Assembly (NCBI GenBank): GCA_002869845.2
Contig: NEWS02000002.1
Coordinates: forward strand, 1-64,000
Length of the DNA: 64,000 nt
Source: Nitrospira sp. CG24B
GTDB taxonomy: Bacteria > Nitrospirota > Nitrospiria > Nitrospirales > Nitrospiraceae
Direction of reading: 5' to 3'
Shown here in pieces: positions 1 through 64,000 of this stretch. The notes beneath the pieces are model-generated. The model had not been told where the DNA came from. It did not search any database and saw only the letters and a list, made by a program, of their open reading frames with translations. A program made the translations under genes and the position numbers. Each line of letters opens with the position of its first letter. Position 1 is the stretch's first letter.

Positions 1-153
1 AAGGATCTGAATCTGTGTGGCCTGCACTCTGACGTCACGTAGAGTCTCACTCTTCAGCACCTGTACGACCTCAGTCACTCGCACCCGTTCCCCTTTCTTC
101 GGGTACCTGAGTACAAAACGAAGCTGGGGCTAGTTCTATAGCTAAGCCTGTAT

Positions 154-675
154 TTATTGGTAGGCTTTGACAATTTCATCGAGTGAAGCGGTTTCGTGGT
201 ACTCCCGGCGTTTTTTGAGGGCGGCGAAGTCATGCTCAATGGGGTTGAAGTCGGGTGAGTACGGCGGCAGGAAGAGCAGCGTGGCGCCGGTGGCTGCAAT
301 CAGCTGTGCCGTCTCTGGCGATTTGTGAAAGGTCGCATTATCCAGTATGACGAGGTGCTGGGCGTTGAGGCGCGGGCACAGCCGTGTCTGCAGCCAGGTA
401 TTGAAGACCACCGTATCGCACGTGCCCTCGAAGAGCAGCGGCTCTTCGAGTCGCCCTTCCATACGGGCCGCAATCAGCGAGGTCCGTGGCCGTCGATGCC
501 CGGAGACCAGACCGTCCACACGTTGGCCCTTCGGCGCGTACCCATACCGTCGCGCCGTCGAAGAGGCAAAGCCGCATTCGTCGATATGGACGGGCCGTTT
601 GCCGCGGCGAATGAACCGTTCTCGAAGACGCAGGAACCGTTTCCGTTGCTGAGGATCACGTTCTTGGTAGCCCAT
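154..675 (-). CDS. IS630-family transposase, DDE catalytic part (ORF B)
   Basis: HIDECGF..., LVILDNATFHKS and LFLPPYSPDFNPIEHDFAALKK are DDE_3/IS630 catalytic motifs. Confidence 0.9.
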   Translation of the reverse strand: MGYQERDPQQRKRFLRLRERFIRRGKRPVHIDECGFASSTARRYGYAPKGQRVDGLVSGHRRPRTSLIAARMEGRLEEPLLFEGTCDTVVFNTWLQTRLCPRLNAQHLVILDNATFHKSPETAQLIAATGATLLFLPPYSPDFNPIEHDFAALKKRREYHETASLDEIVKAYQ

Positions 676-982
676 TCTTTTTTTTATGGGTCACTGCCAG
701 TTTGTGGAGTGCGTTCCAGATGCAATGCCGGGACACCTGGAAATGCCGCGCCCGTTCCGTTTGTGTTCGATCGGGATGAGCCTCCACATGACGGCGCAAT
801 TGCTCCCAATCCAGCTTGTGAGAACGGCGAGGGCCGGGGCGCTTGTAGGCGACGCCGCCAGGCTTGAGCCAGCGGTACACGCTGGCCTCACCCACCTTGA
901 ACCGCCGAGCCGCTTCGGCCTTGCTGCCACCGCTACGCACAAAATCCACCACCCGTTGACGCAAGTCGACTGAGCATCTCAT
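656..982 (-). CDS. IS630-family transposase, N-terminal helix-turn-helix part (ORF A)
   Basis: MRCSVDLRQRVVDFVRSGGSKAEAARRFKVGEASVYRWLK... is a typical IS630 HTH N-terminus; the frame ends just after an A8 run. Confidence 0.85.
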   Translation of the reverse strand: MRCSVDLRQRVVDFVRSGGSKAEAARRFKVGEASVYRWLKPGGVAYKRPGPRRSHKLDWEQLRRHVEAHPDRTQTERARHFQVSRHCIWNALHKLAVTHKKKNGLPRT

Positions 983-1099
983 GCCCCATGATCGCCCGAG
1001 GCGATCTTCATGTCTATCGGTAATTGTGGGCTTGGCTATAACTTAGCGGGCAGTGTTACTCACATTGTCATCTTACCCATAGAGAAGGAGGGAGGAAGA

Positions 1100-1504
1100 A
1101 TGCACAGACCAAACCTGCTTGTCACGTGCCTGCTAATTTTGAGCCTGTCGGGATGCTCCGTGTTAATGGTATCCAGCCGCGAGTCCAAACGAGGTGATAT
1201 CAATGTCATTCAAGTTGGCGTTCAACGATCCGTGGTGATCGCCACACTCGGCGAACCTGACAATTACTCTACTCCTGAAGGCGGGGGATACGATGACCGG
1301 TACAAGTTAGATCCTGATGCTCATCATTGGGCCGTTAAACTCCTCACGGGAATATTCTATCTGGCAGGTGATTTTTTTACGCTTTGTCTCACCGAAATTC
1401 TCTTTACCCCTCTTGAGATCGCTGCCAAAGACAGATTAGTCATCTACCATCTCACATACGGGGTTGATGGAAAGCTATCAACGATCGAGAAGATAAAACC
1501 GTGA
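1100..1504 (+). CDS. Hypothetical lipoprotein
   Basis: ORF with RBS AGGAGGGAGG upstream; signal peptide MHRPNLLVTCLLILSLSGCS with a lipobox-like LSGC. Confidence 0.65.
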   Translation: MHRPNLLVTCLLILSLSGCSVLMVSSRESKRGDINVIQVGVQRSVVIATLGEPDNYSTPEGGGYDDRYKLDPDAHHWAVKLLTGIFYLAGDFFTLCLTEILFTPLEIAAKDRLVIYHLTYGVDGKLSTIEKIKP

Positions 1505-1888
1505 AGCAGCTGATTCCTGCCAGGATTCTGGATGCATAACTCCCCGGCTATTCCTATTGCAGCATGTGAGACCTACAACGATGTGATGCCCAAACGCCCT
1601 GACACACCATGATTTATGGACATACAAAGAAGTGGGTACTCTTTTTCTCCCCATGCCTGATGGGCCGCCCGCAATGAAAGAAAATGGACCAGGCGTTCGA
1701 TGGGAAAGCCCGCCATCTGACCGACCAAAAGCTTTTACACCTCAGCTTGGTTAATCCCCAACTGAGCCGCCACTCCGACCTGTTTCCAATCTCAATCCTT
1801 GATGGGTGTCGGCAACGTAGCTGAGTGGTATTCTTGACTCTCTGCCAGGTGGGGCCTACACTTTGGGCCAAGTATTGAGAGGGCACAT

Positions 1889-2068
1889 ATGCCGACAGTG
1901 AAGAAACAAGCGTTGGAGATGATGAAGAAGTTGCCGGAGAAATCCACATGGGACGATATCATGTACGAGATTTACGTCCGGAAGAAGATTGAAAACGGTA
2001 TTCAGGCGGCGGATGAAGGGAAAGTGGTGCCGCATGGCGCTGTAAGAAAACGCTTCCTCAAGAAATGA
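1889..2068 (+). CDS. Small antitoxin-like protein (59 aa; below the ORF-track cutoff)
   Basis: Hand translation MPTVKKQALEMMKKLPEKSTWDDIMYEIYVRKKIENGIQAADEGKVVPHGAVRKRFLKK*, similar in layout to ParD/RelB-type addiction antitoxins. A RelE/ParE-like reading frame follows immediately. Confidence 0.65.
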   Translation: MPTVKKQALEMMKKLPEKSTWDDIMYEIYVRKKIENGIQAADEGKVVPHGAVRKRFLKK

Positions 2069-2325
2069 CTCGGACGAGCGGACTGAACACGCCGTTTCTG
2101 ATCTCGCGAATATCCAAGACTACATTGCCAGAGACTCTGCTGAGTATGCTGATGCCATCGTTGAGCGTCTCATCCTCTCGGTTGATCGGCTTGTCTCATT
2201 CCCTGAAAGTGGCCGACTTGTTCCTGAAGCCTTCGATCCAAAGATTCGTGAACTCCTTGTCCAAAGCTATCGAGTGATCTATCGGCTAAAGAGGTGTGGT
2301 GCTGTGCTCAGCAATCATCAAACAT
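2065..2325 (+). pseudogene. Degraded RelE/ParE-type toxin
   Basis: The frame carrying RTEHAVSDLANIQDYIARDSAEYADAIVERLILSVDRLVSFPESGRLVPEAFDPKIRELLVQSYRVIYRLKRCGAVL has no start codon after its upstream stop. The only ATG (2065) is in a different frame. Confidence 0.6.
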
Positions 2326-2664
2326 CCAAAGCTGGTCAGGATGCGGGGTCCCTCGTCTCCAGGCCAGAAGCGCGGGCTCCTTCTTTCGTTTGGAGGAAGG
2401 CGGGCGCGATGCCAATAAGGCCTGTGCAGAGATCCATGGTCCGATCAGGTCGAAGTAGGCTAGATCTATTTCTCGAAGATTCACGCTCCATTCCGAACCA
2501 GACCTCTTCCTCGTTCCCGCTGGACAACCAAGGTACCGCAACTGAAAGAACCACTCCCCTGACAAGCTTGTCCCGACCCGGTGGACAACCGCGATAATCC
2601 CAGGCCGGTCACCGGCTGTTTGCCGGAGGTAGACCCCGAGGGCAATCTCTTCACGATCCATCAT
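2308..2664 (-). CDS. Hypothetical protein
   Basis: 118 aa ORF with plausible composition; no recognised domain; overlaps the toxin remnant. Confidence 0.35.
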   Translation of the reverse strand: MMDREEIALGVYLRQTAGDRPGIIAVVHRVGTSLSGEWFFQLRYLGCPAGTRKRSGSEWSVNLREIDLAYFDLIGPWISAQALLASRPPSSKRKKEPALLAWRRGTPHPDQLWMFDDC

Positions 2665-2764
2665 GTATCCGATGGTTACACGAGTATTGACCGCAGGTCA
2701 AGGCAAACTTAGCGGCAGAAGCTGGATTCTTGACTCACGATCAGACGGGATCTAGGCTACTTGA

Positions 2765-3082
2765 GTGAAACAAGTCTTCGTCTCTCAAAACTTGATCGAG
2801 GTTGAGATGCGCAAGGAGCAGCTTGAGCAGGCCGGTATCCGGTGCATGATCAAGAACCAGCGTTCCTCGGGACTTGCCGGAGAGATCCCTTTTGTGGAGA
2901 TTTTCCCTGAGCTGTGGATACTCCAAGAGCAGGATTACGATCAGGCCCGTCAGCTACTTGAAGAAGAAACTGAGTTGCCGCCCATGAACCAAGACTTCTG
3001 GACATGCTCAGGATGCGGCGAGCGTCATGAAAGTCAGTTCGGCGTTTGCTGGAAGTGTGGACAGGACAAACCCTCGTTGTGA
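2765..3082 (+). CDS. DUF2007-type putative signal-transducing protein with C-terminal zinc ribbon
   Basis: MKQVFVSQNLIEVEMRKEQLEQAGIRCMIKN... matches the DUF2007 pattern; C-terminal CSGCGERHE...CWKCG. Confidence 0.75.
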   Translation: MKQVFVSQNLIEVEMRKEQLEQAGIRCMIKNQRSSGLAGEIPFVEIFPELWILQEQDYDQARQLLEEETELPPMNQDFWTCSGCGERHESQFGVCWKCGQDKPSL

Positions 3083-3106
3083 TGTCCCTGCAATTTTCTT
3101 CCCCCT

Positions 3107-3793
3107 TCATCGCTTCTTCTTGCAGACGAATTTCCAGACCGATTGAGCGAGAGTCCCTTTGGGAATAGGTGCCCAGGCTGACTCGCCTGACTTCTGATAC
3201 ACCACGTCACCAGCTCCCATGTTCCCAGCGAAATGTTCCACTGCCAGCAGCCGAAAGCGCTGGTTCGAACAGTCGTGCTCTTCCTGGGCGCGCGAAGACA
3301 AGTATGTCTTGAACCATCGTGTCTGAGCGGTCCTCAGATCATCCAAGACCCACACGCTCACCCGCTCACCATTCCGGATGATGGTCTCGGAATCGACATA
3401 GATCTTTGCCTTGTTGTTTCCATCAACCAAAAACCATTCTGCAAAGACAGGAACCACGCCCAGCAATTGGAACGCAACCAGGAGCGAGCAAATCAGAGGA
3501 ACAGCGCGGAAGAGACAACCAGCGGACAATAGCAATCCGTCACGAAAAAGGAGCTTGTCGAGAGTAGGAGACCATGGCTTAGCTCCTCTGGTCCCTTTGC
3601 ACCTTCGGCCGAACCTCATACACGACTGCCTTCCATCGCCGAGACTTTGGCCAACTGGTTGGAGGATAGTCACAACTCCTTGTCGACATAAAAGCCGTGA
3701 CGCCACGCATGGGCCGGTAAATGGCTGAAGCTCAAAAGCTTCTTGTTTGGGGCTTGGCACTGGCACGCATACCGCGCAGAACACTCGGACCAT
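3107..3793 (-). CDS. Surface-adhesin E-like exported protein; true start uncertain and probably internal
   Basis: C-terminal ~110 aa (AEWFLVDGNNKAKIYVDSETIIRNGERVSVWVLDDL...SVWKFVCKKKR) follows a hydrophobic segment. Confidence 0.55.
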   Translation of the reverse strand: MVRVFCAVCVPVPSPKQEAFELQPFTGPCVASRLLCRQGVVTILQPVGQSLGDGRQSCMRFGRRCKGTRGAKPWSPTLDKLLFRDGLLLSAGCLFRAVPLICSLLVAFQLLGVVPVFAEWFLVDGNNKAKIYVDSETIIRNGERVSVWVLDDLRTAQTRWFKTYLSSRAQEEHDCSNQRFRLLAVEHFAGNMGAGDVVYQKSGESAWAPIPKGTLAQSVWKFVCKKKR

Positions 3794-3808
3794 AGGCGGT
3801 CGATCGAT

Positions 3809-4087
3809 TTAGGGTTTCTGGCCGTTTTCCTCCACCCTTTTTAAGCAATCGTTAAACGCCCCTCGCCGTTGGACAAACGACCAGAAGAGTTTGTACCGAT
3901 TGAGCATTTCCAACTGCTCCACGTATTCGTTACATTGCTTCTCCTTCGAGGGTTCTATCTTGTCCGGAGGCGCAGTAATCACCCATGCTCCTCCGACCAG
4001 GGACAAAATACCCAGAACCACGCTCCCGACGAGCACAAGTCCTTTCTTGACGTCCATAAATCCTTCTTTCGCTATGTTGAAGCTCAA
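3809..4087 (-). CDS. Hypothetical small membrane protein
   Basis: 92 aa ORF with one N-terminal TM segment (LVLVGSVVLGILSLVGGAWVI). Confidence 0.45.
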   Translation of the reverse strand: MSFNIAKEGFMDVKKGLVLVGSVVLGILSLVGGAWVITAPPDKIEPSKEKQCNEYVEQLEMLNRYKLFWSFVQRRGAFNDCLKRVEENGQKP

Positions 4088-4132
4088 AGAACCCGCTGAG
4101 TCTTTTCCGCCTGATCCTTACCCGTTGATCAT

Positions 4133-4221
4133 GGTGCCGGAGACCGGGATCGAACCGGTACGGGCCTTTTGAGCCCGAGGGATTTTAAGTCCCTTGCGTC
4201 TGCCTATTCCGCCACTCCGGC
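4133..4221 (-). tRNA. tRNA-Leu (anticodon TAA), CCA encoded
   Basis: Reverse complement GCCGGAGTGGCGGAATAGGCAGACGC...GACTTAAAATCC...GGTTCGATCCCGGTCTCCGGCACCA: paired acceptor stem GCCGGAG/CTCCGGC, long variable arm, TAA anticodon. Confidence 0.93.
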
Positions 4222-4489
4222 GCGAGGCGGATTTTAACATAGCGACGCTGGTCTACCGCCACTTTTCTCGTGGCCCCGTACCTACCCATTTACTATACCC
4301 AAACATCGTGTGCGACAAACCGCATCTGTCACGGGATCGCATACCCGGCGATCGCCTAAGCAAGACTCCAGAAAAACTTTAGAGAATCCATCCTCGCCTT
4401 GCGCTATCATGTAAAGTGCGGGAATTTGTAACGATACGGTCGAGAGGGGTGGCGCACTGCAAACCAAGGCTTCACGATTTCTGGTCGCT

Positions 4490-5062
4490 GTGTTCCTGCT
4501 CATAACGGCAATGCCGGGTGAAGCGGTGAGCCAAGAGGCGGTGCTCGACATTCTTCCGCTCCGTCCTTTCAGTTTCGACGCAGCCTTCAACCAACAAAAC
4601 TTTGGACCCAAAAGCAGACTTATCTCCGTTAAAGGCGGATTCACCGCGCTTCGCTATGGCCCCCTTGAAGTGAGAGGGATCTACCAGTATTTCAGTCTTC
4701 ATAATCCTATTATAACTACTGACCAACATCTTCTTTATGCGAACCCACGTTGGAATAATTTCATCGACGTGTTGGATTTTCCAAGCAGCAAACCCATCAG
4801 TCGCATCCTGCGACATGTGCTCTTCGGTCCGCTGGAGCATCGGGCAGTACCTTATGTCGGCGCAATGCTGGGAGGTACCTTACCAGGGCGAGGCGACCTT
4901 TCACCGGGCTACCTGTATGGAGGACAGATCGGTGTACGATTTCCTGTCGCTCAGGGATTTTCAGTCGATATGGGACTGCAGTACATGCGATTCGAGATCG
5001 ATGCCCAGAGCAGGTCCGACTTGGCAAAACAATGGCTCTTCACCATCGGCCTTCGGTTTTAA
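4490..5062 (+). CDS. Outer-membrane beta-barrel-like hypothetical protein
   Basis: Alternating barrel-like C-terminus ending in Phe (LFTIGLRF). Confidence 0.5.
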   Translation: MFLLITAMPGEAVSQEAVLDILPLRPFSFDAAFNQQNFGPKSRLISVKGGFTALRYGPLEVRGIYQYFSLHNPIITTDQHLLYANPRWNNFIDVLDFPSSKPISRILRHVLFGPLEHRAVPYVGAMLGGTLPGRGDLSPGYLYGGQIGVRFPVAQGFSVDMGLQYMRFEIDAQSRSDLAKQWLFTIGLRF

Positions 5063-5106
5063 GCCGATGGGGCTGACGAGCTGTCGAGACATGGGGGATA
5101 TGAATC

Positions 5107-6135
5107 GTGCGCGTGTGTGCCGTTAAAAGATTCCATGGCTCGCTTCTCCTGGCGGGACTCTGCATTCTTCTGCAAGGATGCGGTCTTGTCTATGACGCTG
5201 TCGATCTCATGCACCCGCTGAGTCGCGATGAACTGTCCGCGATTTGTGAGCACGGACGGCTACGCGTCGGCATTTCGGTAGAACCATTTCGTCCGTTTGT
5301 GTTTCCCGCGGTCTACACGAATGAGGGTATCCGCGTCACAGGTCTGGACATCGAACTGATCCGAGAGGTGGCCAATGCGCTCACCGCTCATTGCGGCGGA
5401 CCAACTCCCATCGTACCGACCTTACATGTCACTCGATTTCCTGATCTGTTCATCAAACTGAACGAGGGGCAGCTTGATCTCTTTGTCTCGTCCGTGAGCG
5501 GGACTCTTCCCGGTACAAGGCCGGCCGGCCTCTGGTTTTCGGCTCCGTACCTGCGCGACGACGGAATCGCCGCCATTATCCGAAAGCCAGAGGTGGCAGA
5601 GCGTGTACGGACGCAATTTGGAAAGCAGAACGGGAATCGGGATACGCTCGCAGCCGTCCAGGAAGGCTTTGCCGGCTTAACCGTCGCCGTTCAGAAGGGA
5701 CGATCCTCTCACCAGTATGCCAAAGCCAATCTCAAACGGGTTCGCATGGTCATCTGCGATTCGCTTCCCGCCTCCATTGAATCGAAGGATCTGAATATCG
5801 ATGTCATCCTGACCAACCATTCCATCCTCGAGTATGTGACGAAACGGGTCTGGCAAGAGTGGCACCCACTCACGCAACCGGACGGGTCGCCTCTCCTCCT
5901 CACACGTGAGGATCTCTCCATCGTGACCAGCGAAGAGCATCGACAGTTACAATGGTTCTTAAACAATCTGCTCTTTCGCTTGGAGGAATCAGGACGATTG
6001 AAACAGATGAGAACGCGCTGGATCGAAGGGGAGTATGCCCCTACTCGGCGAGCGACGGCAGAAGGGCTGCCGCTTGAGGTGACGCAAGTTCCTGACCATT
6101 ATGACCAAGGACAGTGCCGTCTTGCTGAAAAATGA
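5107..6135 (+). CDS. Periplasmic substrate-binding protein (SBP_bac_3-like) lipoprotein
   Basis: Lipobox LCILLQGCG; CEHGRLRVGISVEPFRPF...GLDIELIREVANAL is the SBP family 3 N-terminal pattern. Confidence 0.75.
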   Translation: MRVCAVKRFHGSLLLAGLCILLQGCGLVYDAVDLMHPLSRDELSAICEHGRLRVGISVEPFRPFVFPAVYTNEGIRVTGLDIELIREVANALTAHCGGPTPIVPTLHVTRFPDLFIKLNEGQLDLFVSSVSGTLPGTRPAGLWFSAPYLRDDGIAAIIRKPEVAERVRTQFGKQNGNRDTLAAVQEGFAGLTVAVQKGRSSHQYAKANLKRVRMVICDSLPASIESKDLNIDVILTNHSILEYVTKRVWQEWHPLTQPDGSPLLLTREDLSIVTSEEHRQLQWFLNNLLFRLEESGRLKQMRTRWIEGEYAPTRRATAEGLPLEVTQVPDHYDQGQCRLAEK

Positions 6136-6157
6136 TGAAGAAGCGGAGGGAATACTG

Positions 6158-6901
6158 ATGCGTCTCCTAAAAATCTTTCTACCTCTTGGCTTGGTCTTGG
6201 TTCTTCTCTGTCCCCAAAGTGGCTGGTCACAAACTTCCCAGAAGGAGGCCGAACAAACGGCAGCGCTCTTAGCGACCCTCCTCAATGCAGGGCGTGTCGT
6301 CATTGAGCGGAACCAACCGCTGATCAACGATTCAGGGAGAGGCGAGAAGGGATTCACACCTGAGGTGTTTGAACGGCTCATCCTCGATGAATTTCTCCAG
6401 CAAACACAGATCGACCTGACACATGCGTCCTCCGCTATGCCCTCGCAGGCGAAAGACTTGTTGAGTCTGCTGCTCATCACAAGCAAAGAAGTGGTGGCGG
6501 ACGCCCAGTTCGTGATTAATCAGCGCGGGATCGGCTATAAGAACTTTATCCCGGCCACATTCGGAAGCCAAGCCGCGCGGAAATTCTCGAAGCGGTCGAA
6601 GGTCACGATGAAACAAACCGCTCTCGAACCGAGGAATTTGCAGAACGCTCCGGATGAGTATGAGGAGATGGTCTTGAAACGACTTGCGAGCCAACCGTCC
6701 TCGACCACGCCGATTATAGAGTGGCTTGGCGGTGGACAGTTACTCAGAGCTGTGGTGCCAATTTATTATTCAGAGGATTGTCTTGTCTGCCATGGAAACC
6801 CTAAGGGAATCCTTGATATGTCAGGCTATCCACGAGAAGGTGCTCAGGCAGGCAAACTGGCCGGGGCCATCAGTATTCAGATTCCCTCGGACCATCGGTA
6901 G
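6158..6901 (+). CDS. Tll0287-like (DUF3365) heme-binding periplasmic protein
   Basis: Signal peptide; CLVCHGNPKG c-type heme motif near the C-terminus; VINQRGIGYKNFIPATFGSQAARKF is typical of the family. ORF-track start 6101; internal ATG at 6158 preferred. Confidence 0.75.
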   Translation: MRLLKIFLPLGLVLVLLCPQSGWSQTSQKEAEQTAALLATLLNAGRVVIERNQPLINDSGRGEKGFTPEVFERLILDEFLQQTQIDLTHASSAMPSQAKDLLSLLLITSKEVVADAQFVINQRGIGYKNFIPATFGSQAARKFSKRSKVTMKQTALEPRNLQNAPDEYEEMVLKRLASQPSSTTPIIEWLGGGQLLRAVVPIYYSEDCLVCHGNPKGILDMSGYPREGAQAGKLAGAISIQIPSDHR

Positions 6902-6965
6902 CAGTCAGCCCGTGCCGACGGAGGAGAGCGACGGGGTGATCCGCTACCGATGATCGTCGAGAAGC

Positions 6966-7235
6966 TTAGTTCAAGACCGCAGTCAATTGCGGCCGCGACT
7001 CTTCAGCACTCTTCGCTTTTGCCGATTTACGGTCCAGCACTTCTTCCACCCCAGACTTGACGGCCCGACCCCATCGGCTGGTCTGCACCTGCGCCTTGCG
7101 GGCATACCGGCCAATGCTTCGACGAGTTTCCACACCGGTCTGTGGAGCAAAGAGGAGCCCGAGTCCTGCTCCAATGACCGCCCCACCGGCGATGAATGCT
7201 GCTGCCTTGGCGACCTGATTCCCCTGCTCCGACAT
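6966..7235 (-). CDS. YtxH-like protein
   Basis: AAAFIAGGAVIGAGLGLLFAPQTGVETRRSIGRYARKA pattern; RBS AGGAGG upstream of ATG at 7235. Confidence 0.7.
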   Translation of the reverse strand: MSEQGNQVAKAAAFIAGGAVIGAGLGLLFAPQTGVETRRSIGRYARKAQVQTSRWGRAVKSGVEEVLDRKSAKAKSAEESRPQLTAVLN

Positions 7236-7678
7236 GGTGAACCTCCTCATGATGGTAAATGAGCCGGAAGATCGTTTCTGAACGCTTCCTATGCCAAGAT
7301 CATTCAGCATGCTCTGTGCCAGGATCTGAGTCTGCGCAAAAGAAGCGATTCTCGTGAAAAATCAGAGGGGGCGCTTTTTGTCCATGAGGAGTGACTAATT
7401 TTTGGTCTCTTTTTGTCGACAGACCAAGGTACAGTCGTTTCAGAAAACCAACACTTTCTCTTCATGTATCTTTGTCAGTCGGCCATGGAGGCCAATTTGC
7501 CAAGGTCAAGTCTTAGCACCTTCTAATCTTTTGCGTGCTTGCATTGATACGTAAGCCCCCGTATTATCCAGCGGCAAGTTTTGCCGTGCCCGCAACTGAT
7601 GTGGAAGATGATTCAGTATTTGTGCGCCTCTCGATCTAACAACGCTGTCTCACAAAGGACTGCTTTGGAAGCCGATTC

Positions 7679-8491
7679 ATGGGTCCCCTAGCCGCTATCC
7701 CCTACCCAAATATCGACCCAGTGCTTGTGGGCCTCGGCCCCATCCAGCTCCGCTGGTACGGACTGATGTACCTGATCGGGCTAACTGCGGCATACTTCCT
7801 TGTCCAACGCAAAGTAACCCATAAAGGGTTGGCGATCAGGAAAGACCAGGTCTATGACATGGTCGTCTATGCCGCCTTCGGCGTGTTTCTAGGTGGCAGG
7901 ATCGGCTATACGCTGTTCTACAATTTTTCCTATTACATCCAAAACCCATTGAAACTGCTGGCAGTCTGGGAAGGGGGCATGTCCTTCCACGGCGGCCTCA
8001 TCGGGACCGCTATTGCACTAATCTGGTTCAGTAAGCGGCAAGGCATTCCGACCTATACCGTTGCAGACTTAGCGACAGCCGTCACGCCGATTGGATTGGG
8101 GTTTGGCCGGATAGGCAACTTTATCAACGGTGAACTGTATGGCCGATCGACGGATGTGGACTGGTGCATGGTCTTCCCGGCAGGGGGTCCTGCCTGCCGC
8201 CATCCTTCGCAATTGTATGAGGCAACCCTGGAAGGGCTGACGCTGTTTATGGTGCTCTGGTGGATCGATCGACGTTCGACCCCGCCTGGTACGATCTTCT
8301 GGACCTTCATCACTGGATACGGCATCAGCCGACTGATCGTTGAACTCTTTCGTGAACCAGATCAGCACTTGGGCTTTATCTTCGGACCGATCACCATGGG
8401 CCAGATTCTTTCCATTCCGATGGTGGCGATCGGACTCATTATGCTCGCCCTGGGCTACCAGCGCGCAAGGCAGAAGGCTGTGCACGCTTGA
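7679..8491 (+). CDS. lgt: Phosphatidylglycerol--prolipoprotein diacylglyceryl transferase
   Basis: MSFHGGLIG, GRIGNFINGELYGR and HPSQLYEA are Lgt signature motifs. Confidence 0.95.
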   Translation: MGPLAAIPYPNIDPVLVGLGPIQLRWYGLMYLIGLTAAYFLVQRKVTHKGLAIRKDQVYDMVVYAAFGVFLGGRIGYTLFYNFSYYIQNPLKLLAVWEGGMSFHGGLIGTAIALIWFSKRQGIPTYTVADLATAVTPIGLGFGRIGNFINGELYGRSTDVDWCMVFPAGGPACRHPSQLYEATLEGLTLFMVLWWIDRRSTPPGTIFWTFITGYGISRLIVELFREPDQHLGFIFGPITMGQILSIPMVAIGLIMLALGYQRARQKAVHA

Positions 8492-8530
8492 AAGTCCTGA
8501 GTGCTAGGCAAGGATGCACTTAATGCTTTG

Positions 8531-8651
8531 AGGATGCTGAAAAATCTCTTCCAGCTAGGCCGCAGTGAGCGAAAGGCCGAGTCGTACGCGGTTGGTACGT
8601 TGAGGCCTTGAGCGAAGCGAGAACGACGCTGGAGAGTTTTTGCAGCATTCT
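8531..8651. repeat. Long intergenic palindromic repeat, copy 1
   Basis: aggatgctgaaaaa...tttttgcagcattct. Shares outer arms and internal gcgagcgaa...gtacg-ttg-ag...gagcgaagcgagaacg blocks with 34629-34748. Confidence 0.85.
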
Positions 8652-9028
8652 CAATACGGCATGTCGTCATCGTCGAGGCCAACATGGTGGCCCAATTCAT
8701 GGACAACGGTATCACGCACTTCCTGCACCACTTCTTCAGGACTCGCACAACAGCGAAGGATCGGTCCGCGATAGATGGAAATGCGAGGCGGCTGCTCCCC
8801 TCCGGGCCCAAAGAACGAATCAGCCGCGAGTGACTGACCTTGGTACAGCCCAAGCAAATCGTCTTCACTGTCTAGCTCAAGGTCTTCAAGCACCTCCTCC
8901 GGCGGTTCTTCTTCCACGACCACGGCAATAGACTCCATGAGCTTGGCGTAGGGAAGAGGCAGGTCCGCGATCGTCTGCTGAACCAGTTTTTCAAAATCCT
9001 CAGATGAGATAGGGTCGTGCCTGGCCAT
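8651..9028 (-). CDS. Metallopeptidase family protein (minimal zincin, PF06262-like)
   Basis: VVHELGHHVGLDDDDM (HExxH); acidic N-terminal half; ATG at 9028. Confidence 0.85.
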   Translation of the reverse strand: MARHDPISSEDFEKLVQQTIADLPLPYAKLMESIAVVVEEEPPEEVLEDLELDSEDDLLGLYQGQSLAADSFFGPGGEQPPRISIYRGPILRCCASPEEVVQEVRDTVVHELGHHVGLDDDDMPY

Positions 9029-9047
9029 TGTGTCATGCCCCGCGCGT

Positions 9048-12000
9048 CTATAACTCCACGGCCATCGCACATCGCAGAAACAGACAGTGGAAGCGAACTG
9101 ATTCGACGCCTAGGCTTTGTTGGACCGCGACTTTATAGATCTCACTCTGCGTGCGATACTGCTCCGCGCGAGCCGCGGCCTGATCGGCTGATATCGCATC
9201 CGTCTTATAGTCGACGACCCACAGCGCTCCATCCAGCCGGTAGATGAGGTCGATCACTCCTTCCATGACCTGCCTGTTACCCCACGGCATAACGAACGGG
9301 ACTTCTCGGCCAAGGATTTGGGATGACCGGAGGCGTTCATAGGCTTCCGAGCGACCGAACGTCGCAAGAAGATCGGTCACGGATTCAGCGACGGCTTCAG
9401 CCTGAGGCTGGTCGTCCGGCCCAAGGGTTGCCTGTACGGCTACGACCACCTGAGCACATAGCCCAGAGGGGTCCTGTGAAAAGTCCCATCGCTCAAGCAG
9501 GCGATGAGCCACCACGCCAGCCAACCGCCCAACTGCGGCATCCTGTCGAACTGCCGTCGTTTCACGCACAACCCGCGCCGATCGTTTACCCAGCGTCGTC
9601 GGTGTCAGATGATGGGAGGTCTCACGAACTTCGGTCCATCGAGCCGTCCTCACCTCCCATCGCCCAGCCATCTCTTCCGGATTGATCAACACCTCACTGG
9701 CCGTTCTGTCCGAACGTCGGCGTGGCCGCTTTCGTTCCGGTGCCTTGATCACTCGATGGGGAATCGCGCTGGCGCCGATCTTCAGCGCCTCCGTCGAGGC
9801 TGTTCCGATCTCCCCCGTCCCGATATTCTGCAGCAGGTCAAAGACCGTTTCGCCGATTGAGCGGCCGGTGATCCCTCCTGACAACAGCAACAACTCTTTG
9901 GCCCTGGTCATCCCCACATAGAGCACGCGTCGCCGTTCCGCTTCTTCTCGCAGCCGCAGTTTGTGCTGGACCAGCAACGAACCGAGGGACCGATGACGGT
10001 CGAGGGAAAGACCATAGATGCCACTCGACCAATCATAGGAAACCTGCGGCACGCTTCGCTCCCGCCCGCTCCCTTGGTGAAGGCCCGGCAGCACAACAAT
10101 GGGGAATTCCAACCCCTTGGCCTTATGAATCGTCAAAACGTGCACGGCTTCGAGCGACTCCTCGGCAAGAGGACTCTCCGATTCGTCCGGTTGTTCGTCA
10201 AGGCGGGCAATCATGAGCTCCACAAATCCGCTCAAAGTCATGTGAGGCCGGTCGGCCAATGACGCAGCCGTCTGTTTGACTTTCAGGAGGTTGGCCACGG
10301 CCTGTTCGCCATGGAGTGATGCAGCCGCCAGATCCAGGATCGGCAATCGGTCAAACATCAGCGCGATGGCCTCAGCCAATGGCAGCATGGCAATAGCCCG
10401 GTGCAGCCACGCCAGGTGTTCGTACAGCCGCCGCACAGCAGCAGCGCGGGCATGGGACCACGACCCAAGACTCACAGCATGGAGATAATTAAAATGCCCT
10501 GCCTGCTTGAGCTCATAGAGCTCCCGATCCGTTAACCCTCCAAGTGGTGCGCGAAGGAGACCGGCTAACGCGATTTCGTCATGAGGATGATCCAAGACCC
10601 GCAGCAAATTGACGAGGTCGATCACCTCCTGACGACGATAGAAATGCTTTTCCCCCTCGATGACGTAGGGAATATCGTGCCGGCGCAAGGCATCGAGATA
10701 GGCATCGGCTTGCGTAAGTTTTCTGAAAAGCAACGCGATGTGTCCCGGCTTCACGGAAGGGCGACTCAGGACCTCGTCGTTCAACCAGCGAGCCAGCACT
10801 TCGCTCTCGGCTCTCGTCGCCCCTGCCGCATCGAATGTCTCTGCTTCACCATCCGGCGTGGTCACGCTGAGACGAACGCCCGGTTCGATTGACGCCTGAC
10901 GCCGTTGGGGTCGCACCTCCAATCGAACATTCGCCGGCTGGACCAGCGGCTGTCGTTCGAACAACCGATCGAAGACCTCATTCACCGGCTCTAACACAGC
11001 CACATCGCTCCGGAAGTTCGTGGTCAACGTCTGGGCCACTCCACCGTCCACCGTGACCTTTTCCACAACGCGGTCGAAGGCTTCGATATCTGCTCGCCGA
11101 AAGGCATAGATCGACTGTTTGGGGTCTCCCACAATGAAGAGTTTTCCCGGTTCGAGCGCCATCGCATGCCAGTGAGCTGCCTGGCTCCCCTGCCGCTCGG
11201 AGACCGCAAGGATGATCTCGTACTGCACCGGGTCTGTGTCCTGAAATTCATCGACTAACACGGCTCGATAGTCCCGCTTAATCCGTTCACGGACAGACGG
11301 ATGTTCGAGAAGCAGTGTCCGTGCCCGTGCCAGCAACCCATCAAACGAAATCCAGCCCTGCCGAGCAAAGGTTTCACGAATGTTCCGCACCAGGGGTATG
11401 AGCAGCGTCACGAGATCGTTCAAGAATGCATGGTCGACCGCCAGGAGCTGTTGCGCCGCCTGGATGAGCGCGGCCGCCTCTTTGAAATCACCTTTCTCCC
11501 ACCCACCCACGGCGCTTCCGAGATCCTTGCCGAACCATTCTCGCTCTTCCATCGCCAGGCCTTGCCGGCCTGGTAACCCACTGTCTGCCATGAGATGCAG
11601 CAAAGACGCCGCGGCGGCGAGCATGTGCTCGACCTTCCGGCGCTTTGGTCGATCGTATGCCTTCAAAAGTTGCTCCGCCCGGTCTCCCATATGTTGAATC
11701 CAACTCAAGACAACCGGTGGCACCGCTGTGGATGCGAGTTGTTGTTGCAGAGTATCGAGGTCGATCAATTCGCTGCACAAGGACCGAGCCAGCGTTCCGA
11801 CCGTTTCAAGAGTGGTCGATGACAAGACTGATCGCCAGAGGCGATGTTGTTGTCCGGCTCGGCTCAATTCCTGGTCAAGCCAGCAATCCCACGCTGCAGT
11901 GAATTGCTCTTCAAATCGTAAGCCGTCGTCTTCCTTGAAATCAGGATCGACTCCGCTCTCCAGCGGGTGGAGTCGCAACAGGTGCGCGGCGAAACTATGA

Positions 12001-12416
12001 AGAGTGCCGATCTGGGCCTTTTCGAGATCGTTGAGTGCTGCCTGCGCACGCGCGGCAATCGCATCCGCGCTGAGTCCATAGCGGTCTCGCAGATCCTCCC
12101 GCGAGACAGCCCCTCCGTCGCCTGATCGCACAGGGTCGGCCTCCGGGCGAGCCAGCACAACGAGTCGCTCGCGCAATCGGACTTTCATTTCGGTCGCCGC
12201 CTTGTTGGTGAAGGTTAAGGCGACGACCTGCGTGATCAAGACCGGAGCGGGTTCCTTCATCAGCAGATACACGAGGCGATTCACGAGCAACGTCGTCTTG
12301 CCTGTCCCGGCCCCTGCCACAACAACGACATTGCGATCGAATGTCGTCTCGGCCAACTCGCGCGCCATACGATCCGGTATCAGGAGATCGTTACTCATCG
12401 GCAATTTTCTGTGCAC
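9048..12416 (-). CDS. AddA-like UvrD/REP superfamily helicase-nuclease
   Basis: Walker A VVVAGAGTGKTTLL; VDEFQDTDPVQ; IVGDPKQSIYAFRRAD; VLTIHKAKGLEFPIVVLP; C-terminal nuclease WVVDYKTD. Start could be the internal Met at 12398. Confidence 0.92.
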   Translation of the reverse strand: MHRKLPMSNDLLIPDRMARELAETTFDRNVVVVAGAGTGKTTLLVNRLVYLLMKEPAPVLITQVVALTFTNKAATEMKVRLRERLVVLARPEADPVRSGDGGAVSREDLRDRYGLSADAIAARAQAALNDLEKAQIGTLHSFAAHLLRLHPLESGVDPDFKEDDGLRFEEQFTAAWDCWLDQELSRAGQQHRLWRSVLSSTTLETVGTLARSLCSELIDLDTLQQQLASTAVPPVVLSWIQHMGDRAEQLLKAYDRPKRRKVEHMLAAAASLLHLMADSGLPGRQGLAMEEREWFGKDLGSAVGGWEKGDFKEAAALIQAAQQLLAVDHAFLNDLVTLLIPLVRNIRETFARQGWISFDGLLARARTLLLEHPSVRERIKRDYRAVLVDEFQDTDPVQYEIILAVSERQGSQAAHWHAMALEPGKLFIVGDPKQSIYAFRRADIEAFDRVVEKVTVDGGVAQTLTTNFRSDVAVLEPVNEVFDRLFERQPLVQPANVRLEVRPQRRQASIEPGVRLSVTTPDGEAETFDAAGATRAESEVLARWLNDEVLSRPSVKPGHIALLFRKLTQADAYLDALRRHDIPYVIEGEKHFYRRQEVIDLVNLLRVLDHPHDEIALAGLLRAPLGGLTDRELYELKQAGHFNYLHAVSLGSWSHARAAAVRRLYEHLAWLHRAIAMLPLAEAIALMFDRLPILDLAAASLHGEQAVANLLKVKQTAASLADRPHMTLSGFVELMIARLDEQPDESESPLAEESLEAVHVLTIHKAKGLEFPIVVLPGLHQGSGRERSVPQVSYDWSSGIYGLSLDRHRSLGSLLVQHKLRLREEAERRRVLYVGMTRAKELLLLSGGITGRSIGETVFDLLQNIGTGEIGTASTEALKIGASAIPHRVIKAPERKRPRRRSDRTASEVLINPEEMAGRWEVRTARWTEVRETSHHLTPTTLGKRSARVVRETTAVRQDAAVGRLAGVVAHRLLERWDFSQDPSGLCAQVVVAVQATLGPDDQPQAEAVAESVTDLLATFGRSEAYERLRSSQILGREVPFVMPWGNRQVMEGVIDLIYRLDGALWVVDYKTDAISADQAAARAEQYRTQSEIYKVAVQQSLGVESVRFHCLFLRCAMAVEL

Positions 12417-15400
12417 GAAGCATCTTCAACGTTTTCGGCTCGGCCGCACGATGGGCCCTCCACCACGTCGGCGCATGCTCTCGCCGGCAAGCCGCACGAA
12501 AGTCACAGCTATCGCAATAGCCGTCGGGAAGAATGAAAAAGCGTCCGGTACGGATGCCGTCCACGAGCGTGCTCACCGTGTTCTGGATCAGTACCCCGGT
12601 ATCGGAGGACCACGACATCGTCTCAAAACTTGAACGACTGATCGTCGGTGACCACTGAGGAGCGAGAAACAGGAACTGCACCTGGCTCGGAGTAGGCTGG
12701 CCAGGAACCGTGAGACAGCTATAGAGCGGTGGCTGCAGCCGATACCCACGGACCGCCGACTGGGTCAAGTTCCGGTCTTCCGGTTTCATCGCTGAGCCGA
12801 CTTTGAACTTGTAATCGAGTACGCGCACCGTGCCGGAGGACCGGTTCCGGTCGAGACGATCAATGCGACCACGGATCTTTAACAATCCCTCGTCAAGAAC
12901 ACCGGGAATCGTCCCTTCACCATCCACTTCAAATGCAATAGGCTGGTACGGATGCTCGGCCTGTTCCTCCTCGTCCGCCTTCACCGCCGCGTTCACCAGC
13001 GCCACGATCTGTTCTTTCGCCAACTCCCACAGTAGATAGTGGCCTGTTCGATGTTGTGACTCCAGGTCTGCCGCCGCCTGTTCCACCGATGCGCGGATCG
13101 TCTGGTCCATCATGTCGTCCGCCACTTGTCGAGTTGGCCACCCGGCCTGCACGAGCTGTTCATAGCAACAACGCAATGCTGCGTGGCAGAGCGTCCCAAC
13201 CAGCGCCGCATCTGGCTCCTGCGACATCGCAACCCGGCTCGGCTCAAGTCGCAGCACATCTGCGGAAAAATATTGGAACGGGCAGCGCGCATACCGTTCG
13301 AGCGGCGTCGGAGCGAGACCCCGTTCGATGAGTCGCACCCAATGAGATTCGACCGTTCCCGCCATCCCATCGAAGAGATTCAGCGTCGCGCCGTCTTCTT
13401 CGATTCGATCGAGCGCCATCGCTGCATGGTGGAACGTCTCCGCATCACGCCCGAGGGCCCGTACCAAATCAGTCGGGTCTTGCCCGTTCATGGCCATCCA
13501 CTGAGTCAGTTCAGCCGGCGGCAGGAATAGTTTAATCGTTGGCTGTTGTGAGACTCGATCCGTCAGACGACGAGGCACCACATCGATCGGCTGCTCATCC
13601 TGGCCGAACCGACGGCGCGCGTCTCCGAGAGACGGAGAGGCGGCCAGCATGCGGCCAGATTCATCGGCCCGTTGATAGGACAAGTAGAGTCGCTGAGTGG
13701 CAGCCTGACAACATAGGCGGAAGAGCAAGGTCTCTTCTCCGTAGGCCGTCAGTTTCTCATCGATCTTAAATCCAAGCGTGGCGTCGAGCACGCGCCGATG
13801 ACGATCGCGCAGAAACGCATCTTCACGAATATAGCGCGGAAATACTTTTTCGTTCAGCCCGAGGACGAACAGGACTTTGAACGGCACTCCGCGGGCCGCC
13901 ATCACGTCGCATACCATCACGCCCTGGGATGAACCATCATGGAGAGGGATCGCCGTGCGCTCGAAGGTATGGGTCAACAGTTCAACAAATTCGGCCCAGG
14001 TCATCTCCTCGTTGAGCGGCTCCAATTCCATGAGCGTCGTCCAGATACGGTCGATCACATCCCATGTCATCGCGTGGCGAGCAAGCGGACCCTCGTCAGT
14101 AGTTGATACGGCTGCATCTGGCCGACGCAGGTGCCGCTCAATGAGTGCTCGACACGCTGTGACCATCTGCCCGATCGTGCCTCGCGATGGCAGGGCCGAA
14201 CAGGCTTGCACGAGCTGTGAGACCACCTGCCAAAGCAGGCCGATCACCTCCGGCGCAATGGCCAGCGAATTAACAAGGCTCTCCTCACCATCAAGCACTA
14301 ATGCAGCTTGGCTCACCTGCTCCAACCGCATCCACTCCTCAACCCCGTGCGTAATGTGCAGCGCTTGAACGAGCAGCTTCCACTGTTCGGGCCGGTACGA
14401 CGCCGATAGCTCGTCATACACATTGGTGACGTAGAGTGGAGACGTCACGACATCGAGAACTGACGTGCGATAGAAATCGTTCAACGGCAGGGAGGCTACC
14501 TGCAACACGAGCTTGCAGATCGGTTCCTGAATCAACGGCCTCGATGCCGTCGTACGAAAGGGAATCCGATGGCGATCGAAACTCGACTGAAGATACAGGC
14601 TATAGGGATCGAGCGTCCGGGCGGTGACGCCAATTTCATCGAATCGATAGCCATTGGTTTCGATCAGATCGAGAATGGTTCGGCAGGTTGCTGCCAATTC
14701 TTCTTCTGCGCCAATTACGCTCCGTATGGTGAGTTGGGCGTGATCGTGCGCCACCGTTGACGATTCCTGTTCCAACCGGATCGTCGCATCGTCCGACATC
14801 ACCAGCGACTGGATATGGCGGTCGAAAAAGCGCCGAGCAAACCCAAATGCCGGGTCATCCTCCAGCGGAAAAAACAAGGTCGTGTCCTTCGCACGGCTGA
14901 TCGCTTCAAAGAGGGACAGCTGCACCTGCGTCAGGTCATAGAACCCATAATAGAACACGGCCTTCAACGGCTGGAGAAACGTAGCGGCCGGAATGAACGG
15001 GATGAGGGCTTCAGCCAGATCGTCTTGCGTCCCAACCCCAAGGGTCTTGCCCGCTTCCTTCACGGCCGCATAGAGCGACAGGAGCGCGCCGAGCCACTCC
15101 CGATCGTCATCCTCGAAATAGCCTTCACGGAGACCTTGCAGCGCTTGCGCAGCATCGACACCGGCATCCTTTAAATCACGGATCGTCGCCCAGAGCGCGC
15201 CCCACGTCCCAGACGATTGTCCGATTCGTTGCAACGGAGCCTGGCTGGTGAGCTTGCTGTGAACAATGTGACGGACAAGTTGTTCAAAGAAGAGCTCGTC
15301 AACGACGCGCGGCAGTGGGTGGTCGACCCGTACCTCTCCAGCCAACCGCAGAGCCAGTTGATGGAAGGTCAAGACGTGTACGTTTAAGAGCGACAGCCGG

Positions 15401-15561
15401 TGTTCGACAGCGAGAACAGTGCGAAGGCGATCGGCGAGTGGCTTGGACGGAACGAAGATCGCGATCGGCGCAAGCGGATCAGTCGCCTTGACGCGTGTGA
15501 GTCGATGGACGAGAGCAGATTCAAGAGTAGGATGAAAGCGACCCGTGACGACCTGCAACAT
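12391..15561 (-). CDS. AddB-like inactivated helicase / PD-(D/E)XK nuclease
   Basis: C-terminal PD-(D/E)XK nuclease region (ERYARCPFQYFSADVL...VRVLDYKFKVG) with Cys cluster CDSCDFRAAC; overlaps the AddA-like start. Confidence 0.88.
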   Translation of the reverse strand: MLQVVTGRFHPTLESALVHRLTRVKATDPLAPIAIFVPSKPLADRLRTVLAVEHRLSLLNVHVLTFHQLALRLAGEVRVDHPLPRVVDELFFEQLVRHIVHSKLTSQAPLQRIGQSSGTWGALWATIRDLKDAGVDAAQALQGLREGYFEDDDREWLGALLSLYAAVKEAGKTLGVGTQDDLAEALIPFIPAATFLQPLKAVFYYGFYDLTQVQLSLFEAISRAKDTTLFFPLEDDPAFGFARRFFDRHIQSLVMSDDATIRLEQESSTVAHDHAQLTIRSVIGAEEELAATCRTILDLIETNGYRFDEIGVTARTLDPYSLYLQSSFDRHRIPFRTTASRPLIQEPICKLVLQVASLPLNDFYRTSVLDVVTSPLYVTNVYDELSASYRPEQWKLLVQALHITHGVEEWMRLEQVSQAALVLDGEESLVNSLAIAPEVIGLLWQVVSQLVQACSALPSRGTIGQMVTACRALIERHLRRPDAAVSTTDEGPLARHAMTWDVIDRIWTTLMELEPLNEEMTWAEFVELLTHTFERTAIPLHDGSSQGVMVCDVMAARGVPFKVLFVLGLNEKVFPRYIREDAFLRDRHRRVLDATLGFKIDEKLTAYGEETLLFRLCCQAATQRLYLSYQRADESGRMLAASPSLGDARRRFGQDEQPIDVVPRRLTDRVSQQPTIKLFLPPAELTQWMAMNGQDPTDLVRALGRDAETFHHAAMALDRIEEDGATLNLFDGMAGTVESHWVRLIERGLAPTPLERYARCPFQYFSADVLRLEPSRVAMSQEPDAALVGTLCHAALRCCYEQLVQAGWPTRQVADDMMDQTIRASVEQAAADLESQHRTGHYLLWELAKEQIVALVNAAVKADEEEQAEHPYQPIAFEVDGEGTIPGVLDEGLLKIRGRIDRLDRNRSSGTVRVLDYKFKVGSAMKPEDRNLTQSAVRGYRLQPPLYSCLTVPGQPTPSQVQFLFLAPQWSPTISRSSFETMSWSSDTGVLIQNTVSTLVDGIRTGRFFILPDGYCDSCDFRAACRREHAPTWWRAHRAAEPKTLKMLRAQKIADE

Positions 15562-15577
15562 GGCGAGTCATTGTACG

Positions 15578-15733
15578 CTACCCGGTCTCCGGCCCCAAGA
15601 GCTCACCGTTGCAGTCAACGCAGGCCCAGTCGCCGTCGATAAACGACATGGGGTCGGCGCAGATCGGGCAATCCGGCGGAGGCCCCTTGGCAATGAGTGG
15701 AAGATCCGGGAGCTCGTTGTCGTATTCGTCCAT
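15578..15733 (-). CDS. Small zinc-ribbon protein (51 aa; missed by the ORF track)
   Basis: Hand translation MDEYDNELPDLPLIAKGPPPDCPICADPMSFIDGDWACVDCNGELLGPETG*, two CxxC knuckles. Confidence 0.7.
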   Translation of the reverse strand: MDEYDNELPDLPLIAKGPPPDCPICADPMSFIDGDWACVDCNGELLGPETG

Positions 15734-15740
15734 GGCTCCC

Positions 15741-16007
15741 CTACCCTTCTCGCTGTTTGATCTTCAATTGAATGGCCTTCTCCGCGCTTTCTCGACTTGG
15801 GACACCGACGAACGTCAGGCGCCCATCGATGATCGTCGCCGGCACGGCACGGACAGAATGACGGTCGGCCAGCTCCTGGCCGTCTTTCGTGGTGATATCC
15901 ACTTCACGATAGGAGAAGCTGTACTTCACGCGCAACTGTTTCCACAGACTTTTGGCCGATGGACAGGCCCCACAACTGGGCGACACAAGCAACGTAATGT
16001 TTGGCAT
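15741..16007 (-). CDS. Glutaredoxin/thioredoxin-like protein
   Basis: VSPSCGACPSAK redox motif; REVDITTKDGQELADRHSVRAVPATII (cis-Pro loop). Confidence 0.85.
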   Translation of the reverse strand: MPNITLLVSPSCGACPSAKSLWKQLRVKYSFSYREVDITTKDGQELADRHSVRAVPATIIDGRLTFVGVPSRESAEKAIQLKIKQREG

Positions 16008-16168
16008 GATGTTTCTGAAACAAGTACGAAATGATTCTGTTGATCGGATCTTAGCACCCGCTGAAAAGACGGCGCAAGGACGAGACCAGGATCAGCTTCA
16101 CTCGCCGAGTCACATCATGGTATTGAAGTGGAAAGACACGGGATGAAAGCGTATCGTATACGCAGATC

Positions 16169-17224
16169 ATGTTGAACCCCGTCGTGCGCATCTTTCCGTG
16201 GCTGGCCGCCATCCTGTTGTTCTGTAGTCCCGCAGCTTACGCTGAAGAAGGGCGAGGAGATTCTCCCGCGCTGCGTGTCTTGACCTATAACCTGCTGCAC
16301 GATGGCGCATGGTCAGGATTCTTCGAGAGTGGCACCCATCTCGAAGAGCGGCTCGACATGTCCATTCAAGAACTGAAGCGGTTGCAACCTGACATCGTCG
16401 CACTTCAAGAAGCATCGGACAGCCGAAAGCATGGCAATGTGCCGCAACGGATCGCTGAGGCACTCGGGTACCAGATGGTGTTCGCTCCTGCTACCGAACA
16501 TATCTTCGGCATTGGCTTCGTGGATCGGCTGATCACCTCAGCCATCGGCTTCAAAGAAGGACCGGCCATCTTGAGCCGCTATCCCATCGTCGCCTCAGAA
16601 GTCTACGACCTGCCTCAGTGCCAACGTCGCCTGGACCCCCGCATTCTCCTGCGAGCCGAGATTAAGGCTCCCGATGGGCTGACCCAAATCTTTTCCGCCC
16701 ACACATCGAAAGGCGACGAATGCCAACTCCAACGAGTTGGCGAACTGTTCCGTGAACATCGAGGAACGGGGCGAGCCATCTTGATGGGTGACTTGAATAC
16801 CGGAGAGCAATCTCCAGTCCTCACCGAATGGCAGAAAGAGCCGGGATTCATCGACGCCTTCCGGATCGCGAATCCGGGAGTACCCGGAGGAACCGTCTGG
16901 CAAAATATCCAAGTCGAATGGCCCACGGCCGATCGCCGTGTCGATTTTATTTTTCTATTTGATGGAAGTGCCACTGGAAGCTCGGTCGTGCGTTCAAGCC
17001 GTCTGGTATTTGACCAGCCCGGTCGGCTCCCGAACGGCGATGCCCTGTGGCCCTCAGACCATCGCGGTGTATTGGCCGAAATCGGAACCACTCCTTCTGG
17101 AAATGGACCGACCGAGGTGGTCATCGAAAAGCCGCCCGTATCTCCCGTGAACTCTGTCCGTCAACCAATTCGAGGCGGGTCTCATCCCGTTGATCCCGTA
17201 TCAAGGGTTACGTATAAGAAGTGA
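16169..17224 (+). CDS. Endonuclease/exonuclease/phosphatase family protein, exported
   Basis: LRVLTYNLLHDG, PDIVALQEASD, ILMGDLNTG, DFIFLF, SDHRGVLAEI. Confidence 0.85.
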   Translation: MLNPVVRIFPWLAAILLFCSPAAYAEEGRGDSPALRVLTYNLLHDGAWSGFFESGTHLEERLDMSIQELKRLQPDIVALQEASDSRKHGNVPQRIAEALGYQMVFAPATEHIFGIGFVDRLITSAIGFKEGPAILSRYPIVASEVYDLPQCQRRLDPRILLRAEIKAPDGLTQIFSAHTSKGDECQLQRVGELFREHRGTGRAILMGDLNTGEQSPVLTEWQKEPGFIDAFRIANPGVPGGTVWQNIQVEWPTADRRVDFIFLFDGSATGSSVVRSSRLVFDQPGRLPNGDALWPSDHRGVLAEIGTTPSGNGPTEVVIEKPPVSPVNSVRQPIRGGSHPVDPVSRVTYKK

Positions 17225-17299
17225 GTGTTCCTCGTTTGGGCACTCAACTTTAAGTCCTTGAGGTCTAACTCCAAGTGCAACACTCTCAAGGGGGCGCAT

Positions 17300-17735
17300 A
17301 ATGGCTCGGCCTTCGGGACCTTGGTGGAGCGGACGATACATCTAGTTCTGCTGGCCAACATGGACGGGACGGATGCGCGAAGTGCTAGGGATTCACGAAA
17401 AAACTCCGGCATGTGCCTGCACTATTGTGCAAGACGCTGACCTATGATCAGGGGAAAGAAATGGCCGAGCACGAGCAGTTAGCCCAGCGACTCTCGCTTC
17501 AGATCTTCTTTGCCGATCCTCATGCGCCGTGACAACGCGGCACCAACGAGAATACGAATGGCCTGCTGCGCCAGTACTTGCCCAAGGGCACGGACTTGTC
17601 GGGCTACAGCCAGCGCGAACTGAACGCCATCGCCCATCGGTTGAACACGCGCCCGCGGAAATGTCTCGACTTTGCCACGCCCCTGGAAGTCTATGCGCAC
17701 CTGCGCTCTCATTCACCCGTTGCACTTGGAACTTG
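17300..17735 (+). pseudogene. Degenerate IS30-family transposase remnant (C-terminal portion)
   Basis: Fragments in different frames: GSAFGTLVERTIHLVLLANMDGTDARSA..., LTYDQGKEMAEHEQLAQRLSLQIFFADPHAP*QRGTNENTNGLLRQYLPKGTDLSGYSQRELNAIAHRLNTRPRKCLDFATPLEVYAHL. A TGA replaces the expected Trp codon at about 17530. Confidence 0.85.
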
Positions 17736-18125
17736 AAACCGCCATCATTAAAAAATACGGATAGGAACGGTTGGGCTCAGTAGCCAAACTGCATTTCAAA
17801 ACGACGCAGGCCGTGCTGGCGGGACTGGCTTAAACCAATTGACTATTCTTTGTGCGATCGCAGTGAATGAATCTCATCGTTGTCCTGGCTACAGGTTCAG
17901 TCGAAATCTAGCCTGCCTCTATTTTTCTGCTCGAACTGAACTGTCTAGCTCGCCTCTTCCTCGCCACACGCGAAGCGCTCTTTCTTTCGGACGAGAGCTG
18001 CTCAGCGAGCCGGCAAATAGGTCTGCCGCGCACCACAAAATGTTTGATTCCAAGACGTGACCCACTAAGCTTTTCTCACTTTCCTGTTTTTACTTTCTCC
18101 GTTGTAGTTGTTCACACCACGTTGA

Positions 18126-18377
18126 TCAACGAAGCTCATCCCCTGAGCACGGCGATTGGCCTTTCTTGCGACGCATCAGGCGACGAAAGGCTGGGAAGTC
18201 CGCTCGCTCACGTCGCTCTTCAAAAAACTGAACCGTGCTCATGGCTGTGAGTTTTTCCGCCACCGCCGTGGCAATAAACTGATTGACACTCACCCCTTCC
18301 TGTTCAGCTAAGACTTCAACCGCAGCCTTGACCGAGCGTGGCAACCGGAGCGGATAGGTCTTCGATCCTGTTATCAT
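18126..18377 (-). CDS. Antitoxin, HicB/CopG-like ribbon-helix-helix
   Basis: KTYPLRLPRSVKAAVEVLAEQEGVSVNQFIATAVAEKL; overlaps the start of a PIN toxin gene. Confidence 0.8.
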   Translation of the reverse strand: MITGSKTYPLRLPRSVKAAVEVLAEQEGVSVNQFIATAVAEKLTAMSTVQFFEERRERADFPAFRRLMRRKKGQSPCSGDELR

Positions 18378-18790
18378 GATATCCTCCTGAGCGCGTCGCG
18401 CGGCTGAAGCACTTCTACACCGAATTCTCCTGGCACTGCGCCATAGTCTCGAATATTGAACGTCACAATGGCATCGGCACGACCATTGACCGCCGCTTCC
18501 AACACCATTTCATCCGACGGATCTCGCAGTTTAGGTCGCCAGAGAAAATGTGTCACCACAGGCTCAACCATGGCCGCCACCGCATCGAGAAATATTCTGA
18601 CGTCGGCTTCGTCGAGGCCCGCGGCGACGCGATGTTCTTTAGCGCTGCACGTAGCCTCATATTCAAACACGAGTGGGACATTCGCCAGCAACGTCACCGT
18701 TTTCTCCATAGCAGCCATCAGGATTGCCGCTGAAGCCCCTGAAGGACTTCGCATCGCCGCAACAACATCGGTGTCCAAAACCAATCTCAC
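18374..18790 (-). CDS. PIN-domain toxin (putative VapC-like)
   Basis: MRLVLDTDVVAAMRS...LRDPSDEMVLEAAVNGRADAIVTFNIRDYG is the PIN pattern. Confidence 0.85.
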   Translation of the reverse strand: MRLVLDTDVVAAMRSPSGASAAILMAAMEKTVTLLANVPLVFEYEATCSAKEHRVAAGLDEADVRIFLDAVAAMVEPVVTHFLWRPKLRDPSDEMVLEAAVNGRADAIVTFNIRDYGAVPGEFGVEVLQPRDALRRIS

Positions 18791-19554
18791 AGTCTATGCC
18801 TATCATATCTCCGGCAATATCACAATGTATCGTGATTTCATGAAGAGAACGCGCTCCCATTCGCCTCGAAGATATACCCTGCCTCATGCGGTACAACGAT
18901 TTTTCCCATTACATAACGTGCCGGGAAACATGATCGCTTGCATGGGACATTGTTCATTGCCTGGGCGTTATCCTGGTGAGGTGGACTCCGAAACATGGCG
19001 TGGCAAATCCGATCAACCCGTGACACCACCGTATCCAGGAGAGCTGTTCCTGCAGAAAGGCCGCGGCAAGACCCGTTCACCTGGATGAAGCTTTCAGTTC
19101 CCCTTCCCAATGCTGACGCCTCGAACTTCATACCCCTGGGATGATGTCGATGTCCTACACATCGGCTGGCTGCTGAGTTGGTCCATGAGGAATTCGGCTA
19201 GCCCTCCGGTTCGTCCTGCACTACCTTCTCCAGCATAGCTGGCCATCGCTCCCACCTCCTTGCTGTGTAAACCGAGCACTGCGTGATCAGAAGTTGCTAC
19301 AAGCATCTTCTGGCAACGACCCTGCCTGGCTCGGCAAGATGATTGATATGTCTGATTATCAGGGTTGTGTAGGCGATGCGTGCCGCAAGACGGAGGCGTG
19401 ACCTGTAACTGATTGAGTCTCTCTGTATCAGATCAGTTACGAGAAGACAGTACTGCCTTGCCGGCACTGACTCATTGTAGACGATTATGAAAAGAGGGGG
19501 GTGATCAGGTAACTATCGAGCCGCTCCTGACAGATATTTTTCTCATCCACCAAA

Positions 19555-20328
19555 TCAAACCGATTCCCCGAGTTCGAGTTCCGACGGCTTATTCCCTGGC
19601 GAGGACGGCTTTTCCGTGACCGGCTCTCCCTCCCAATACAGCATTCGCCGGCAGTAGGGGCAGATCTGTAGATCATCGGAGCGTTTGACTTGCGCAATAA
19701 GCTGAGGCGGAATCTGGAGACGACACCCAGCGCACATCCCATCGCGCACCGCCGCCAGTGGTTGATCCTTCCGCGAGGCCTTGACCTGGTTATACCGATC
19801 GAGCAGAGCCTTCTCAATCCGCCCGGCAGCCTCTCGATGGCGGAGTTCGAGTTGCGCCAATTCTGTCGCCAGCTCCTTATCCCGTGCGTCCAGTCCCTGC
19901 TTCTCCCCGGTAAACACTTTCTCCAGCGTGGTCTTCTTCTCCTGAAGCTCTTGGATGGTCTTCTGAAGTTGATCGACCTTGTCCATCGCCAAGAGAATTC
20001 TCTCTTCAAAGTCTCCCCGCTTCTTATTCGCCAACTCGACTTCGAATAAATGCGCCTGATACTCTTTGTTGGTCTTCAGGCTCGCCGCGTGCGATTTCAT
20101 CTTCTCGGTGTGCGTTTCATGAGCTTCGAGATCTTTTTCGTGAGCGCGCCGTTCTTTGATGGCAGCCTCACTGGCGGCTTTCGTGTCATTCAGGAGCTGG
20201 GTTGCTTCTCGAAGAGGTGCTTCCGCAGTGTCGAGACGGTCGGGAATTTTTCGGCGGATCTCATTGATCTCCGTGATCCGGAGATCGAGCTTTTGCAAGT
20301 CAATGAGCGGGGACAGCTTTTGGTTCAA
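19555..20328 (-). CDS. C4-type zinc-ribbon coiled-coil protein
   Basis: LNQKLSPLIDLQKLDLRITEI...CAGCRLQIPPQLIAQVKRSDDLQICPYCRRMLYW; TTG start at 20328 with AAGGA upstream. Confidence 0.85.
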   Translation of the reverse strand: MNQKLSPLIDLQKLDLRITEINEIRRKIPDRLDTAEAPLREATQLLNDTKAASEAAIKERRAHEKDLEAHETHTEKMKSHAASLKTNKEYQAHLFEVELANKKRGDFEERILLAMDKVDQLQKTIQELQEKKTTLEKVFTGEKQGLDARDKELATELAQLELRHREAAGRIEKALLDRYNQVKASRKDQPLAAVRDGMCAGCRLQIPPQLIAQVKRSDDLQICPYCRRMLYWEGEPVTEKPSSPGNKPSELELGESV

Positions 20329-20383
20329 CGTATCCTTTCCAGCAATGCTGATGCACCGACATGGGTCAGGCACCGGTCCCGAC

Positions 20384-20460
20384 TGGTGGGCCCACTAGGA
20401 CTTGAACCTAGGACCAGCTGATTATGAGTCAGCCGCTCTAACCACCTGAGCTATGGGCCC
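20384..20460 (-). tRNA. tRNA with anticodon CAT (tRNA-Met or tRNA-Ile2), CCA encoded
   Basis: Reverse complement GGGCCCATAGCTCAGGTGGTTAGAGCGGCTGACTCATAATCAGCTGGTCCTAGGTTCAAGTCCTAGTGGGCCCACCA folds as a canonical cloverleaf. Confidence 0.93.
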
Positions 20461-20617
20461 GATCGGAATGGTTCGGACTCAGGCTGATGTCTGGTTGGGC
20501 CAATCATTCCTCACGGCTTCTGTCAGCCTCAGCCTCAACAGGTGTCGCCACCCGAACCGTGATTTTAGGCCGCCGCTTCGAGTAGAGTCAATTCACGCTG
20601 CCGTATCACTCTGCAAG

Positions 20618-22432
20618 CTAGACGCTCTCGACAAAACTCCTCAGCTTTTTACTGCGGCTCGGATGTCGCAATTTCCTCAGGGCCTTGGCTTCAATTTGCC
20701 TAATGCGCTCGCGCGTCACTTCGAAGTCCTGTCCGACTTCTTCCAGGGTATGGTCCGTCGCCTCTCCAATGCCGAACCGCTTGCGCAGCACCTTCTCCTC
20801 GCGAGGCGTCAAGGTCTCCAAGGCGCTGTTGATCTGCCGCTGCAAGTCGTAGCGAATGGCCGCTTCCAGCGGAGACACGGCTTTCTTGTCTTCGATAAAA
20901 TCGCCCAGATGGCTGTCTTCCTCTTCACCGATCGGCGTTTCGAGCGAGATGGGCTCGCGGGCAATCTTCAGAATCTTCCGAACCTTGTCCAACGGAAGAT
21001 CCATACGCTCGGCAATCTCTTCGGGAAGCGGCTCACGACCCAGCTTCTGCACAAGATGCCTGGAGGTTCGAATGAGCTTATTGATCGTTTCGATCATGTG
21101 CACCGGGATCCGGATCGTTCGTGCTTGATCCGCAATCGCTCGGGTGATTGCCTGCCGAATCCACCACGTGGCATAGGTGCTGAACTTGTACCCACGCTTA
21201 TACTCGAACTTGTCCACCGCCTTCATCAGCCCAATGTTGCCTTCCTGAATCAGATCGAGGAACTGCAGACCGCGGTTCGTGTATTTTTTGGCGATACTGA
21301 CCACAAGCCGCAAATTCGCCTCAACCAGCTCCGCCTTCCCTCGTTTGACCTTTTCTTCGGCAATATCCAGATGCTTGACGGCATCCTTGATCTCTTCAGC
21401 CGGAACCAGCGCCTCTTCCGTTTCCAACTGGCGAATCTTCGCTTTGGCGTTTTGATAGACCTTCCGAATCTCCACCAGCGCTTCTTCTGACACTCCGGTC
21501 TTTCGCTTGACCGCCAAGAAGTCCGGCCGGCTCCGGCACATCTTCCTCAGCAGTTCGGCACCTGCCTCTCCCCCCACGCCGATCCGCCGTTGGCAGCTGA
21601 TCGCTTCCCGTTCGGCAACCCGGATCTGCACCGCCAGATCGCGGACACGCTGTACCATTCGATCCTTCAGCACACCATGGAGGTTGACGGATTCAATTTT
21701 GTCCACCACTTGCTGGCGGATCGCTTCGAACTGCTTCTTGAACTTCTTCTGCTTGACCGGATCACTGCCGAGATGCTTGCCTTTTTCGGCCAAGGCCTTC
21801 AGCACAAGCGACACTTTCCGCACGGCATTGAGCGACTCGAGGGTCTTGACCCGCAACTCCTCGTAATCCCGTTCCACCGGTGGCTGGTCTTCTTCAAACT
21901 CCTCTTCGGTCTCCTGGATCGGCACAATCTCACGCACGTCGATCTTGGCGTTCTTGAGCTGATCCCGGAGAGCCAGGACGAACTCGATGGTCATCGGCAT
22001 GCCGTAGATCACCGACGCGATATCTTTTTTCCCCTCTTCAATCCGTTTGGCGATTTCGATCTCGCCTTCGCGGCTGAGGAGAGCCACACTCCCCATTTCC
22101 TTGAGATAGAGCCGCACGGGATCGTCGGTCCGGCTGAGCGCGCCCGGCGTCAGGTCGATCGCCTTCTCGTTTTCCTCCTCGGCCTCCGACTCAGCGTCTT
22201 CCACCTCTTCGCCCGCTTCACCTTCAGATCGCTTCTGCGGCCGATCCCCATCGCCCGCCTCGACGATTTCGATATCCATTTCACCGAACATCGCCATGAT
22301 GCTACCAAACTGATCCGATGCCACAACTTCAGCAGGCAAGGTGCTATTGAGCTCGTCATACGTCAGAAAGCCTTTTTCCTTCCCGATCGTAATCAGCTTC
22401 TTCACCTCACCGAGCAACTCTTGTTTCGACAT
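20618..22432 (-). CDS. rpoD: RNA polymerase sigma factor RpoD
   Basis: [62 protein letters not shown]...; region 4.2 [26 protein letters not shown]. Confidence 0.97.
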
Positions 22433-22434
22433 GA

Positions 22435-24291
22435 CTACTCCTTCACCAATGAAACCACACCGGCGGTCGGCGTGCCGGCTTTCCGCATCCGTACCTCGTT
22501 GATCTGCATATTCAGCATACCTGCATCGTCCACACGGCCTTCGCGCTCAGCCGTTTTCAGCTTGGCAATCAGCTCTCTCAGGACCTGCTCCGATCGCTTT
22601 CGGTCCAGGCAATCTAAACAGGCCATAATGTGCGCCGGCGCGTCGTCGAAATGATCGTCACGAAGCGACAACTCCGTCGCCAGGGCGCCACACGCAGGGT
22701 CGTCCACTGACTCATCCAGCAACGACTGGACCTGAATGCGCCCGTCGCGATCCAGATGGGCTAGCGCACGCTCCGCAAGCTTGCGGCAGGCTTCGACCGA
22801 AAACTTCTCAGGCTGCAGTCGCCGTACATCGGCTGGGGACAGCGTGCCCCGCAACAGGAGGAGTATTAAGTCTCGTTCCTCGGGGATTCCCTTGAAGAGG
22901 GAGTCCCCCGACGTTCCGGCAGCAGCTGGTCGAAGTGTTCCCGGACCGGGCTTTTCTTGAGCCATGAGTGCGGGGTACCGTTCGATCAGCCGAGATTGAT
23001 TGATCCCTAGACGTTCCGCGACGAGCTTGAGACGCTCTTCCCGCTCAATCGGATGCTCGCTCTTCTGTAAAATACGCAGCACTTCATCCACACTTCGGAT
23101 CCGCCCTTCGATCGTACTCGCCTCTGTGGCCTTCAAACTATATTCCAAGGCAAAGTCCAACAGGCTAGGCGCTTGCTCTTCCAGGCGTACAAACGATTCG
23201 GGCCCGTGTTTCCGCACATAGGTGTCGGGATCGTCCCCAGACGGTAGCGTCACTACCTTGACGCCCAACCCGCTGTTCACAAACAAGTCCAACCCTCTCA
23301 ACGCCGCTCGGACACCGGCCGCATCAGGATCGAAGAGCAAGATGACCTTCGACGCGAACCGCCGGAGGGCTTGGATATGCTCAGGCGTCAAGGCCGTACC
23401 CAAGGTGGCCACCGTATGCGTCAACCCAGCCTGATGAAGCGCAATCGCATCGAAATATCCTTCGACCACAATGACCGTCTTCGTTCGTGTAATCGCTTCC
23501 CTGGCGTGATCGAGCGCAAACAGCGTCTGCCCTTTCTTGAAGAGCGGCGTATCAGGAGAGTTCAGATATTTAGGTGTCCCCTCGCCCAGTACGCGCCCGC
23601 CGAACCCCACCGTACGTTTCCGCAAATCCGTGATCGTAAACATGACACGGCCGCGGAACCGATCGTAGAACCCCGCCTTGTCGGTTCGGGCGATCACAAG
23701 CCCCGCTGACGCAACCTCGCTTTGTGAAAACCCTTTTTTGATAAGACCCTTCAACAACCCATCCCATTCGGCCGATGCCACTCCGATTCTGAACTGATCG
23801 ATCGTACGAGGAAGAAGCTCCCGGCTCGTCAAATACTCACGCGCGACAAGGCCTGCACGTTCATCACGTAAGTTCTGTTGAAACCAGGCGGCGGCGGCTT
23901 CATTCACTCGCTCAACCGTCTGGACCAGGTGGGCCTGCGGCCCAGAACGAGCAGTCGCCTCCTCAATCTCAATCCCGACCGTTCGTCCGAGGTCGCGCAC
24001 CACTTCCGGGAAAGTTCCGCCCGTGACCCGAGTCAAAAATGTGAAGACATTTCCCCCGGCCCCGCAGCCGAAGCAGTGAAAAATTTGTCGGGATGGGCTG
24101 ACCGTGAACGACGGAGTCTTTTCAAGATGGAACGGACATAAGCCCTTGAGGTTCTGTCCAGCCTTGCTCAAGGACACATGTCGATTGACAATGTCGACGA
24201 TGTCAAGACGGTCCTTAATCAAGGTAAGAGTCTCGTCTGAAATCAAGCTTCGGCCCACCAGAGTCGTAGCTCCTACGTTCCCGTCGCGCAC
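22435..24291 (-). CDS. dnaG: DNA primase
   Basis: Zinc-finger [55 protein letters not shown]...LLFDPDAAG. Confidence 0.96.
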
Positions 24292-24380
24292 GACCGGACG
24301 AGTCGGTTACTAAGTAATAGGAATAATTGACCGTTCAGATTAACAGACAGGTGGAAAAGCTGTCAATTCACCGAATTCCC

Positions 24381-24725
24381 TCACCCTGGAGGCCACGCCA
24401 TAGGCCGGCCACCCATCACGTGGAAATGGAGATGGAAAACGGTTTGTCCGGCATCGCGACCGGTATTCGTCACCAACCGATAGCCGGACTCCCGCAGCCC
24501 TTTCAGCGCGGCGACCTTCGTACAACTCATGAGCAAACGCGCCAGCAACGACTCATCCTCCCCCCCTACATCTTGAACGGCCGAAACATGCCGCTTGGGT
24601 ATCACCAACGTATGGACGGGCGCCTGGGGATTGATATCGTCAAACGCCACCGTGTGCTCGTCCTCTTGAACCAGCTTCACGGGAATCTTTTTTTCCACAA
24701 TCTTGCAAAAAAGACACTCACTCAT
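24381..24725 (-). CDS. HIT family hydrolase (HinT-like)
   Basis: MSECLFCKIVEKKIPVKLVQEDEHTVAFDDINPQAPVHTLVIPKRH...VFHLHFHVMGG (HxHxH triad). Confidence 0.93.
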   Translation of the reverse strand: MSECLFCKIVEKKIPVKLVQEDEHTVAFDDINPQAPVHTLVIPKRHVSAVQDVGGEDESLLARLLMSCTKVAALKGLRESGYRLVTNTGRDAGQTVFHLHFHVMGGRPMAWPPG

Positions 24726-24735
24726 GGCACACCTT

Positions 24736-25401
24736 TCACCTATCTCGCAGGCCAGACTTGCCGAACCGCTTTCCCAATTCCTGAAACACTTCCTGAAGAC
24801 TGATCTCGTGATATCCCAGCACCATGAGGGTATGAAAGAGCAGATCAGCGACTTCGTACACGATCTCCTCTTTCTTGCCACCTTTGGACGCCAACAGGAC
24901 TTCTCCAGCCTCCTCCGCCACCTTCTTCAGAATCTTGTCATGCCCCCCCTCAAACAACTTCGAGGTATAGGAACCAGCCTGGGGATTGGCGCGGCGCTCC
25001 TGAATCGTCCTGAGGACACCCGTAAGAATTCCGCCATGTGCATCCTGTGGGTTGGAACGAACGACCTCGCCCTGATCATCGATTCTAGAAAAAAAACAGG
25101 CTCGCTCGCCTGTATGACAAGTCGGTCCGACTGGCTGCGCCTTCACCAGAATGGTATCTCGATCACAATCAACAAAGAGTTCCTTCACGTGCAGCGTATG
25201 ACCGGAGGTTTCGCCTTTTTCCCAGAGTTGGTTTCGAGACCGACTCCAAAAGTGCACCCTCCTTGTGGCAAAGGTCTTCGCGAGGGCCTCTTGGTTCATA
25301 TACCCGAGCATCAACACCGTCCCATCAAGCCAATCCTGAATAACGACCGGAAGCAGGCCTTGCCCATCGAGTTTCAACTGATCTGCCGATCCCTGACTCA
25401 T
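24736..25401 (-). CDS. hisIE: Bifunctional phosphoribosyl-AMP cyclohydrolase / phosphoribosyl-ATP pyrophosphatase
   Basis: VLMLGYMNQEALAKTFATRRVHFWSRSRNQLWEKGETSGH (HisI) followed by KVAEEAGEVLLASK (HisE). ORF extends to 25449 but overlaps hisF. Confidence 0.93.
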   Translation of the reverse strand: MSQGSADQLKLDGQGLLPVVIQDWLDGTVLMLGYMNQEALAKTFATRRVHFWSRSRNQLWEKGETSGHTLHVKELFVDCDRDTILVKAQPVGPTCHTGERACFFSRIDDQGEVVRSNPQDAHGGILTGVLRTIQERRANPQAGSYTSKLFEGGHDKILKKVAEEAGEVLLASKGGKKEEIVYEVADLLFHTLMVLGYHEISLQEVFQELGKRFGKSGLRDR

Positions 25402-25405
25402 CGTG

Positions 25406-26185
25406 TCATGCCACTTGAGAAAGACTATCTGATCGAACAGGGACGCCACGTTCCTGTAAATAGGCTTTCGCTTGGGAGATGGTATAGGTCCGAAAATGAA
25501 AAATCGACGCGGCCAAGACCGCGTCCGCCTTCCCCGTCACAAAGCCCTGGTAGAGGTGGTCAAGCGTGCCGACTCCACCCGAGGCGATCACGGGAATCGA
25601 GACAGCCCCGGACACAGCCGCCGTCAGATCCAGATCATACCCAGTCTGCCGGCCATCCTGATCCATGCTGGTCAATAAGATTTCTCCGGCACCATACTGT
25701 CCCATCCGCGTAGCCCACTCCACCACATCAAGTCCCGTCGCCTGGCGACCGCCGTGCGTGAAAACCTCCCAGCGATCACCAACTGCGCGTTTGGCGTCAA
25801 TGGCCACAACGATGCATTGCGTCCCAAACCGCTGAGCAGCCTCTTTCACGAACTCGGGCCGTCGAACTGCCGCGGTATTGATGCTCACCTTGTCCGCCCC
25901 GGCATTCAACAAGGCCCGAATGTCGTCGAGCGTTCCCACGCCCCCACCGACCGTCACCGGCATAAATACCCGAGCAGCCGTCCGCTCCACGACATCAATG
26001 ATCGTCTTCCGGTTTTCATGCGAGGCTGTAATATCGAGAAAGCAGAGCTCGTCCGCTCCTTCGTGATCATACCCCACCGCTGCTTCAACCGGATCTCCGG
26101 CATCGCGGAGATTCACAAAGCTGACGCCCTTGACCACGCGGCCCTCTTTGACGTCCAGACAGGGAATGATGCGTTTGGTCAACAT
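25406..26185 (-). CDS. hisF: Imidazole glycerol phosphate synthase subunit HisF
   Basis: [34 protein letters not shown]... Confidence 0.97.
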
Positions 26186-26186
26186 C

Positions 26187-26915
26187 TCAATGTGTCAGTC
26201 CAAGAGTTGTAATCGCAGCCTGTAAATCCAACTTCCCATCGTAAAGAGCTTTCCCCACGATCGCCCCCTCGATTTTCTGACCGAGTGACCGTACGGCTTG
26301 CAGATCTTCCAGACGAGTGATCCCTCCCGAGGCAATCACCGGAAACGAAGAGCATTCGACGACTTCTTTCAATGCGGGAATATTGGGTCCATTCAGCATG
26401 CCATCACGCGCGATATCCGTATACACCACGGCGGCAATCGCGCAGCCTGACAGCTCCTTCAACAAATCGATCGCTTGCACATCGGATATCGCTGTCCAGC
26501 CTTTTACAGCTATTCGACCATCACGAGCGTCGAGCCCAAGTATGATCCGCTGCGGAAACTCCTGGCAGGCCCGTTCGAGAAATACGCGATCAGTGATCGC
26601 AGCGGTGCCGAGCACAACACGCGACACTCCAGCATTGAGATACCGGCGGACCGTGTCAATTGTCCTGATGCCGCCGCCGACTTGAACTTTGACGCGAACC
26701 GCTTTCATGACGGACTCGATGTGGGGCAGATTCTTGGGCTCGCCGTCGACCGCGCCGTTTAAATCCACGACGTGAATCAGACCGGCTCCCTGTTGTTGCC
26801 ACCTACTGGCAACCTCCGTCACATCGTCAGAATAGACCGTTTCCGCCGCCATATCGCCTTGGCGTAACCGCACACAACGCCCATCTTTCAGATCAATGGC
26901 AGGAATAACCAGCAC
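26187..26915 (-). CDS. hisA: Phosphoribosylformimino-5-aminoimidazole carboxamide ribotide isomerase
   Basis: [32 protein letters not shown]... Confidence 0.97.
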
Positions 26916-26916
26916 C

Positions 26917-27654
26917 CTACTTACCCTCCCCTACACCGAACGGAAAGTCTTTCAAAACCTCATCAACCCCATACTCTGCCAGTTCTGCCGCCGTCACGAA
27001 AGCCCATCGTTGCAAGAATCCCACGAGGTCCTCGGTCATGGGCCTTTGCCGTTCATAATAACCACCGACCCAGAGCACTTGCCCATCAGCTGCCACGACC
27101 TTGGCCTCAAAGCCGACCGTCGCCGACGGGTCAGCGCCCAGTCGACTACCTACTCGCTCTTGGTACACCGATACGAGGCCGATTAATGCCGCATCCGCTT
27201 TCAGTCGCTTCGCAACAGCAGCGGCAGCCTTTTCCATCCCCATACTGACCGGCTCTCCGTCGGCTGGAGAGACTCTGACCGCATCACCCGGAGGCAATAC
27301 GAGAAGGCCTTTCCGATCGCGAAGGCGCCCCCAGAACAATTCCGTCACCGTCTCCGCCGCATGTCCTGGCACCACCATGGTTTTCTTGGGCAGGGGTTGC
27401 CCTCCCGGAGAAACCCCCATGGAAATATCAGACCGACGGATACTGTCAGGGGTCGGAAGGAAGAGAGCGTCTTGATCGTGGGCTTGGGGCGTGGCAATCG
27501 ATGTAAACGGGATTAGGGCAATGGAGTGAATCCGGTATCGGGCGAGTTCTGGCGCCGATTTCGTCGCGACCTTCGATCCGCTGCATCCTGTTGCCATGGT
27601 TGCCAAGGCAACAGCACTTACCATCAGGATCACGCGAGAGAGTAGACCCTGCAC
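26917..27654 (-). CDS. Hypothetical lipoprotein located between hisH and hisA
   Basis: From GTG at 27654: VQGLLSRVILMVSAVALATMATGCSGSK... lipobox; overlaps the hisH stop. Confidence 0.75.
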   Translation of the reverse strand: MQGLLSRVILMVSAVALATMATGCSGSKVATKSAPELARYRIHSIALIPFTSIATPQAHDQDALFLPTPDSIRRSDISMGVSPGGQPLPKKTMVVPGHAAETVTELFWGRLRDRKGLLVLPPGDAVRVSPADGEPVSMGMEKAAAAVAKRLKADAALIGLVSVYQERVGSRLGADPSATVGFEAKVVAADGQVLWVGGYYERQRPMTEDLVGFLQRWAFVTAAELAEYGVDEVLKDFPFGVGEGK

Positions 27655-27656
27655 GC

Positions 27657-28265
27657 TCACTTCCACGCTCCAAAATTCTTGATCAATTGCAGCCCGACCG
27701 CCTGGCTCTTCTCTGGATGGAACTGGCATGCGACCACGTTGTCCTTCCAGATACTCGACGTGAAAGGAATGCCATAGGTTGTTGTTGTGGCTGTAATCTG
27801 CGTGTCCCGCGGATCCACGAAAAAAGAATGCACAAAATACCAATTGGATCCATCGACTATACCGTCGAACACCGGACATGGGGTTTGGATCGCGATCTGA
27901 TTCCATCCCATGTGCGGGACCTTGAGCGCCTGGTCCTTTGAGAAGGCTCGCACTTTTCCAGGAAACAGATCAAGACCTTCATGCCTGCCGAACTCTTCGC
28001 TTTCCGTAAACAATAGCTGGAACCCCAGGCAGATCCCCAAGAAGGGCTTTCCCGATTGAATCGCCACCTTGATAGGCTCGATCAAACCATACTGCTTCAG
28101 ATTTGCCATGCAATCACCGAACGCTCCGACACCTGGCAGAACCACATGACTAGCATTGTGCATGGTGGCCGCATCGCGAGTCACGATGGCCTGATGTCCC
28201 ACCGCCTCAAAGGCCTTCGAGACACTGCGAAGATTCCCCATCCCGTAATCAATAATGGCGATCAT
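27657..28265 (-). CDS. hisH: Imidazole glycerol phosphate synthase subunit HisH (glutamine amidotransferase)
   Basis: MIAIIDYGMGNLRSVSKAFE...FLGICLGFQLLFTESEE...CQFHPEKSQ. Confidence 0.96.
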   Translation of the reverse strand: MIAIIDYGMGNLRSVSKAFEAVGHQAIVTRDAATMHNASHVVLPGVGAFGDCMANLKQYGLIEPIKVAIQSGKPFLGICLGFQLLFTESEEFGRHEGLDLFPGKVRAFSKDQALKVPHMGWNQIAIQTPCPVFDGIVDGSNWYFVHSFFVDPRDTQITATTTTYGIPFTSSIWKDNVVACQFHPEKSQAVGLQLIKNFGAWK

Positions 28266-28285
28266 ACGTAAGGATCGTCGAACAC

Positions 28286-29677
28286 TTGGCGGTCTTGAAG
28301 CTCAATCCAACTGCCAAAGCCCCGATTCTCTGCCTCGTTGGCCCTCCCGGCGTTGGCAAAACAAGCTTAGGCCAGTCGATCGCACGGGCGATGGGCCGGA
28401 CCTTCGAGCGATTCAGCTTAGGCGGCGTCCATGACGAAGCTGAGCTGCGCGGCCATCGCCGCACCTACGTCGGCTCGCTACCAGGCCGCATCATCCAGGC
28501 CATCCGCCGGGCGGGAGTCAACAATCCGGTCTTGATGCTCGATGAAGTGGACAAGATGGGGCGTGATTTTCGAGGCGATCCGGCTTCGGCCCTGTTAGAA
28601 ATTCTGGATCCGGCACAGAATCACACCTTCCGTGATCATTATTTGGACCTCCCGTTCGATTTGTCCAAGGTCTTCTTTGTCACCACGGCCAATACCCTCG
28701 ATACCATCAGCCAGCCCCTGTTGGATCGGATGGAAGTGATTCGACTTCAAGGCTATAGCGAGCGAGAGAAAGCTGAAATCGCCCGACGCTATCTCTGGCC
28801 ACGACGACTCAAGGAAGCAGGGATCGAGGAAACCCAAGCCGTGTTGACGGACGAGGTGCTGACTCTTGTCATTTCTCGGTACACACGGGAAGCCGGCGTG
28901 CGCCAACTCGAACAGATGCTGGGACGGTTGACGAGGAAGGTGGCCCTCACATTCGCTGATCTTCCGGACGGCCAGGAGCGGCTGCCCGTCGATATTCAGA
29001 CGGATACCCTCGGTGAGTGGCTGGGCTCCGAACGGTTTATGCCGGAAGAGGCTCGGAAGAGTCTGCCTCCAGGCGTCGCAACCGGCCTCGCCTGGACCCC
29101 GGCCGGTGGCGATGTGCTCTATATTGAAACCACCTTGCTCCCTGGCAGCCACGAGTTGATCCTGACCGGCCAGTTGGGCGACGTCATGCAGGAGTCTGCG
29201 CGTGCCGCCAGAAGCTATCTGTGGTCGCATGCGGAAAGCATGGGTTTGGACATCTCTCGTTTCAAACGAAACGGGCTCCACATCCATGTGCCTTCCGGCG
29301 CCATTCCCAAGGACGGTCCATCGGCCGGCATCACGATGGCGACTGCCCTGGCGTCCGCCTATGAGGGAAAAGCCGTGCGAATCGACACAGCCATGACAGG
29401 GGAAATCAGCTTGAGTGGGCTTGTCTTGCCGGTGGGCGGCATCAAAGAAAAAGTGCTGGCGGCACACCGTGCGGGGATCAAGCGCATCATTCTGCCGAAG
29501 GCCAATGAGAAAGACCTCAAAGAAATTCCGCAGGAAGTGCGCGACGAACTGACCTTCATCCTAGCGGAACGGATTGAAGAGGTGCTACCGGCCGCTTTTA
29601 ATCCGGACCCGCAGAACATCTCTGCCGGTAGCGGCAGCGAGCCTGTGGTGGCTTCCAGCCCAGCAGGGGACGCCTAG
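28286..29677 (+). CDS. lon: Lon protease, N-terminally truncated (AAA+ and Ser-Lys protease domains only)
   Basis: CLVGPPGVGKTSLGQSIARAMGR, VLMLDEVDKMG, PKDGPSAGITMATAL (catalytic Ser), GGIKEKVLAAHRAG (catalytic Lys). The LON substrate-binding domain and linker are absent. In-frame homology (IVEHLAVLKLN) continues only to about 28267, with a TAA just upstream. Confidence 0.9.
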   Translation: MAVLKLNPTAKAPILCLVGPPGVGKTSLGQSIARAMGRTFERFSLGGVHDEAELRGHRRTYVGSLPGRIIQAIRRAGVNNPVLMLDEVDKMGRDFRGDPASALLEILDPAQNHTFRDHYLDLPFDLSKVFFVTTANTLDTISQPLLDRMEVIRLQGYSEREKAEIARRYLWPRRLKEAGIEETQAVLTDEVLTLVISRYTREAGVRQLEQMLGRLTRKVALTFADLPDGQERLPVDIQTDTLGEWLGSERFMPEEARKSLPPGVATGLAWTPAGGDVLYIETTLLPGSHELILTGQLGDVMQESARAARSYLWSHAESMGLDISRFKRNGLHIHVPSGAIPKDGPSAGITMATALASAYEGKAVRIDTAMTGEISLSGLVLPVGGIKEKVLAAHRAGIKRIILPKANEKDLKEIPQEVRDELTFILAERIEEVLPAAFNPDPQNISAGSGSEPVVASSPAGDA

Positions 29678-30942
29678 CCTTCGCAGAAGGCACGAACGAT
29701 CTGCGCCGTATTGAAGAGCAGGGCGTGACGGCGCGTGTACACCGCATGACCATAGTAGTGGTCGCGTGGGTTCGTCGAGCCTGTGCTGTCTTTGTAATCC
29801 ACGAGGAGACAGCGTCCTTCGCTCGGGAACCGCACCGCACGTCTTGCGCATTCTAGCCACCGCTCGAATCCATCGTACGGCTCGACCATCTCCCAGACTC
29901 GTTTGTTCGCCGCTTTCCCTGATTCCGTCGCAGGCACGGCATCGCTGCCTGCAACCGCTAATTCCTGAATGTAGTCTCCACCCCAGGCAATCGGCATCTC
30001 CATCGTAATCTGCGGCAACTCCATCTTCGCCAACCAGCTCTTTCCATCCGTCCGCAAGTTCCGGTGATTCACAATGTGCAGCAGCTTCCCGATACCGGAA
30101 GGGTCCCATCCGTAGCGAACCGGTGTACCAAATGTCACAATGTCGAGCGCAACTCCGTTCAGGAGTGACGCTGTCGCGAGCAGAGATTCCAGTTGCCTTA
30201 CAGTAGCGGCGACCTTTGGCTGGTTTGTCTGCTCTGCATAGTCGCTCAGAATGCTGAGCAGCTTGGGTCGCCCGGTGATGGGGCTCGGGCAAAGCAAATT
30301 CGACACCAGCGCCAGAACCAGTCCGGCTTGCCCATGCGCTTGGACAAGAATCCGGTGCCCATTCCTTAGGTTCTGTTCTGTACAGAGCTTGTGCAGTTCA
30401 TTGAGCAAAGACACAGCGGCAAGTGCTCGGCCCAGATGGTGGTGTTCTGATGACCACAGCAGCCTGACACAGGCGATCGGCTGAGGCAGATTCTTATTGA
30501 TGGTCTGCTTGAACTCTTGAACATAGGCCTCGGTGAAGTTACCCGCATCACCGATCTGTTCATCCAGAAGCGTTTTTGTCGCGTCATCATCCAAGAGCGG
30601 CGCCCTGAGCCCACCCGGCAGCAACGGAATCCCGTTGCTTTCCTCTCGCATGGCAGCCAGCAAGGCATCGACTCCCGACACCCCTCGTGAATAGCCTCGT
30701 TTCAGCCCACCGACCTCATCCAACCGCTGCATACCAAATACATCGGTACCGTGGATTGAACCATGGAGAAAGACAATGGCTGCGACTCCGGCACGAGACA
30801 GGCTTGTCCCACACCTAGACATGGCCTCGGCCCAGCCGGGGGAATCTGGAGGGACGACATCAGCCAGGTCAGCGACAGTCAATCGCTCGCCGGGACTCTT
30901 CCGTGACAGCTCGTCGTGCTGAAAATTGTTCTCGATCGGCAT
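29674..30942 (-). CDS. Hypothetical alpha/beta-hydrolase-like protein
   Basis: GVAAIVFLHGSIHGTDVFG (oxyanion-like HG) and ILVQAHGQAGLVLALVSNLL (nucleophile-elbow-like). ORF-track start 30975; internal Met about 30942. Confidence 0.5.
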   Translation of the reverse strand: MPIENNFQHDELSRKSPGERLTVADLADVVPPDSPGWAEAMSRCGTSLSRAGVAAIVFLHGSIHGTDVFGMQRLDEVGGLKRGYSRGVSGVDALLAAMREESNGIPLLPGGLRAPLLDDDATKTLLDEQIGDAGNFTEAYVQEFKQTINKNLPQPIACVRLLWSSEHHHLGRALAAVSLLNELHKLCTEQNLRNGHRILVQAHGQAGLVLALVSNLLCPSPITGRPKLLSILSDYAEQTNQPKVAATVRQLESLLATASLLNGVALDIVTFGTPVRYGWDPSGIGKLLHIVNHRNLRTDGKSWLAKMELPQITMEMPIAWGGDYIQELAVAGSDAVPATESGKAANKRVWEMVEPYDGFERWLECARRAVRFPSEGRCLLVDYKDSTGSTNPRDHYYGHAVYTRRHALLFNTAQIVRAFCEG

Positions 30943-31393
30943 GCAGGAGTTACATACCCGATGTCGGCAGCGCACTGCAACGAAAGATCAGCAGGATACT
31001 GAAGAAGATCCACCAAACCTCAAGGTAGGTGGGTTCAGCAGATGTAGTAGCGGATTAGGAGTCTACTCTTCTCGAAACTGTTCTATTCCTGCACGACAAC
31101 ATTCGGTTTGAGAGGACCTGCCTGAAAGAATCTGAACTGATAGAGGGATGAATCATTTTAGATACATGCAGAGGAATAGTGTCTCTCTCGTTCGCCTTCA
31201 GGCTTCTCCTCCTCACCCGATTTATCTGAATGATAATGTTACGCATTCTCCTTGGCGGTAGGCACCAGCAGTCTAGAAGACAGACCGTGCTTTCGCTCTG
31301 GCGTGGGTTTTGCTGTCGGGTTTTGCTGTGATGGGAAGAAGTACGTGAACAGAAACCCGAGGACATCGGACGCACAACCAGACGGAGGGGAAT

Positions 31394-31954
31394 ATGAAAA
31401 ATCTACGAGTCATTACATTCAGTATAAGCATGGTGCTGCTTGGATATGTTCTCACCGCAGGCTGTTCGACCATGACGCAAGGAGTATCGACGCCGACCGA
31501 TGTGCCGGGTGTCACCCAGAACTGGGACAAGGCGCTGCCGACGGCGCAACGCTTCGTCGTGCTGGCGGCGTTCAATAACGACGCGGTTCGGGATAACGAA
31601 ACCGGCCTGGTGTGGGAGAAGGCGCCACAGACGACGATCTCCACGTGGTCCGCCGCCCGCACCTTCTGTACCGACAAAAGCGTCGGCGGCCGGAAAGGCT
31701 GGCGGCTCCCCGCAGTGCACGAGCTGGCTAGTCTGGTCGATTCGTCCATCGGAGCACCGGGCCCGACCCTTCAGGCTGGCCATCCCTTTAGCAACGTCCA
31801 GCCAACCCACTATTGGTCCGCGGTGACGTCCGCAGACTTTCCGACGAGCGCGTGGCTCGTGTTCTTCGGCAGTGGCGACGTGTTCACCTCCGTTAAGGTC
31901 GGCAGCCTCCACGCCTGGTGTGTGCGTGGTGGCATGAATACGGATACGTATTGA
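31394..31954 (+). CDS. DUF1566 / Lcl C-terminal domain lipoprotein
   Basis: Lipobox LTAGCS; VRDNETGLVWEKAP...RKGWRLPAVHELASLVD...YWSAVTSA is the DUF1566 pattern. Confidence 0.8.
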   Translation: MKNLRVITFSISMVLLGYVLTAGCSTMTQGVSTPTDVPGVTQNWDKALPTAQRFVVLAAFNNDAVRDNETGLVWEKAPQTTISTWSAARTFCTDKSVGGRKGWRLPAVHELASLVDSSIGAPGPTLQAGHPFSNVQPTHYWSAVTSADFPTSAWLVFFGSGDVFTSVKVGSLHAWCVRGGMNTDTY

Positions 31955-32198
31955 TCATTCGGTGATGTGATCATGTGGGGGGAGCTGAAGGCGTGAGCCC
32001 AAGGCCCCTGCTCGGGAACTGGCTTGCCGAACTTATCGGAACGGAAAGGGGACAGCGACTGATCGAAAGAGCGACAGTTCCCACAAGTGTCAGCCCAACA
32101 GAACTACTTTGCGAACGAGAGCAAGGGATGCGATACCATCCCCATCAGCGTCACAGAACCCGGGATGATGGAACATACAAAACGGCCTCCCCCATTTC

Positions 32199-32441
32199 CT
32201 AGGCTGGAAGGCGATCGGGCGCATCAGGTTTCACTTTTGGCACCTTCGCCATCGCTCGCTCAAATTTCGTGCGGCTCCCTCGCTCAGCGCGTGCGTGGAG
32301 ATACTCTTCGGTCACGAGTGCTGAAAGTTTCTCGGCCAGGGCCAGCGTAATCAGTTGATTGATCGACACACTCTCTTGCGCAGCCAGTTTGCGGACTTGT
32401 TTATGGAGTGAATCGGGCAGGCGAAGGCTGATCGTACTCAT
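32199..32441 (-). CDS. Antitoxin, ribbon-helix-helix (paralogue-like to 18126-18377)
   Basis: MSTISLRLPDSLHKQVRKLAAQESVSINQLITLALAEKLSAL. Confidence 0.8.
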   Translation of the reverse strand: MSTISLRLPDSLHKQVRKLAAQESVSINQLITLALAEKLSALVTEEYLHARAERGSRTKFERAMAKVPKVKPDAPDRLPA

Positions 32442-32821
32442 AGCAACTCTCCTATTTTCAGAAGGAACTCCCGCGCGGTCATCACGCGAATCCCAAATTG
32501 GTCGACACCGCCAAAGTCAGCCTTGTTGTAGGTCACAATCACGTCGGATCCCGCCGCGACAGCCAACTCGAGAACCATGTCATCCTTGGGATCTCTCAAA
32601 AATGGCCGCCACAGGTAGTGGACGGTTCTTCGATGCGCTACCGAGCAGAGGTAATCCAGGATGTCATCGATATCGCTGGCTTTCAATCCGCTCTTTTTAC
32701 CTACGAGCCGTTTCCCGGCATCTTCGTACTCGAACACGAGCGGAGCCGACATGCTGACTTCGAATTTGCCGCTCCCCACCAGGAACAAGAGCTTATAGGA
32801 AGCTCCAGATTGTGAACGCAA
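32438..32821 (-). pseudogene. PIN-domain toxin, apparently N-terminally truncated
   Basis: LRSQSGASYKLLFLVGSGKFEVSMSAPLVFEYED...LRDPKDDMVLELAVAAGSDVIVTYNKADFGG. The expected LVLDTN... start with the first catalytic Asp is missing (upstream frame reads QQSFVFVSALRS). Confidence 0.6.
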
Positions 32822-32905
32822 CGCCGAGACAAAGACGAATGACTGTTGAAAGCTGTCCCTGAACCGCCCGTGACGAACATGTGCCGATGAATCGTTGTGC
32901 CCTGG

Positions 32906-33367
32906 CTAGCGAGTGCCCGTTGAGGTCGGTTCGGAAATATCAGACGCCGGCTTCGGCGCGATCCGGCTCTTCGGCATGACGGCGGTCGCTGTACAAATCT
33001 TATTCGCTTCATCGATCCGACGGTCGACGATTTTCACATCTTGCAAATATTCCTGCACAATTTCTTCGCGAGTCAGTTCAATATCCTGCTCGCTCTCGCG
33101 CCCTGACCGTTCACGGACGCGATCGATCATGTGTTCCTTCACCAACACCCGGATCTGCTTGGCCAAGTCCGTCCTCGCTGAGAGCTCCGAAACCCGCTGG
33201 CAGACAAGCTTGCCTTTCGTGAGATCGCCCTGGCCCTTGCCAATCCAGTACTGATCTGACGAGTAACTCACTTCGGCTCCTGAGATCGCGATGAACACGC
33301 CTCCCAAGCCAAGCCAGAGACCCACTGCAACAGCCACGATTCCCACGTTCTTCTTCAACTCTTCCAT
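32906..33367 (-). CDS. Hypothetical membrane-anchored protein
   Basis: N-terminal TM (VGIVAVAVGLWLGLGGVFIAISG); 153 aa; ends 2 nt from the upstream co-directional gene. Confidence 0.6.
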   Translation of the reverse strand: MEELKKNVGIVAVAVGLWLGLGGVFIAISGAEVSYSSDQYWIGKGQGDLTKGKLVCQRVSELSARTDLAKQIRVLVKEHMIDRVRERSGRESEQDIELTREEIVQEYLQDVKIVDRRIDEANKICTATAVMPKSRIAPKPASDISEPTSTGTR

Positions 33368-33369
33368 CC

Positions 33370-34401
33370 CTAGCGGTTTCCGCCTGGTGCCCCGAAGGAC
33401 GGAGCTCCCCGAGGAGGCGGACCTGGTTGCTGCAATCCCGGTGGAGCCTGAGGCACTCGCCTCGCTCCGCCAAACCCTTGGCCCAGTGGGCCCATTGATT
33501 GACGATCCCCTAGAGACGATCCAGAAGGTGTCCGATGAATGATCTCATTGAATGGTCGAGCCCCCGGTGATCCACCAGGAGGTGGCACGAGCTCATGGCT
33601 CGGCATGCGAGGCTGCATAGTTCCAGGTGCAGGCGGCTGTCTCACGCCCAGTGGTTGCCGGCTCGCGATGATCTGCTGCGCAATGGCGATGTGCGGATTG
33701 GCTGGAGAGAGACCGCTGGCACTATTCAGTAGACCATGAGGAATGCCGACCGGCGAAACAAGGACCCAATTCGTCCAGGCCTGCGACACCATCGCGTTTG
33801 ACTGCACGCGATTGATAATGTCCTTCCGCCTTTGTGCAGCCTGTTGGACTTGATCCGGTGTGGCTGCATTCCCGATGGACTGATTGACCGATCTGAGTTC
33901 TTCCTGCAGCTGTTCGTTCTCTTGTTTCAGCGCAACCAGCTGCACACGAGCGTCTTCGTTCTCCCGAAGGGCAACGATCGCTCGTGCCACCTCTTCTGTA
34001 TCCATCTGTGCCAAAAGATCAGCTTTGATGACCACGACATCTCCGTCTAATGTCGTGGAGATCTGCTGGTTGAGCACGATCACCAATCCAGCCGTGTAGG
34101 TGCGGATCTCATCTTTCGTGACATTCATATCGCTCACGACTGTGACGCTTTCAAGATAGGTCGCGACCTGTTCGAGCGCGTTTCGCTTGGCCGCCTCAGT
34201 GGCGATCCGAATGGCATCCTCACGAGTATCGCGATCTCCCATTCGGTGCTCACCCTGTGCATTGACGACCCTGATGTCAGCGAGCGCAGGGACAGCGGCT
34301 ATTAACACCGCGAGCGCGAGAAACAAGACAATGAGTCGATACGATTGATAAGACAGCAGGCAGATGGGAAGAGGCTGTTGATGGAAAACTTGACCGGACA
34401 T
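33370..34401 (-). CDS. Hypothetical exported protein with Pro/Gly-rich C-terminus
   Basis: Signal peptide, coiled-coil-like centre (LVALKQENEQLQEELRSVNQS), low-complexity tail RVPQAPPGLQQPGPPPRGAPSFGAPGGNR. Confidence 0.65.
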   Translation of the reverse strand: MSGQVFHQQPLPICLLSYQSYRLIVLFLALAVLIAAVPALADIRVVNAQGEHRMGDRDTREDAIRIATEAAKRNALEQVATYLESVTVVSDMNVTKDEIRTYTAGLVIVLNQQISTTLDGDVVVIKADLLAQMDTEEVARAIVALRENEDARVQLVALKQENEQLQEELRSVNQSIGNAATPDQVQQAAQRRKDIINRVQSNAMVSQAWTNWVLVSPVGIPHGLLNSASGLSPANPHIAIAQQIIASRQPLGVRQPPAPGTMQPRMPSHELVPPPGGSPGARPFNEIIHRTPSGSSLGDRQSMGPLGQGFGGARRVPQAPPGLQQPGPPPRGAPSFGAPGGNR

Positions 34402-34628
34402 CGCCTCCCCCTTCTCACTCCTGGGCACAGACAGAAACGGCAAGCAGGTTTAGCATAGCACCCGAAAGGCGGTTCCACCAGCGATCGCCAAGTGCCTTCT
34501 CCCACCTTGCCTTCCGGAAAATTTGCATGTTAGGGTACCGCTCTTACTGTTAGCAGGCTGCGGAAAAACTTGGTCGATGCCAAATACGGCCAGAATTTTC
34601 CGTTTGGTGCTGACACCAGAATTACTCC

Positions 34629-34748
34629 AGGATGCTCAAAAAGGCTGTCCAGCAAGGCCGCAGCGAGCGAAGAGGCGAGGCGTACGCTTCGGTACGTTGA
34701 GCCTCTGAGCGAGGCGAGAACGCCGCAGGCGGACTTTTTCAGCATCCT
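34629..34748. repeat. Long intergenic palindromic repeat, copy 2
   Basis: aggatgctcaaaaaggctgtcc...gcgtacgcttcggtacgttgag...ggactttttcagcatcct: near-complete imperfect palindrome of 120 bp. Confidence 0.9.
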
Positions 34749-34777
34749 GTTAGGATACATGCGGGTGATACTGCGTT

Positions 34778-35797
34778 ATGACACATCCATCTCGGTACCT
34801 TCGCTTGATCCTTGTCGGCCTCCTGACTATCTTACTTGAAACTGCAGTCCAAGCGCCTGTGGAGGCAGCTGCCCCGCTTGGGAAGGAAACCGCTTCCTCC
34901 GGTTCTGGGACTGAACATGTCATCCTCTTTGTCCTGGAGGGATTCGGACAAGAGTCGCTCAAGGGCGGCGCGATGCCAGTCGTGAGCAAGCTCGTCAAGG
35001 AAGGGTCGGTAACCTGGTCCGCGAGCGGGGTGAAGCCGGCCCTACGATTACCCACCATGGCATCGCTGGTGACCGGCATGCCAGTCGAAAAACATGGAAT
35101 TACCTGGAATTTCTTCGAATTCAGCCGAGGCTACCCGCGCCACCCCAGCCTATTCGACTACCTGGATTTAAGCGGAGGGCGCGACAGTGCCATCTTTTAT
35201 ATGGATGAGGCCCTGTATCAGCTTGCCAAACCGGAGCCCTACACCGACTATCAACTCTGTGGAGCATTGCGGCCCGAGTGCGGCTCTCAGAAACTTGTCG
35301 CCTACATCCAGCAGTATCTTCAAAAGGCGACCAGCGGGCACGGCTATGGGCACGCGATTCCCTCCTTGCCTCATTTGCTGGTAGTTCACCTTCCGGAAGC
35401 CGGGAGGGCCGGAGTGACCCACGGCTGGGACTCTCCAGAATATCGGGAGGCGTTACGAACGGTCGATGGCGCAATGAAGTCTGTCTTGAACCTCTTCCAG
35501 GAATACTCGCTCTCGGGCCGCACCGCCGTCGTCGTCACCGCTCTCAGTGGAAAGGGGACCGACCCCGGCGCCGAGGCCCCAACGACTGAGTCGCCGGTCG
35601 TTCCCTGGCTCGTCTCGGGAACCGGAATCAAACAGGGCCAACTTATTCGTCAGCCGGTGTCAATCATGGATACCGGAGCCACCGTGATGAAAATCCTGAA
35701 GCTGGAGACTCACACGGAATGGGAGAGTCAGGCCGTGGAAGAAATCTTCGAAACTGCCGCGGCCACCCCAACCGCACGGCCCCGCAAGAAGCGCTAG
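34778..35797 (+). CDS. Alkaline-phosphatase-superfamily (type I phosphodiesterase/sulfatase-like) exported protein
   Basis: EHVILFVLEGFGQESLKGGAMPVVSKLVKEGSVTWSASGVKPALRLPTMASLVTGMPVEKHGITWN matches the superfamily N-terminal metal/nucleophile region. Confidence 0.75.
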   Translation: MTHPSRYLRLILVGLLTILLETAVQAPVEAAAPLGKETASSGSGTEHVILFVLEGFGQESLKGGAMPVVSKLVKEGSVTWSASGVKPALRLPTMASLVTGMPVEKHGITWNFFEFSRGYPRHPSLFDYLDLSGGRDSAIFYMDEALYQLAKPEPYTDYQLCGALRPECGSQKLVAYIQQYLQKATSGHGYGHAIPSLPHLLVVHLPEAGRAGVTHGWDSPEYREALRTVDGAMKSVLNLFQEYSLSGRTAVVVTALSGKGTDPGAEAPTTESPVVPWLVSGTGIKQGQLIRQPVSIMDTGATVMKILKLETHTEWESQAVEEIFETAAATPTARPRKKR

Positions 35798-35821
35798 TCA
35801 ACCATGTGCTATGCTGCCCTC

Positions 35822-36274
35822 ATGCGACGCTGGTCCCTCCTGATAGTGGGTTGCGTGCTGACCAGCCTGTCGGCTATGGCCAGCCCTAAGGAGGGGTTCG
35901 CGAGAGACCCACAGGCCGCGCATCTCAAGGAACATGGGATTACCATCGATGCGACGAAGCTGGTCCCCGCTTCCTGGTGGCAAATACCAGGCGTCACGCC
36001 CTCGATCTGGAATTCCGACCCCGAGTCACTCGATGCGCCCAAGACATCTGAGCGTCGGGAACTGCGGTTGAAGCCGGGCACATACAAGTTTATCAGCTTC
36101 ACGTTCGATTTTCCCTTTACAGTGAATCTTAACGGCACCCTCGATTTTTCAAAGTCCTTGGATCAATGTGTCGAAGGCCGCGGGACACAGGCGTTGATGG
36201 TGGTGTGCAAACGCATGTACCCGTATGGCGGACAACGCGACGCCTATTACGAGCAGAAACCAAACGATGGCTAA
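35822..36274 (+). CDS. Hypothetical exported protein
   Basis: Signal peptide MRRWSLLIVGCVLTSLSAMA; stop overlaps the start of the first HEAT-repeat gene (ATGGCTAA). Confidence 0.65.
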   Translation: MRRWSLLIVGCVLTSLSAMASPKEGFARDPQAAHLKEHGITIDATKLVPASWWQIPGVTPSIWNSDPESLDAPKTSERRELRLKPGTYKFISFTFDFPFTVNLNGTLDFSKSLDQCVEGRGTQALMVVCKRMYPYGGQRDAYYEQKPNDG

Positions 36275-37622
36275 CGTACTCGAAGATCTTTTAGAAGCGC
36301 TTGAAGATGTGGACGATGCCACCCGAGAGGAGGCAGCGAAGACGCTGGCCGACCTGGGTGATCCAGCGACCCTGGATGCGCTGATCAGCGCCTGCAACGA
36401 TGACTTCTGGTCCGTGCGGGCTCATGCAGGCTGCGGCATCGCGAAGATCGGCGGACCGAAGGCTGTGGAAGCGCTGGTCGGCCTGTTCAACGATTCCATC
36501 ATGGAAGTGCGCGACCAGGCGGTCGAGGCCACGGCAAAGATAGGCCCGATCTTGCTTGATCGCCTGGTGACGGCCATGAAAGACGAACGATGGCGCGTCC
36601 GGGAACATGCCGCCAAGGCGGCGGGCAAGATCAAGGACTCAGGAACAGTCGACGCGTTGATCGGCGCCTGTCGCGACCGGGACGGGGCCGTCAAGAGCGC
36701 AGCGGCGGAAGCCTTGGGCAGAATCGCCGACGCGAAAGCCATTCCAGCTCTGATCAAGCTGTTTCGGGATTCTTCGAAGATCGTGCGTGAGACGGCCGGA
36801 ACGGCGCTGGTCTACATCGGGTATCCCTCGGTCGATCCGTTGCTCGACAGTCTCACAGACAAAGACTTTGTCGTTCGATGTCACGCGGCTCGTGCGTTGG
36901 GCGGGATGACCACCGACTATCAAATCGGCAGGTCCTGGGTGCGGGACGCAAAAGTCGTGGACGCCTTGATCGCCGCCTTGAAGGACCCTGACCGAGCCGT
37001 TCGCGAAGACGCGACCATCGCGCTCGGCATGATCGGTGATCCCCGAGCAATCGATGCGCTGGTTGAAGCCATGAAGGACGGAGCGGTGAAGCGCCATGCT
37101 ATTGCTTCACTCGGCATGATCGGCGATGCGCGCGCGCTCCCAGCCGTGTTGGACGCCTTGAAGGGCAAGGGCATCAAACAGGAGGGCACGCCGACACCCG
37201 GGTGCATCGTCAGTGAAGATGCGTTCATCAAGGAAGCCGCTGCCACAGCCCTTGGTCAGTTTCGCAACCCTCGTGTGATTCCGGATTTGATCATGTTACT
37301 GAAAGACGGAGTCTTGCGTGAAAAGGCCGCAGCAGCTCTGGCGGTGATCGGGGACGCGGCCATCGAACCGTTGATTGCCTTTCTCTATGACCCCAAAGCG
37401 TCTGAAGTCGAAGCTGAAAAAGAGCGCGTGCTTTCGTACGCGTCCGTTCGGCTAACGGCCAAAGACGCACTGAAGCAGATTGCACTCGATACGTTGGACC
37501 AGCTTGGATGGACGCCTCCTGATGAAGTGGTGGAAATCAGCTCCAGTCAGGCCGACAATCTGCGCGTCGATCGGCCGTTGGGACAAAGCGGACGCTTCGG
37601 CCCGTCGGGCGACATGGCATAA
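36267..37622 (+). CDS. HEAT-repeat protein 1
   Basis: Tandem ~31-aa PBS-lyase-type HEAT repeats (DDFWSVRAHAGCGIAKIGGPKAVEALVGLFND...). ORF-track start 36225; ATG 36267 preferred. Confidence 0.92.
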   Translation: MANVLEDLLEALEDVDDATREEAAKTLADLGDPATLDALISACNDDFWSVRAHAGCGIAKIGGPKAVEALVGLFNDSIMEVRDQAVEATAKIGPILLDRLVTAMKDERWRVREHAAKAAGKIKDSGTVDALIGACRDRDGAVKSAAAEALGRIADAKAIPALIKLFRDSSKIVRETAGTALVYIGYPSVDPLLDSLTDKDFVVRCHAARALGGMTTDYQIGRSWVRDAKVVDALIAALKDPDRAVREDATIALGMIGDPRAIDALVEAMKDGAVKRHAIASLGMIGDARALPAVLDALKGKGIKQEGTPTPGCIVSEDAFIKEAAATALGQFRNPRVIPDLIMLLKDGVLREKAAAALAVIGDAAIEPLIAFLYDPKASEVEAEKERVLSYASVRLTAKDALKQIALDTLDQLGWTPPDEVVEISSSQADNLRVDRPLGQSGRFGPSGDMA

Positions 37623-37724
37623 TCACGCTCCCACACGCATGTGCGCATCCATCATACTTCGATGACGACAGCGAGTGGTGTTCCTATATGAACCACGATC
37701 CTTTCATAAGAGCCAGATAACGGC

Positions 37725-38825
37725 ATGGCTGATGCGGTAACGGAACAACTCGCGGCACTCAAGGACCAGGATTGGGCTATTCGCGGTGAAGCGGCCGGCC
37801 TACTCGGTACCTTCAAAGATCCGCGTGCAGTAGTTCCCCTGGTGGCTCTCCTTCGAGACCAGGACCGTTCTGTGCGAGAGGCGGCCATTGAAGCGTTGCG
37901 TTCGATCGGAGCCTCGGCCGTCGAGGCGGTGGGAGCCTGCCTGACTGAACCAGATCTCTCGGTTCAAGAATCAGCGTCAGCCATCTTGGCCACCATTGCG
38001 GATGAGCGGGTGCTCGCGCCGCTCATCACGGCACTACGCAGCGACGACTGGATCGTTCGGATGCACGCGGCCAACGCATTGGGTCGGGTGCAGAACGCAG
38101 ATGCGGTTGAGCCGCTCATTCCTCTACTGCACGACAAGGTGAAAGCGGTTCGTGATGAAGCGGCTACCGCTCTGGCCGCCATCGGCGATGCGGCGATTTC
38201 ATCTCTCTTGAAGGCGTTGCAGCATGGGGACTGGCTCGTTCGTCTCCATGCGGTGGAATCGTTGGGAAAGGCTCACTCGAAACGCGCGGTGGAACCTCTG
38301 TTGTCGGTGTTGTTCAACGATCATGATTCCGCGGTCCGTGAAGATGCCGTGCGAGCCCTTGGCGAGATCGGTGATCCACAGGCTGTCGAACATCTGCTGA
38401 CCGCCATGAAAGAACCGGGACTTCGCACCTTAGCCGTTGAAGCGCTTGGTCGGATCGGGGATCGGCGTGCCGTTCCGGTCCTGATCAATGTCGTCACAGG
38501 GACTAATCCCCCGAAAGTGACGAGGACCGTGGCTGGCTGCGGAGACCAATGGAATGAAGAAGTCCTTACACAAGGCGCGGCGGCTCGGGCATTGGGCGCG
38601 ATCGGCGACGAGAGGGCCATTTCGCCGCTCGTCGCATCACTAGATCGAACACATACGAGAGCCGAAGCGGCGGCATCCTTGGCCAAATTCGGGTCGAAGG
38701 TCATTCCATTCCTGCTTCCACTGCTCAATGAGCCTCGCGATGAAAATTTCCTGTTTCATGTCCGCGAAACATTGGCGTCAGCAGGATGGAGAGCCGGCAG
38801 GCGGTCACCGACTGGAACAAAATAG
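37725..38825 (+). CDS. HEAT-repeat protein 2
   Basis: Tandem HEAT repeats (DQDWAIRGEAAGLLGTFKDPRAVVPLVALLRDQDRSVREAAIEALRSIG...). Confidence 0.92.
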   Translation: MADAVTEQLAALKDQDWAIRGEAAGLLGTFKDPRAVVPLVALLRDQDRSVREAAIEALRSIGASAVEAVGACLTEPDLSVQESASAILATIADERVLAPLITALRSDDWIVRMHAANALGRVQNADAVEPLIPLLHDKVKAVRDEAATALAAIGDAAISSLLKALQHGDWLVRLHAVESLGKAHSKRAVEPLLSVLFNDHDSAVREDAVRALGEIGDPQAVEHLLTAMKEPGLRTLAVEALGRIGDRRAVPVLINVVTGTNPPKVTRTVAGCGDQWNEEVLTQGAAARALGAIGDERAISPLVASLDRTHTRAEAAASLAKFGSKVIPFLLPLLNEPRDENFLFHVRETLASAGWRAGRRSPTGTK

Positions 38826-38860
38826 TCCACAGGGTATAGGCTATTCCGCTACTGACGATT

Positions 38861-39961
38861 ATGCCAAAGGAAACGATTGAGACGCTGGTCTCCGAACTCA
38901 TCCATGAAGAGGATTGGCGCCGTATGCGAGCGACGGCCGCCTGTGTGGCGGGCGGTCCTCGTTCAGTGCAGGCGCTCATCGAGGCCCTACGGTTAGGACC
39001 CACCGAATTAAAAAAAGAAGCCGCCGCGATGCTGGCTCGTATCAAAGACCCGCAGGCTGGAGTGGCCCTAGTTGGACTGCTCGAACATGATGAGGAGGTC
39101 GTTCGGAAAGCCGGTGCGGCAGCCCTTGAACAGATGGCAGGAGTGCTCGACACGGACACGGCTCGGGTGTTAGTTGCATTGCTTCCCACAACTCAGGAAC
39201 GCGCGGCCAGACAGGTCCTGAGCCACCTGATCGGGGCGATTCCCACATCTGTCCTCCCCCTCTGCGACATGCTGAAACATCCGGATCAGGATGTGCAAAT
39301 CGCGGCAGCACTGATGCTCGATCAATTATTGGACCCCCGTTCCCTTGATGCATTCATCGATGCCATGGGCCAGCCGGCGGTTCGGGATATCGCCGTCGGC
39401 ACGTTGAAGAAACTGGGCGCCATCCGGGAACGAATCGACGAAACATTCGAGGCCTTGCGTGAAGTCGAAGGAGCCAGCGAGCGCGAAGAAGTGCGCATGA
39501 CGGCGGTCATCGACCTCCTCAGAATCGGACGACCGAGCGTAGAAATCCTGGTCGAATACCTCGAAGATGACGACTGGCTCGTGCGCGAGGCCGCAGCCGA
39601 CTTATTGGGGAAAATCGGGGATGTGCGCGCTGTCGAACCGTTGATGAAGCGGCTCGCGCAGGACAAGGATACCGGGGTCAAAGAGTTAGCCATCAAATCC
39701 CTTGGGCTAATCGGCGATGCGCGGCCGACTCGGCTCTATCTTGATGCGATCCCTATCCGTCCGCTTCGGGTGTATGCCATGGAAGCCTTAGCCAAGATCA
39801 AGGATGTAGAAATCTTGCGCCCACATAAGGAACTCTTTGACCGGCTCCGCACGGATCGCGACGGCCTCGTAGCCTATAATGCAGGTCTCATTGCCGATAA
39901 ACTTGACGCCATCATGGCCACGGAAAGCCAGCCCCCCGAAGAGGATACTGAGCATGACTGA
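38861..39961 (+). CDS. HEAT-repeat protein 3
   Basis: HEAT repeats (EDDDWLVREAAADLLGKIGDVRAVEPLMKRLAQDKDTGVKELAIKSLGLIGDARP...). Confidence 0.88.
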   Translation: MPKETIETLVSELIHEEDWRRMRATAACVAGGPRSVQALIEALRLGPTELKKEAAAMLARIKDPQAGVALVGLLEHDEEVVRKAGAAALEQMAGVLDTDTARVLVALLPTTQERAARQVLSHLIGAIPTSVLPLCDMLKHPDQDVQIAAALMLDQLLDPRSLDAFIDAMGQPAVRDIAVGTLKKLGAIRERIDETFEALREVEGASEREEVRMTAVIDLLRIGRPSVEILVEYLEDDDWLVREAAADLLGKIGDVRAVEPLMKRLAQDKDTGVKELAIKSLGLIGDARPTRLYLDAIPIRPLRVYAMEALAKIKDVEILRPHKELFDRLRTDRDGLVAYNAGLIADKLDAIMATESQPPEEDTEHD

Positions 39962-40721
39962 ACAAGGTGCATCTGATCGAATCGATCAACTCATTCACGC
40001 ATTGCACGATGAGAACGAGGCCTTGCGCGACCATGCGATCGCAAGCCTCGGCCAGACTGGTCCCGAAGCGCTTCCCCGGTTGATTGACCTCATGGCCGAT
40101 GAAGATGCGGTGATTCGAGAGGCTGCGGCCAGCGCGGTCGTTCGGATGGGGCCCTCCGTTGTCGAACCCATGATCGAAGCCCTGCAAGATGATTCCTGGG
40201 CGATCAGAGAACAGGCGGCCTCGGCGCTTGGGAAATTGCGGGACCGACGTGCCACTGAGCCTCTGGTCAAGGCGATTCATGACCGTGACGGCGCCGTCAG
40301 AACGGCAGCGGTGTGGGCGCTGGAGCGGATCGGCGATTCACAAGCGGTGCCTGGGTTGATCGATGCACTCATGGACAACACCCTACGCGAAGATGCAGCT
40401 CGGGTATTGAAGAAGATCGGCGACGTGCGGGCGGTGGAGGCCTTGATCGATGGACTCTTAGGTTCCAATTGGATGGTTCGGCGTCATGCGGCCGAGGCCC
40501 TGGGTAAGATCGGTGATCGCCGAGCCGTCACCTCGTTGATCGAGTCGCTGAAAGATGAAGACTGGTTGGTCAGACGCAACGCCGCCGAATCACTCGCGCG
40601 GCTTGGCGCAACAGAATCCGTTCAGCCCCTGCTGGCGCTGCGTCAAGACGAGAACACGATGGTCCAGGAAACTGTCGAGGCAGTGCTGGCCAGCCTCGGC
40701 TGGACACCTGAACCGCAATAA
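39954..40721 (+). CDS. HEAT-repeat protein 4
   Basis: About eight regular HEAT repeats; start codon overlaps the stop of protein 3 (ATGACTGA). ORF-track start 39879. Confidence 0.92.
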   Translation: MTEQGASDRIDQLIHALHDENEALRDHAIASLGQTGPEALPRLIDLMADEDAVIREAAASAVVRMGPSVVEPMIEALQDDSWAIREQAASALGKLRDRRATEPLVKAIHDRDGAVRTAAVWALERIGDSQAVPGLIDALMDNTLREDAARVLKKIGDVRAVEALIDGLLGSNWMVRRHAAEALGKIGDRRAVTSLIESLKDEDWLVRRNAAESLARLGATESVQPLLALRQDENTMVQETVEAVLASLGWTPEPQ

Positions 40722-40740
40722 CTCAAACCATAGAGGATAC

Positions 40741-41451
40741 ATGCCCATGGCGGATGAAGCTCCGAAGTTGATTCAGATCGCTCTGAAAGGTGGAGAGAAG
40801 AAGGATGGGTTCAACTTGGTCACCGAGCGGGTTGTGGCGGTCAACCCTGAGAGCAAACAGCTCGAGGTCGAGCTCCTGGCTTACGACGGCAAGACCGTCG
40901 TACTGGATGTGGCCGAGGAAGCGCTAGAGGACCTCAAAAAGATCAAGGTCGGAGACGGTGCCACGATCCGGGTGGTCGAAGAAGGCGGGAAGCGCGTCGC
41001 GAAGAGTTTTAAGATTCGCGCGAAAGATCCGAACGCCGCCAAAGCCGACGCCATGTTGCTCGATCTCAGAGATTCACACTGGCTGAATCGGAAGTACGCG
41101 GCAGAGGTCTTGGGGGAATTGAAAGATCCGCGCGCTATCGATCCCTTGGTGGCGGCGTTGAACGACGAAGTTGGTGACGTGCGGCAACGCGCCTATGATT
41201 CGTTGATCAAACTCGGTGGCCCCTCCGTCCCGTCGCTCATTCCACTCCTAGTATCCGAGGAGGACGAGATTCGTCAATCGGCAACCGAGATTCTTCGGAA
41301 GATCGGCAAACCAGCCGTCGAACCGCTGGCCACTGCGTTGGCCGACGCCGATGATCGGCTGACAACCCGAATCATGAAGGTGCTTGATCGAATGGGGTAC
41401 AAACCGAAAACGAAGGACACACCTAAAGCTGAGTTGCCGAGGTTGACCTAG
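40741..41451 (+). CDS. HEAT-repeat protein 5 with a distinct ~85-aa N-terminal domain
   Basis: N-terminal beta-rich segment LIQIALKGGEKKDGFNLVTERVVAVNPESKQLEVELLAYDGKTVVLDV... then HEAT repeats DSHWLNRKYAAEVLGELKDPRAIDPLVAAL.... ORF-track start 40555; ATG 40741 preferred. Confidence 0.88.
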   Translation: MPMADEAPKLIQIALKGGEKKDGFNLVTERVVAVNPESKQLEVELLAYDGKTVVLDVAEEALEDLKKIKVGDGATIRVVEEGGKRVAKSFKIRAKDPNAAKADAMLLDLRDSHWLNRKYAAEVLGELKDPRAIDPLVAALNDEVGDVRQRAYDSLIKLGGPSVPSLIPLLVSEEDEIRQSATEILRKIGKPAVEPLATALADADDRLTTRIMKVLDRMGYKPKTKDTPKAELPRLT

Positions 41452-41453
41452 CT

Positions 41454-41527
41454 AGGGTGTTGAAAAAAAAGCCAGCGGCGTTCTCTGCCTCGCTGCGGTC
41501 TTGCTGAACGGATTTTCTGAACACCCT
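41454..41527. repeat. Palindromic repeat, internally deleted related copy
   Basis: agggtgttgaaaaaaaagccagcggcgttctctgcctcgctgcggtcttgctgaacggattttctgaacaccct: matches the outer parts of the reverse complement of 34629-34748 but lacks its centre. Confidence 0.75.
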
Positions 41528-41538
41528 GCGAGCTCCAC

Positions 41539-42864
41539 TCAGCGAGTGTTCTTGGAACTCCGTGCCATACGCCCTACCGATACATATTTGAAGCCAGCAG
41601 CCCCCACGCGTTCAGGGTCATAGACGTTTCGGAGATCGAGCAAGACAGGAACTCGCATGATCGACTTCAGCTTTTCAAAGTCCAGGGTTCGAAACACATT
41701 CCACTCGGTCATAATCACCAAAGCGTCCGCTCCTTCAGCCGCGTGGTAGGTATCTTGGCAGGGCTGGAGTTCAGGCATGATCTGGCACGCTTCCGTTAGG
41801 GCCTCTGGATCATACGCGCGAATGCTCGCACCCTCGGCCAGGAGAGCTCGACCAATCGCCAAGGCTGGGGCCTCCCGGATGTCGTTGGTATTGGGCTTGA
41901 ATGAAAGGCCCAGCATCGCCAACGTCTTCCCTTTCAGTCCCCCGACCGCCTCTCGAATCTTCTCGATCATCCGTTCTCGCTGAACGTCATTCACCCGTGA
42001 AGCCGCGGAAGCAATCTGCATAGGATAGCCATGGCGCTCGCCGGTCTGAATGAGCGCGGCGAGATCTTTCGGGAAGCATGAGCCTCCGAAGCCCGGGCCT
42101 GCATGAAGAAACTTCGACCCGATGCGATGATCAAGCCCCATGCCCTTCGCCACCATTTGAACATTGGCTCCGACTTTTTCGCACAGGTTCGCGATCTCAT
42201 TGATGAACGAAATCTTCGTCGCCAGGAAGGCATTGGAGGCATATTTGATGAGCTCAGCGGTCGGCACGTCGGTCACAACGATGGGGGTTTCGATTAGATA
42301 GAGCGGGCGATAAAGATCCTTCATGATCGCCACTGCTTGATCGCTGTCTGCCCCGATCACCACGCGATTCGGTCGCATGAAATCTTCAATGGCCGACCCT
42401 TCTCGGAGGAATTCTGGATTTGAGACCATGTCGAATCCCAAGGCATTCGTCTGAGCCTTGGCAATCACCTCACGTAGTTTTGCGCCGGTGCCGACGGGTA
42501 CTGTGGATTTGGTCACGATGACCTTGTAGCCCGTCATGTGCCGCGCAATCCCTTTGCCGACTTCTTCGACATACGAGAGATCAGCAGAACCATCGCCCCT
42601 AGGGGGAGTCCCAACAGCGATAAAGATGACCAACGCCTTCTCGACGGCCTTTGCAATGTCCGTGGTGAAACTGAGTCGGCCTTCTTTGATCCCCTTGGCC
42701 ACCAATTCCTTGAGACCTGGTTCATAAAATGGGACGTCGCCTTTTTCAAGCTTCTCGATTCTTCGGCTGTCACTGTCCATGCAGGTGACGTGAACGCCAA
42801 ACTCGGCGAAACATGCTCCTGTCACGAGTCCGACGTAACCGCTTCCAATCACACTGATGTGCAT
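41539..42864 (-). CDS. ugd: UDP-glucose 6-dehydrogenase
   Basis: MHISVIGSGYVGLVTGACFAEFGVHVTCMD...GPGFGGSCFPKDLAAL. Confidence 0.95.
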   Translation of the reverse strand: MHISVIGSGYVGLVTGACFAEFGVHVTCMDSDSRRIEKLEKGDVPFYEPGLKELVAKGIKEGRLSFTTDIAKAVEKALVIFIAVGTPPRGDGSADLSYVEEVGKGIARHMTGYKVIVTKSTVPVGTGAKLREVIAKAQTNALGFDMVSNPEFLREGSAIEDFMRPNRVVIGADSDQAVAIMKDLYRPLYLIETPIVVTDVPTAELIKYASNAFLATKISFINEIANLCEKVGANVQMVAKGMGLDHRIGSKFLHAGPGFGGSCFPKDLAALIQTGERHGYPMQIASAASRVNDVQRERMIEKIREAVGGLKGKTLAMLGLSFKPNTNDIREAPALAIGRALLAEGASIRAYDPEALTEACQIMPELQPCQDTYHAAEGADALVIMTEWNVFRTLDFEKLKSIMRVPVLLDLRNVYDPERVGAAGFKYVSVGRMARSSKNTR

Positions 42865-42994
42865 GGGCTCCTCCTCGTTGCATTACGTATATCGTGTGAA
42901 AGTATAACAACCCGAGCTTTATGGAGCAACGAATTCCAAGAGCGAACAGTACTATGGACGGTCCTCTAAGTTTCGTTGACTCTCGGAAAATGCG

Positions 42995-44608
42995 TTGAGT
43001 ACAATCCGACGCCGTTTCTCACTCTATTTAGGAGAGAGGCTCAACACCTTTGCCAAATCGATGACTGGACATCCTGCACATATTCCCCGCTGGTTTCTGC
43101 TCTTGACCGCTCTCGTGACCGGGGCAGTGGTCATGGCCTTGGAAATCCTTGGCAGCCGGCTCTTGGCTCCCGTCTTCGGCAGCTCGTTGTTTGTCTGGGG
43201 CGCACTGATAGGAGTGATCCTGGCCGCCATGAGCAGCGGGTACGCGTTCGGCGGGTGGATCTCGGATCGCTATACCGGCAGTGGGGTGCTGGCCGCCCTG
43301 TTGCTTTTTTCAGGAAGCTGGACGTTTCTCGTCGCGTGGGCGAACCAACCTATTCTGTTTGAGATCGAGAAGATGGTGCAAGACCCTCGCTGGGGCCCTT
43401 GCCTCGCCGCGACTGCTCTCCTCGCCCCCCCCGCGTTCGGGCTCAGCGGCGTCTTGCCGGCCATGCTGCGGTTGGCGGTCGCCGACATGGAGCACCTTGG
43501 TCGGCAGACAGGCCGCATGATTGCCTTGTCGACGGTCGGCAGTCTGATCGGAACCTGGGGCACCGCCTTCTTCCTCTTATCGTGGCTCGGAAGCCAATCG
43601 CTCATGGCCTGGCTGGGCGGTATTCAAGTCGGACTTGGGGTCCTGTGGTTGATGAAAGGAACATCAGCCCGCCCATTGGTATCACTGATAGCCCTTGGTT
43701 GCTTCGCCTTGTTAGGGACCATGGCTCTCAACCCAATCCAACGATTGAAGACTCCTATCTATCAGGAGGAAAGTCCGTACCAGCAGGTCCGAATTCGCGA
43801 AGACGATCTCTTCCGGTATCTCGTGTTGGATCGTACCTTCCACGCCACGATGTGGAAAATCGATCCAACGACCCTCTTTCTCCCTTACAGCCAAATGATG
43901 GTGTCTTCGCTGGCATTGGTGTCCGAACCGAAGCGCGGCCTCATTCTCGGGCATGGCGGCGGTTCGCTTGCGAAGTGGTTGGCACGGCACTGGCCGGCTT
44001 TGGATGTGGATATCGTGGAGTTCGACCCGGTCGTCGTCCAAATGGCCGAAGAGTATTTTGAGTATCGCCCGCCGGCGAATCATCACGTCTTCGTGAAGGA
44101 CGGTCGAGCCTTTCTCAACGCGACGGATCACACGTACGATGTCATGTGGATCGACGCCTTCGCGCGAGATATGATCCCTTTTCATCTCACCACGACGGAG
44201 TTTTATTCCTTGGTGCGAAGGCACCTGAACCCGGAGGGAATCGTCGCAGTCAATCTGGCTTCATCCGGGAAAGAAAGCGACCTCGCTCGAGCCGCTGCAG
44301 TGGTTCAAACCATGCGACAGGCCTTTCCAGTCCTCACCACATTCGGCGTCGAGGGGCCCTGGAAAACGGGAATGACCCCGGCGAAGAATCTGATCTTCTT
44401 TGGAGGCCATGCGATCGAGCATGAATCAGAAAGCAGTCTTGTGGCGAAGGTCACGGACTTGGCGATGCATCAGCGCCTGCCGATGGAAACAATCGCGTTA
44501 TTGAGTACTCGCCGAACCGAACCCTGGCCACCTGGCGTCGTCCTGAGCGACGATTTTGCCCCCTACGATCTCCTCCTTGGGCGAGAACGATCACAATTGG
44601 TGGAATGA
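42995..44608 (+). CDS. Membrane-fused spermidine synthase-like protein
   Basis: N-terminal multi-TM segment (ALEILGSRLLAPVFGSSLFVWGALIGVILAAMSSGY) plus C-terminal SAM-binding domain (GLILGHGGGSLAKWLARHWPALDVDIVEFDPVVV...YDVMWIDAF). Confidence 0.85.
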   Translation: MSTIRRRFSLYLGERLNTFAKSMTGHPAHIPRWFLLLTALVTGAVVMALEILGSRLLAPVFGSSLFVWGALIGVILAAMSSGYAFGGWISDRYTGSGVLAALLLFSGSWTFLVAWANQPILFEIEKMVQDPRWGPCLAATALLAPPAFGLSGVLPAMLRLAVADMEHLGRQTGRMIALSTVGSLIGTWGTAFFLLSWLGSQSLMAWLGGIQVGLGVLWLMKGTSARPLVSLIALGCFALLGTMALNPIQRLKTPIYQEESPYQQVRIREDDLFRYLVLDRTFHATMWKIDPTTLFLPYSQMMVSSLALVSEPKRGLILGHGGGSLAKWLARHWPALDVDIVEFDPVVVQMAEEYFEYRPPANHHVFVKDGRAFLNATDHTYDVMWIDAFARDMIPFHLTTTEFYSLVRRHLNPEGIVAVNLASSGKESDLARAAAVVQTMRQAFPVLTTFGVEGPWKTGMTPAKNLIFFGGHAIEHESESSLVAKVTDLAMHQRLPMETIALLSTRRTEPWPPGVVLSDDFAPYDLLLGRERSQLVE

Positions 44609-44626
44609 GGACAGGCTTCTCCGGAT

Positions 44627-45454
44627 CTATTCGTTGGGGTGCTGAACAGGCCGCGTGGCTCCATGTTCATGGCAGCCGCTCCAGGTGTGAATGCTTTGGT
44701 CACCGACCTCAACGAGGAGTCGAAGCATCTCGGTGATTTCCGTCTGTCTTTTAAGGAAATACCGAGCGGCGGACCCCTTTTTCTTGCCGACTCGCACGGT
44801 AAGAATGCGGTGATCCCGAAGCGCAAAGACATCCTCATCGGTCTCGTCGTCTCCCACATAGAGAGCCGTGCTACAGTCAAGTCTGCGCATATACTCCAGC
44901 AAGGCCGTCCCCTTGTGCGACGCCGTGGGCGGCATCACATTGACGACGGATTTTCCAAGAACAATCCGAGGCGGAGGAGAGAGCTCAGCAACGATTCGAG
45001 AAATAAGCGCCCGGGCCTCGTCTCGCTGATCGACCGTTCGATAATGGAATGAGAGCGAATAGGATTTATTCTCGACGACCACACCGCTCCGAGTCAGCTC
45101 ATCCTGAAATCGTCCGGTGACCAATCCCAGCCATCCAGAACTGGTCTCGCGGACTTGCTGGATATCCTCCTGGCGCGTGTGAGGGCCTTCTGAACCATGA
45201 TTCCCGATCAAGTGAGGCACGGCAGTCCCGACACGTGAGCGCAGATCCTCCACGGAGCGTCCCGAGATAATGGCGGTGGGAGCGCGCTTCGCGAGTTTCT
45301 CAAGCCAGAAACGGATGGGGCGCGATAGCCTCGCCGCATGATGCTCTCGAACGATTTTCGCCAAGGTCCCGTCAAAATCAAACGCATACAGAGACCGGTC
45401 CTTCAGGATGGTCTCCAGTTCAAGCTTCCCTTTTTCCGTCAAAAGATAATCCAT
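44627..45454 (-). CDS. otsB: Trehalose-6-phosphate phosphatase
   Basis: LYAFDFDGTLAKIV, AIISGRSVEDLR, LIGNHGSEG, TALLEYMRRL...ALYVGDDETDEDVF. Confidence 0.92.
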   Translation of the reverse strand: MDYLLTEKGKLELETILKDRSLYAFDFDGTLAKIVREHHAARLSRPIRFWLEKLAKRAPTAIISGRSVEDLRSRVGTAVPHLIGNHGSEGPHTRQEDIQQVRETSSGWLGLVTGRFQDELTRSGVVVENKSYSLSFHYRTVDQRDEARALISRIVAELSPPPRIVLGKSVVNVMPPTASHKGTALLEYMRRLDCSTALYVGDDETDEDVFALRDHRILTVRVGKKKGSAARYFLKRQTEITEMLRLLVEVGDQSIHTWSGCHEHGATRPVQHPNE

Positions 45455-45464
45455 GGTCCTTCCA

Positions 45465-47705
45465 TCAACTCAACAGACTCGGCCGCCGCACCTGTTGCAT
45501 GACTCGCTCCTTTTGTCTCATGCGGGCAGCATCAATGAGCATACGACCGGCCCAGCGATACACATTAAACTCCTGAATCAGTCCACGCATGCTCTGCATC
45601 CTGGCCCGCTGCTCCACCTTCGGCATCGTCAGGCCAAGGTGAAGCGCGGCCGCAAATTGATCAATATCGTAAGGATTGATGACGAGCGCCTCCGTCAGTT
45701 CCCGAGCGGCTCCGGTGAATTGACTCAGAATCAACACTCCCTGCTCGTCGTCCCGAGCACCGACGAACTCTTTTGCGACCAAATTCATACCGTCATGGAG
45801 GCTGCTGACCACACAGAGGTCTGCGCCGCGGTAACACTCGCAGACCTGAGACGCCTCGTGATGCTGAATCCGCAAGCAGATCGGTTCATACCCGTCTCGC
45901 CCAAACCGCTTGTTGATCTGCTCGGCCAAGCCATAGACCTGGCTGGTGAAATGTTGGTACTGCTCGATCATGGAACGGCTGGGAGCGGCAATCTGTATAA
46001 ATGTAAACTTCCCGATCCATTCGGGCTGGAGTTCCAGCAATCGTTCCACAGCCATGAACCGCTCCAGGATCCCCTTCGTATAATCCAGACGCTCGACTCC
46101 CAGGCCCACAAAGCGATCCGGAGGCATCCCGCACATCTCCCGCAACCTGGTTCGGCATTCAGGGACCGGCGGCTGGTCGCGCAACCATTGCAGCGGCCAC
46201 TCGATGGAGATCGGATAGGGGTTGACCGCTGTCATCTTCCCCCCATAGGACACCGTTGAACTGTTTCGATCGATGCGTGCCTCGAGTATCCGATCGACAC
46301 AGTCGATGAAATTGTTGCAGTGGACTCTGGTATGGAATCCCAGAATGCTGCTTCCGAGCAGCCCTTCCAGAATCTCCTGCCTCCAAGGACAGATCCCAAA
46401 ACTTTCCGCATTGGCCCAAGGAATGTGCCAGAACATGATGATCGTCGCGGTCGGCAATCGATCGCGGATGAGCTTTGGAACCAGGGCGAGATGGTAATCT
46501 TGAACGAGCACGACCGGATTGTCGGTTGTGGCCTCCTCGTAGACGGCTTGAGCAAAACGCTCATTGACGGCGACATAGTGTTTCCAATCGGATGAACGGA
46601 ACGTGGGCCGGACGTGGGCGATATGGCAGAGCGGCCACAATCCCTCGTTGGCAAACCCGTAATAGTATCCGGCCTCTTCTTCGGCGGTCAGCCACACACG
46701 CCGAATCTCATAGGTGGGATGCGCCGGTGGAACACTGACATGGTTCCGGCCATCCACCACCTCTCGATCCGCGGATCCGTTCCCATGCGCGACCCATGTC
46801 CCAGAGCAGGCGCGCATGACCGGCTCAAGCGCCGAGACAAGCCCGCTCGCCGGCACCTGCACGACGATGTTCTGATCTTGCCAATAGTGGGCATAGGGCT
46901 GCCGGTTGGACACAATCAGCACCTGATCGCCCGAGAACTGCTCATGAAGAATTGATTTGAGGCTGGTTGGGGACCATGAAATCTGCGTCTCATCGCGCAT
47001 GCGGCGATCAGTTTCAAGCGCCTGAACCAACGAGCGCAAGTCCTTCGCCAGTGGCTGGAGTTCCGGAGCATGTTGCTCCTGCGTGAGAGGGCTCAGCAGC
47101 CTTTCGCCCTTGACCATGGCTCGAACCCCGGCCACCCACTCTTTCCAGCTGAAATGTGCGACCAGCACCGTGACAAGCGAAATAACCGCCGTCAGCCCCG
47201 CAAATAAATAAAAAACGTAGCGTTTGGTATCGCTGCTCCGTTGTTGGATAAACCTCATGTCGTGGAGAAGGAGAAGACGTCCAAGCCGGCGCCCGTTGGA
47301 TTCGATGGACGCTGACATGATATGGAGCGGTCCACTACTGAAAGATCGCAGGGTCGAGGAGTTGGGCGCGAGGTTCAGAGTATCCCGGCAGGTGACATCC
47401 TGCGGATAAGCCTGGGTCTCATGGAGCAGGTGATTCTCGAGGTCGCAAAAACCCAGAGCGTACAGCCGCTCATCCTGAATGATACGCGTAAAATAAGCAG
47501 AGATCTTGTCTTTAGAGTTCGTGACCAGAAGCTCCGCCAGCGGTCCTTCCATGGTATTGACCATGAGTTTGGATCGCATATCGAGATCACGGACAAACCA
47601 TTTTACTTCGAGTGAATCGACAAGCGGGATGACCCCATAGGCGATCACAGCCAGCACAATCACCAGGGGAAGCACAAACCGCAGAGAGAGCGCAAGCAGC
47701 CTCAT
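45465..47705 (-). CDS. otsA: Trehalose-6-phosphate synthase with N-terminal membrane/sensor-like extension
   Basis: GT20 core: VLIVSNRQPYAHYW, VLVQDYHLALVPKLIRDRLPTATIIMFWHIPWANAE, VERLDYTKGILERFMAVERLLE, SLHDGMNLVAKEFV. Preceded by two TM helices flanking ~140 aa. ORF-track start 47810; ATG at 47705 preferred. Confidence 0.93.
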   Translation of the reverse strand: MRLLALSLRFVLPLVIVLAVIAYGVIPLVDSLEVKWFVRDLDMRSKLMVNTMEGPLAELLVTNSKDKISAYFTRIIQDERLYALGFCDLENHLLHETQAYPQDVTCRDTLNLAPNSSTLRSFSSGPLHIMSASIESNGRRLGRLLLLHDMRFIQQRSSDTKRYVFYLFAGLTAVISLVTVLVAHFSWKEWVAGVRAMVKGERLLSPLTQEQHAPELQPLAKDLRSLVQALETDRRMRDETQISWSPTSLKSILHEQFSGDQVLIVSNRQPYAHYWQDQNIVVQVPASGLVSALEPVMRACSGTWVAHGNGSADREVVDGRNHVSVPPAHPTYEIRRVWLTAEEEAGYYYGFANEGLWPLCHIAHVRPTFRSSDWKHYVAVNERFAQAVYEEATTDNPVVLVQDYHLALVPKLIRDRLPTATIIMFWHIPWANAESFGICPWRQEILEGLLGSSILGFHTRVHCNNFIDCVDRILEARIDRNSSTVSYGGKMTAVNPYPISIEWPLQWLRDQPPVPECRTRLREMCGMPPDRFVGLGVERLDYTKGILERFMAVERLLELQPEWIGKFTFIQIAAPSRSMIEQYQHFTSQVYGLAEQINKRFGRDGYEPICLRIQHHEASQVCECYRGADLCVVSSLHDGMNLVAKEFVGARDDEQGVLILSQFTGAARELTEALVINPYDIDQFAAALHLGLTMPKVEQRARMQSMRGLIQEFNVYRWAGRMLIDAARMRQKERVMQQVRRPSLLS

Positions 47706-47753
47706 AGAAACAAGGTAGTTTACTTTCGCGGATAAATCAAATATGGTCACTGC

Positions 47754-49538
47754 GTGTATCAGTATGGCCTCATCGGAAACTGCCAAATTTCCGCGCTGAT
47801 CAGCGCACAAGGGTCTCTCGACTGGCTGTGCCTGCCGAGACCCGACAGCCCACCGATCTTCGGAAAAATCCTGGACCAGGAGGGTGGCCAGTTTTCCATC
47901 TCTGCGTCCGTCCCGTCCTCAGAAACAACCACAACACAGCAATACCTCCCGAACACCAACATATTAGTGACTACCGTCTCGTTACCCAACGGAGATGCGT
48001 TCCAGATTACTGATTTTTGCCCTCGCTTCCTGCAATATGGCCGCATCTATCGTCCAGCCGCCTTATTTCGGATCGTCGAACCGCTGAGCGGATCACCGTC
48101 GATTCGTGTCTGTTGCCAGCCGGTCTCTGGTTGGGAAAAAACGCCGGTTCGGTCTGTCCGCGGCAGCAGCCACCTTCGGTATGATATTCGAGGGGACTAC
48201 TTGCGATTGCTCACGAATATGCCGCTGACGTACCTCTGCGGGGAAACACCGGTCCTCCTGACGTCGAAGATGTACTTCGCACTGACGTGGGGACTCGGGA
48301 TTGAAGATGATCTAGTCAAAGTCAGCCACGAATTTCTCGATCAGACGACCAAGTACTGGCGAACCTGGGTCAAACAGTGCTCGATCCCTGTCATCTATCA
48401 GGAGGAGGTCATCCGCTCGGCCCTCGCACTGAAACTCCACTGTTATGAGGACACTGGAGCGATTCTCGCCGCGCCCACCACCAGCCTGCCCGAGGAACCA
48501 GGCGGTCCTCGAAACTGGGACTATCGCTACTGCTGGCTGCGCGATGCCCATTTCTCGCTTTCGGCGTTTCACAATCTCGGCCAGTTTGAAGAAATGGAAG
48601 GTTTCCTGAAGTTTCTCCTGAATGTCGGCTATGCCAGTGAGCAATCTCACGATCGCTTGGCGCCGGTGTATAAACTCAGTCAAGATCTGCCCCTTCCTGA
48701 AATTGAGCATGCCAACTGGCAAGGCTTTCTCGGAAGCCGACCCGTACGAAGCCATAACCAGGCAGCCGAACATATACAGAGCGACGTGTACGGAGAAATG
48801 ATACTCACGCTGGCTCCGATCTTCTTCGATAACCGGTTCATTGATTTGCGAACCAAAGATCATGAAGCGCTGGTCGCCAATTTGGTCCGCCTCTGTGAAC
48901 GAAGCATCTCTCAGCCGGATGCCGGACCATGGGAGATTCGTAATGGCTGGAAGGAACATTCGTTCACGAATCTCATGTGTTGGGCCGGACTAGACCGGGC
49001 CTACCGCATGCAGCGGGCTGGGTTTCTCCTTGATCTACCGACCAACCTAGACACGGCCCGCGCGCGAGCGGCAAATGCTTTATTGCAAGCCACCAAGGAC
49101 AAGGCCCTCCGGAATGGACCGACTGACGAGAGTTACGACGCCTCCTTAGCCCAATTGACCATTCTCGGATTTCCAGATCGAGAGGTGTGCGATACGACGA
49201 TCACGCAGATCAAGCAAGCCCTCGCCCTGCGCCAAGACGGAAAGGAAACGGGGTTTTTCTTCCGCTACCTCCGGCAGGACGATTTCGGTAAGCCTCAGTC
49301 GAGCTTTGTCATTTGCTCATTCTGGGTCGTTCAAGCGCTTGCCAAACTGGGCCGTCTCGCTGAGGCGAAGCAGATCATGAACCAGATTCTCACCGGAGCC
49401 AATGGCGTCGGGCTCTTTGCCGAGCATTTCGTGCCGGAAACTCGCCTCCAACTCGGAAACTTCCCACAAGCCTATTCCCACGTCGGCTTGATCAACGCTG
49501 CGTTCGCCGTCAGCCCGCCATGGAGCGATGTGCTGTAG
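47754..49538 (+). CDS. Glycoside hydrolase family 15 protein (glucoamylase/trehalase-like)
   Basis: YGLIGNCQISALISAQGSLDWLCLPRPDSPPIFGKILD, GGPRNWDYRYCWLRDAHFSL, GLFAEHFVPETRLQLGNFPQAYSHVGLINAA; GTG start. Confidence 0.92.
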   Translation: MYQYGLIGNCQISALISAQGSLDWLCLPRPDSPPIFGKILDQEGGQFSISASVPSSETTTTQQYLPNTNILVTTVSLPNGDAFQITDFCPRFLQYGRIYRPAALFRIVEPLSGSPSIRVCCQPVSGWEKTPVRSVRGSSHLRYDIRGDYLRLLTNMPLTYLCGETPVLLTSKMYFALTWGLGIEDDLVKVSHEFLDQTTKYWRTWVKQCSIPVIYQEEVIRSALALKLHCYEDTGAILAAPTTSLPEEPGGPRNWDYRYCWLRDAHFSLSAFHNLGQFEEMEGFLKFLLNVGYASEQSHDRLAPVYKLSQDLPLPEIEHANWQGFLGSRPVRSHNQAAEHIQSDVYGEMILTLAPIFFDNRFIDLRTKDHEALVANLVRLCERSISQPDAGPWEIRNGWKEHSFTNLMCWAGLDRAYRMQRAGFLLDLPTNLDTARARAANALLQATKDKALRNGPTDESYDASLAQLTILGFPDREVCDTTITQIKQALALRQDGKETGFFFRYLRQDDFGKPQSSFVICSFWVVQALAKLGRLAEAKQIMNQILTGANGVGLFAEHFVPETRLQLGNFPQAYSHVGLINAAFAVSPPWSDVL

Positions 49539-49711
49539 CAGTACAGTGAACGTATCCGCCCTCTTCCATTAGGTGCATTCCCGAAACAGACAGTTGAGTC
49601 TCTGCGATAAGTGCTGCCGTGAGAGGCTTATCATTCTCCTTTCAAGCCCATACAGCATAGAAGAGGTGTCGGGTCACCCCAAGGAAAGCATATTGGTGGG
49701 TTCAAAACTCT

Positions 49712-49747
49712 TTCCGGCGGCGTCCATGAAAGAATGAGCCGCCGGAA
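49712..49747 (-). terminator. Rho-independent-like terminator downstream of tmRNA
   Basis: Perfect 10-bp stem TTCCGGCGGC...GCCGCCGGAA followed on the minus strand by AGAGTTTTG. Confidence 0.6.
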
Positions 49748-49763
49748 CGCACAACGTGCGGTG

Positions 49764-50111
49764 TGGTGGAGGCGAGGGGAGTTGAACCCCTGTCCGAAGA
49801 TCGTCAGTGCACTGTATCTACATGTGTAGCCGACAATTTAAATTTCGCAGCCGTCCACGCCAGTCGGCAGGCTTAGAACAGCCGCTAGCCCAGAAAGTTC
49901 TCGTCCTCAGCCGCTGAGCACCGGCCTTGGACCAGCCCGCTGCATCGCGCTCTTCCACCCCCGCGGGCATCAGATGGAAGAACGTCGCAGTTAATTAAGC
50001 TGCGAGTGCCAGTTCTTGATTGGCAGTTGCGTTTTCTCGGACTTTTACGAGTTCCCGAGAGCTCGACATGCAACAGTGACCTCAGTATCCCCGTCGAAAC
50101 CGGTCGCCCCC
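49764..50111 (-). ncRNA. ssrA: tmRNA (transfer-messenger RNA)
   Basis: 5' GGGGGCGACCGGTTTCGACGGGGATACTGAGGTCACTGTTGC; tag ORF GCC AAT CAA GAA CTG GCA CTC GCA GCT TAA (ANQELALAA); 3' GGGGTTCAACTCCCCTCGCCTCCACCA; acceptor stem pairs. Confidence 0.96.
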
Positions 50112-50291
50112 TTTCTTGTATTTCGTGAAGCGTCACTCGTGAAGCGCGAAACACGAACGGACTTCTTGCGAGATACGCTTCACGAACGAATTGCCTCATA
50201 GATACCCATCATACCGCACCAGTCAATGGGAAGCCACCTGCCAACGGTTTCCCACTCATGGGTATTGTATCGAGGACGCCACCGCACCCTT

Positions 50292-51596
50292 CTATGTGTT
50301 CTCTACTTCATCCAGGCTCGGCCGTATGAGGTACGGGCCATAGGTACACGCAAAGAGTAGATAGGCCCCACTCCAACAGAGCGCAGACAGGCCAAGTAGC
50401 GCATAGGTGAGAGCCGTAGGAATATCGACGTTGGGAGCAAAGATTCGCAGGAGCGCCCCGACGTTGATCAGCACATACATCGACACAGTAAACCCGTCAG
50501 CATGCCGCGGTCGTCCCGTGTGGCCGAGACTCGCGCGAGTCATCACCGCGAGCGTCATCGCGCCCATCGCGCCAGTGGTGAGGAGATGAACCGCGTTTTC
50601 AGGAGAGAAGCCAACCCCTAGAATCGATGCCCCAAGGGCGATGAGAAACAGCGCCACCCACCCATACCCGATGTGCAGAATCAGCACGAGTGGTTCTTTC
50701 CAGGTCCTCCACCCTCCCCAACGGAAAAGACGTACCACGCTCGCCACCCCAGCCACGAAAAGCACGGTCCCTGTCCACATACTTTCTGGACCAATGATCC
50801 AGCTGATGACGCTCACTAACACAAGAATGATTGCGCCTCCATCAGTCTGAGAAAATACCTCAGGCAGTCTGGATACGTTCCGGTCAGCCAGGTACTCACG
50901 CGTAAAGGTGGAAGCGAGACGTCCTCCGATGATCGTCAATAACATCGTCATGACGGAGAGCGCCAGCCGTTCGGGAAGGTCTGTCGGCATGCCACGCAAC
51001 GCAGCCACATGAAAGAGAATATTGGCGCCGGCAAAAAAACTGACCAGCACACCAATCGGTGCGCGATCCCAGCTGCGAGCAACGACAATCTCCCGCCAGA
51101 CATAGGTGGCCAAGAGAACCAAAAACGCTCCATCCACGACGGCAGCTGGCGTCGCTCCAGCCCATGGCAAAGCCATCAGGAGCCGTCCACCTAGCCACAA
51201 TAGGAATAGTAATAGGAGCGGCACCCCCCTCAGCGGCATCCGATCTGTCCAATTAGGCATGGCCGTCAATAAGAATCCGGCAATCAAGGCAGGCAGATAC
51301 CCGAAGAGCATCTCATGGACGTGCCACTCACGGGGGGAATACAAAAAGACCGCTTGAGTCTTCCCTGTGAACAAGGCGACCCAGATAAGGACGGATAGTG
51401 CAGCAAACAGCGCAGCACCCAGGAAGAACGGGCGAAACCCATACGATAAGAACGCCGGGCCTTCGTAGGGAGGAAACGTCGGTTCGTCATCCTCTTGCTG
51501 CACGGTTGCAGCTGACTGGCCAGCCATCTGAATCTCGTTCGATGCCATAGAACTTGATTGTGTGGTCTGGGCCAGAGGCCTGTCAACGGAGGGCAA
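50292..51596 (-). CDS. nnrS: NnrS family protein (multi-TM heme/copper protein family)
   Basis: FLSYGFRPFFLGAALFA...PREWHVHEMLFGYLPALIAGFLLTAMPNWT...GAMGAMTLAVMTRASLGHTGRP. Confidence 0.92.
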   Translation of the reverse strand: MPSVDRPLAQTTQSSSMASNEIQMAGQSAATVQQEDDEPTFPPYEGPAFLSYGFRPFFLGAALFAALSVLIWVALFTGKTQAVFLYSPREWHVHEMLFGYLPALIAGFLLTAMPNWTDRMPLRGVPLLLLFLLWLGGRLLMALPWAGATPAAVVDGAFLVLLATYVWREIVVARSWDRAPIGVLVSFFAGANILFHVAALRGMPTDLPERLALSVMTMLLTIIGGRLASTFTREYLADRNVSRLPEVFSQTDGGAIILVLVSVISWIIGPESMWTGTVLFVAGVASVVRLFRWGGWRTWKEPLVLILHIGYGWVALFLIALGASILGVGFSPENAVHLLTTGAMGAMTLAVMTRASLGHTGRPRHADGFTVSMYVLINVGALLRIFAPNVDIPTALTYALLGLSALCWSGAYLLFACTYGPYLIRPSLDEVENT

Positions 51597-51621
51597 GAGT
51601 TCTATGGGCGGGACGTCGGTC

Positions 51622-53094
51622 TCATCCTAGGCGGTTCAGAAACCGTTTGGAGGCGGGATAGGTGCCCCAGAGCAGTTCGAGTGTGATGGATGTCAACAAC
51701 GCCGTGAGTTGTGTGGATTGCTCTTCCGTTTTGGCTGCGAGACCTTGCCCCCGTAAGCGGGCCCACACGTCGTGCAAAGTGGTGTGGTGCTTCGAAACCA
51801 GGATTTTCACGTTCTCGATCCAGAACCTGGGATCTTCGGGATCCGCAACATACTGTCCTTGGCCTCGGCCGAAATGAGCGATGGCCAGATACCGGATGAT
51901 GACGTCTTGAACCAGCAAATCCAGATACTCATCCGACCACGTCACCGGGGTCGGGGTACTCCCTGCCCGCCGCTCCGCCCAGGCTTCCCCTCCGAGAAAT
52001 CCAAGCACACCTCCCACCACTGCCCCGGCGATCGTGAACAGGCCCATACTGACCCCACCCGTCGCCGCATCAAGGTGGAGCCCGGCATAGGCCCCGCTGG
52101 TCAAGGCTCCACCGATCCCGCCGATGGCGGTCCCACTGAGGGTCGCCTCGCCCTTGCCCTGCGAGCCTCGTTGTACTTCGACATGATCCATCCTAGCCTG
52201 GATCACGCCGATCGCATTCCCTTCCAGGCCATGCAGGGCAATGACCGCTTTCGTCGTCGTCCCAACCTCGTTCACCAAGTCCTTTAAGAGCCCATCGACG
52301 GCCTGTTGTTTCTGCGCCTCCATCGACGAGCCGTCGCCCTTGGTCATCACCCGCGACTTCGCGGCGCGTGACACCAGCATGGCCCACTGCTCCATCGCCG
52401 CATGGAAGACGGTCAGATTCGTGGTTTGCCAGACGGTGAACAATCGATTCATGAGCTGGCGATCGTGAGAAGGGAGCAGCGATTGAATGGTCTCGAACAG
52501 AATACCTTCCTGGACCCAACAGCGGCTGAATGCATCAAGGCTGTGCACCCCCCTGACGAAGCCATATCGAGCGAAGTAATCCTTCCAGGGCTGTTCAAGA
52601 CGCTGCTGTTCTGCACGGTCCTTGGGGGGGCCGGTTTGGTTCAGCAGAACGATGACGGGCTTCCCGATCCATTCCAGCAGTTGCAGTTCCGGCGCGATGT
52701 ATCCGGCCATGCTCGGCTCTTCGGTCGCATTCACCAGGTAGAGGACGACGTCTGCCTCTTGCTGGACGTTCAACACCGCCTGTTGGGCACACCATGAAGG
52801 CCGGTCACGAAATCGATCCCACACTTCCGTCACAATCCGTACGATCGGATTCTTGGCCCCCTGCAACCGAGAGAGAATCTTTTGACAATTGGGAAAGCCG
52901 GGCGTATCCCAGAGCTGGAGAGACTCCCCTACGTCCGTTTCCAGCACCGTGTACTTTTGATTTTCGAGCGTGACATGAGCCCGATCGGCGACGAGGCCGA
53001 TATCCTTCCGGAGCAGCGTTCTAGCCAGCGTGGTCTTTCCGATATTCGTATGAGAAATCAAGGAGAGGGCGATCTGCGATTTCTCGACGCTCAT
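51622..53094 (-). CDS. GTPase with DUF3482-like C-terminal region
   Basis: P-loop SHTNIGKTTLARTLL, LWDTPGF, VIVLLNQTG; C-terminal Gly-rich membrane-like segment GTAIGGIGGALTSGAYAGLHLD...GAVVGGVLGFLGG. Confidence 0.8.
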   Translation of the reverse strand: MSVEKSQIALSLISHTNIGKTTLARTLLRKDIGLVADRAHVTLENQKYTVLETDVGESLQLWDTPGFPNCQKILSRLQGAKNPIVRIVTEVWDRFRDRPSWCAQQAVLNVQQEADVVLYLVNATEEPSMAGYIAPELQLLEWIGKPVIVLLNQTGPPKDRAEQQRLEQPWKDYFARYGFVRGVHSLDAFSRCWVQEGILFETIQSLLPSHDRQLMNRLFTVWQTTNLTVFHAAMEQWAMLVSRAAKSRVMTKGDGSSMEAQKQQAVDGLLKDLVNEVGTTTKAVIALHGLEGNAIGVIQARMDHVEVQRGSQGKGEATLSGTAIGGIGGALTSGAYAGLHLDAATGGVSMGLFTIAGAVVGGVLGFLGGEAWAERRAGSTPTPVTWSDEYLDLLVQDVIIRYLAIAHFGRGQGQYVADPEDPRFWIENVKILVSKHHTTLHDVWARLRGQGLAAKTEEQSTQLTALLTSITLELLWGTYPASKRFLNRLG

Positions 53095-54587
53095 TGTGCT
53101 CCCCGAAAATCACCGGGCCACAAACAGTCGGACAAGGTTTGGAGTTCACCATCCGTGGGTCCAGACGGGTCTCGGTATAGCAAGGCTTGGAGTCCACACG
53201 CTTTCACCAGCGTCGCCCAGGCCTGACAGCGTTCCTTCAGGCGCTTCCCATGGTCGATCTGAGCATAGGCCTCGCAATCCAGTAAGACCAGCAGCATGTT
53301 CGGTCGCCCCCTGCTGCGGATCGTAGCTTTCAACTCCTCCAAAAATTCGCTGTGTGTTTCTTCCGGAGCCTGGGCCACATTGAACATGACCACGGCACAC
53401 AGGTCTCGATCCTGGTCGTCTGGAAGGTGTGGAGGGCGATCGCCATATTGGACCGAGCCTCCGATATGGATGTTCGCCAGAACGCCGAAGGCATCGCTGA
53501 GAAATGTCATCAGTCGATCGTCACCCTCCTTCACGCGATGACTATAGGCCAGCACCTCTACGAACACCCCCTTCCCACGATAGGGCTTCAGCAGACGCCG
53601 AAAATAGGGTTCGTTGCTCGGCAGGTGCACATCGGCGACCAGGTGATTCTTGCGCAACCACGCCGTCACGGCTAACAGCGTTCGCGGGAGGACAATGAAC
53701 AACACTGTCGTCATCGCCCAGAAATGAATCCAGATCGCTGCATTGGCCCTGGCTATACCTCGCAGCTCAACGATGGCTTCCACGCCGGGCATTGGAACCC
53801 TCAGGAGCCAACTCGCCGGTGCGAATAAGAAGGAGAGGAACATGTGGACTCCCTCGGCCTCCATGAAGGTGCTGTCCCATCCGGCCTTGTACAGAAAACT
53901 GAAGCCGCGCAGATAGAGCCCCGCGATCACGCCGATCGCCAGCGCAGCCGCAGCCGCATGGAGCAGGCTGCGGGCATGGGTAATCAATAGGTCGCGACTG
54001 CTCTGGAGTAGGTGTGCGGCATAGGACGCAAGCGATGCTGCGATCCATTGTACTTCGTCGGGACTCTGCGCACGATCAGACCGAAGTCTGCTGAGCCGTC
54101 CCTTCACGACCAGTCCCAAGAGCCATTCCACCAACCCCAGCAAGCCAGCCTGCGACCGATCTCGTGACGGTTGGGGGACGCCCACGTTGTAGAGCAAGCT
54201 GATATAGGCCACCACATTCCAGAGTAGGAGCGTGAGAAGAGGAAAATTCAGGAGGTTAATGTGGCCAGTTGGTCCGATAGGGTCGGCGAGGAAGCCTCCC
54301 ACCAGAGCACAGCCGATCAGCAGCGTGACCGGAATCTTGATCCGTAGAGCGGCGAAAGCTGAGTTGAACACAGGATGTTTCTGCGTCAGTCGATCGACAA
54401 TGTGCTCGGCCCGTTCAATAACCCGAGCTTCACCAGCCCGCATTGGATCTTCTGCGGCCGTGCAATCTCTCGGATCGGTTCCATGGCGAGGCGGCTCCCG
54501 CTCGTACCGCAAGATAAACTTGTGGTCCGGGTCATGTTCTTCGCAGGCCTGAACAAGGAGCACCTTGGCAAGTTGGGCAGGCGTCAT
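53091..54587 (-). CDS. DUF2868-like membrane protein
   Basis: Multi-TM protein upstream of, and overlapping by 4 nt, the DUF3482-type GTPase; AGLYLRGFSFLYKAGWDSTFM region. Confidence 0.75.
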   Translation of the reverse strand: MTPAQLAKVLLVQACEEHDPDHKFILRYEREPPRHGTDPRDCTAAEDPMRAGEARVIERAEHIVDRLTQKHPVFNSAFAALRIKIPVTLLIGCALVGGFLADPIGPTGHINLLNFPLLTLLLWNVVAYISLLYNVGVPQPSRDRSQAGLLGLVEWLLGLVVKGRLSRLRSDRAQSPDEVQWIAASLASYAAHLLQSSRDLLITHARSLLHAAAAALAIGVIAGLYLRGFSFLYKAGWDSTFMEAEGVHMFLSFLFAPASWLLRVPMPGVEAIVELRGIARANAAIWIHFWAMTTVLFIVLPRTLLAVTAWLRKNHLVADVHLPSNEPYFRRLLKPYRGKGVFVEVLAYSHRVKEGDDRLMTFLSDAFGVLANIHIGGSVQYGDRPPHLPDDQDRDLCAVVMFNVAQAPEETHSEFLEELKATIRSRGRPNMLLVLLDCEAYAQIDHGKRLKERCQAWATLVKACGLQALLYRDPSGPTDGELQTLSDCLWPGDFRGAQ

Positions 54588-54966
54588 CGATGGTCAGCTA
54601 CATACTCGCGGTTCACAGTAGATGGTCCCCTCCGTACCACGATTCGGCGCATTATCAGGGCCTTGAGCGATTCCGTCAATGGCGTGTTCAAGGCTCTTTC
54701 ATTCCGTATCATGCAAGCTGGGGTCTTTATTCCTAGACCTGTATCGTTTTGTCTCATCGGGCGTATCACTCTAGATACGTCCGGCACTGAATCCATGCGG
54801 CAGTAGCTAGCGATGGGACCTCAGGAGGCAGCCTAATTCGCACCTCTCAATCATCTTCCGCGGCATAACAGAACACCGCCCTCCTTGGCATCACCATTGC
54901 TTATAGAAACCAGTACATCACGAGGACGAGCAGAGCTGCTCGACTGAATACCAAGGAGGGACTCCC

Positions 54967-55188
54967 ATGAAATGCGCGAGATGCAGCGGGTTACTGGTTG
55001 AGGATCACTTACTGGATATGCAGGAAAGTTATGTGCCGATGTGGATGCGGGGGCTGCGCTGCGTAGCCTGCGGCAATATCGAGGATCCCCTCATCCATTA
55101 TAATCGGATGATGCACGAGGCTCGAAGAATCAGAAGGCGCGCGGCGCGTGTGGTGCAACCAGTGCTTCGACCGGCAGTGGCAGCATAA
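54967..55188 (+). CDS. Small zinc-ribbon-like protein
   Basis: MKCARCSGLLVEDHLLDMQESYVPMWMRGLRCVACGNIEDPLI...; two CxxC motifs; AAGGAGGGA RBS upstream. Confidence 0.75.
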   Translation: MKCARCSGLLVEDHLLDMQESYVPMWMRGLRCVACGNIEDPLIHYNRMMHEARRIRRRAARVVQPVLRPAVAA

Positions 55189-55506
55189 TAAGCAGGTAGT
55201 GCGGCAAGCACCACACAGATCGAAAAGCGGGATGTGCCTCTTATCTTTGAGGGGTGTCTTCCTCTTATACGCGTGGAAGCTCCACCCCGTAGATTCTGTT
55301 ACCACTCAGTGGGAGTGGTGGGTCTTGCGGCAGTGCTGCTCTGGCATACGTACATTTTGCAAATAGCGATATGCTGCATTTTCTGCTAGCGTGCGCTCGT
55401 CAGTTTGGATGAGCCTCTGGCCCAGATCATGCTTAGCCCAGAGACTCAGGCTCAGAGTGGCAGCTGAGCCCACTGCTTCTCACATTCATTTCTAGGAGGG
55501 TCCTTC

Positions 55507-56991
55507 ATGGAGAAAACACAGTTTCGGTCGCTTGCCGTAGCGGCGGTACTTTCCCTTTGTACGATGGGGATGGTTCCTCAGGCTCAGGCCGCGGAGACTA
55601 TTGTGGTCACGTGGAATGAGGCAACTCTCCAAGCCATTCGCGATACACATCCAGGGCCGCCGATCGTGGCCCGGATGCTGGCCATCACCCACACCTGCAT
55701 GTACGATGCATGGGCTGCCTATGACTCAGTCGCAGTGGGAACACGTCTTGGCGGGACCCTGCGCCAACCGATGGCCGAACGAACGCTGCCGAACAAGAAG
55801 AAAGCGATGAGTTTTGCGGCCTATCGAGCATTGGTTGATCTCTTTCCGACTGAACAGGCCAAGTTTAATGCTGTGATGACGCAACTCGGATACGACCCCA
55901 CAGATACCTCGACCAATCCAGGCACCGCAGCAGGAGTCGGAAATGCGGCATGCCAAGCGGTCTTGGACTATCGCCACCAGGACGGTTCCAATCAATTGGG
56001 CGATCTCCATACAGGGCCCTACTCCGACTACACCAACTATGCGCCAGTCATCGGCGATCCGAACCACTGGCAGCCCCTCACGATAAACGGAGTGACTCAA
56101 AAGTTCATCGCCCCACACTGGACCAACGTGTTCCCCTTTGCCCTCGCACATCCAGACCAGTTCTCGCCCAAAGAGCCGAATTTTTTCCCTCGGGATGCGG
56201 CACAGTATCTGAAACAGGCCAAGCAGATTCTGGACTATAGCGCGAACCTGACTGATCGGCAGAAGGTCATTGCAGAATATTGGGCGGATGGCCCGAGTTC
56301 CGAATTGCCACCCGGCCACTGGGCACTGTTTGCGGAGTTTGTGTCAGCGCGCGATCACCACACCATCGATCAAGACACGAAGATGTTCTTTGCCATGACC
56401 AATGCGGTGTTGGACGCCAGTATCTCGTCATGGCATTTCAAACGCTTCTATGACTACATCCGGCCGGTCAGTGCCATTCACTTTCTGTTTACAGGACAAC
56501 AAGTGCGGGCCTGGGCCGGCCCTTTTCTAGGGACCCAGTTGATTGATGGGGCAAAGTGGCAACCGTATCAGGCGGTATCCGTTGTCACACCGCCCTTCGC
56601 AGAGTATGTCTCGGGTCATAGCATTTTTAGCGGCTCAGCAGCGAGAGTCCTCAAGCTCTTCACGGGAAGCGATCGATTCGGTCACTCGGTCACCATCCCA
56701 GCGGGTCAATCGGTCGTAGAACCAGGCCTCGTGCCTGCATCCGACCTCACCTTACGCTGGAGAACATTCAGTGACGCAGCCGATGAAGCTGGAATCTCCC
56801 GCCGGTTCGGCGGCATCCACTTCGTTGACGGCGATATCCAGTCCCGCAAGATGGGAAAAAAGATCGGCAAGCAGGCCTGGCGGAAGGCTCTCACGTATTT
56901 CCATGGCACGGCAGGAACGCCGCTGGACGACAGCAGACATGGCTATGTTGAGGATGAGGAGGACCGCAATGATCGGGATGACAGGGACTAG
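55507..56991 (+). CDS. Vanadium-dependent haloperoxidase / PAP2-like secreted protein
   Basis: Signal peptide; KRFYDYIRPVSAI, EYVSGHSIFSGSAARVL, RRFGGIHFVDGD correspond to the vanadate/phosphate-binding motifs; AGGAGG RBS. Confidence 0.85.
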   Translation: MEKTQFRSLAVAAVLSLCTMGMVPQAQAAETIVVTWNEATLQAIRDTHPGPPIVARMLAITHTCMYDAWAAYDSVAVGTRLGGTLRQPMAERTLPNKKKAMSFAAYRALVDLFPTEQAKFNAVMTQLGYDPTDTSTNPGTAAGVGNAACQAVLDYRHQDGSNQLGDLHTGPYSDYTNYAPVIGDPNHWQPLTINGVTQKFIAPHWTNVFPFALAHPDQFSPKEPNFFPRDAAQYLKQAKQILDYSANLTDRQKVIAEYWADGPSSELPPGHWALFAEFVSARDHHTIDQDTKMFFAMTNAVLDASISSWHFKRFYDYIRPVSAIHFLFTGQQVRAWAGPFLGTQLIDGAKWQPYQAVSVVTPPFAEYVSGHSIFSGSAARVLKLFTGSDRFGHSVTIPAGQSVVEPGLVPASDLTLRWRTFSDAADEAGISRRFGGIHFVDGDIQSRKMGKKIGKQAWRKALTYFHGTAGTPLDDSRHGYVEDEEDRNDRDDRD

Positions 56992-57097
56992 GAGTTCCAG
57001 CAGATAGGGTCTCTTGGGGAGGTAGGGCTCTCCCTACCTCCCCACCTCAGGCGGAGTTCGCAGAGGATCAGATGGACAGCGCGCGCGCTTCAGAAGA

Positions 57098-58960
57098 CTA
57101 TTGATCTCCTTTGACCACAGCCAACACCCGCCGGCCATAGCGTTCTGCTTTCATCTCACCGATACCCGGAATCTCTAACAAGGCTGCCGGCGTCCCCGGC
57201 TTGTAGCCTGCAATGGCCTTCAACGTTTTATCGTGAAAAATCAGGAACGGCGCAACCCCCTCTTCTTCGGCCAATTCGGTGCGGAGCTGTCTGAGCCGTT
57301 CAACAAGCTGTGAATCCGGCACGGATGCCTGAGCAATGCCTGCGAAGGCGACAGACGAGCGACGAGGCTTGTTCACCGAGACATCGCCCGGAGGTTCCTC
57401 TCCCTGTGGCAATGCCACCGCACAAATCCCTTGCAGCACCTCTCGCCCCGTAGACGTCAATTCGAGCATGGGATACTCGGTACCCTCGATTCGAAGATAC
57501 CCTGACTGAATGAGATTCTTGACCAGACCGGTCACAACCGGCTTGGTCTGTGCCCGACAGATACCGTATGTCGGACAGTTTTCTGCGCCATAGGCCAACA
57601 GCGCTTTCGAACGGCTTCCACGAAGCATGTCGACGATGCGGCCCATGCCGAACCGCCCCATGCACCAGGACACGGTTTCTAATATGGCCTTCGCGGAAGC
57701 TTCGGTTTTGTGGGAGATCGAGCGGCCAGGCTGTTGCGCCGGCGCGACGCAACGATCGCACAGGCCGCAAGGGCCCAACGCCAGCTCAGCGTCGTCGCTG
57801 AAGTACTCAAGAATCGCGAGCTGCCGGCAGCTCGAGCCCCAAACATACCCCAGCATTTCTTGAAGGAGTGTCCGCATTCGCTCCGCTCGTGCAACGCCAT
57901 CTGGGTCTTTTAACGCCTGGTCAATGAAGTATTCCTGCGTGGCCAGATCACGCTCATGAAACAATAAGGCACAAGCCGCAGGCCGTCCGTCACGACCGGC
58001 GCGCCCCACCTCCTGGTAATAGGCCTCGAGACTTCCGGGAATGTCAAAATGGACGACCAAGCGGACGTCCGGTTTATCGATGCCCATGCCGAAAGCATTC
58101 GTCGCGGCCAGAATTCGCACCGTTCCTCGGCGAAACTCCTCATGGACCATTCGACGTTCCTCATCCGAAAGACCGGCATGGTAATAGCCGACCGAGGGGT
58201 GGGATTGTCCCAGCCATGCCGCGACCTCCTCCACGACTCGGCGAGTGGCGCAATAGACGAGGATCGTCCCCTTCTCCGTCTCGCGAACCAAGCGTCCCAG
58301 TGTCGAGAGCTTGTCTTGGCGCGCCTGAGAAAGATGAACGGAGAGGGCGAGGTTGGTCCGACGAAACCCTGCGACAAGTCGAAAGGGATCGCGAAGCGAC
58401 AGCCGTTGGCAGAAATCCGTCTGCACACGAGCAGTGGCTGTGGCTGTCAGCGCCAGACAGGGAGGGCTCGTGAGTTCCTGACGCAGGCGACCGATCTTGA
58501 GGTAATCGGGCCTAAAATCATGGCCCCACTGGGAAATACAGTGCGCTTCGTCCACCACCAGCAACGAGACCCAGAGGGAACGCAATAACCGGAGAAATCC
58601 CTCGTGTTGCATCCGTTCCGGCGCCACGTACAACAGCTGCAGCCGCCGCTGCTGGAGATCCTGCATCACGCGGCTCTTTTCAATTCCGGTGAGGCCGGAG
58701 TGAAACGCAGCAGCGGCAATCTTCCGCTGCTTCATGGCCGTCACCTGATCTTGCATCAACGCGATGAGCGGAGAAATGACCAGCGTCAGCCCAGGGAGCA
58801 GGGTCGCCGGCAATTGATAGCAGAGCGACTTGCCCTGCCCCGTCGGCATGATCGCCATCGCATCGCGCCCCGCTAACACGGCGCGGATGACGGCTTCTTG
58901 GCCTGGCCGAAACGTGGCAAAGCCGAATCGTTCGCTGAGCTGTCGAGTGAGATCATCCAC
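57098..58960 (-). CDS. recQ: ATP-dependent DNA helicase RecQ
   Basis: FRPGQEAVIRAVLAGRDAMAIMPTGQGKSLCYQLPA, VVDEAHCISQWGHDFRPDY, FGMGIDKPDVRLVVHFDIPGSLEAYYQEVGRAGRDG, HRDC-like C-terminus. Confidence 0.96.
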   Translation of the reverse strand: MDDLTRQLSERFGFATFRPGQEAVIRAVLAGRDAMAIMPTGQGKSLCYQLPATLLPGLTLVISPLIALMQDQVTAMKQRKIAAAAFHSGLTGIEKSRVMQDLQQRRLQLLYVAPERMQHEGFLRLLRSLWVSLLVVDEAHCISQWGHDFRPDYLKIGRLRQELTSPPCLALTATATARVQTDFCQRLSLRDPFRLVAGFRRTNLALSVHLSQARQDKLSTLGRLVRETEKGTILVYCATRRVVEEVAAWLGQSHPSVGYYHAGLSDEERRMVHEEFRRGTVRILAATNAFGMGIDKPDVRLVVHFDIPGSLEAYYQEVGRAGRDGRPAACALLFHERDLATQEYFIDQALKDPDGVARAERMRTLLQEMLGYVWGSSCRQLAILEYFSDDAELALGPCGLCDRCVAPAQQPGRSISHKTEASAKAILETVSWCMGRFGMGRIVDMLRGSRSKALLAYGAENCPTYGICRAQTKPVVTGLVKNLIQSGYLRIEGTEYPMLELTSTGREVLQGICAVALPQGEEPPGDVSVNKPRRSSVAFAGIAQASVPDSQLVERLRQLRTELAEEEGVAPFLIFHDKTLKAIAGYKPGTPAALLEIPGIGEMKAERYGRRVLAVVKGDQ

Positions 58961-59420
58961 AGGGAAGGCGAATCAGAAGGATAGGGTCTTGATAGTGATC
59001 ACAGTGGATCAAGTATAGATGACCGACTGTGGGCAAGTCGAGCAGGGCCGTGCGCGTGCGATTACCTCTCTACAACATTCCTTACCACCTCTCTCGTCTC
59101 CAGGCGCCAGCAAGAGGCATACGGCTTCATAGAACAGACACCGCCACGCGGGGGAAAGTCGCTGGGAATAGAGGTGGAGGGAAGCGCACCTGTGACCTGG
59201 CTGAACTGCTGGAGCCAAGTGCTGACTGGATCGATTTTGATTCATGCGGTGTATCCAATTCGATTCTATAAACCCGAGAGAGGTCAACAGGCTATTAGGA
59301 GCACGACATGGCACCATTTCAAAGATTACGCCTTACGCACGTCAATTGTTCTCACTGGCACGTAGATTGCTGGGCAACGGGTCATTCGGTGACTGAACGG
59401 CACACACATATCGTCATAAT

Positions 59421-59480
59421 TAGTGCATGTACTTATTGTTACTAATGGTTAGGTATTTTAACTCTACATTGCATGCACTA
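59421..59480. promoter_or_regulatory. Possible operator: 9-bp inverted repeat in AT-rich DNA upstream of the cupredoxin/propeller gene
   Basis: TAGTGCATG (59421-59429) and CATGCACTA (59472-59480). Confidence 0.3.
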
Positions 59481-59609
59481 TACGACAACCAGTTTCTCGA
59501 CGATTGGGCGCATTGGGTCATGGGCTTCTCACCGTCCTCGCATTCAGTTCAATCAGATCGCAGCAGTCAGGTAACAGGTGCCATTCTCTCATCTCAAAAG
59601 GAGGCTTCA

Positions 59610-61679
59610 ATGAAGAGGTACGTTACGTTAGGAGCGGCTCTCTGCCTAGCGGCAGGAGTGGCCGGTTGTAAGGGCGAGGATCCTGCGCCGCCTAGTCCCG
59701 CGATCCCCGCTGCCGTCACGTTTGATGTGACGGATGAAGCAGGCTACTGGTTCGATACTGGCGCCAAAGTTGCCGAGACCCGATCGCTCGCGATCGTCAA
59801 GCCAGGTGACAAGGTGGCATTTCTTCAAACTAAGTCCATACATGGTCCCAATGGTGCGAACGGACCATCCCGCGTGGAGAGTCTCCACACCGTCACGAGT
59901 CTGATTTGGCCAGCCGGTACGACGGCTGAGGAGCGGATCGATCAAGCAGCCGCAAATAAAGACGACCATGAAGTAACCTTGAAAATCCCGGGTCTCTATG
60001 TGTTCGTGTGCAAGGTGCATCCGTATATGTTAGCGGGAGTCATCGTGGATGATCCAACGACGACGAATCCTGGCTCAACTCCGCCAGGGAAAGCAGCCTT
60101 GGACATCGGTGAGAAGCTCCACCTCTTGGGCGTCACCCATACGATCGGTGTCAAAGACGCGGCAAACGACAATGCCGCCTTCTCAAGCAATTCGAACTTA
60201 GCTCTCAGATTAGTGCGCGCATTCTTTGTCGTCACCAGTCCAAAGAATTGGAAGGACTATACCCAAATTACTACGCCGCCTTCGAAGTATAAGCCGACCT
60301 ATCCCCCAGTGGCTGTTAAAATTAATCCTGTTGGGCTTCTTCCAGTTCCAAATGGGATTGTTGGTGACTTGAATGTAGCCCTGCAAGGCACCTTCGATGG
60401 CGAAGACATCCTCGCGCAATCTGCTCCTACTACACCGGGTATCGGTGAAGTGTGGGTCGATACACAGTATGAGATCAGTGCCAGCAAAGGCGCCGCCTAT
60501 CCCAGCACCATTACCGTGGTCGATGCAGCAGACTGGAAGGTGAAACGGAAGATCGCCCTGCCTGCCCAAAAGATGAACAACGGTCACAACATGTGGGCCA
60601 GCCACGATCAAAATCATATCTATCAGACGGAATGGCATGGCAAGAGCCTCTACGTTCTGGATCGCGCGAACAGAGCGTTCTTACAGGAAGTCGAGGTTGG
60701 CGAAGATCCGGCCCATGTCATGACGAGGGTGGACACCCAGCAGGTTCATACGGGACTCAATGGTGCAGACAGCGTCGTGGAACTGGACCGGGACTCGACA
60801 ACAGGCTTGCTCACGAAAAAGCGGAATATCTCCATGCAAGATCTAGCTAAGCCTGGAAACCCCACTCAACCCCACGCCCATTGGATGGGTCATGATGGGA
60901 AAACCATGGCGACGCCCAATGCCAATACGAATGACTCATCATTCTTTGATTTCCCAGCCGATAAGGTCGTGAAAAAAGAGTCAACTGGATTTTTGCCGAT
61001 TGCGGCAGCGATGAATCCAGATTCGACGAAGACCTATGTATCGAACTATCTCGGCCATTCAATATCCGTCTTGTGCGGCGGGACTGCGGCTACTCCTCCT
61101 ATTGCAGAGTGTGTGAGTGGTGGTCCTGGGACAAAGATCAAGGACATCCCGCTCTTAGATCCTTCTCCTAATGGCAACTATGATGTTATTAATGGGCCAA
61201 AACAAGGAGCGCCGATTGGGGGTCTGCCGATTCAAACTCCCGTCAGCCCCGATGGGAAATTCGTGGTCACGGGGAACACGTTGACCGCAACGATCACGAT
61301 CATTCGAACCAGTGACGATACATTAGTGGCGATGGTGCCCTGCGATCCAGGATGCCATGGTGTGAACTTTGGAGCCAAGAAAGGTGGCGGGTACTATGCC
61401 TATGTCACCAGCAAGTTTTCCAACCGCCTGATCGTCTTGGACTACGATGCTGACAATGATGGCGTTGTGACCCAAACGGGGCCGGACGCACCGGTCATTG
61501 CCGGTTGGGTGGTGTTGGCTGACGACGCCGCACCGACGGATGACACCATTACCGGCAACAGAGGCATGGGTGGACAGGGCGTGTTGCCTGTTCCCAATGT
61601 CTACAATGGCTGGGTACAGAAGCTGCCAGAAGAATTCAAGACTCAGCTCACGGCAGCGCAGCAGAATCCGGTTCCGTAG
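59610..61679 (+). CDS. Lipoprotein: N-terminal cupredoxin-like domain fused to predicted beta-propeller
   Basis: ATG at 59610 with AAGGAGG upstream; lipobox AAGVAGCKG; type-1-copper-like VFVCKVHPYMLAGVIV (C-x2-H-x2-M) with upstream SLHTVTS His; then repeated propeller-like strands (STITVVDAADWKVKRKIALP..., KSLYVLDRANRAFLQEVEVG...). Confidence 0.8.
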   Translation: MKRYVTLGAALCLAAGVAGCKGEDPAPPSPAIPAAVTFDVTDEAGYWFDTGAKVAETRSLAIVKPGDKVAFLQTKSIHGPNGANGPSRVESLHTVTSLIWPAGTTAEERIDQAAANKDDHEVTLKIPGLYVFVCKVHPYMLAGVIVDDPTTTNPGSTPPGKAALDIGEKLHLLGVTHTIGVKDAANDNAAFSSNSNLALRLVRAFFVVTSPKNWKDYTQITTPPSKYKPTYPPVAVKINPVGLLPVPNGIVGDLNVALQGTFDGEDILAQSAPTTPGIGEVWVDTQYEISASKGAAYPSTITVVDAADWKVKRKIALPAQKMNNGHNMWASHDQNHIYQTEWHGKSLYVLDRANRAFLQEVEVGEDPAHVMTRVDTQQVHTGLNGADSVVELDRDSTTGLLTKKRNISMQDLAKPGNPTQPHAHWMGHDGKTMATPNANTNDSSFFDFPADKVVKKESTGFLPIAAAMNPDSTKTYVSNYLGHSISVLCGGTAATPPIAECVSGGPGTKIKDIPLLDPSPNGNYDVINGPKQGAPIGGLPIQTPVSPDGKFVVTGNTLTATITIIRTSDDTLVAMVPCDPGCHGVNFGAKKGGGYYAYVTSKFSNRLIVLDYDADNDGVVTQTGPDAPVIAGWVVLADDAAPTDDTITGNRGMGGQGVLPVPNVYNGWVQKLPEEFKTQLTAAQQNPVP

Positions 61680-61708
61680 AATTGGCAATTTCACATAAGC
61701 TGCACCGT

Positions 61709-61763
61709 AGAGGCCTCGGTGTCGGTGGTACACAACCACCGCACCGAGCCTCTCAGATTTTTC
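61709..61763 (+). terminator. Rho-independent terminator
   Basis: AGAGGCCTCGGTGTCGGTGGTACACAACCACCGCACCGAGCCTCT stem-loop followed by CAGATTTTT. Confidence 0.85.
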
Positions 61764-61857
61764 TCGATGCAATTAGTTGAGAGGTGAATCGCGCTCTTGG
61801 CCGTAGGATGAGCCTCTGCCTGCGAGGCATGAACGGGAAATTGTGTCGTCGAACTGG

Positions 61858-62379
61858 TCAGGCCGCCAGTGAATTGGTTTCAGCAGCCTGGCCTCCCACC
61901 AGGTTCAGCCCATCAAGACACTGGATCTTCGGCTGATAGACACCCACCTTGCGTATGATCATCGCTCTCAAGTCATCATCGATATGAGAGAGCGCTTCTC
62001 GCACCCCAATGATATCGCCATCCTCCGCCAGATGAGCGGCAATGCCAATGAGCGGCAAGACTCCGGCATCGCCCATGGCCTTGGCAATCTCGATGGCTCC
62101 GGATCGATCGCCGGCCTTGACGAAGACCTGAGGGAGCTCAAGATAGAAGTGACTGGCCAAGAGCGACGGATCAGGGCACGAAACAATGGTGTCTTTCACG
62201 GCCTGGACATTCCCCCGCTCCGATTCGACGAATAGCATCATTTGCCAGGCCTCTCGCAAGTACCGCTTATCAACGATCTCATGTGCGGTTTGTCGCGCCT
62301 CGGTGGTATCGCCAGCCAATGCTTGTCTGATCGCCTGGTCTTTTAACTGTTCATCCGTCGGTGTTTGGGTTGTCATCAT
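61858..62379 (-). CDS. Hypothetical helical-repeat (TPR-like) protein
   Basis: 173 aa; repeated alpha-helical segments (DQAIRQALAGDTTEARQTAHEIVDKRYLREAWQMMLFVESERGN). Confidence 0.6.
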   Translation of the reverse strand: MMTTQTPTDEQLKDQAIRQALAGDTTEARQTAHEIVDKRYLREAWQMMLFVESERGNVQAVKDTIVSCPDPSLLASHFYLELPQVFVKAGDRSGAIEIAKAMGDAGVLPLIGIAAHLAEDGDIIGVREALSHIDDDLRAMIIRKVGVYQPKIQCLDGLNLVGGQAAETNSLAA

Positions 62380-62761
62380 GTCTTGGCTCCTCTCTACACT
62401 TGGTCGGAGTACGAAATTGGAATTTTCAAAATGCCTATTTCAAAATCTAGCGGTGAACGCCGTTCTTGTCGATCTTTTCCCGCCAAATTGACAGACCCAT
62501 CCTCTGCCAATCGGCATGACAGCTCTGACGATCGACCGTTGCTTCTATTCGCGAAGTCTTTGCGTGAGGACGATGCGGAAGTTGGATTGCATCTGCGATG
62601 CCTGACTCACGGCGATTCGAGAATCATTTTCTATTAAGCGCAGAGGCCCAGCAGACTTTCCACGGAATGAATATAGGGACTTAAACCATTGGCTTTCTTG
62701 CTACTTTTTCAGATTTGAATCCTAAAGAAGCTCATTTCCCCGCTTCACTTGCGCATATAAA

Positions 62762-63097
62762 ATGTCCGGCTATACTTTCCCAATGCGCTCAACAAAATAC
62801 ATCATCGTTCAAGACGGAGACGGGTGGCGCGGCTACCTGGAAGGCTACCAAGAGCAAGAGGCCTATGGGGAATCGTTCGAAGAGCTGCAGATCAAGCTGT
62901 GGCAACAACACCAAGAGCTCATCGCCCAAGAACCAGAACCGGCCCAATGCGGAAACAGCGAACAAGACCGGCATCATGGTCATACGTCCACGCTCCCCCG
63001 TCACACCCCCACCACGTCCCGTCCTATGTCGCGCACCCAGATTAAGCGAAAAGCGCGGGTGGAACAGCTCGTGTTTGCGATAATCAGCAATCGCTGA
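62762..63097 (+). CDS. HicB-like N-terminal domain protein
   Basis: MRSTKYIIVQDGDGWRGYLEGYQEQEAYGESFEELQIKLWQQHQELI resembles a HicB fold; the C-terminal part is low confidence. Confidence 0.4.
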   Translation: MSGYTFPMRSTKYIIVQDGDGWRGYLEGYQEQEAYGESFEELQIKLWQQHQELIAQEPEPAQCGNSEQDRHHGHTSTLPRHTPTTSRPMSRTQIKRKARVEQLVFAIISNR

Positions 63098-63507
63098 GCG
63101 CGACCGACGTTCGACTATCCTCCTGTCACCAACCCCATGACCACTGAACACAGAATACTGCGAAAAGCTTCTGAACTCAGCCTCCCATACACTAATCAGC
63201 TCACCCAGCAGCACAAGATCAACGGTTGCTCCGGAATCAACGCCTCTTCACACGTCATGCCTCGATCTTTCCCGCATGTTTCTCGGCCTGCGCCAAGCCA
63301 TAGGCAACCTGCCAACGTTGCCATCTCCCAATCGATTGCTCGAAAATACCTGTAAGATTTGTATCCGGAAACCGACTCTAAAGAGAAGGTAACTGGATAT
63401 TTTGATTCACCACCTCTCTGCATACCGGGGAAGCTCCGATTGACCCGATAGGCGAAGTGTTGATACACATATTTCGCAGGTATTCTGATCAACTCTGCGA
63501 GGCGGCC

Positions 63508-64000
63508 ATGCCGATTGATGACATCACACAAAAGGTCAGCGAGCGCTATGCCAAAGCCGCCAGTACCGGCGAAGAGATGTGCTGCCCCACCAGCTACGAC
63601 ATGGGGCACCTCAAAACCTTCATTCCTGAAGCAGTGCTCAAAATCTCCTATGGATGCGGCACGCCGGCTGGGCTCAAGACGGTGCAGGCCGGTGAGACGG
63701 TCTTGGACATCGGGTCGGGCGGCGGGATTGATTGCTTTGAGGCCTCCCGCTTGGTGGGCCCCACTGGATGCGTGATCGGGATCGACATGACCGATACGAT
63801 GCTGGAGATCGCCCGCAAGAATGCGGCGGTTGTGGCCACAAACCTCGGTTATCCCGCATCGAACGTAGAATTCCGGAAAGGCTTGGCCGATGCGATGCCG
63901 GTGCAAGATGGAACGATCGATCTGATCATCTCGAATTGCGTCATCAACCTCGCCCCGGACAAACGCAAGGTGTTCCGTGAGATGTACAGAGTCGCAAAAC
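63508..64000 (+). CDS. SAM-dependent methyltransferase (ArsM-like); runs off the window end
   Basis: MPIDDITQKVSERYAKAASTGEEMCCPTSYD...GETVLDIGSGGGIDCFEASRLVGPTGCVIGIDMTDTMLEIARKNA...VEFRKGLADAMPVQDGTIDLIISNCVINLAPDK. Start may be upstream (in-frame GTG about 63460). Confidence 0.85.
   Translation, partial: MPIDDITQKVSERYAKAASTGEEMCCPTSYDMGHLKTFIPEAVLKISYGCGTPAGLKTVQAGETVLDIGSGGGIDCFEASRLVGPTGCVIGIDMTDTMLEIARKNAAVVATNLGYPASNVEFRKGLADAMPVQDGTIDLIISNCVINLAPDKRKVFREMYRVAK

Follow-up and report, generated by a model that had tools for sequence, protein, structure and literature searches.

A trehalose-6-phosphate synthase fused to a predicted transmembrane Cache-type input module in Nitrospira and its relatives

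The trehalose-6-phosphate synthase (OtsA) encoded in the window, the stretch of 64,000 nucleotides from Nitrospira sp. CG24B that was analysed, was found to consist of a transmembrane helix (TM1), an extracytoplasmic domain of ~130 aa, a second transmembrane helix (TM2), a HAMP-like linker and an intact GT20 (OtsA) core. The first-pass annotation of this DNA had described such an arrangement as the layout of a chemoreceptor or histidine-kinase sensor placed on a biosynthetic glycosyltransferase, and this description was backed by the sequence, the predicted fold, conservation and phylogeny. It is proposed, with a probability slightly above one half (about 0.55), that the synthesis of trehalose-6-phosphate is controlled post-translationally by the membrane-bound enzyme's own sensor. 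The features of the locus and of the related loci are listed in Table 1.

Table 1. Features of the sensor-fused otsA locus (window positions) and of related loci
Feature	Position	Strand	Basis
Sensor-fused trehalose-6-phosphate synthase, complete CDS, 746 aa	45465..47705	(-)	ORF and Pfam; start common to relatives
TM1, residues 10-31	47613..47678	(-)	Hydropathy; helix 2-62 in AlphaFold model
Extracytoplasmic single-Cache (PAS-like) domain (predicted), residues 32-162	47220..47612	(-)	AlphaFold, Foldseek, invariant columns
TM2, residues 163-183	47157..47219	(-)	Hydropathy; within helix 151-204 of AlphaFold model
HAMP-like/helical linker leading into GT20 core, residues 184-260	46926..47156	(-)	Alignment; weak HAMP similarity
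GT20 (OtsA) catalytic core, residues 261-724	45534..46925	(-)	Pfam PF00982; active-site residue table
otsB, trehalose-6-phosphate phosphatase	44627..45454	(-)	PF02358 111.8 bits; TIGR00685 113.9 bits, above cut-off
Divergent GH15 with TREH_N domain, trehalase-like	47754..49538	(+)	PF00723 132.3 bits; PF19291 41.3 bits
MscS-GT20 fusion	L127:4184-6349(-); L202:3938-6112(+); L203:3541-5715(-); L204:3093-5267(-); L161; L207		
mscS (often DUF5752-fused), treT-like, otsA and otsB neighbourhoods, Nitrospirota	L120:3123-8752(-); L123; L136:3119-8779(+); L205		

The frame ran on the minus strand from an ATG at 47705 to a stop at 45465 without an internal stop, and an ORF check confirmed the gene boundaries given in the first-pass annotation to the nucleotide. 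The open frames of several relatives (749 aa) were just 3-4 codons longer than the window protein, so that their upstream stops placed the beginning of translation at or after the ATG at 47705, directly before TM1. A late start at the GT20 core was ruled out by these stops together with the conservation of the N-terminal module and the purifying selection acting on it. A start near the core and an N-terminal module lacking conservation had been named beforehand as the two findings that would speak against the fusion; both were looked for and neither was encountered.

The otsB gene lay 10 bp downstream of the sensor-fused otsA, the adjacency was conserved among the loci of relatives, and the two genes are probably co-transcribed. 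Promoter and terminator scans gave nothing above chance. The divergent GH15/TREH_N gene scored 273 bits with the TreH1 model, under the cut-off of that model, and remained a neighbour at most loci of Nitrospira and Betaproteobacteria; its probable role is trehalose turnover. Elsewhere in the window (37725-41451, plus strand), four tandem genes were noticed whose translations, by eye only, resembled HEAT-repeat (PBS-lyase type) proteins.

The two strongest hydrophobic segments of the protein began at residues 10-11 and 164 and agreed with the strings reported earlier as transmembrane helices. The region between them had been presumed to be periplasmic, ~140 aa long and cysteine-containing; the cysteines were confirmed, and the length was corrected to nearer 130 aa. 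AlphaFold, run on an alignment of 37 sequences that covered the N-terminal 262 residues, placed helices at 2-62, 65-79 and 151-204 and strands at 83-87, 93-96, 116-122, 125-136 and 139-149. The extracytoplasmic domain was therefore ordered alpha-alpha-beta5-alpha, with a pLDDT of about 91-96 over most of its length, and it showed the long helix from TM1, the five-strand PAS-like sheet and the C-terminal helix into TM2 by which a Cache domain is recognized. Foldseek ranked WalK first (E=6e-8); DctB, CitA and additional WalK entries came next, and sporulation kinase D was also among the closest folds. On the basis of this model, the domain between TM1 and TM2 is identified as a single Cache domain, kin of those of WalK, CitA and DctB.

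Sequence comparisons pointed in the same direction. The N-terminal profile matched WalK sensor domains among PDB sequences weakly (E=0.008), and residues 4-248 of one relative (L125) matched the NCBIfam WalK model, which covers TM-Cache-TM-HAMP, with E=2e-6. The profile also matched genuine histidine kinases in Pseudomonadota, which suggests that the input module derives from the signal-transduction repertoire. Among the members, the best Pfam scores were E=4.4e-5 for sCache_3_2 and 3.8e-5 for dCache_3, and the sCache match of a full-length relative (L120) was below the cut-off. The Pfam search of the window protein itself returned no Cache match. A below-cut-off match of Adeno_E3B to TM2 was rejected as a chance hydrophobic similarity. 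GT20 was the sole significant Pfam domain of the window protein, in which no HisKA/HATPase or MCP signalling domain was found. Judged by sequence and model, the N-terminal part would work like a receptor input module, and the protein is not a member of the histidine kinases or chemoreceptors.

The Cache domain could sense a specific small molecule or a redox state (an organic acid, a sugar, the C87/C106 disulfide) instead of the osmotic state, and trehalose would then be coupled to nutrients or to the redox condition of the envelope. This explanation overlaps the main one, differs from it in the signal, and is considered rather unlikely. It would fit the presence of the ligand-binding domains of CitA, DctB and sporulation kinase D among the closest folds, as well as the invariance of C87 and C106 in the Nitrospiraceae/Proteobacteria sequences (26/26), where the pair is probably a periplasmic disulfide. 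Against it, no ligand-binding motif of a named Cache subfamily reached its cut-off, and the deep-branching Nitrospirota were without both cysteines (0/11 at either site).

The linker had been called HAMP-like in the first-pass annotation, and this was only partly backed. It aligned in register with the real HAMP domains of the same genome, and the statistics were weak: the hhalign probability was 13% for the window-type linker and 57% for the deep-branching one, and Pfam HAMP (PF00672) was detected in 3/40 N-termini with a best E of 0.029. P218, W244 and L249 were the invariant residues of the linker, and the similarity of the window linker to HAMP domains, as far as it can be seen in the alignment, is a weak one.

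The sensor-fused module was present in 53 of the 246 genomes sampled from the phylum, 24 of which belonged to the same genus (the window's genome included) and 22 others to the same family. Mis-binned MAG contigs may account for the matches in records of Peribacteraceae, Verrucomicrobia, Pyrinomonadaceae and 'Nitrosospira', and these were left out of statements on the spread across phyla. Many of the GT20 frames of ~740-800 aa elsewhere in the phylum, considered as candidates for the same architecture, proved to be OtsA-OtsB fusions with a C-terminal DxDGT phosphatase. Among the 73 relatives compared were Betaproteobacteria whose extracytoplasmic domains shared about 30-40% identity, and the N-terminal module of the deep-branching Nitrospirota version was about 20% identical. 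Between the two deep branches, homology of the N-terminal modules extended from end to end and took in the linker (hhalign 99.4%, E=3.7e-21), and R9, R44, G142, D149, P218 and W244 were among the residues invariant over 37 diverse N-termini. Against close relatives, the extracytoplasmic domain had Nei-Gojobori dN/dS values of about 0.03-0.12, compared with 0-0.10 in the transmembrane segments and 0.03-0.07 in the GT20 core. As estimated from these alignments, strong purifying selection has preserved the module in Nitrospiraceae, Betaproteobacteria and other Nitrospirota.

In a maximum-likelihood tree built from GT20 cores, the sensor-type proteins all fell into a single clade (100/100), which stood apart from soluble OtsA, OtsA-OtsB fusions and MscS fusions. 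Lacisediminimonas and Keguizhuia each carried a second copy of sensor-OtsA, located outside the GH15 cluster (L200:4319-6580(+) and L201:4245-6554(-)), which suggests paralogues tuned to different signals. A further GT20 core, 47% identical to that of the window, was located inside a 1435-aa open frame (L237, G570:C1:331281-332687).

Nested inside the sensor clade was a branch in which the Cache domain was lost and a single transmembrane segment with the conserved Trp-containing motif of the linker was kept before the core. The alphaproteobacterium Aminobacter (plasmid pAA02, L223:4842-6659(+)) and several sampled Pseudomonadota genomes belonged to it; its loci further included L228-L236. The membrane anchor was thus retained in all clade members examined, while the sensor was lost once in the sample; the retention supports a function of the anchor, and the enzyme of this clade can evidently work without the sensor. 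Both points keep alive another explanation, according to which the N-terminal part serves mainly as a tether, keeping OtsA (and OtsB) at the membrane, perhaps beside transporters or channels, or stabilising a dimer, and any sensing would be minor or vestigial. The strong conservation of the transmembrane segments and linker agrees with such a role, as does the W244/L249 motif, retained throughout the clade, the single-TM branch included. However, the Cache domain itself is under the strong purifying selection described above, and R44, G142 and D149 are invariant despite the low identity between the deep branches, when a plain tether needs no conserved PAS-like fold. We regard tethering alone as less likely than control by the sensor, though as an explanation to be taken seriously.

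The GT20 core, cytoplasmic by sequence and model, scored 401.8 bits with PF00982 against a cut-off of 32.5. The positions that correspond to R9, G22, Y76, W85, D130, H154, R262, K267, R300, D361 and E369 of E. coli OtsA, which comprise the catalytic residues and those in contact with G6P/UDP-Glc, were all invariant in the 101 sensor-type cores. The equivalents of Y89, D143 and R318, the G6P contacts of Candida Tps1 (PMC5527307), were invariant in these cores as well. The site of E. coli OtsA W40 was occupied by H307 (window 46785-46787), and His was found there in 100 of the 101 sensor-type cores. The same site was Trp in 15/16 OtsA-OtsB fusions and 5/5 MscS fusions; its residue was mixed among soluble cores, and most of the single-TM branch had Tyr there. 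Trp at this position is a loose definer of OtsA, as Leu, His and Tyr also occur elsewhere; in the sequences compared, His marks the clade, and it may tune acceptor binding.

It is very unlikely that the core uses another acceptor and forms another product (e.g. glucosylglycerol-phosphate), or that it serves as a non-catalytic receptor output, so that the protein would not be a trehalose enzyme at all. Such a reading could draw on the His at the mostly Trp-occupied site and on the TIGR02400 OtsA equivalog score of 400.3 bits, below the cut-off of 564.85. A soluble paralogue from the same family also fell short of that cut-off (427.2 bits), and the cut-off is therefore without discriminating power here. 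In opposition to another product, the OtsA model (400 bits) outscored the glucosylglycerol-phosphate synthase model (283 bits), the equivalents of the Tps1 contacts to G6P are preserved, and the adjoining otsB and GH15/TREH_N genes argue for trehalose as the product. No GT20 other than the sensor-fused one was matched in the window's genome or in the 23 further genomes of the genus carrying the sensor-fused form, and no second, soluble OtsA was found in the window's genome, which is about 90% complete; the enzyme thus appears not to be a spare copy. A soluble OtsA was present as well in the genus of Nitrospira defluvii.

An independent connection between trehalose synthesis and the membrane was observed in the same class. 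Five genomes of genus g22, which belongs to another family (f8), encoded proteins of ~722-725 aa, in which several transmembrane helices and an MscS beta domain (PF00924, 42-46 bits against a cut-off of 20.2 in the two scored) were followed by GT20. The AlphaFold model of the N-terminal part of a g22 fusion had a low confidence (63) and matched MscS structures with E=1e-8. Because these fusions were separate from the Cache-OtsA clade in the tree of GT20 cores, a link between trehalose synthesis and membrane sensing would have arisen on at least two occasions. Further, a stand-alone MscS-like gene was located near otsA in 8 of the 12 deep-branching sensor-OtsA loci examined, and several of those checked were fused to DUF5752 and accompanied by a TreT-type gene. 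No paper on DUF5752 was found in the open-access literature. An mscS neighbour also occurred at many OtsA-OtsB fusion loci. In the loci examined from Nitrospira or Betaproteobacteria, otsA had no adjoining mscS gene. The MscS-GT20 fusion and the mscS/treT/otsA/otsB neighbourhoods link the pathway to membrane-tension sensing and strengthen the suggestion of gating from outside the cytoplasm.

The earlier suggestion, namely an extracytoplasmic signal that would gate osmolyte synthesis, is compatible with the data and partly supported; we infer the gating itself, and the derived lineage with an anchor but no Cache domain makes tethering alone a serious alternative. For control by the enzyme's own sensor, the following sequence of steps is proposed. 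The protein would dimerise via its transmembrane and linker helices, as Cache-HAMP receptors do, and the Cache domain with the transmembrane bundle would sense a ligand or the membrane/periplasmic state. The sensed cue would shift the linker helices and so change the activity or assembly of GT20. OtsB would then dephosphorylate trehalose-6-phosphate to trehalose, which the neighbouring GH15 enzyme may turn over. The most probable purpose is to bring compatible-solute synthesis quickly into line with external osmotic or envelope stress. More tentatively, and at somewhat less than even odds, this could be a one-protein osmotic or envelope response, in which the Cache sensor (in the independent lineage, the MscS module) allosterically gates the committed step of trehalose synthesis directly, without a kinase, a second messenger or transcription.

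How non-model bacteria, such as nitrite- or ammonia-oxidising Nitrospira, quickly set their compatible-solute levels is poorly known. If the proposal is true, the output of trehalose, a sugar that protects against stress, would be adjusted directly from conditions outside the membrane without gene regulation, and a biosynthetic enzyme wired to a transmembrane sensor would form a minimal sense-and-respond circuit useful as an engineering part. The two independent fusions make a direct membrane or osmotic response of trehalose synthase testable with one protein, and the single-TM branch provides a natural control for distinguishing a tether from a sensor.

Neither a Cache/HAMP-GT20 nor an MscS-GT20 fusion was described in the open-access literature searched, subscription papers and the InterPro/CAZy architecture listings being outside its scope. 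Both halves of the protein are of known kinds and their combination appears new, though domain databases may list it as unremarked entries. The window protein shares the GT20 core, the catalytic and G6P/UDP-glucose residues and the otsB neighbour with OtsA/Tps1 (E. coli OtsA 1GZ5, Candida Tps1 5HUT), whereas those solved enzymes are soluble and the window protein carries TM-Cache-TM-linker before the core and His at the W40-equivalent site. It resembles WalK-type Cache-HAMP sensor histidine kinases in its TM-Cache-TM-HAMP-like input module and differs from them in its output, which is a metabolic glycosyltransferase without a kinase, cyclase or receptor output domain. The otsB-GH15-otsA cluster of Ramlibacter tataouinensis brings the same three gene functions together, and a sensor module on OtsA is not mentioned in the available excerpt of that report (PMC3164672). 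A role in osmotic-stress sensing, like the one proposed here, is attributed to OtsA of Arthrobacter, where it rests on the trehalose-6-phosphate level and on self-assembly of the enzyme, with no sensor domain mentioned in the abstract (PMC5685639). The only described counterpart found in the open-access literature was in Thermoproteus tenax, whose msc-gt-tpsp trehalose operon is described as unique to Thermoproteales and likewise places a trehalose-phosphate synthase in a functional group with a mechanosensitive channel and another glycosyltransferase (PMC3634074). In T. tenax the channel and the enzyme are separate proteins and activation occurs by the GT (PMC3634074), whereas the window enzyme has its own sensor and that of g22 is covalently fused to MscS. 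The mscS-treT-otsA(-otsB) neighbourhoods of Nitrospirota are comparable to this operon and extend such an arrangement beyond Thermoproteales.
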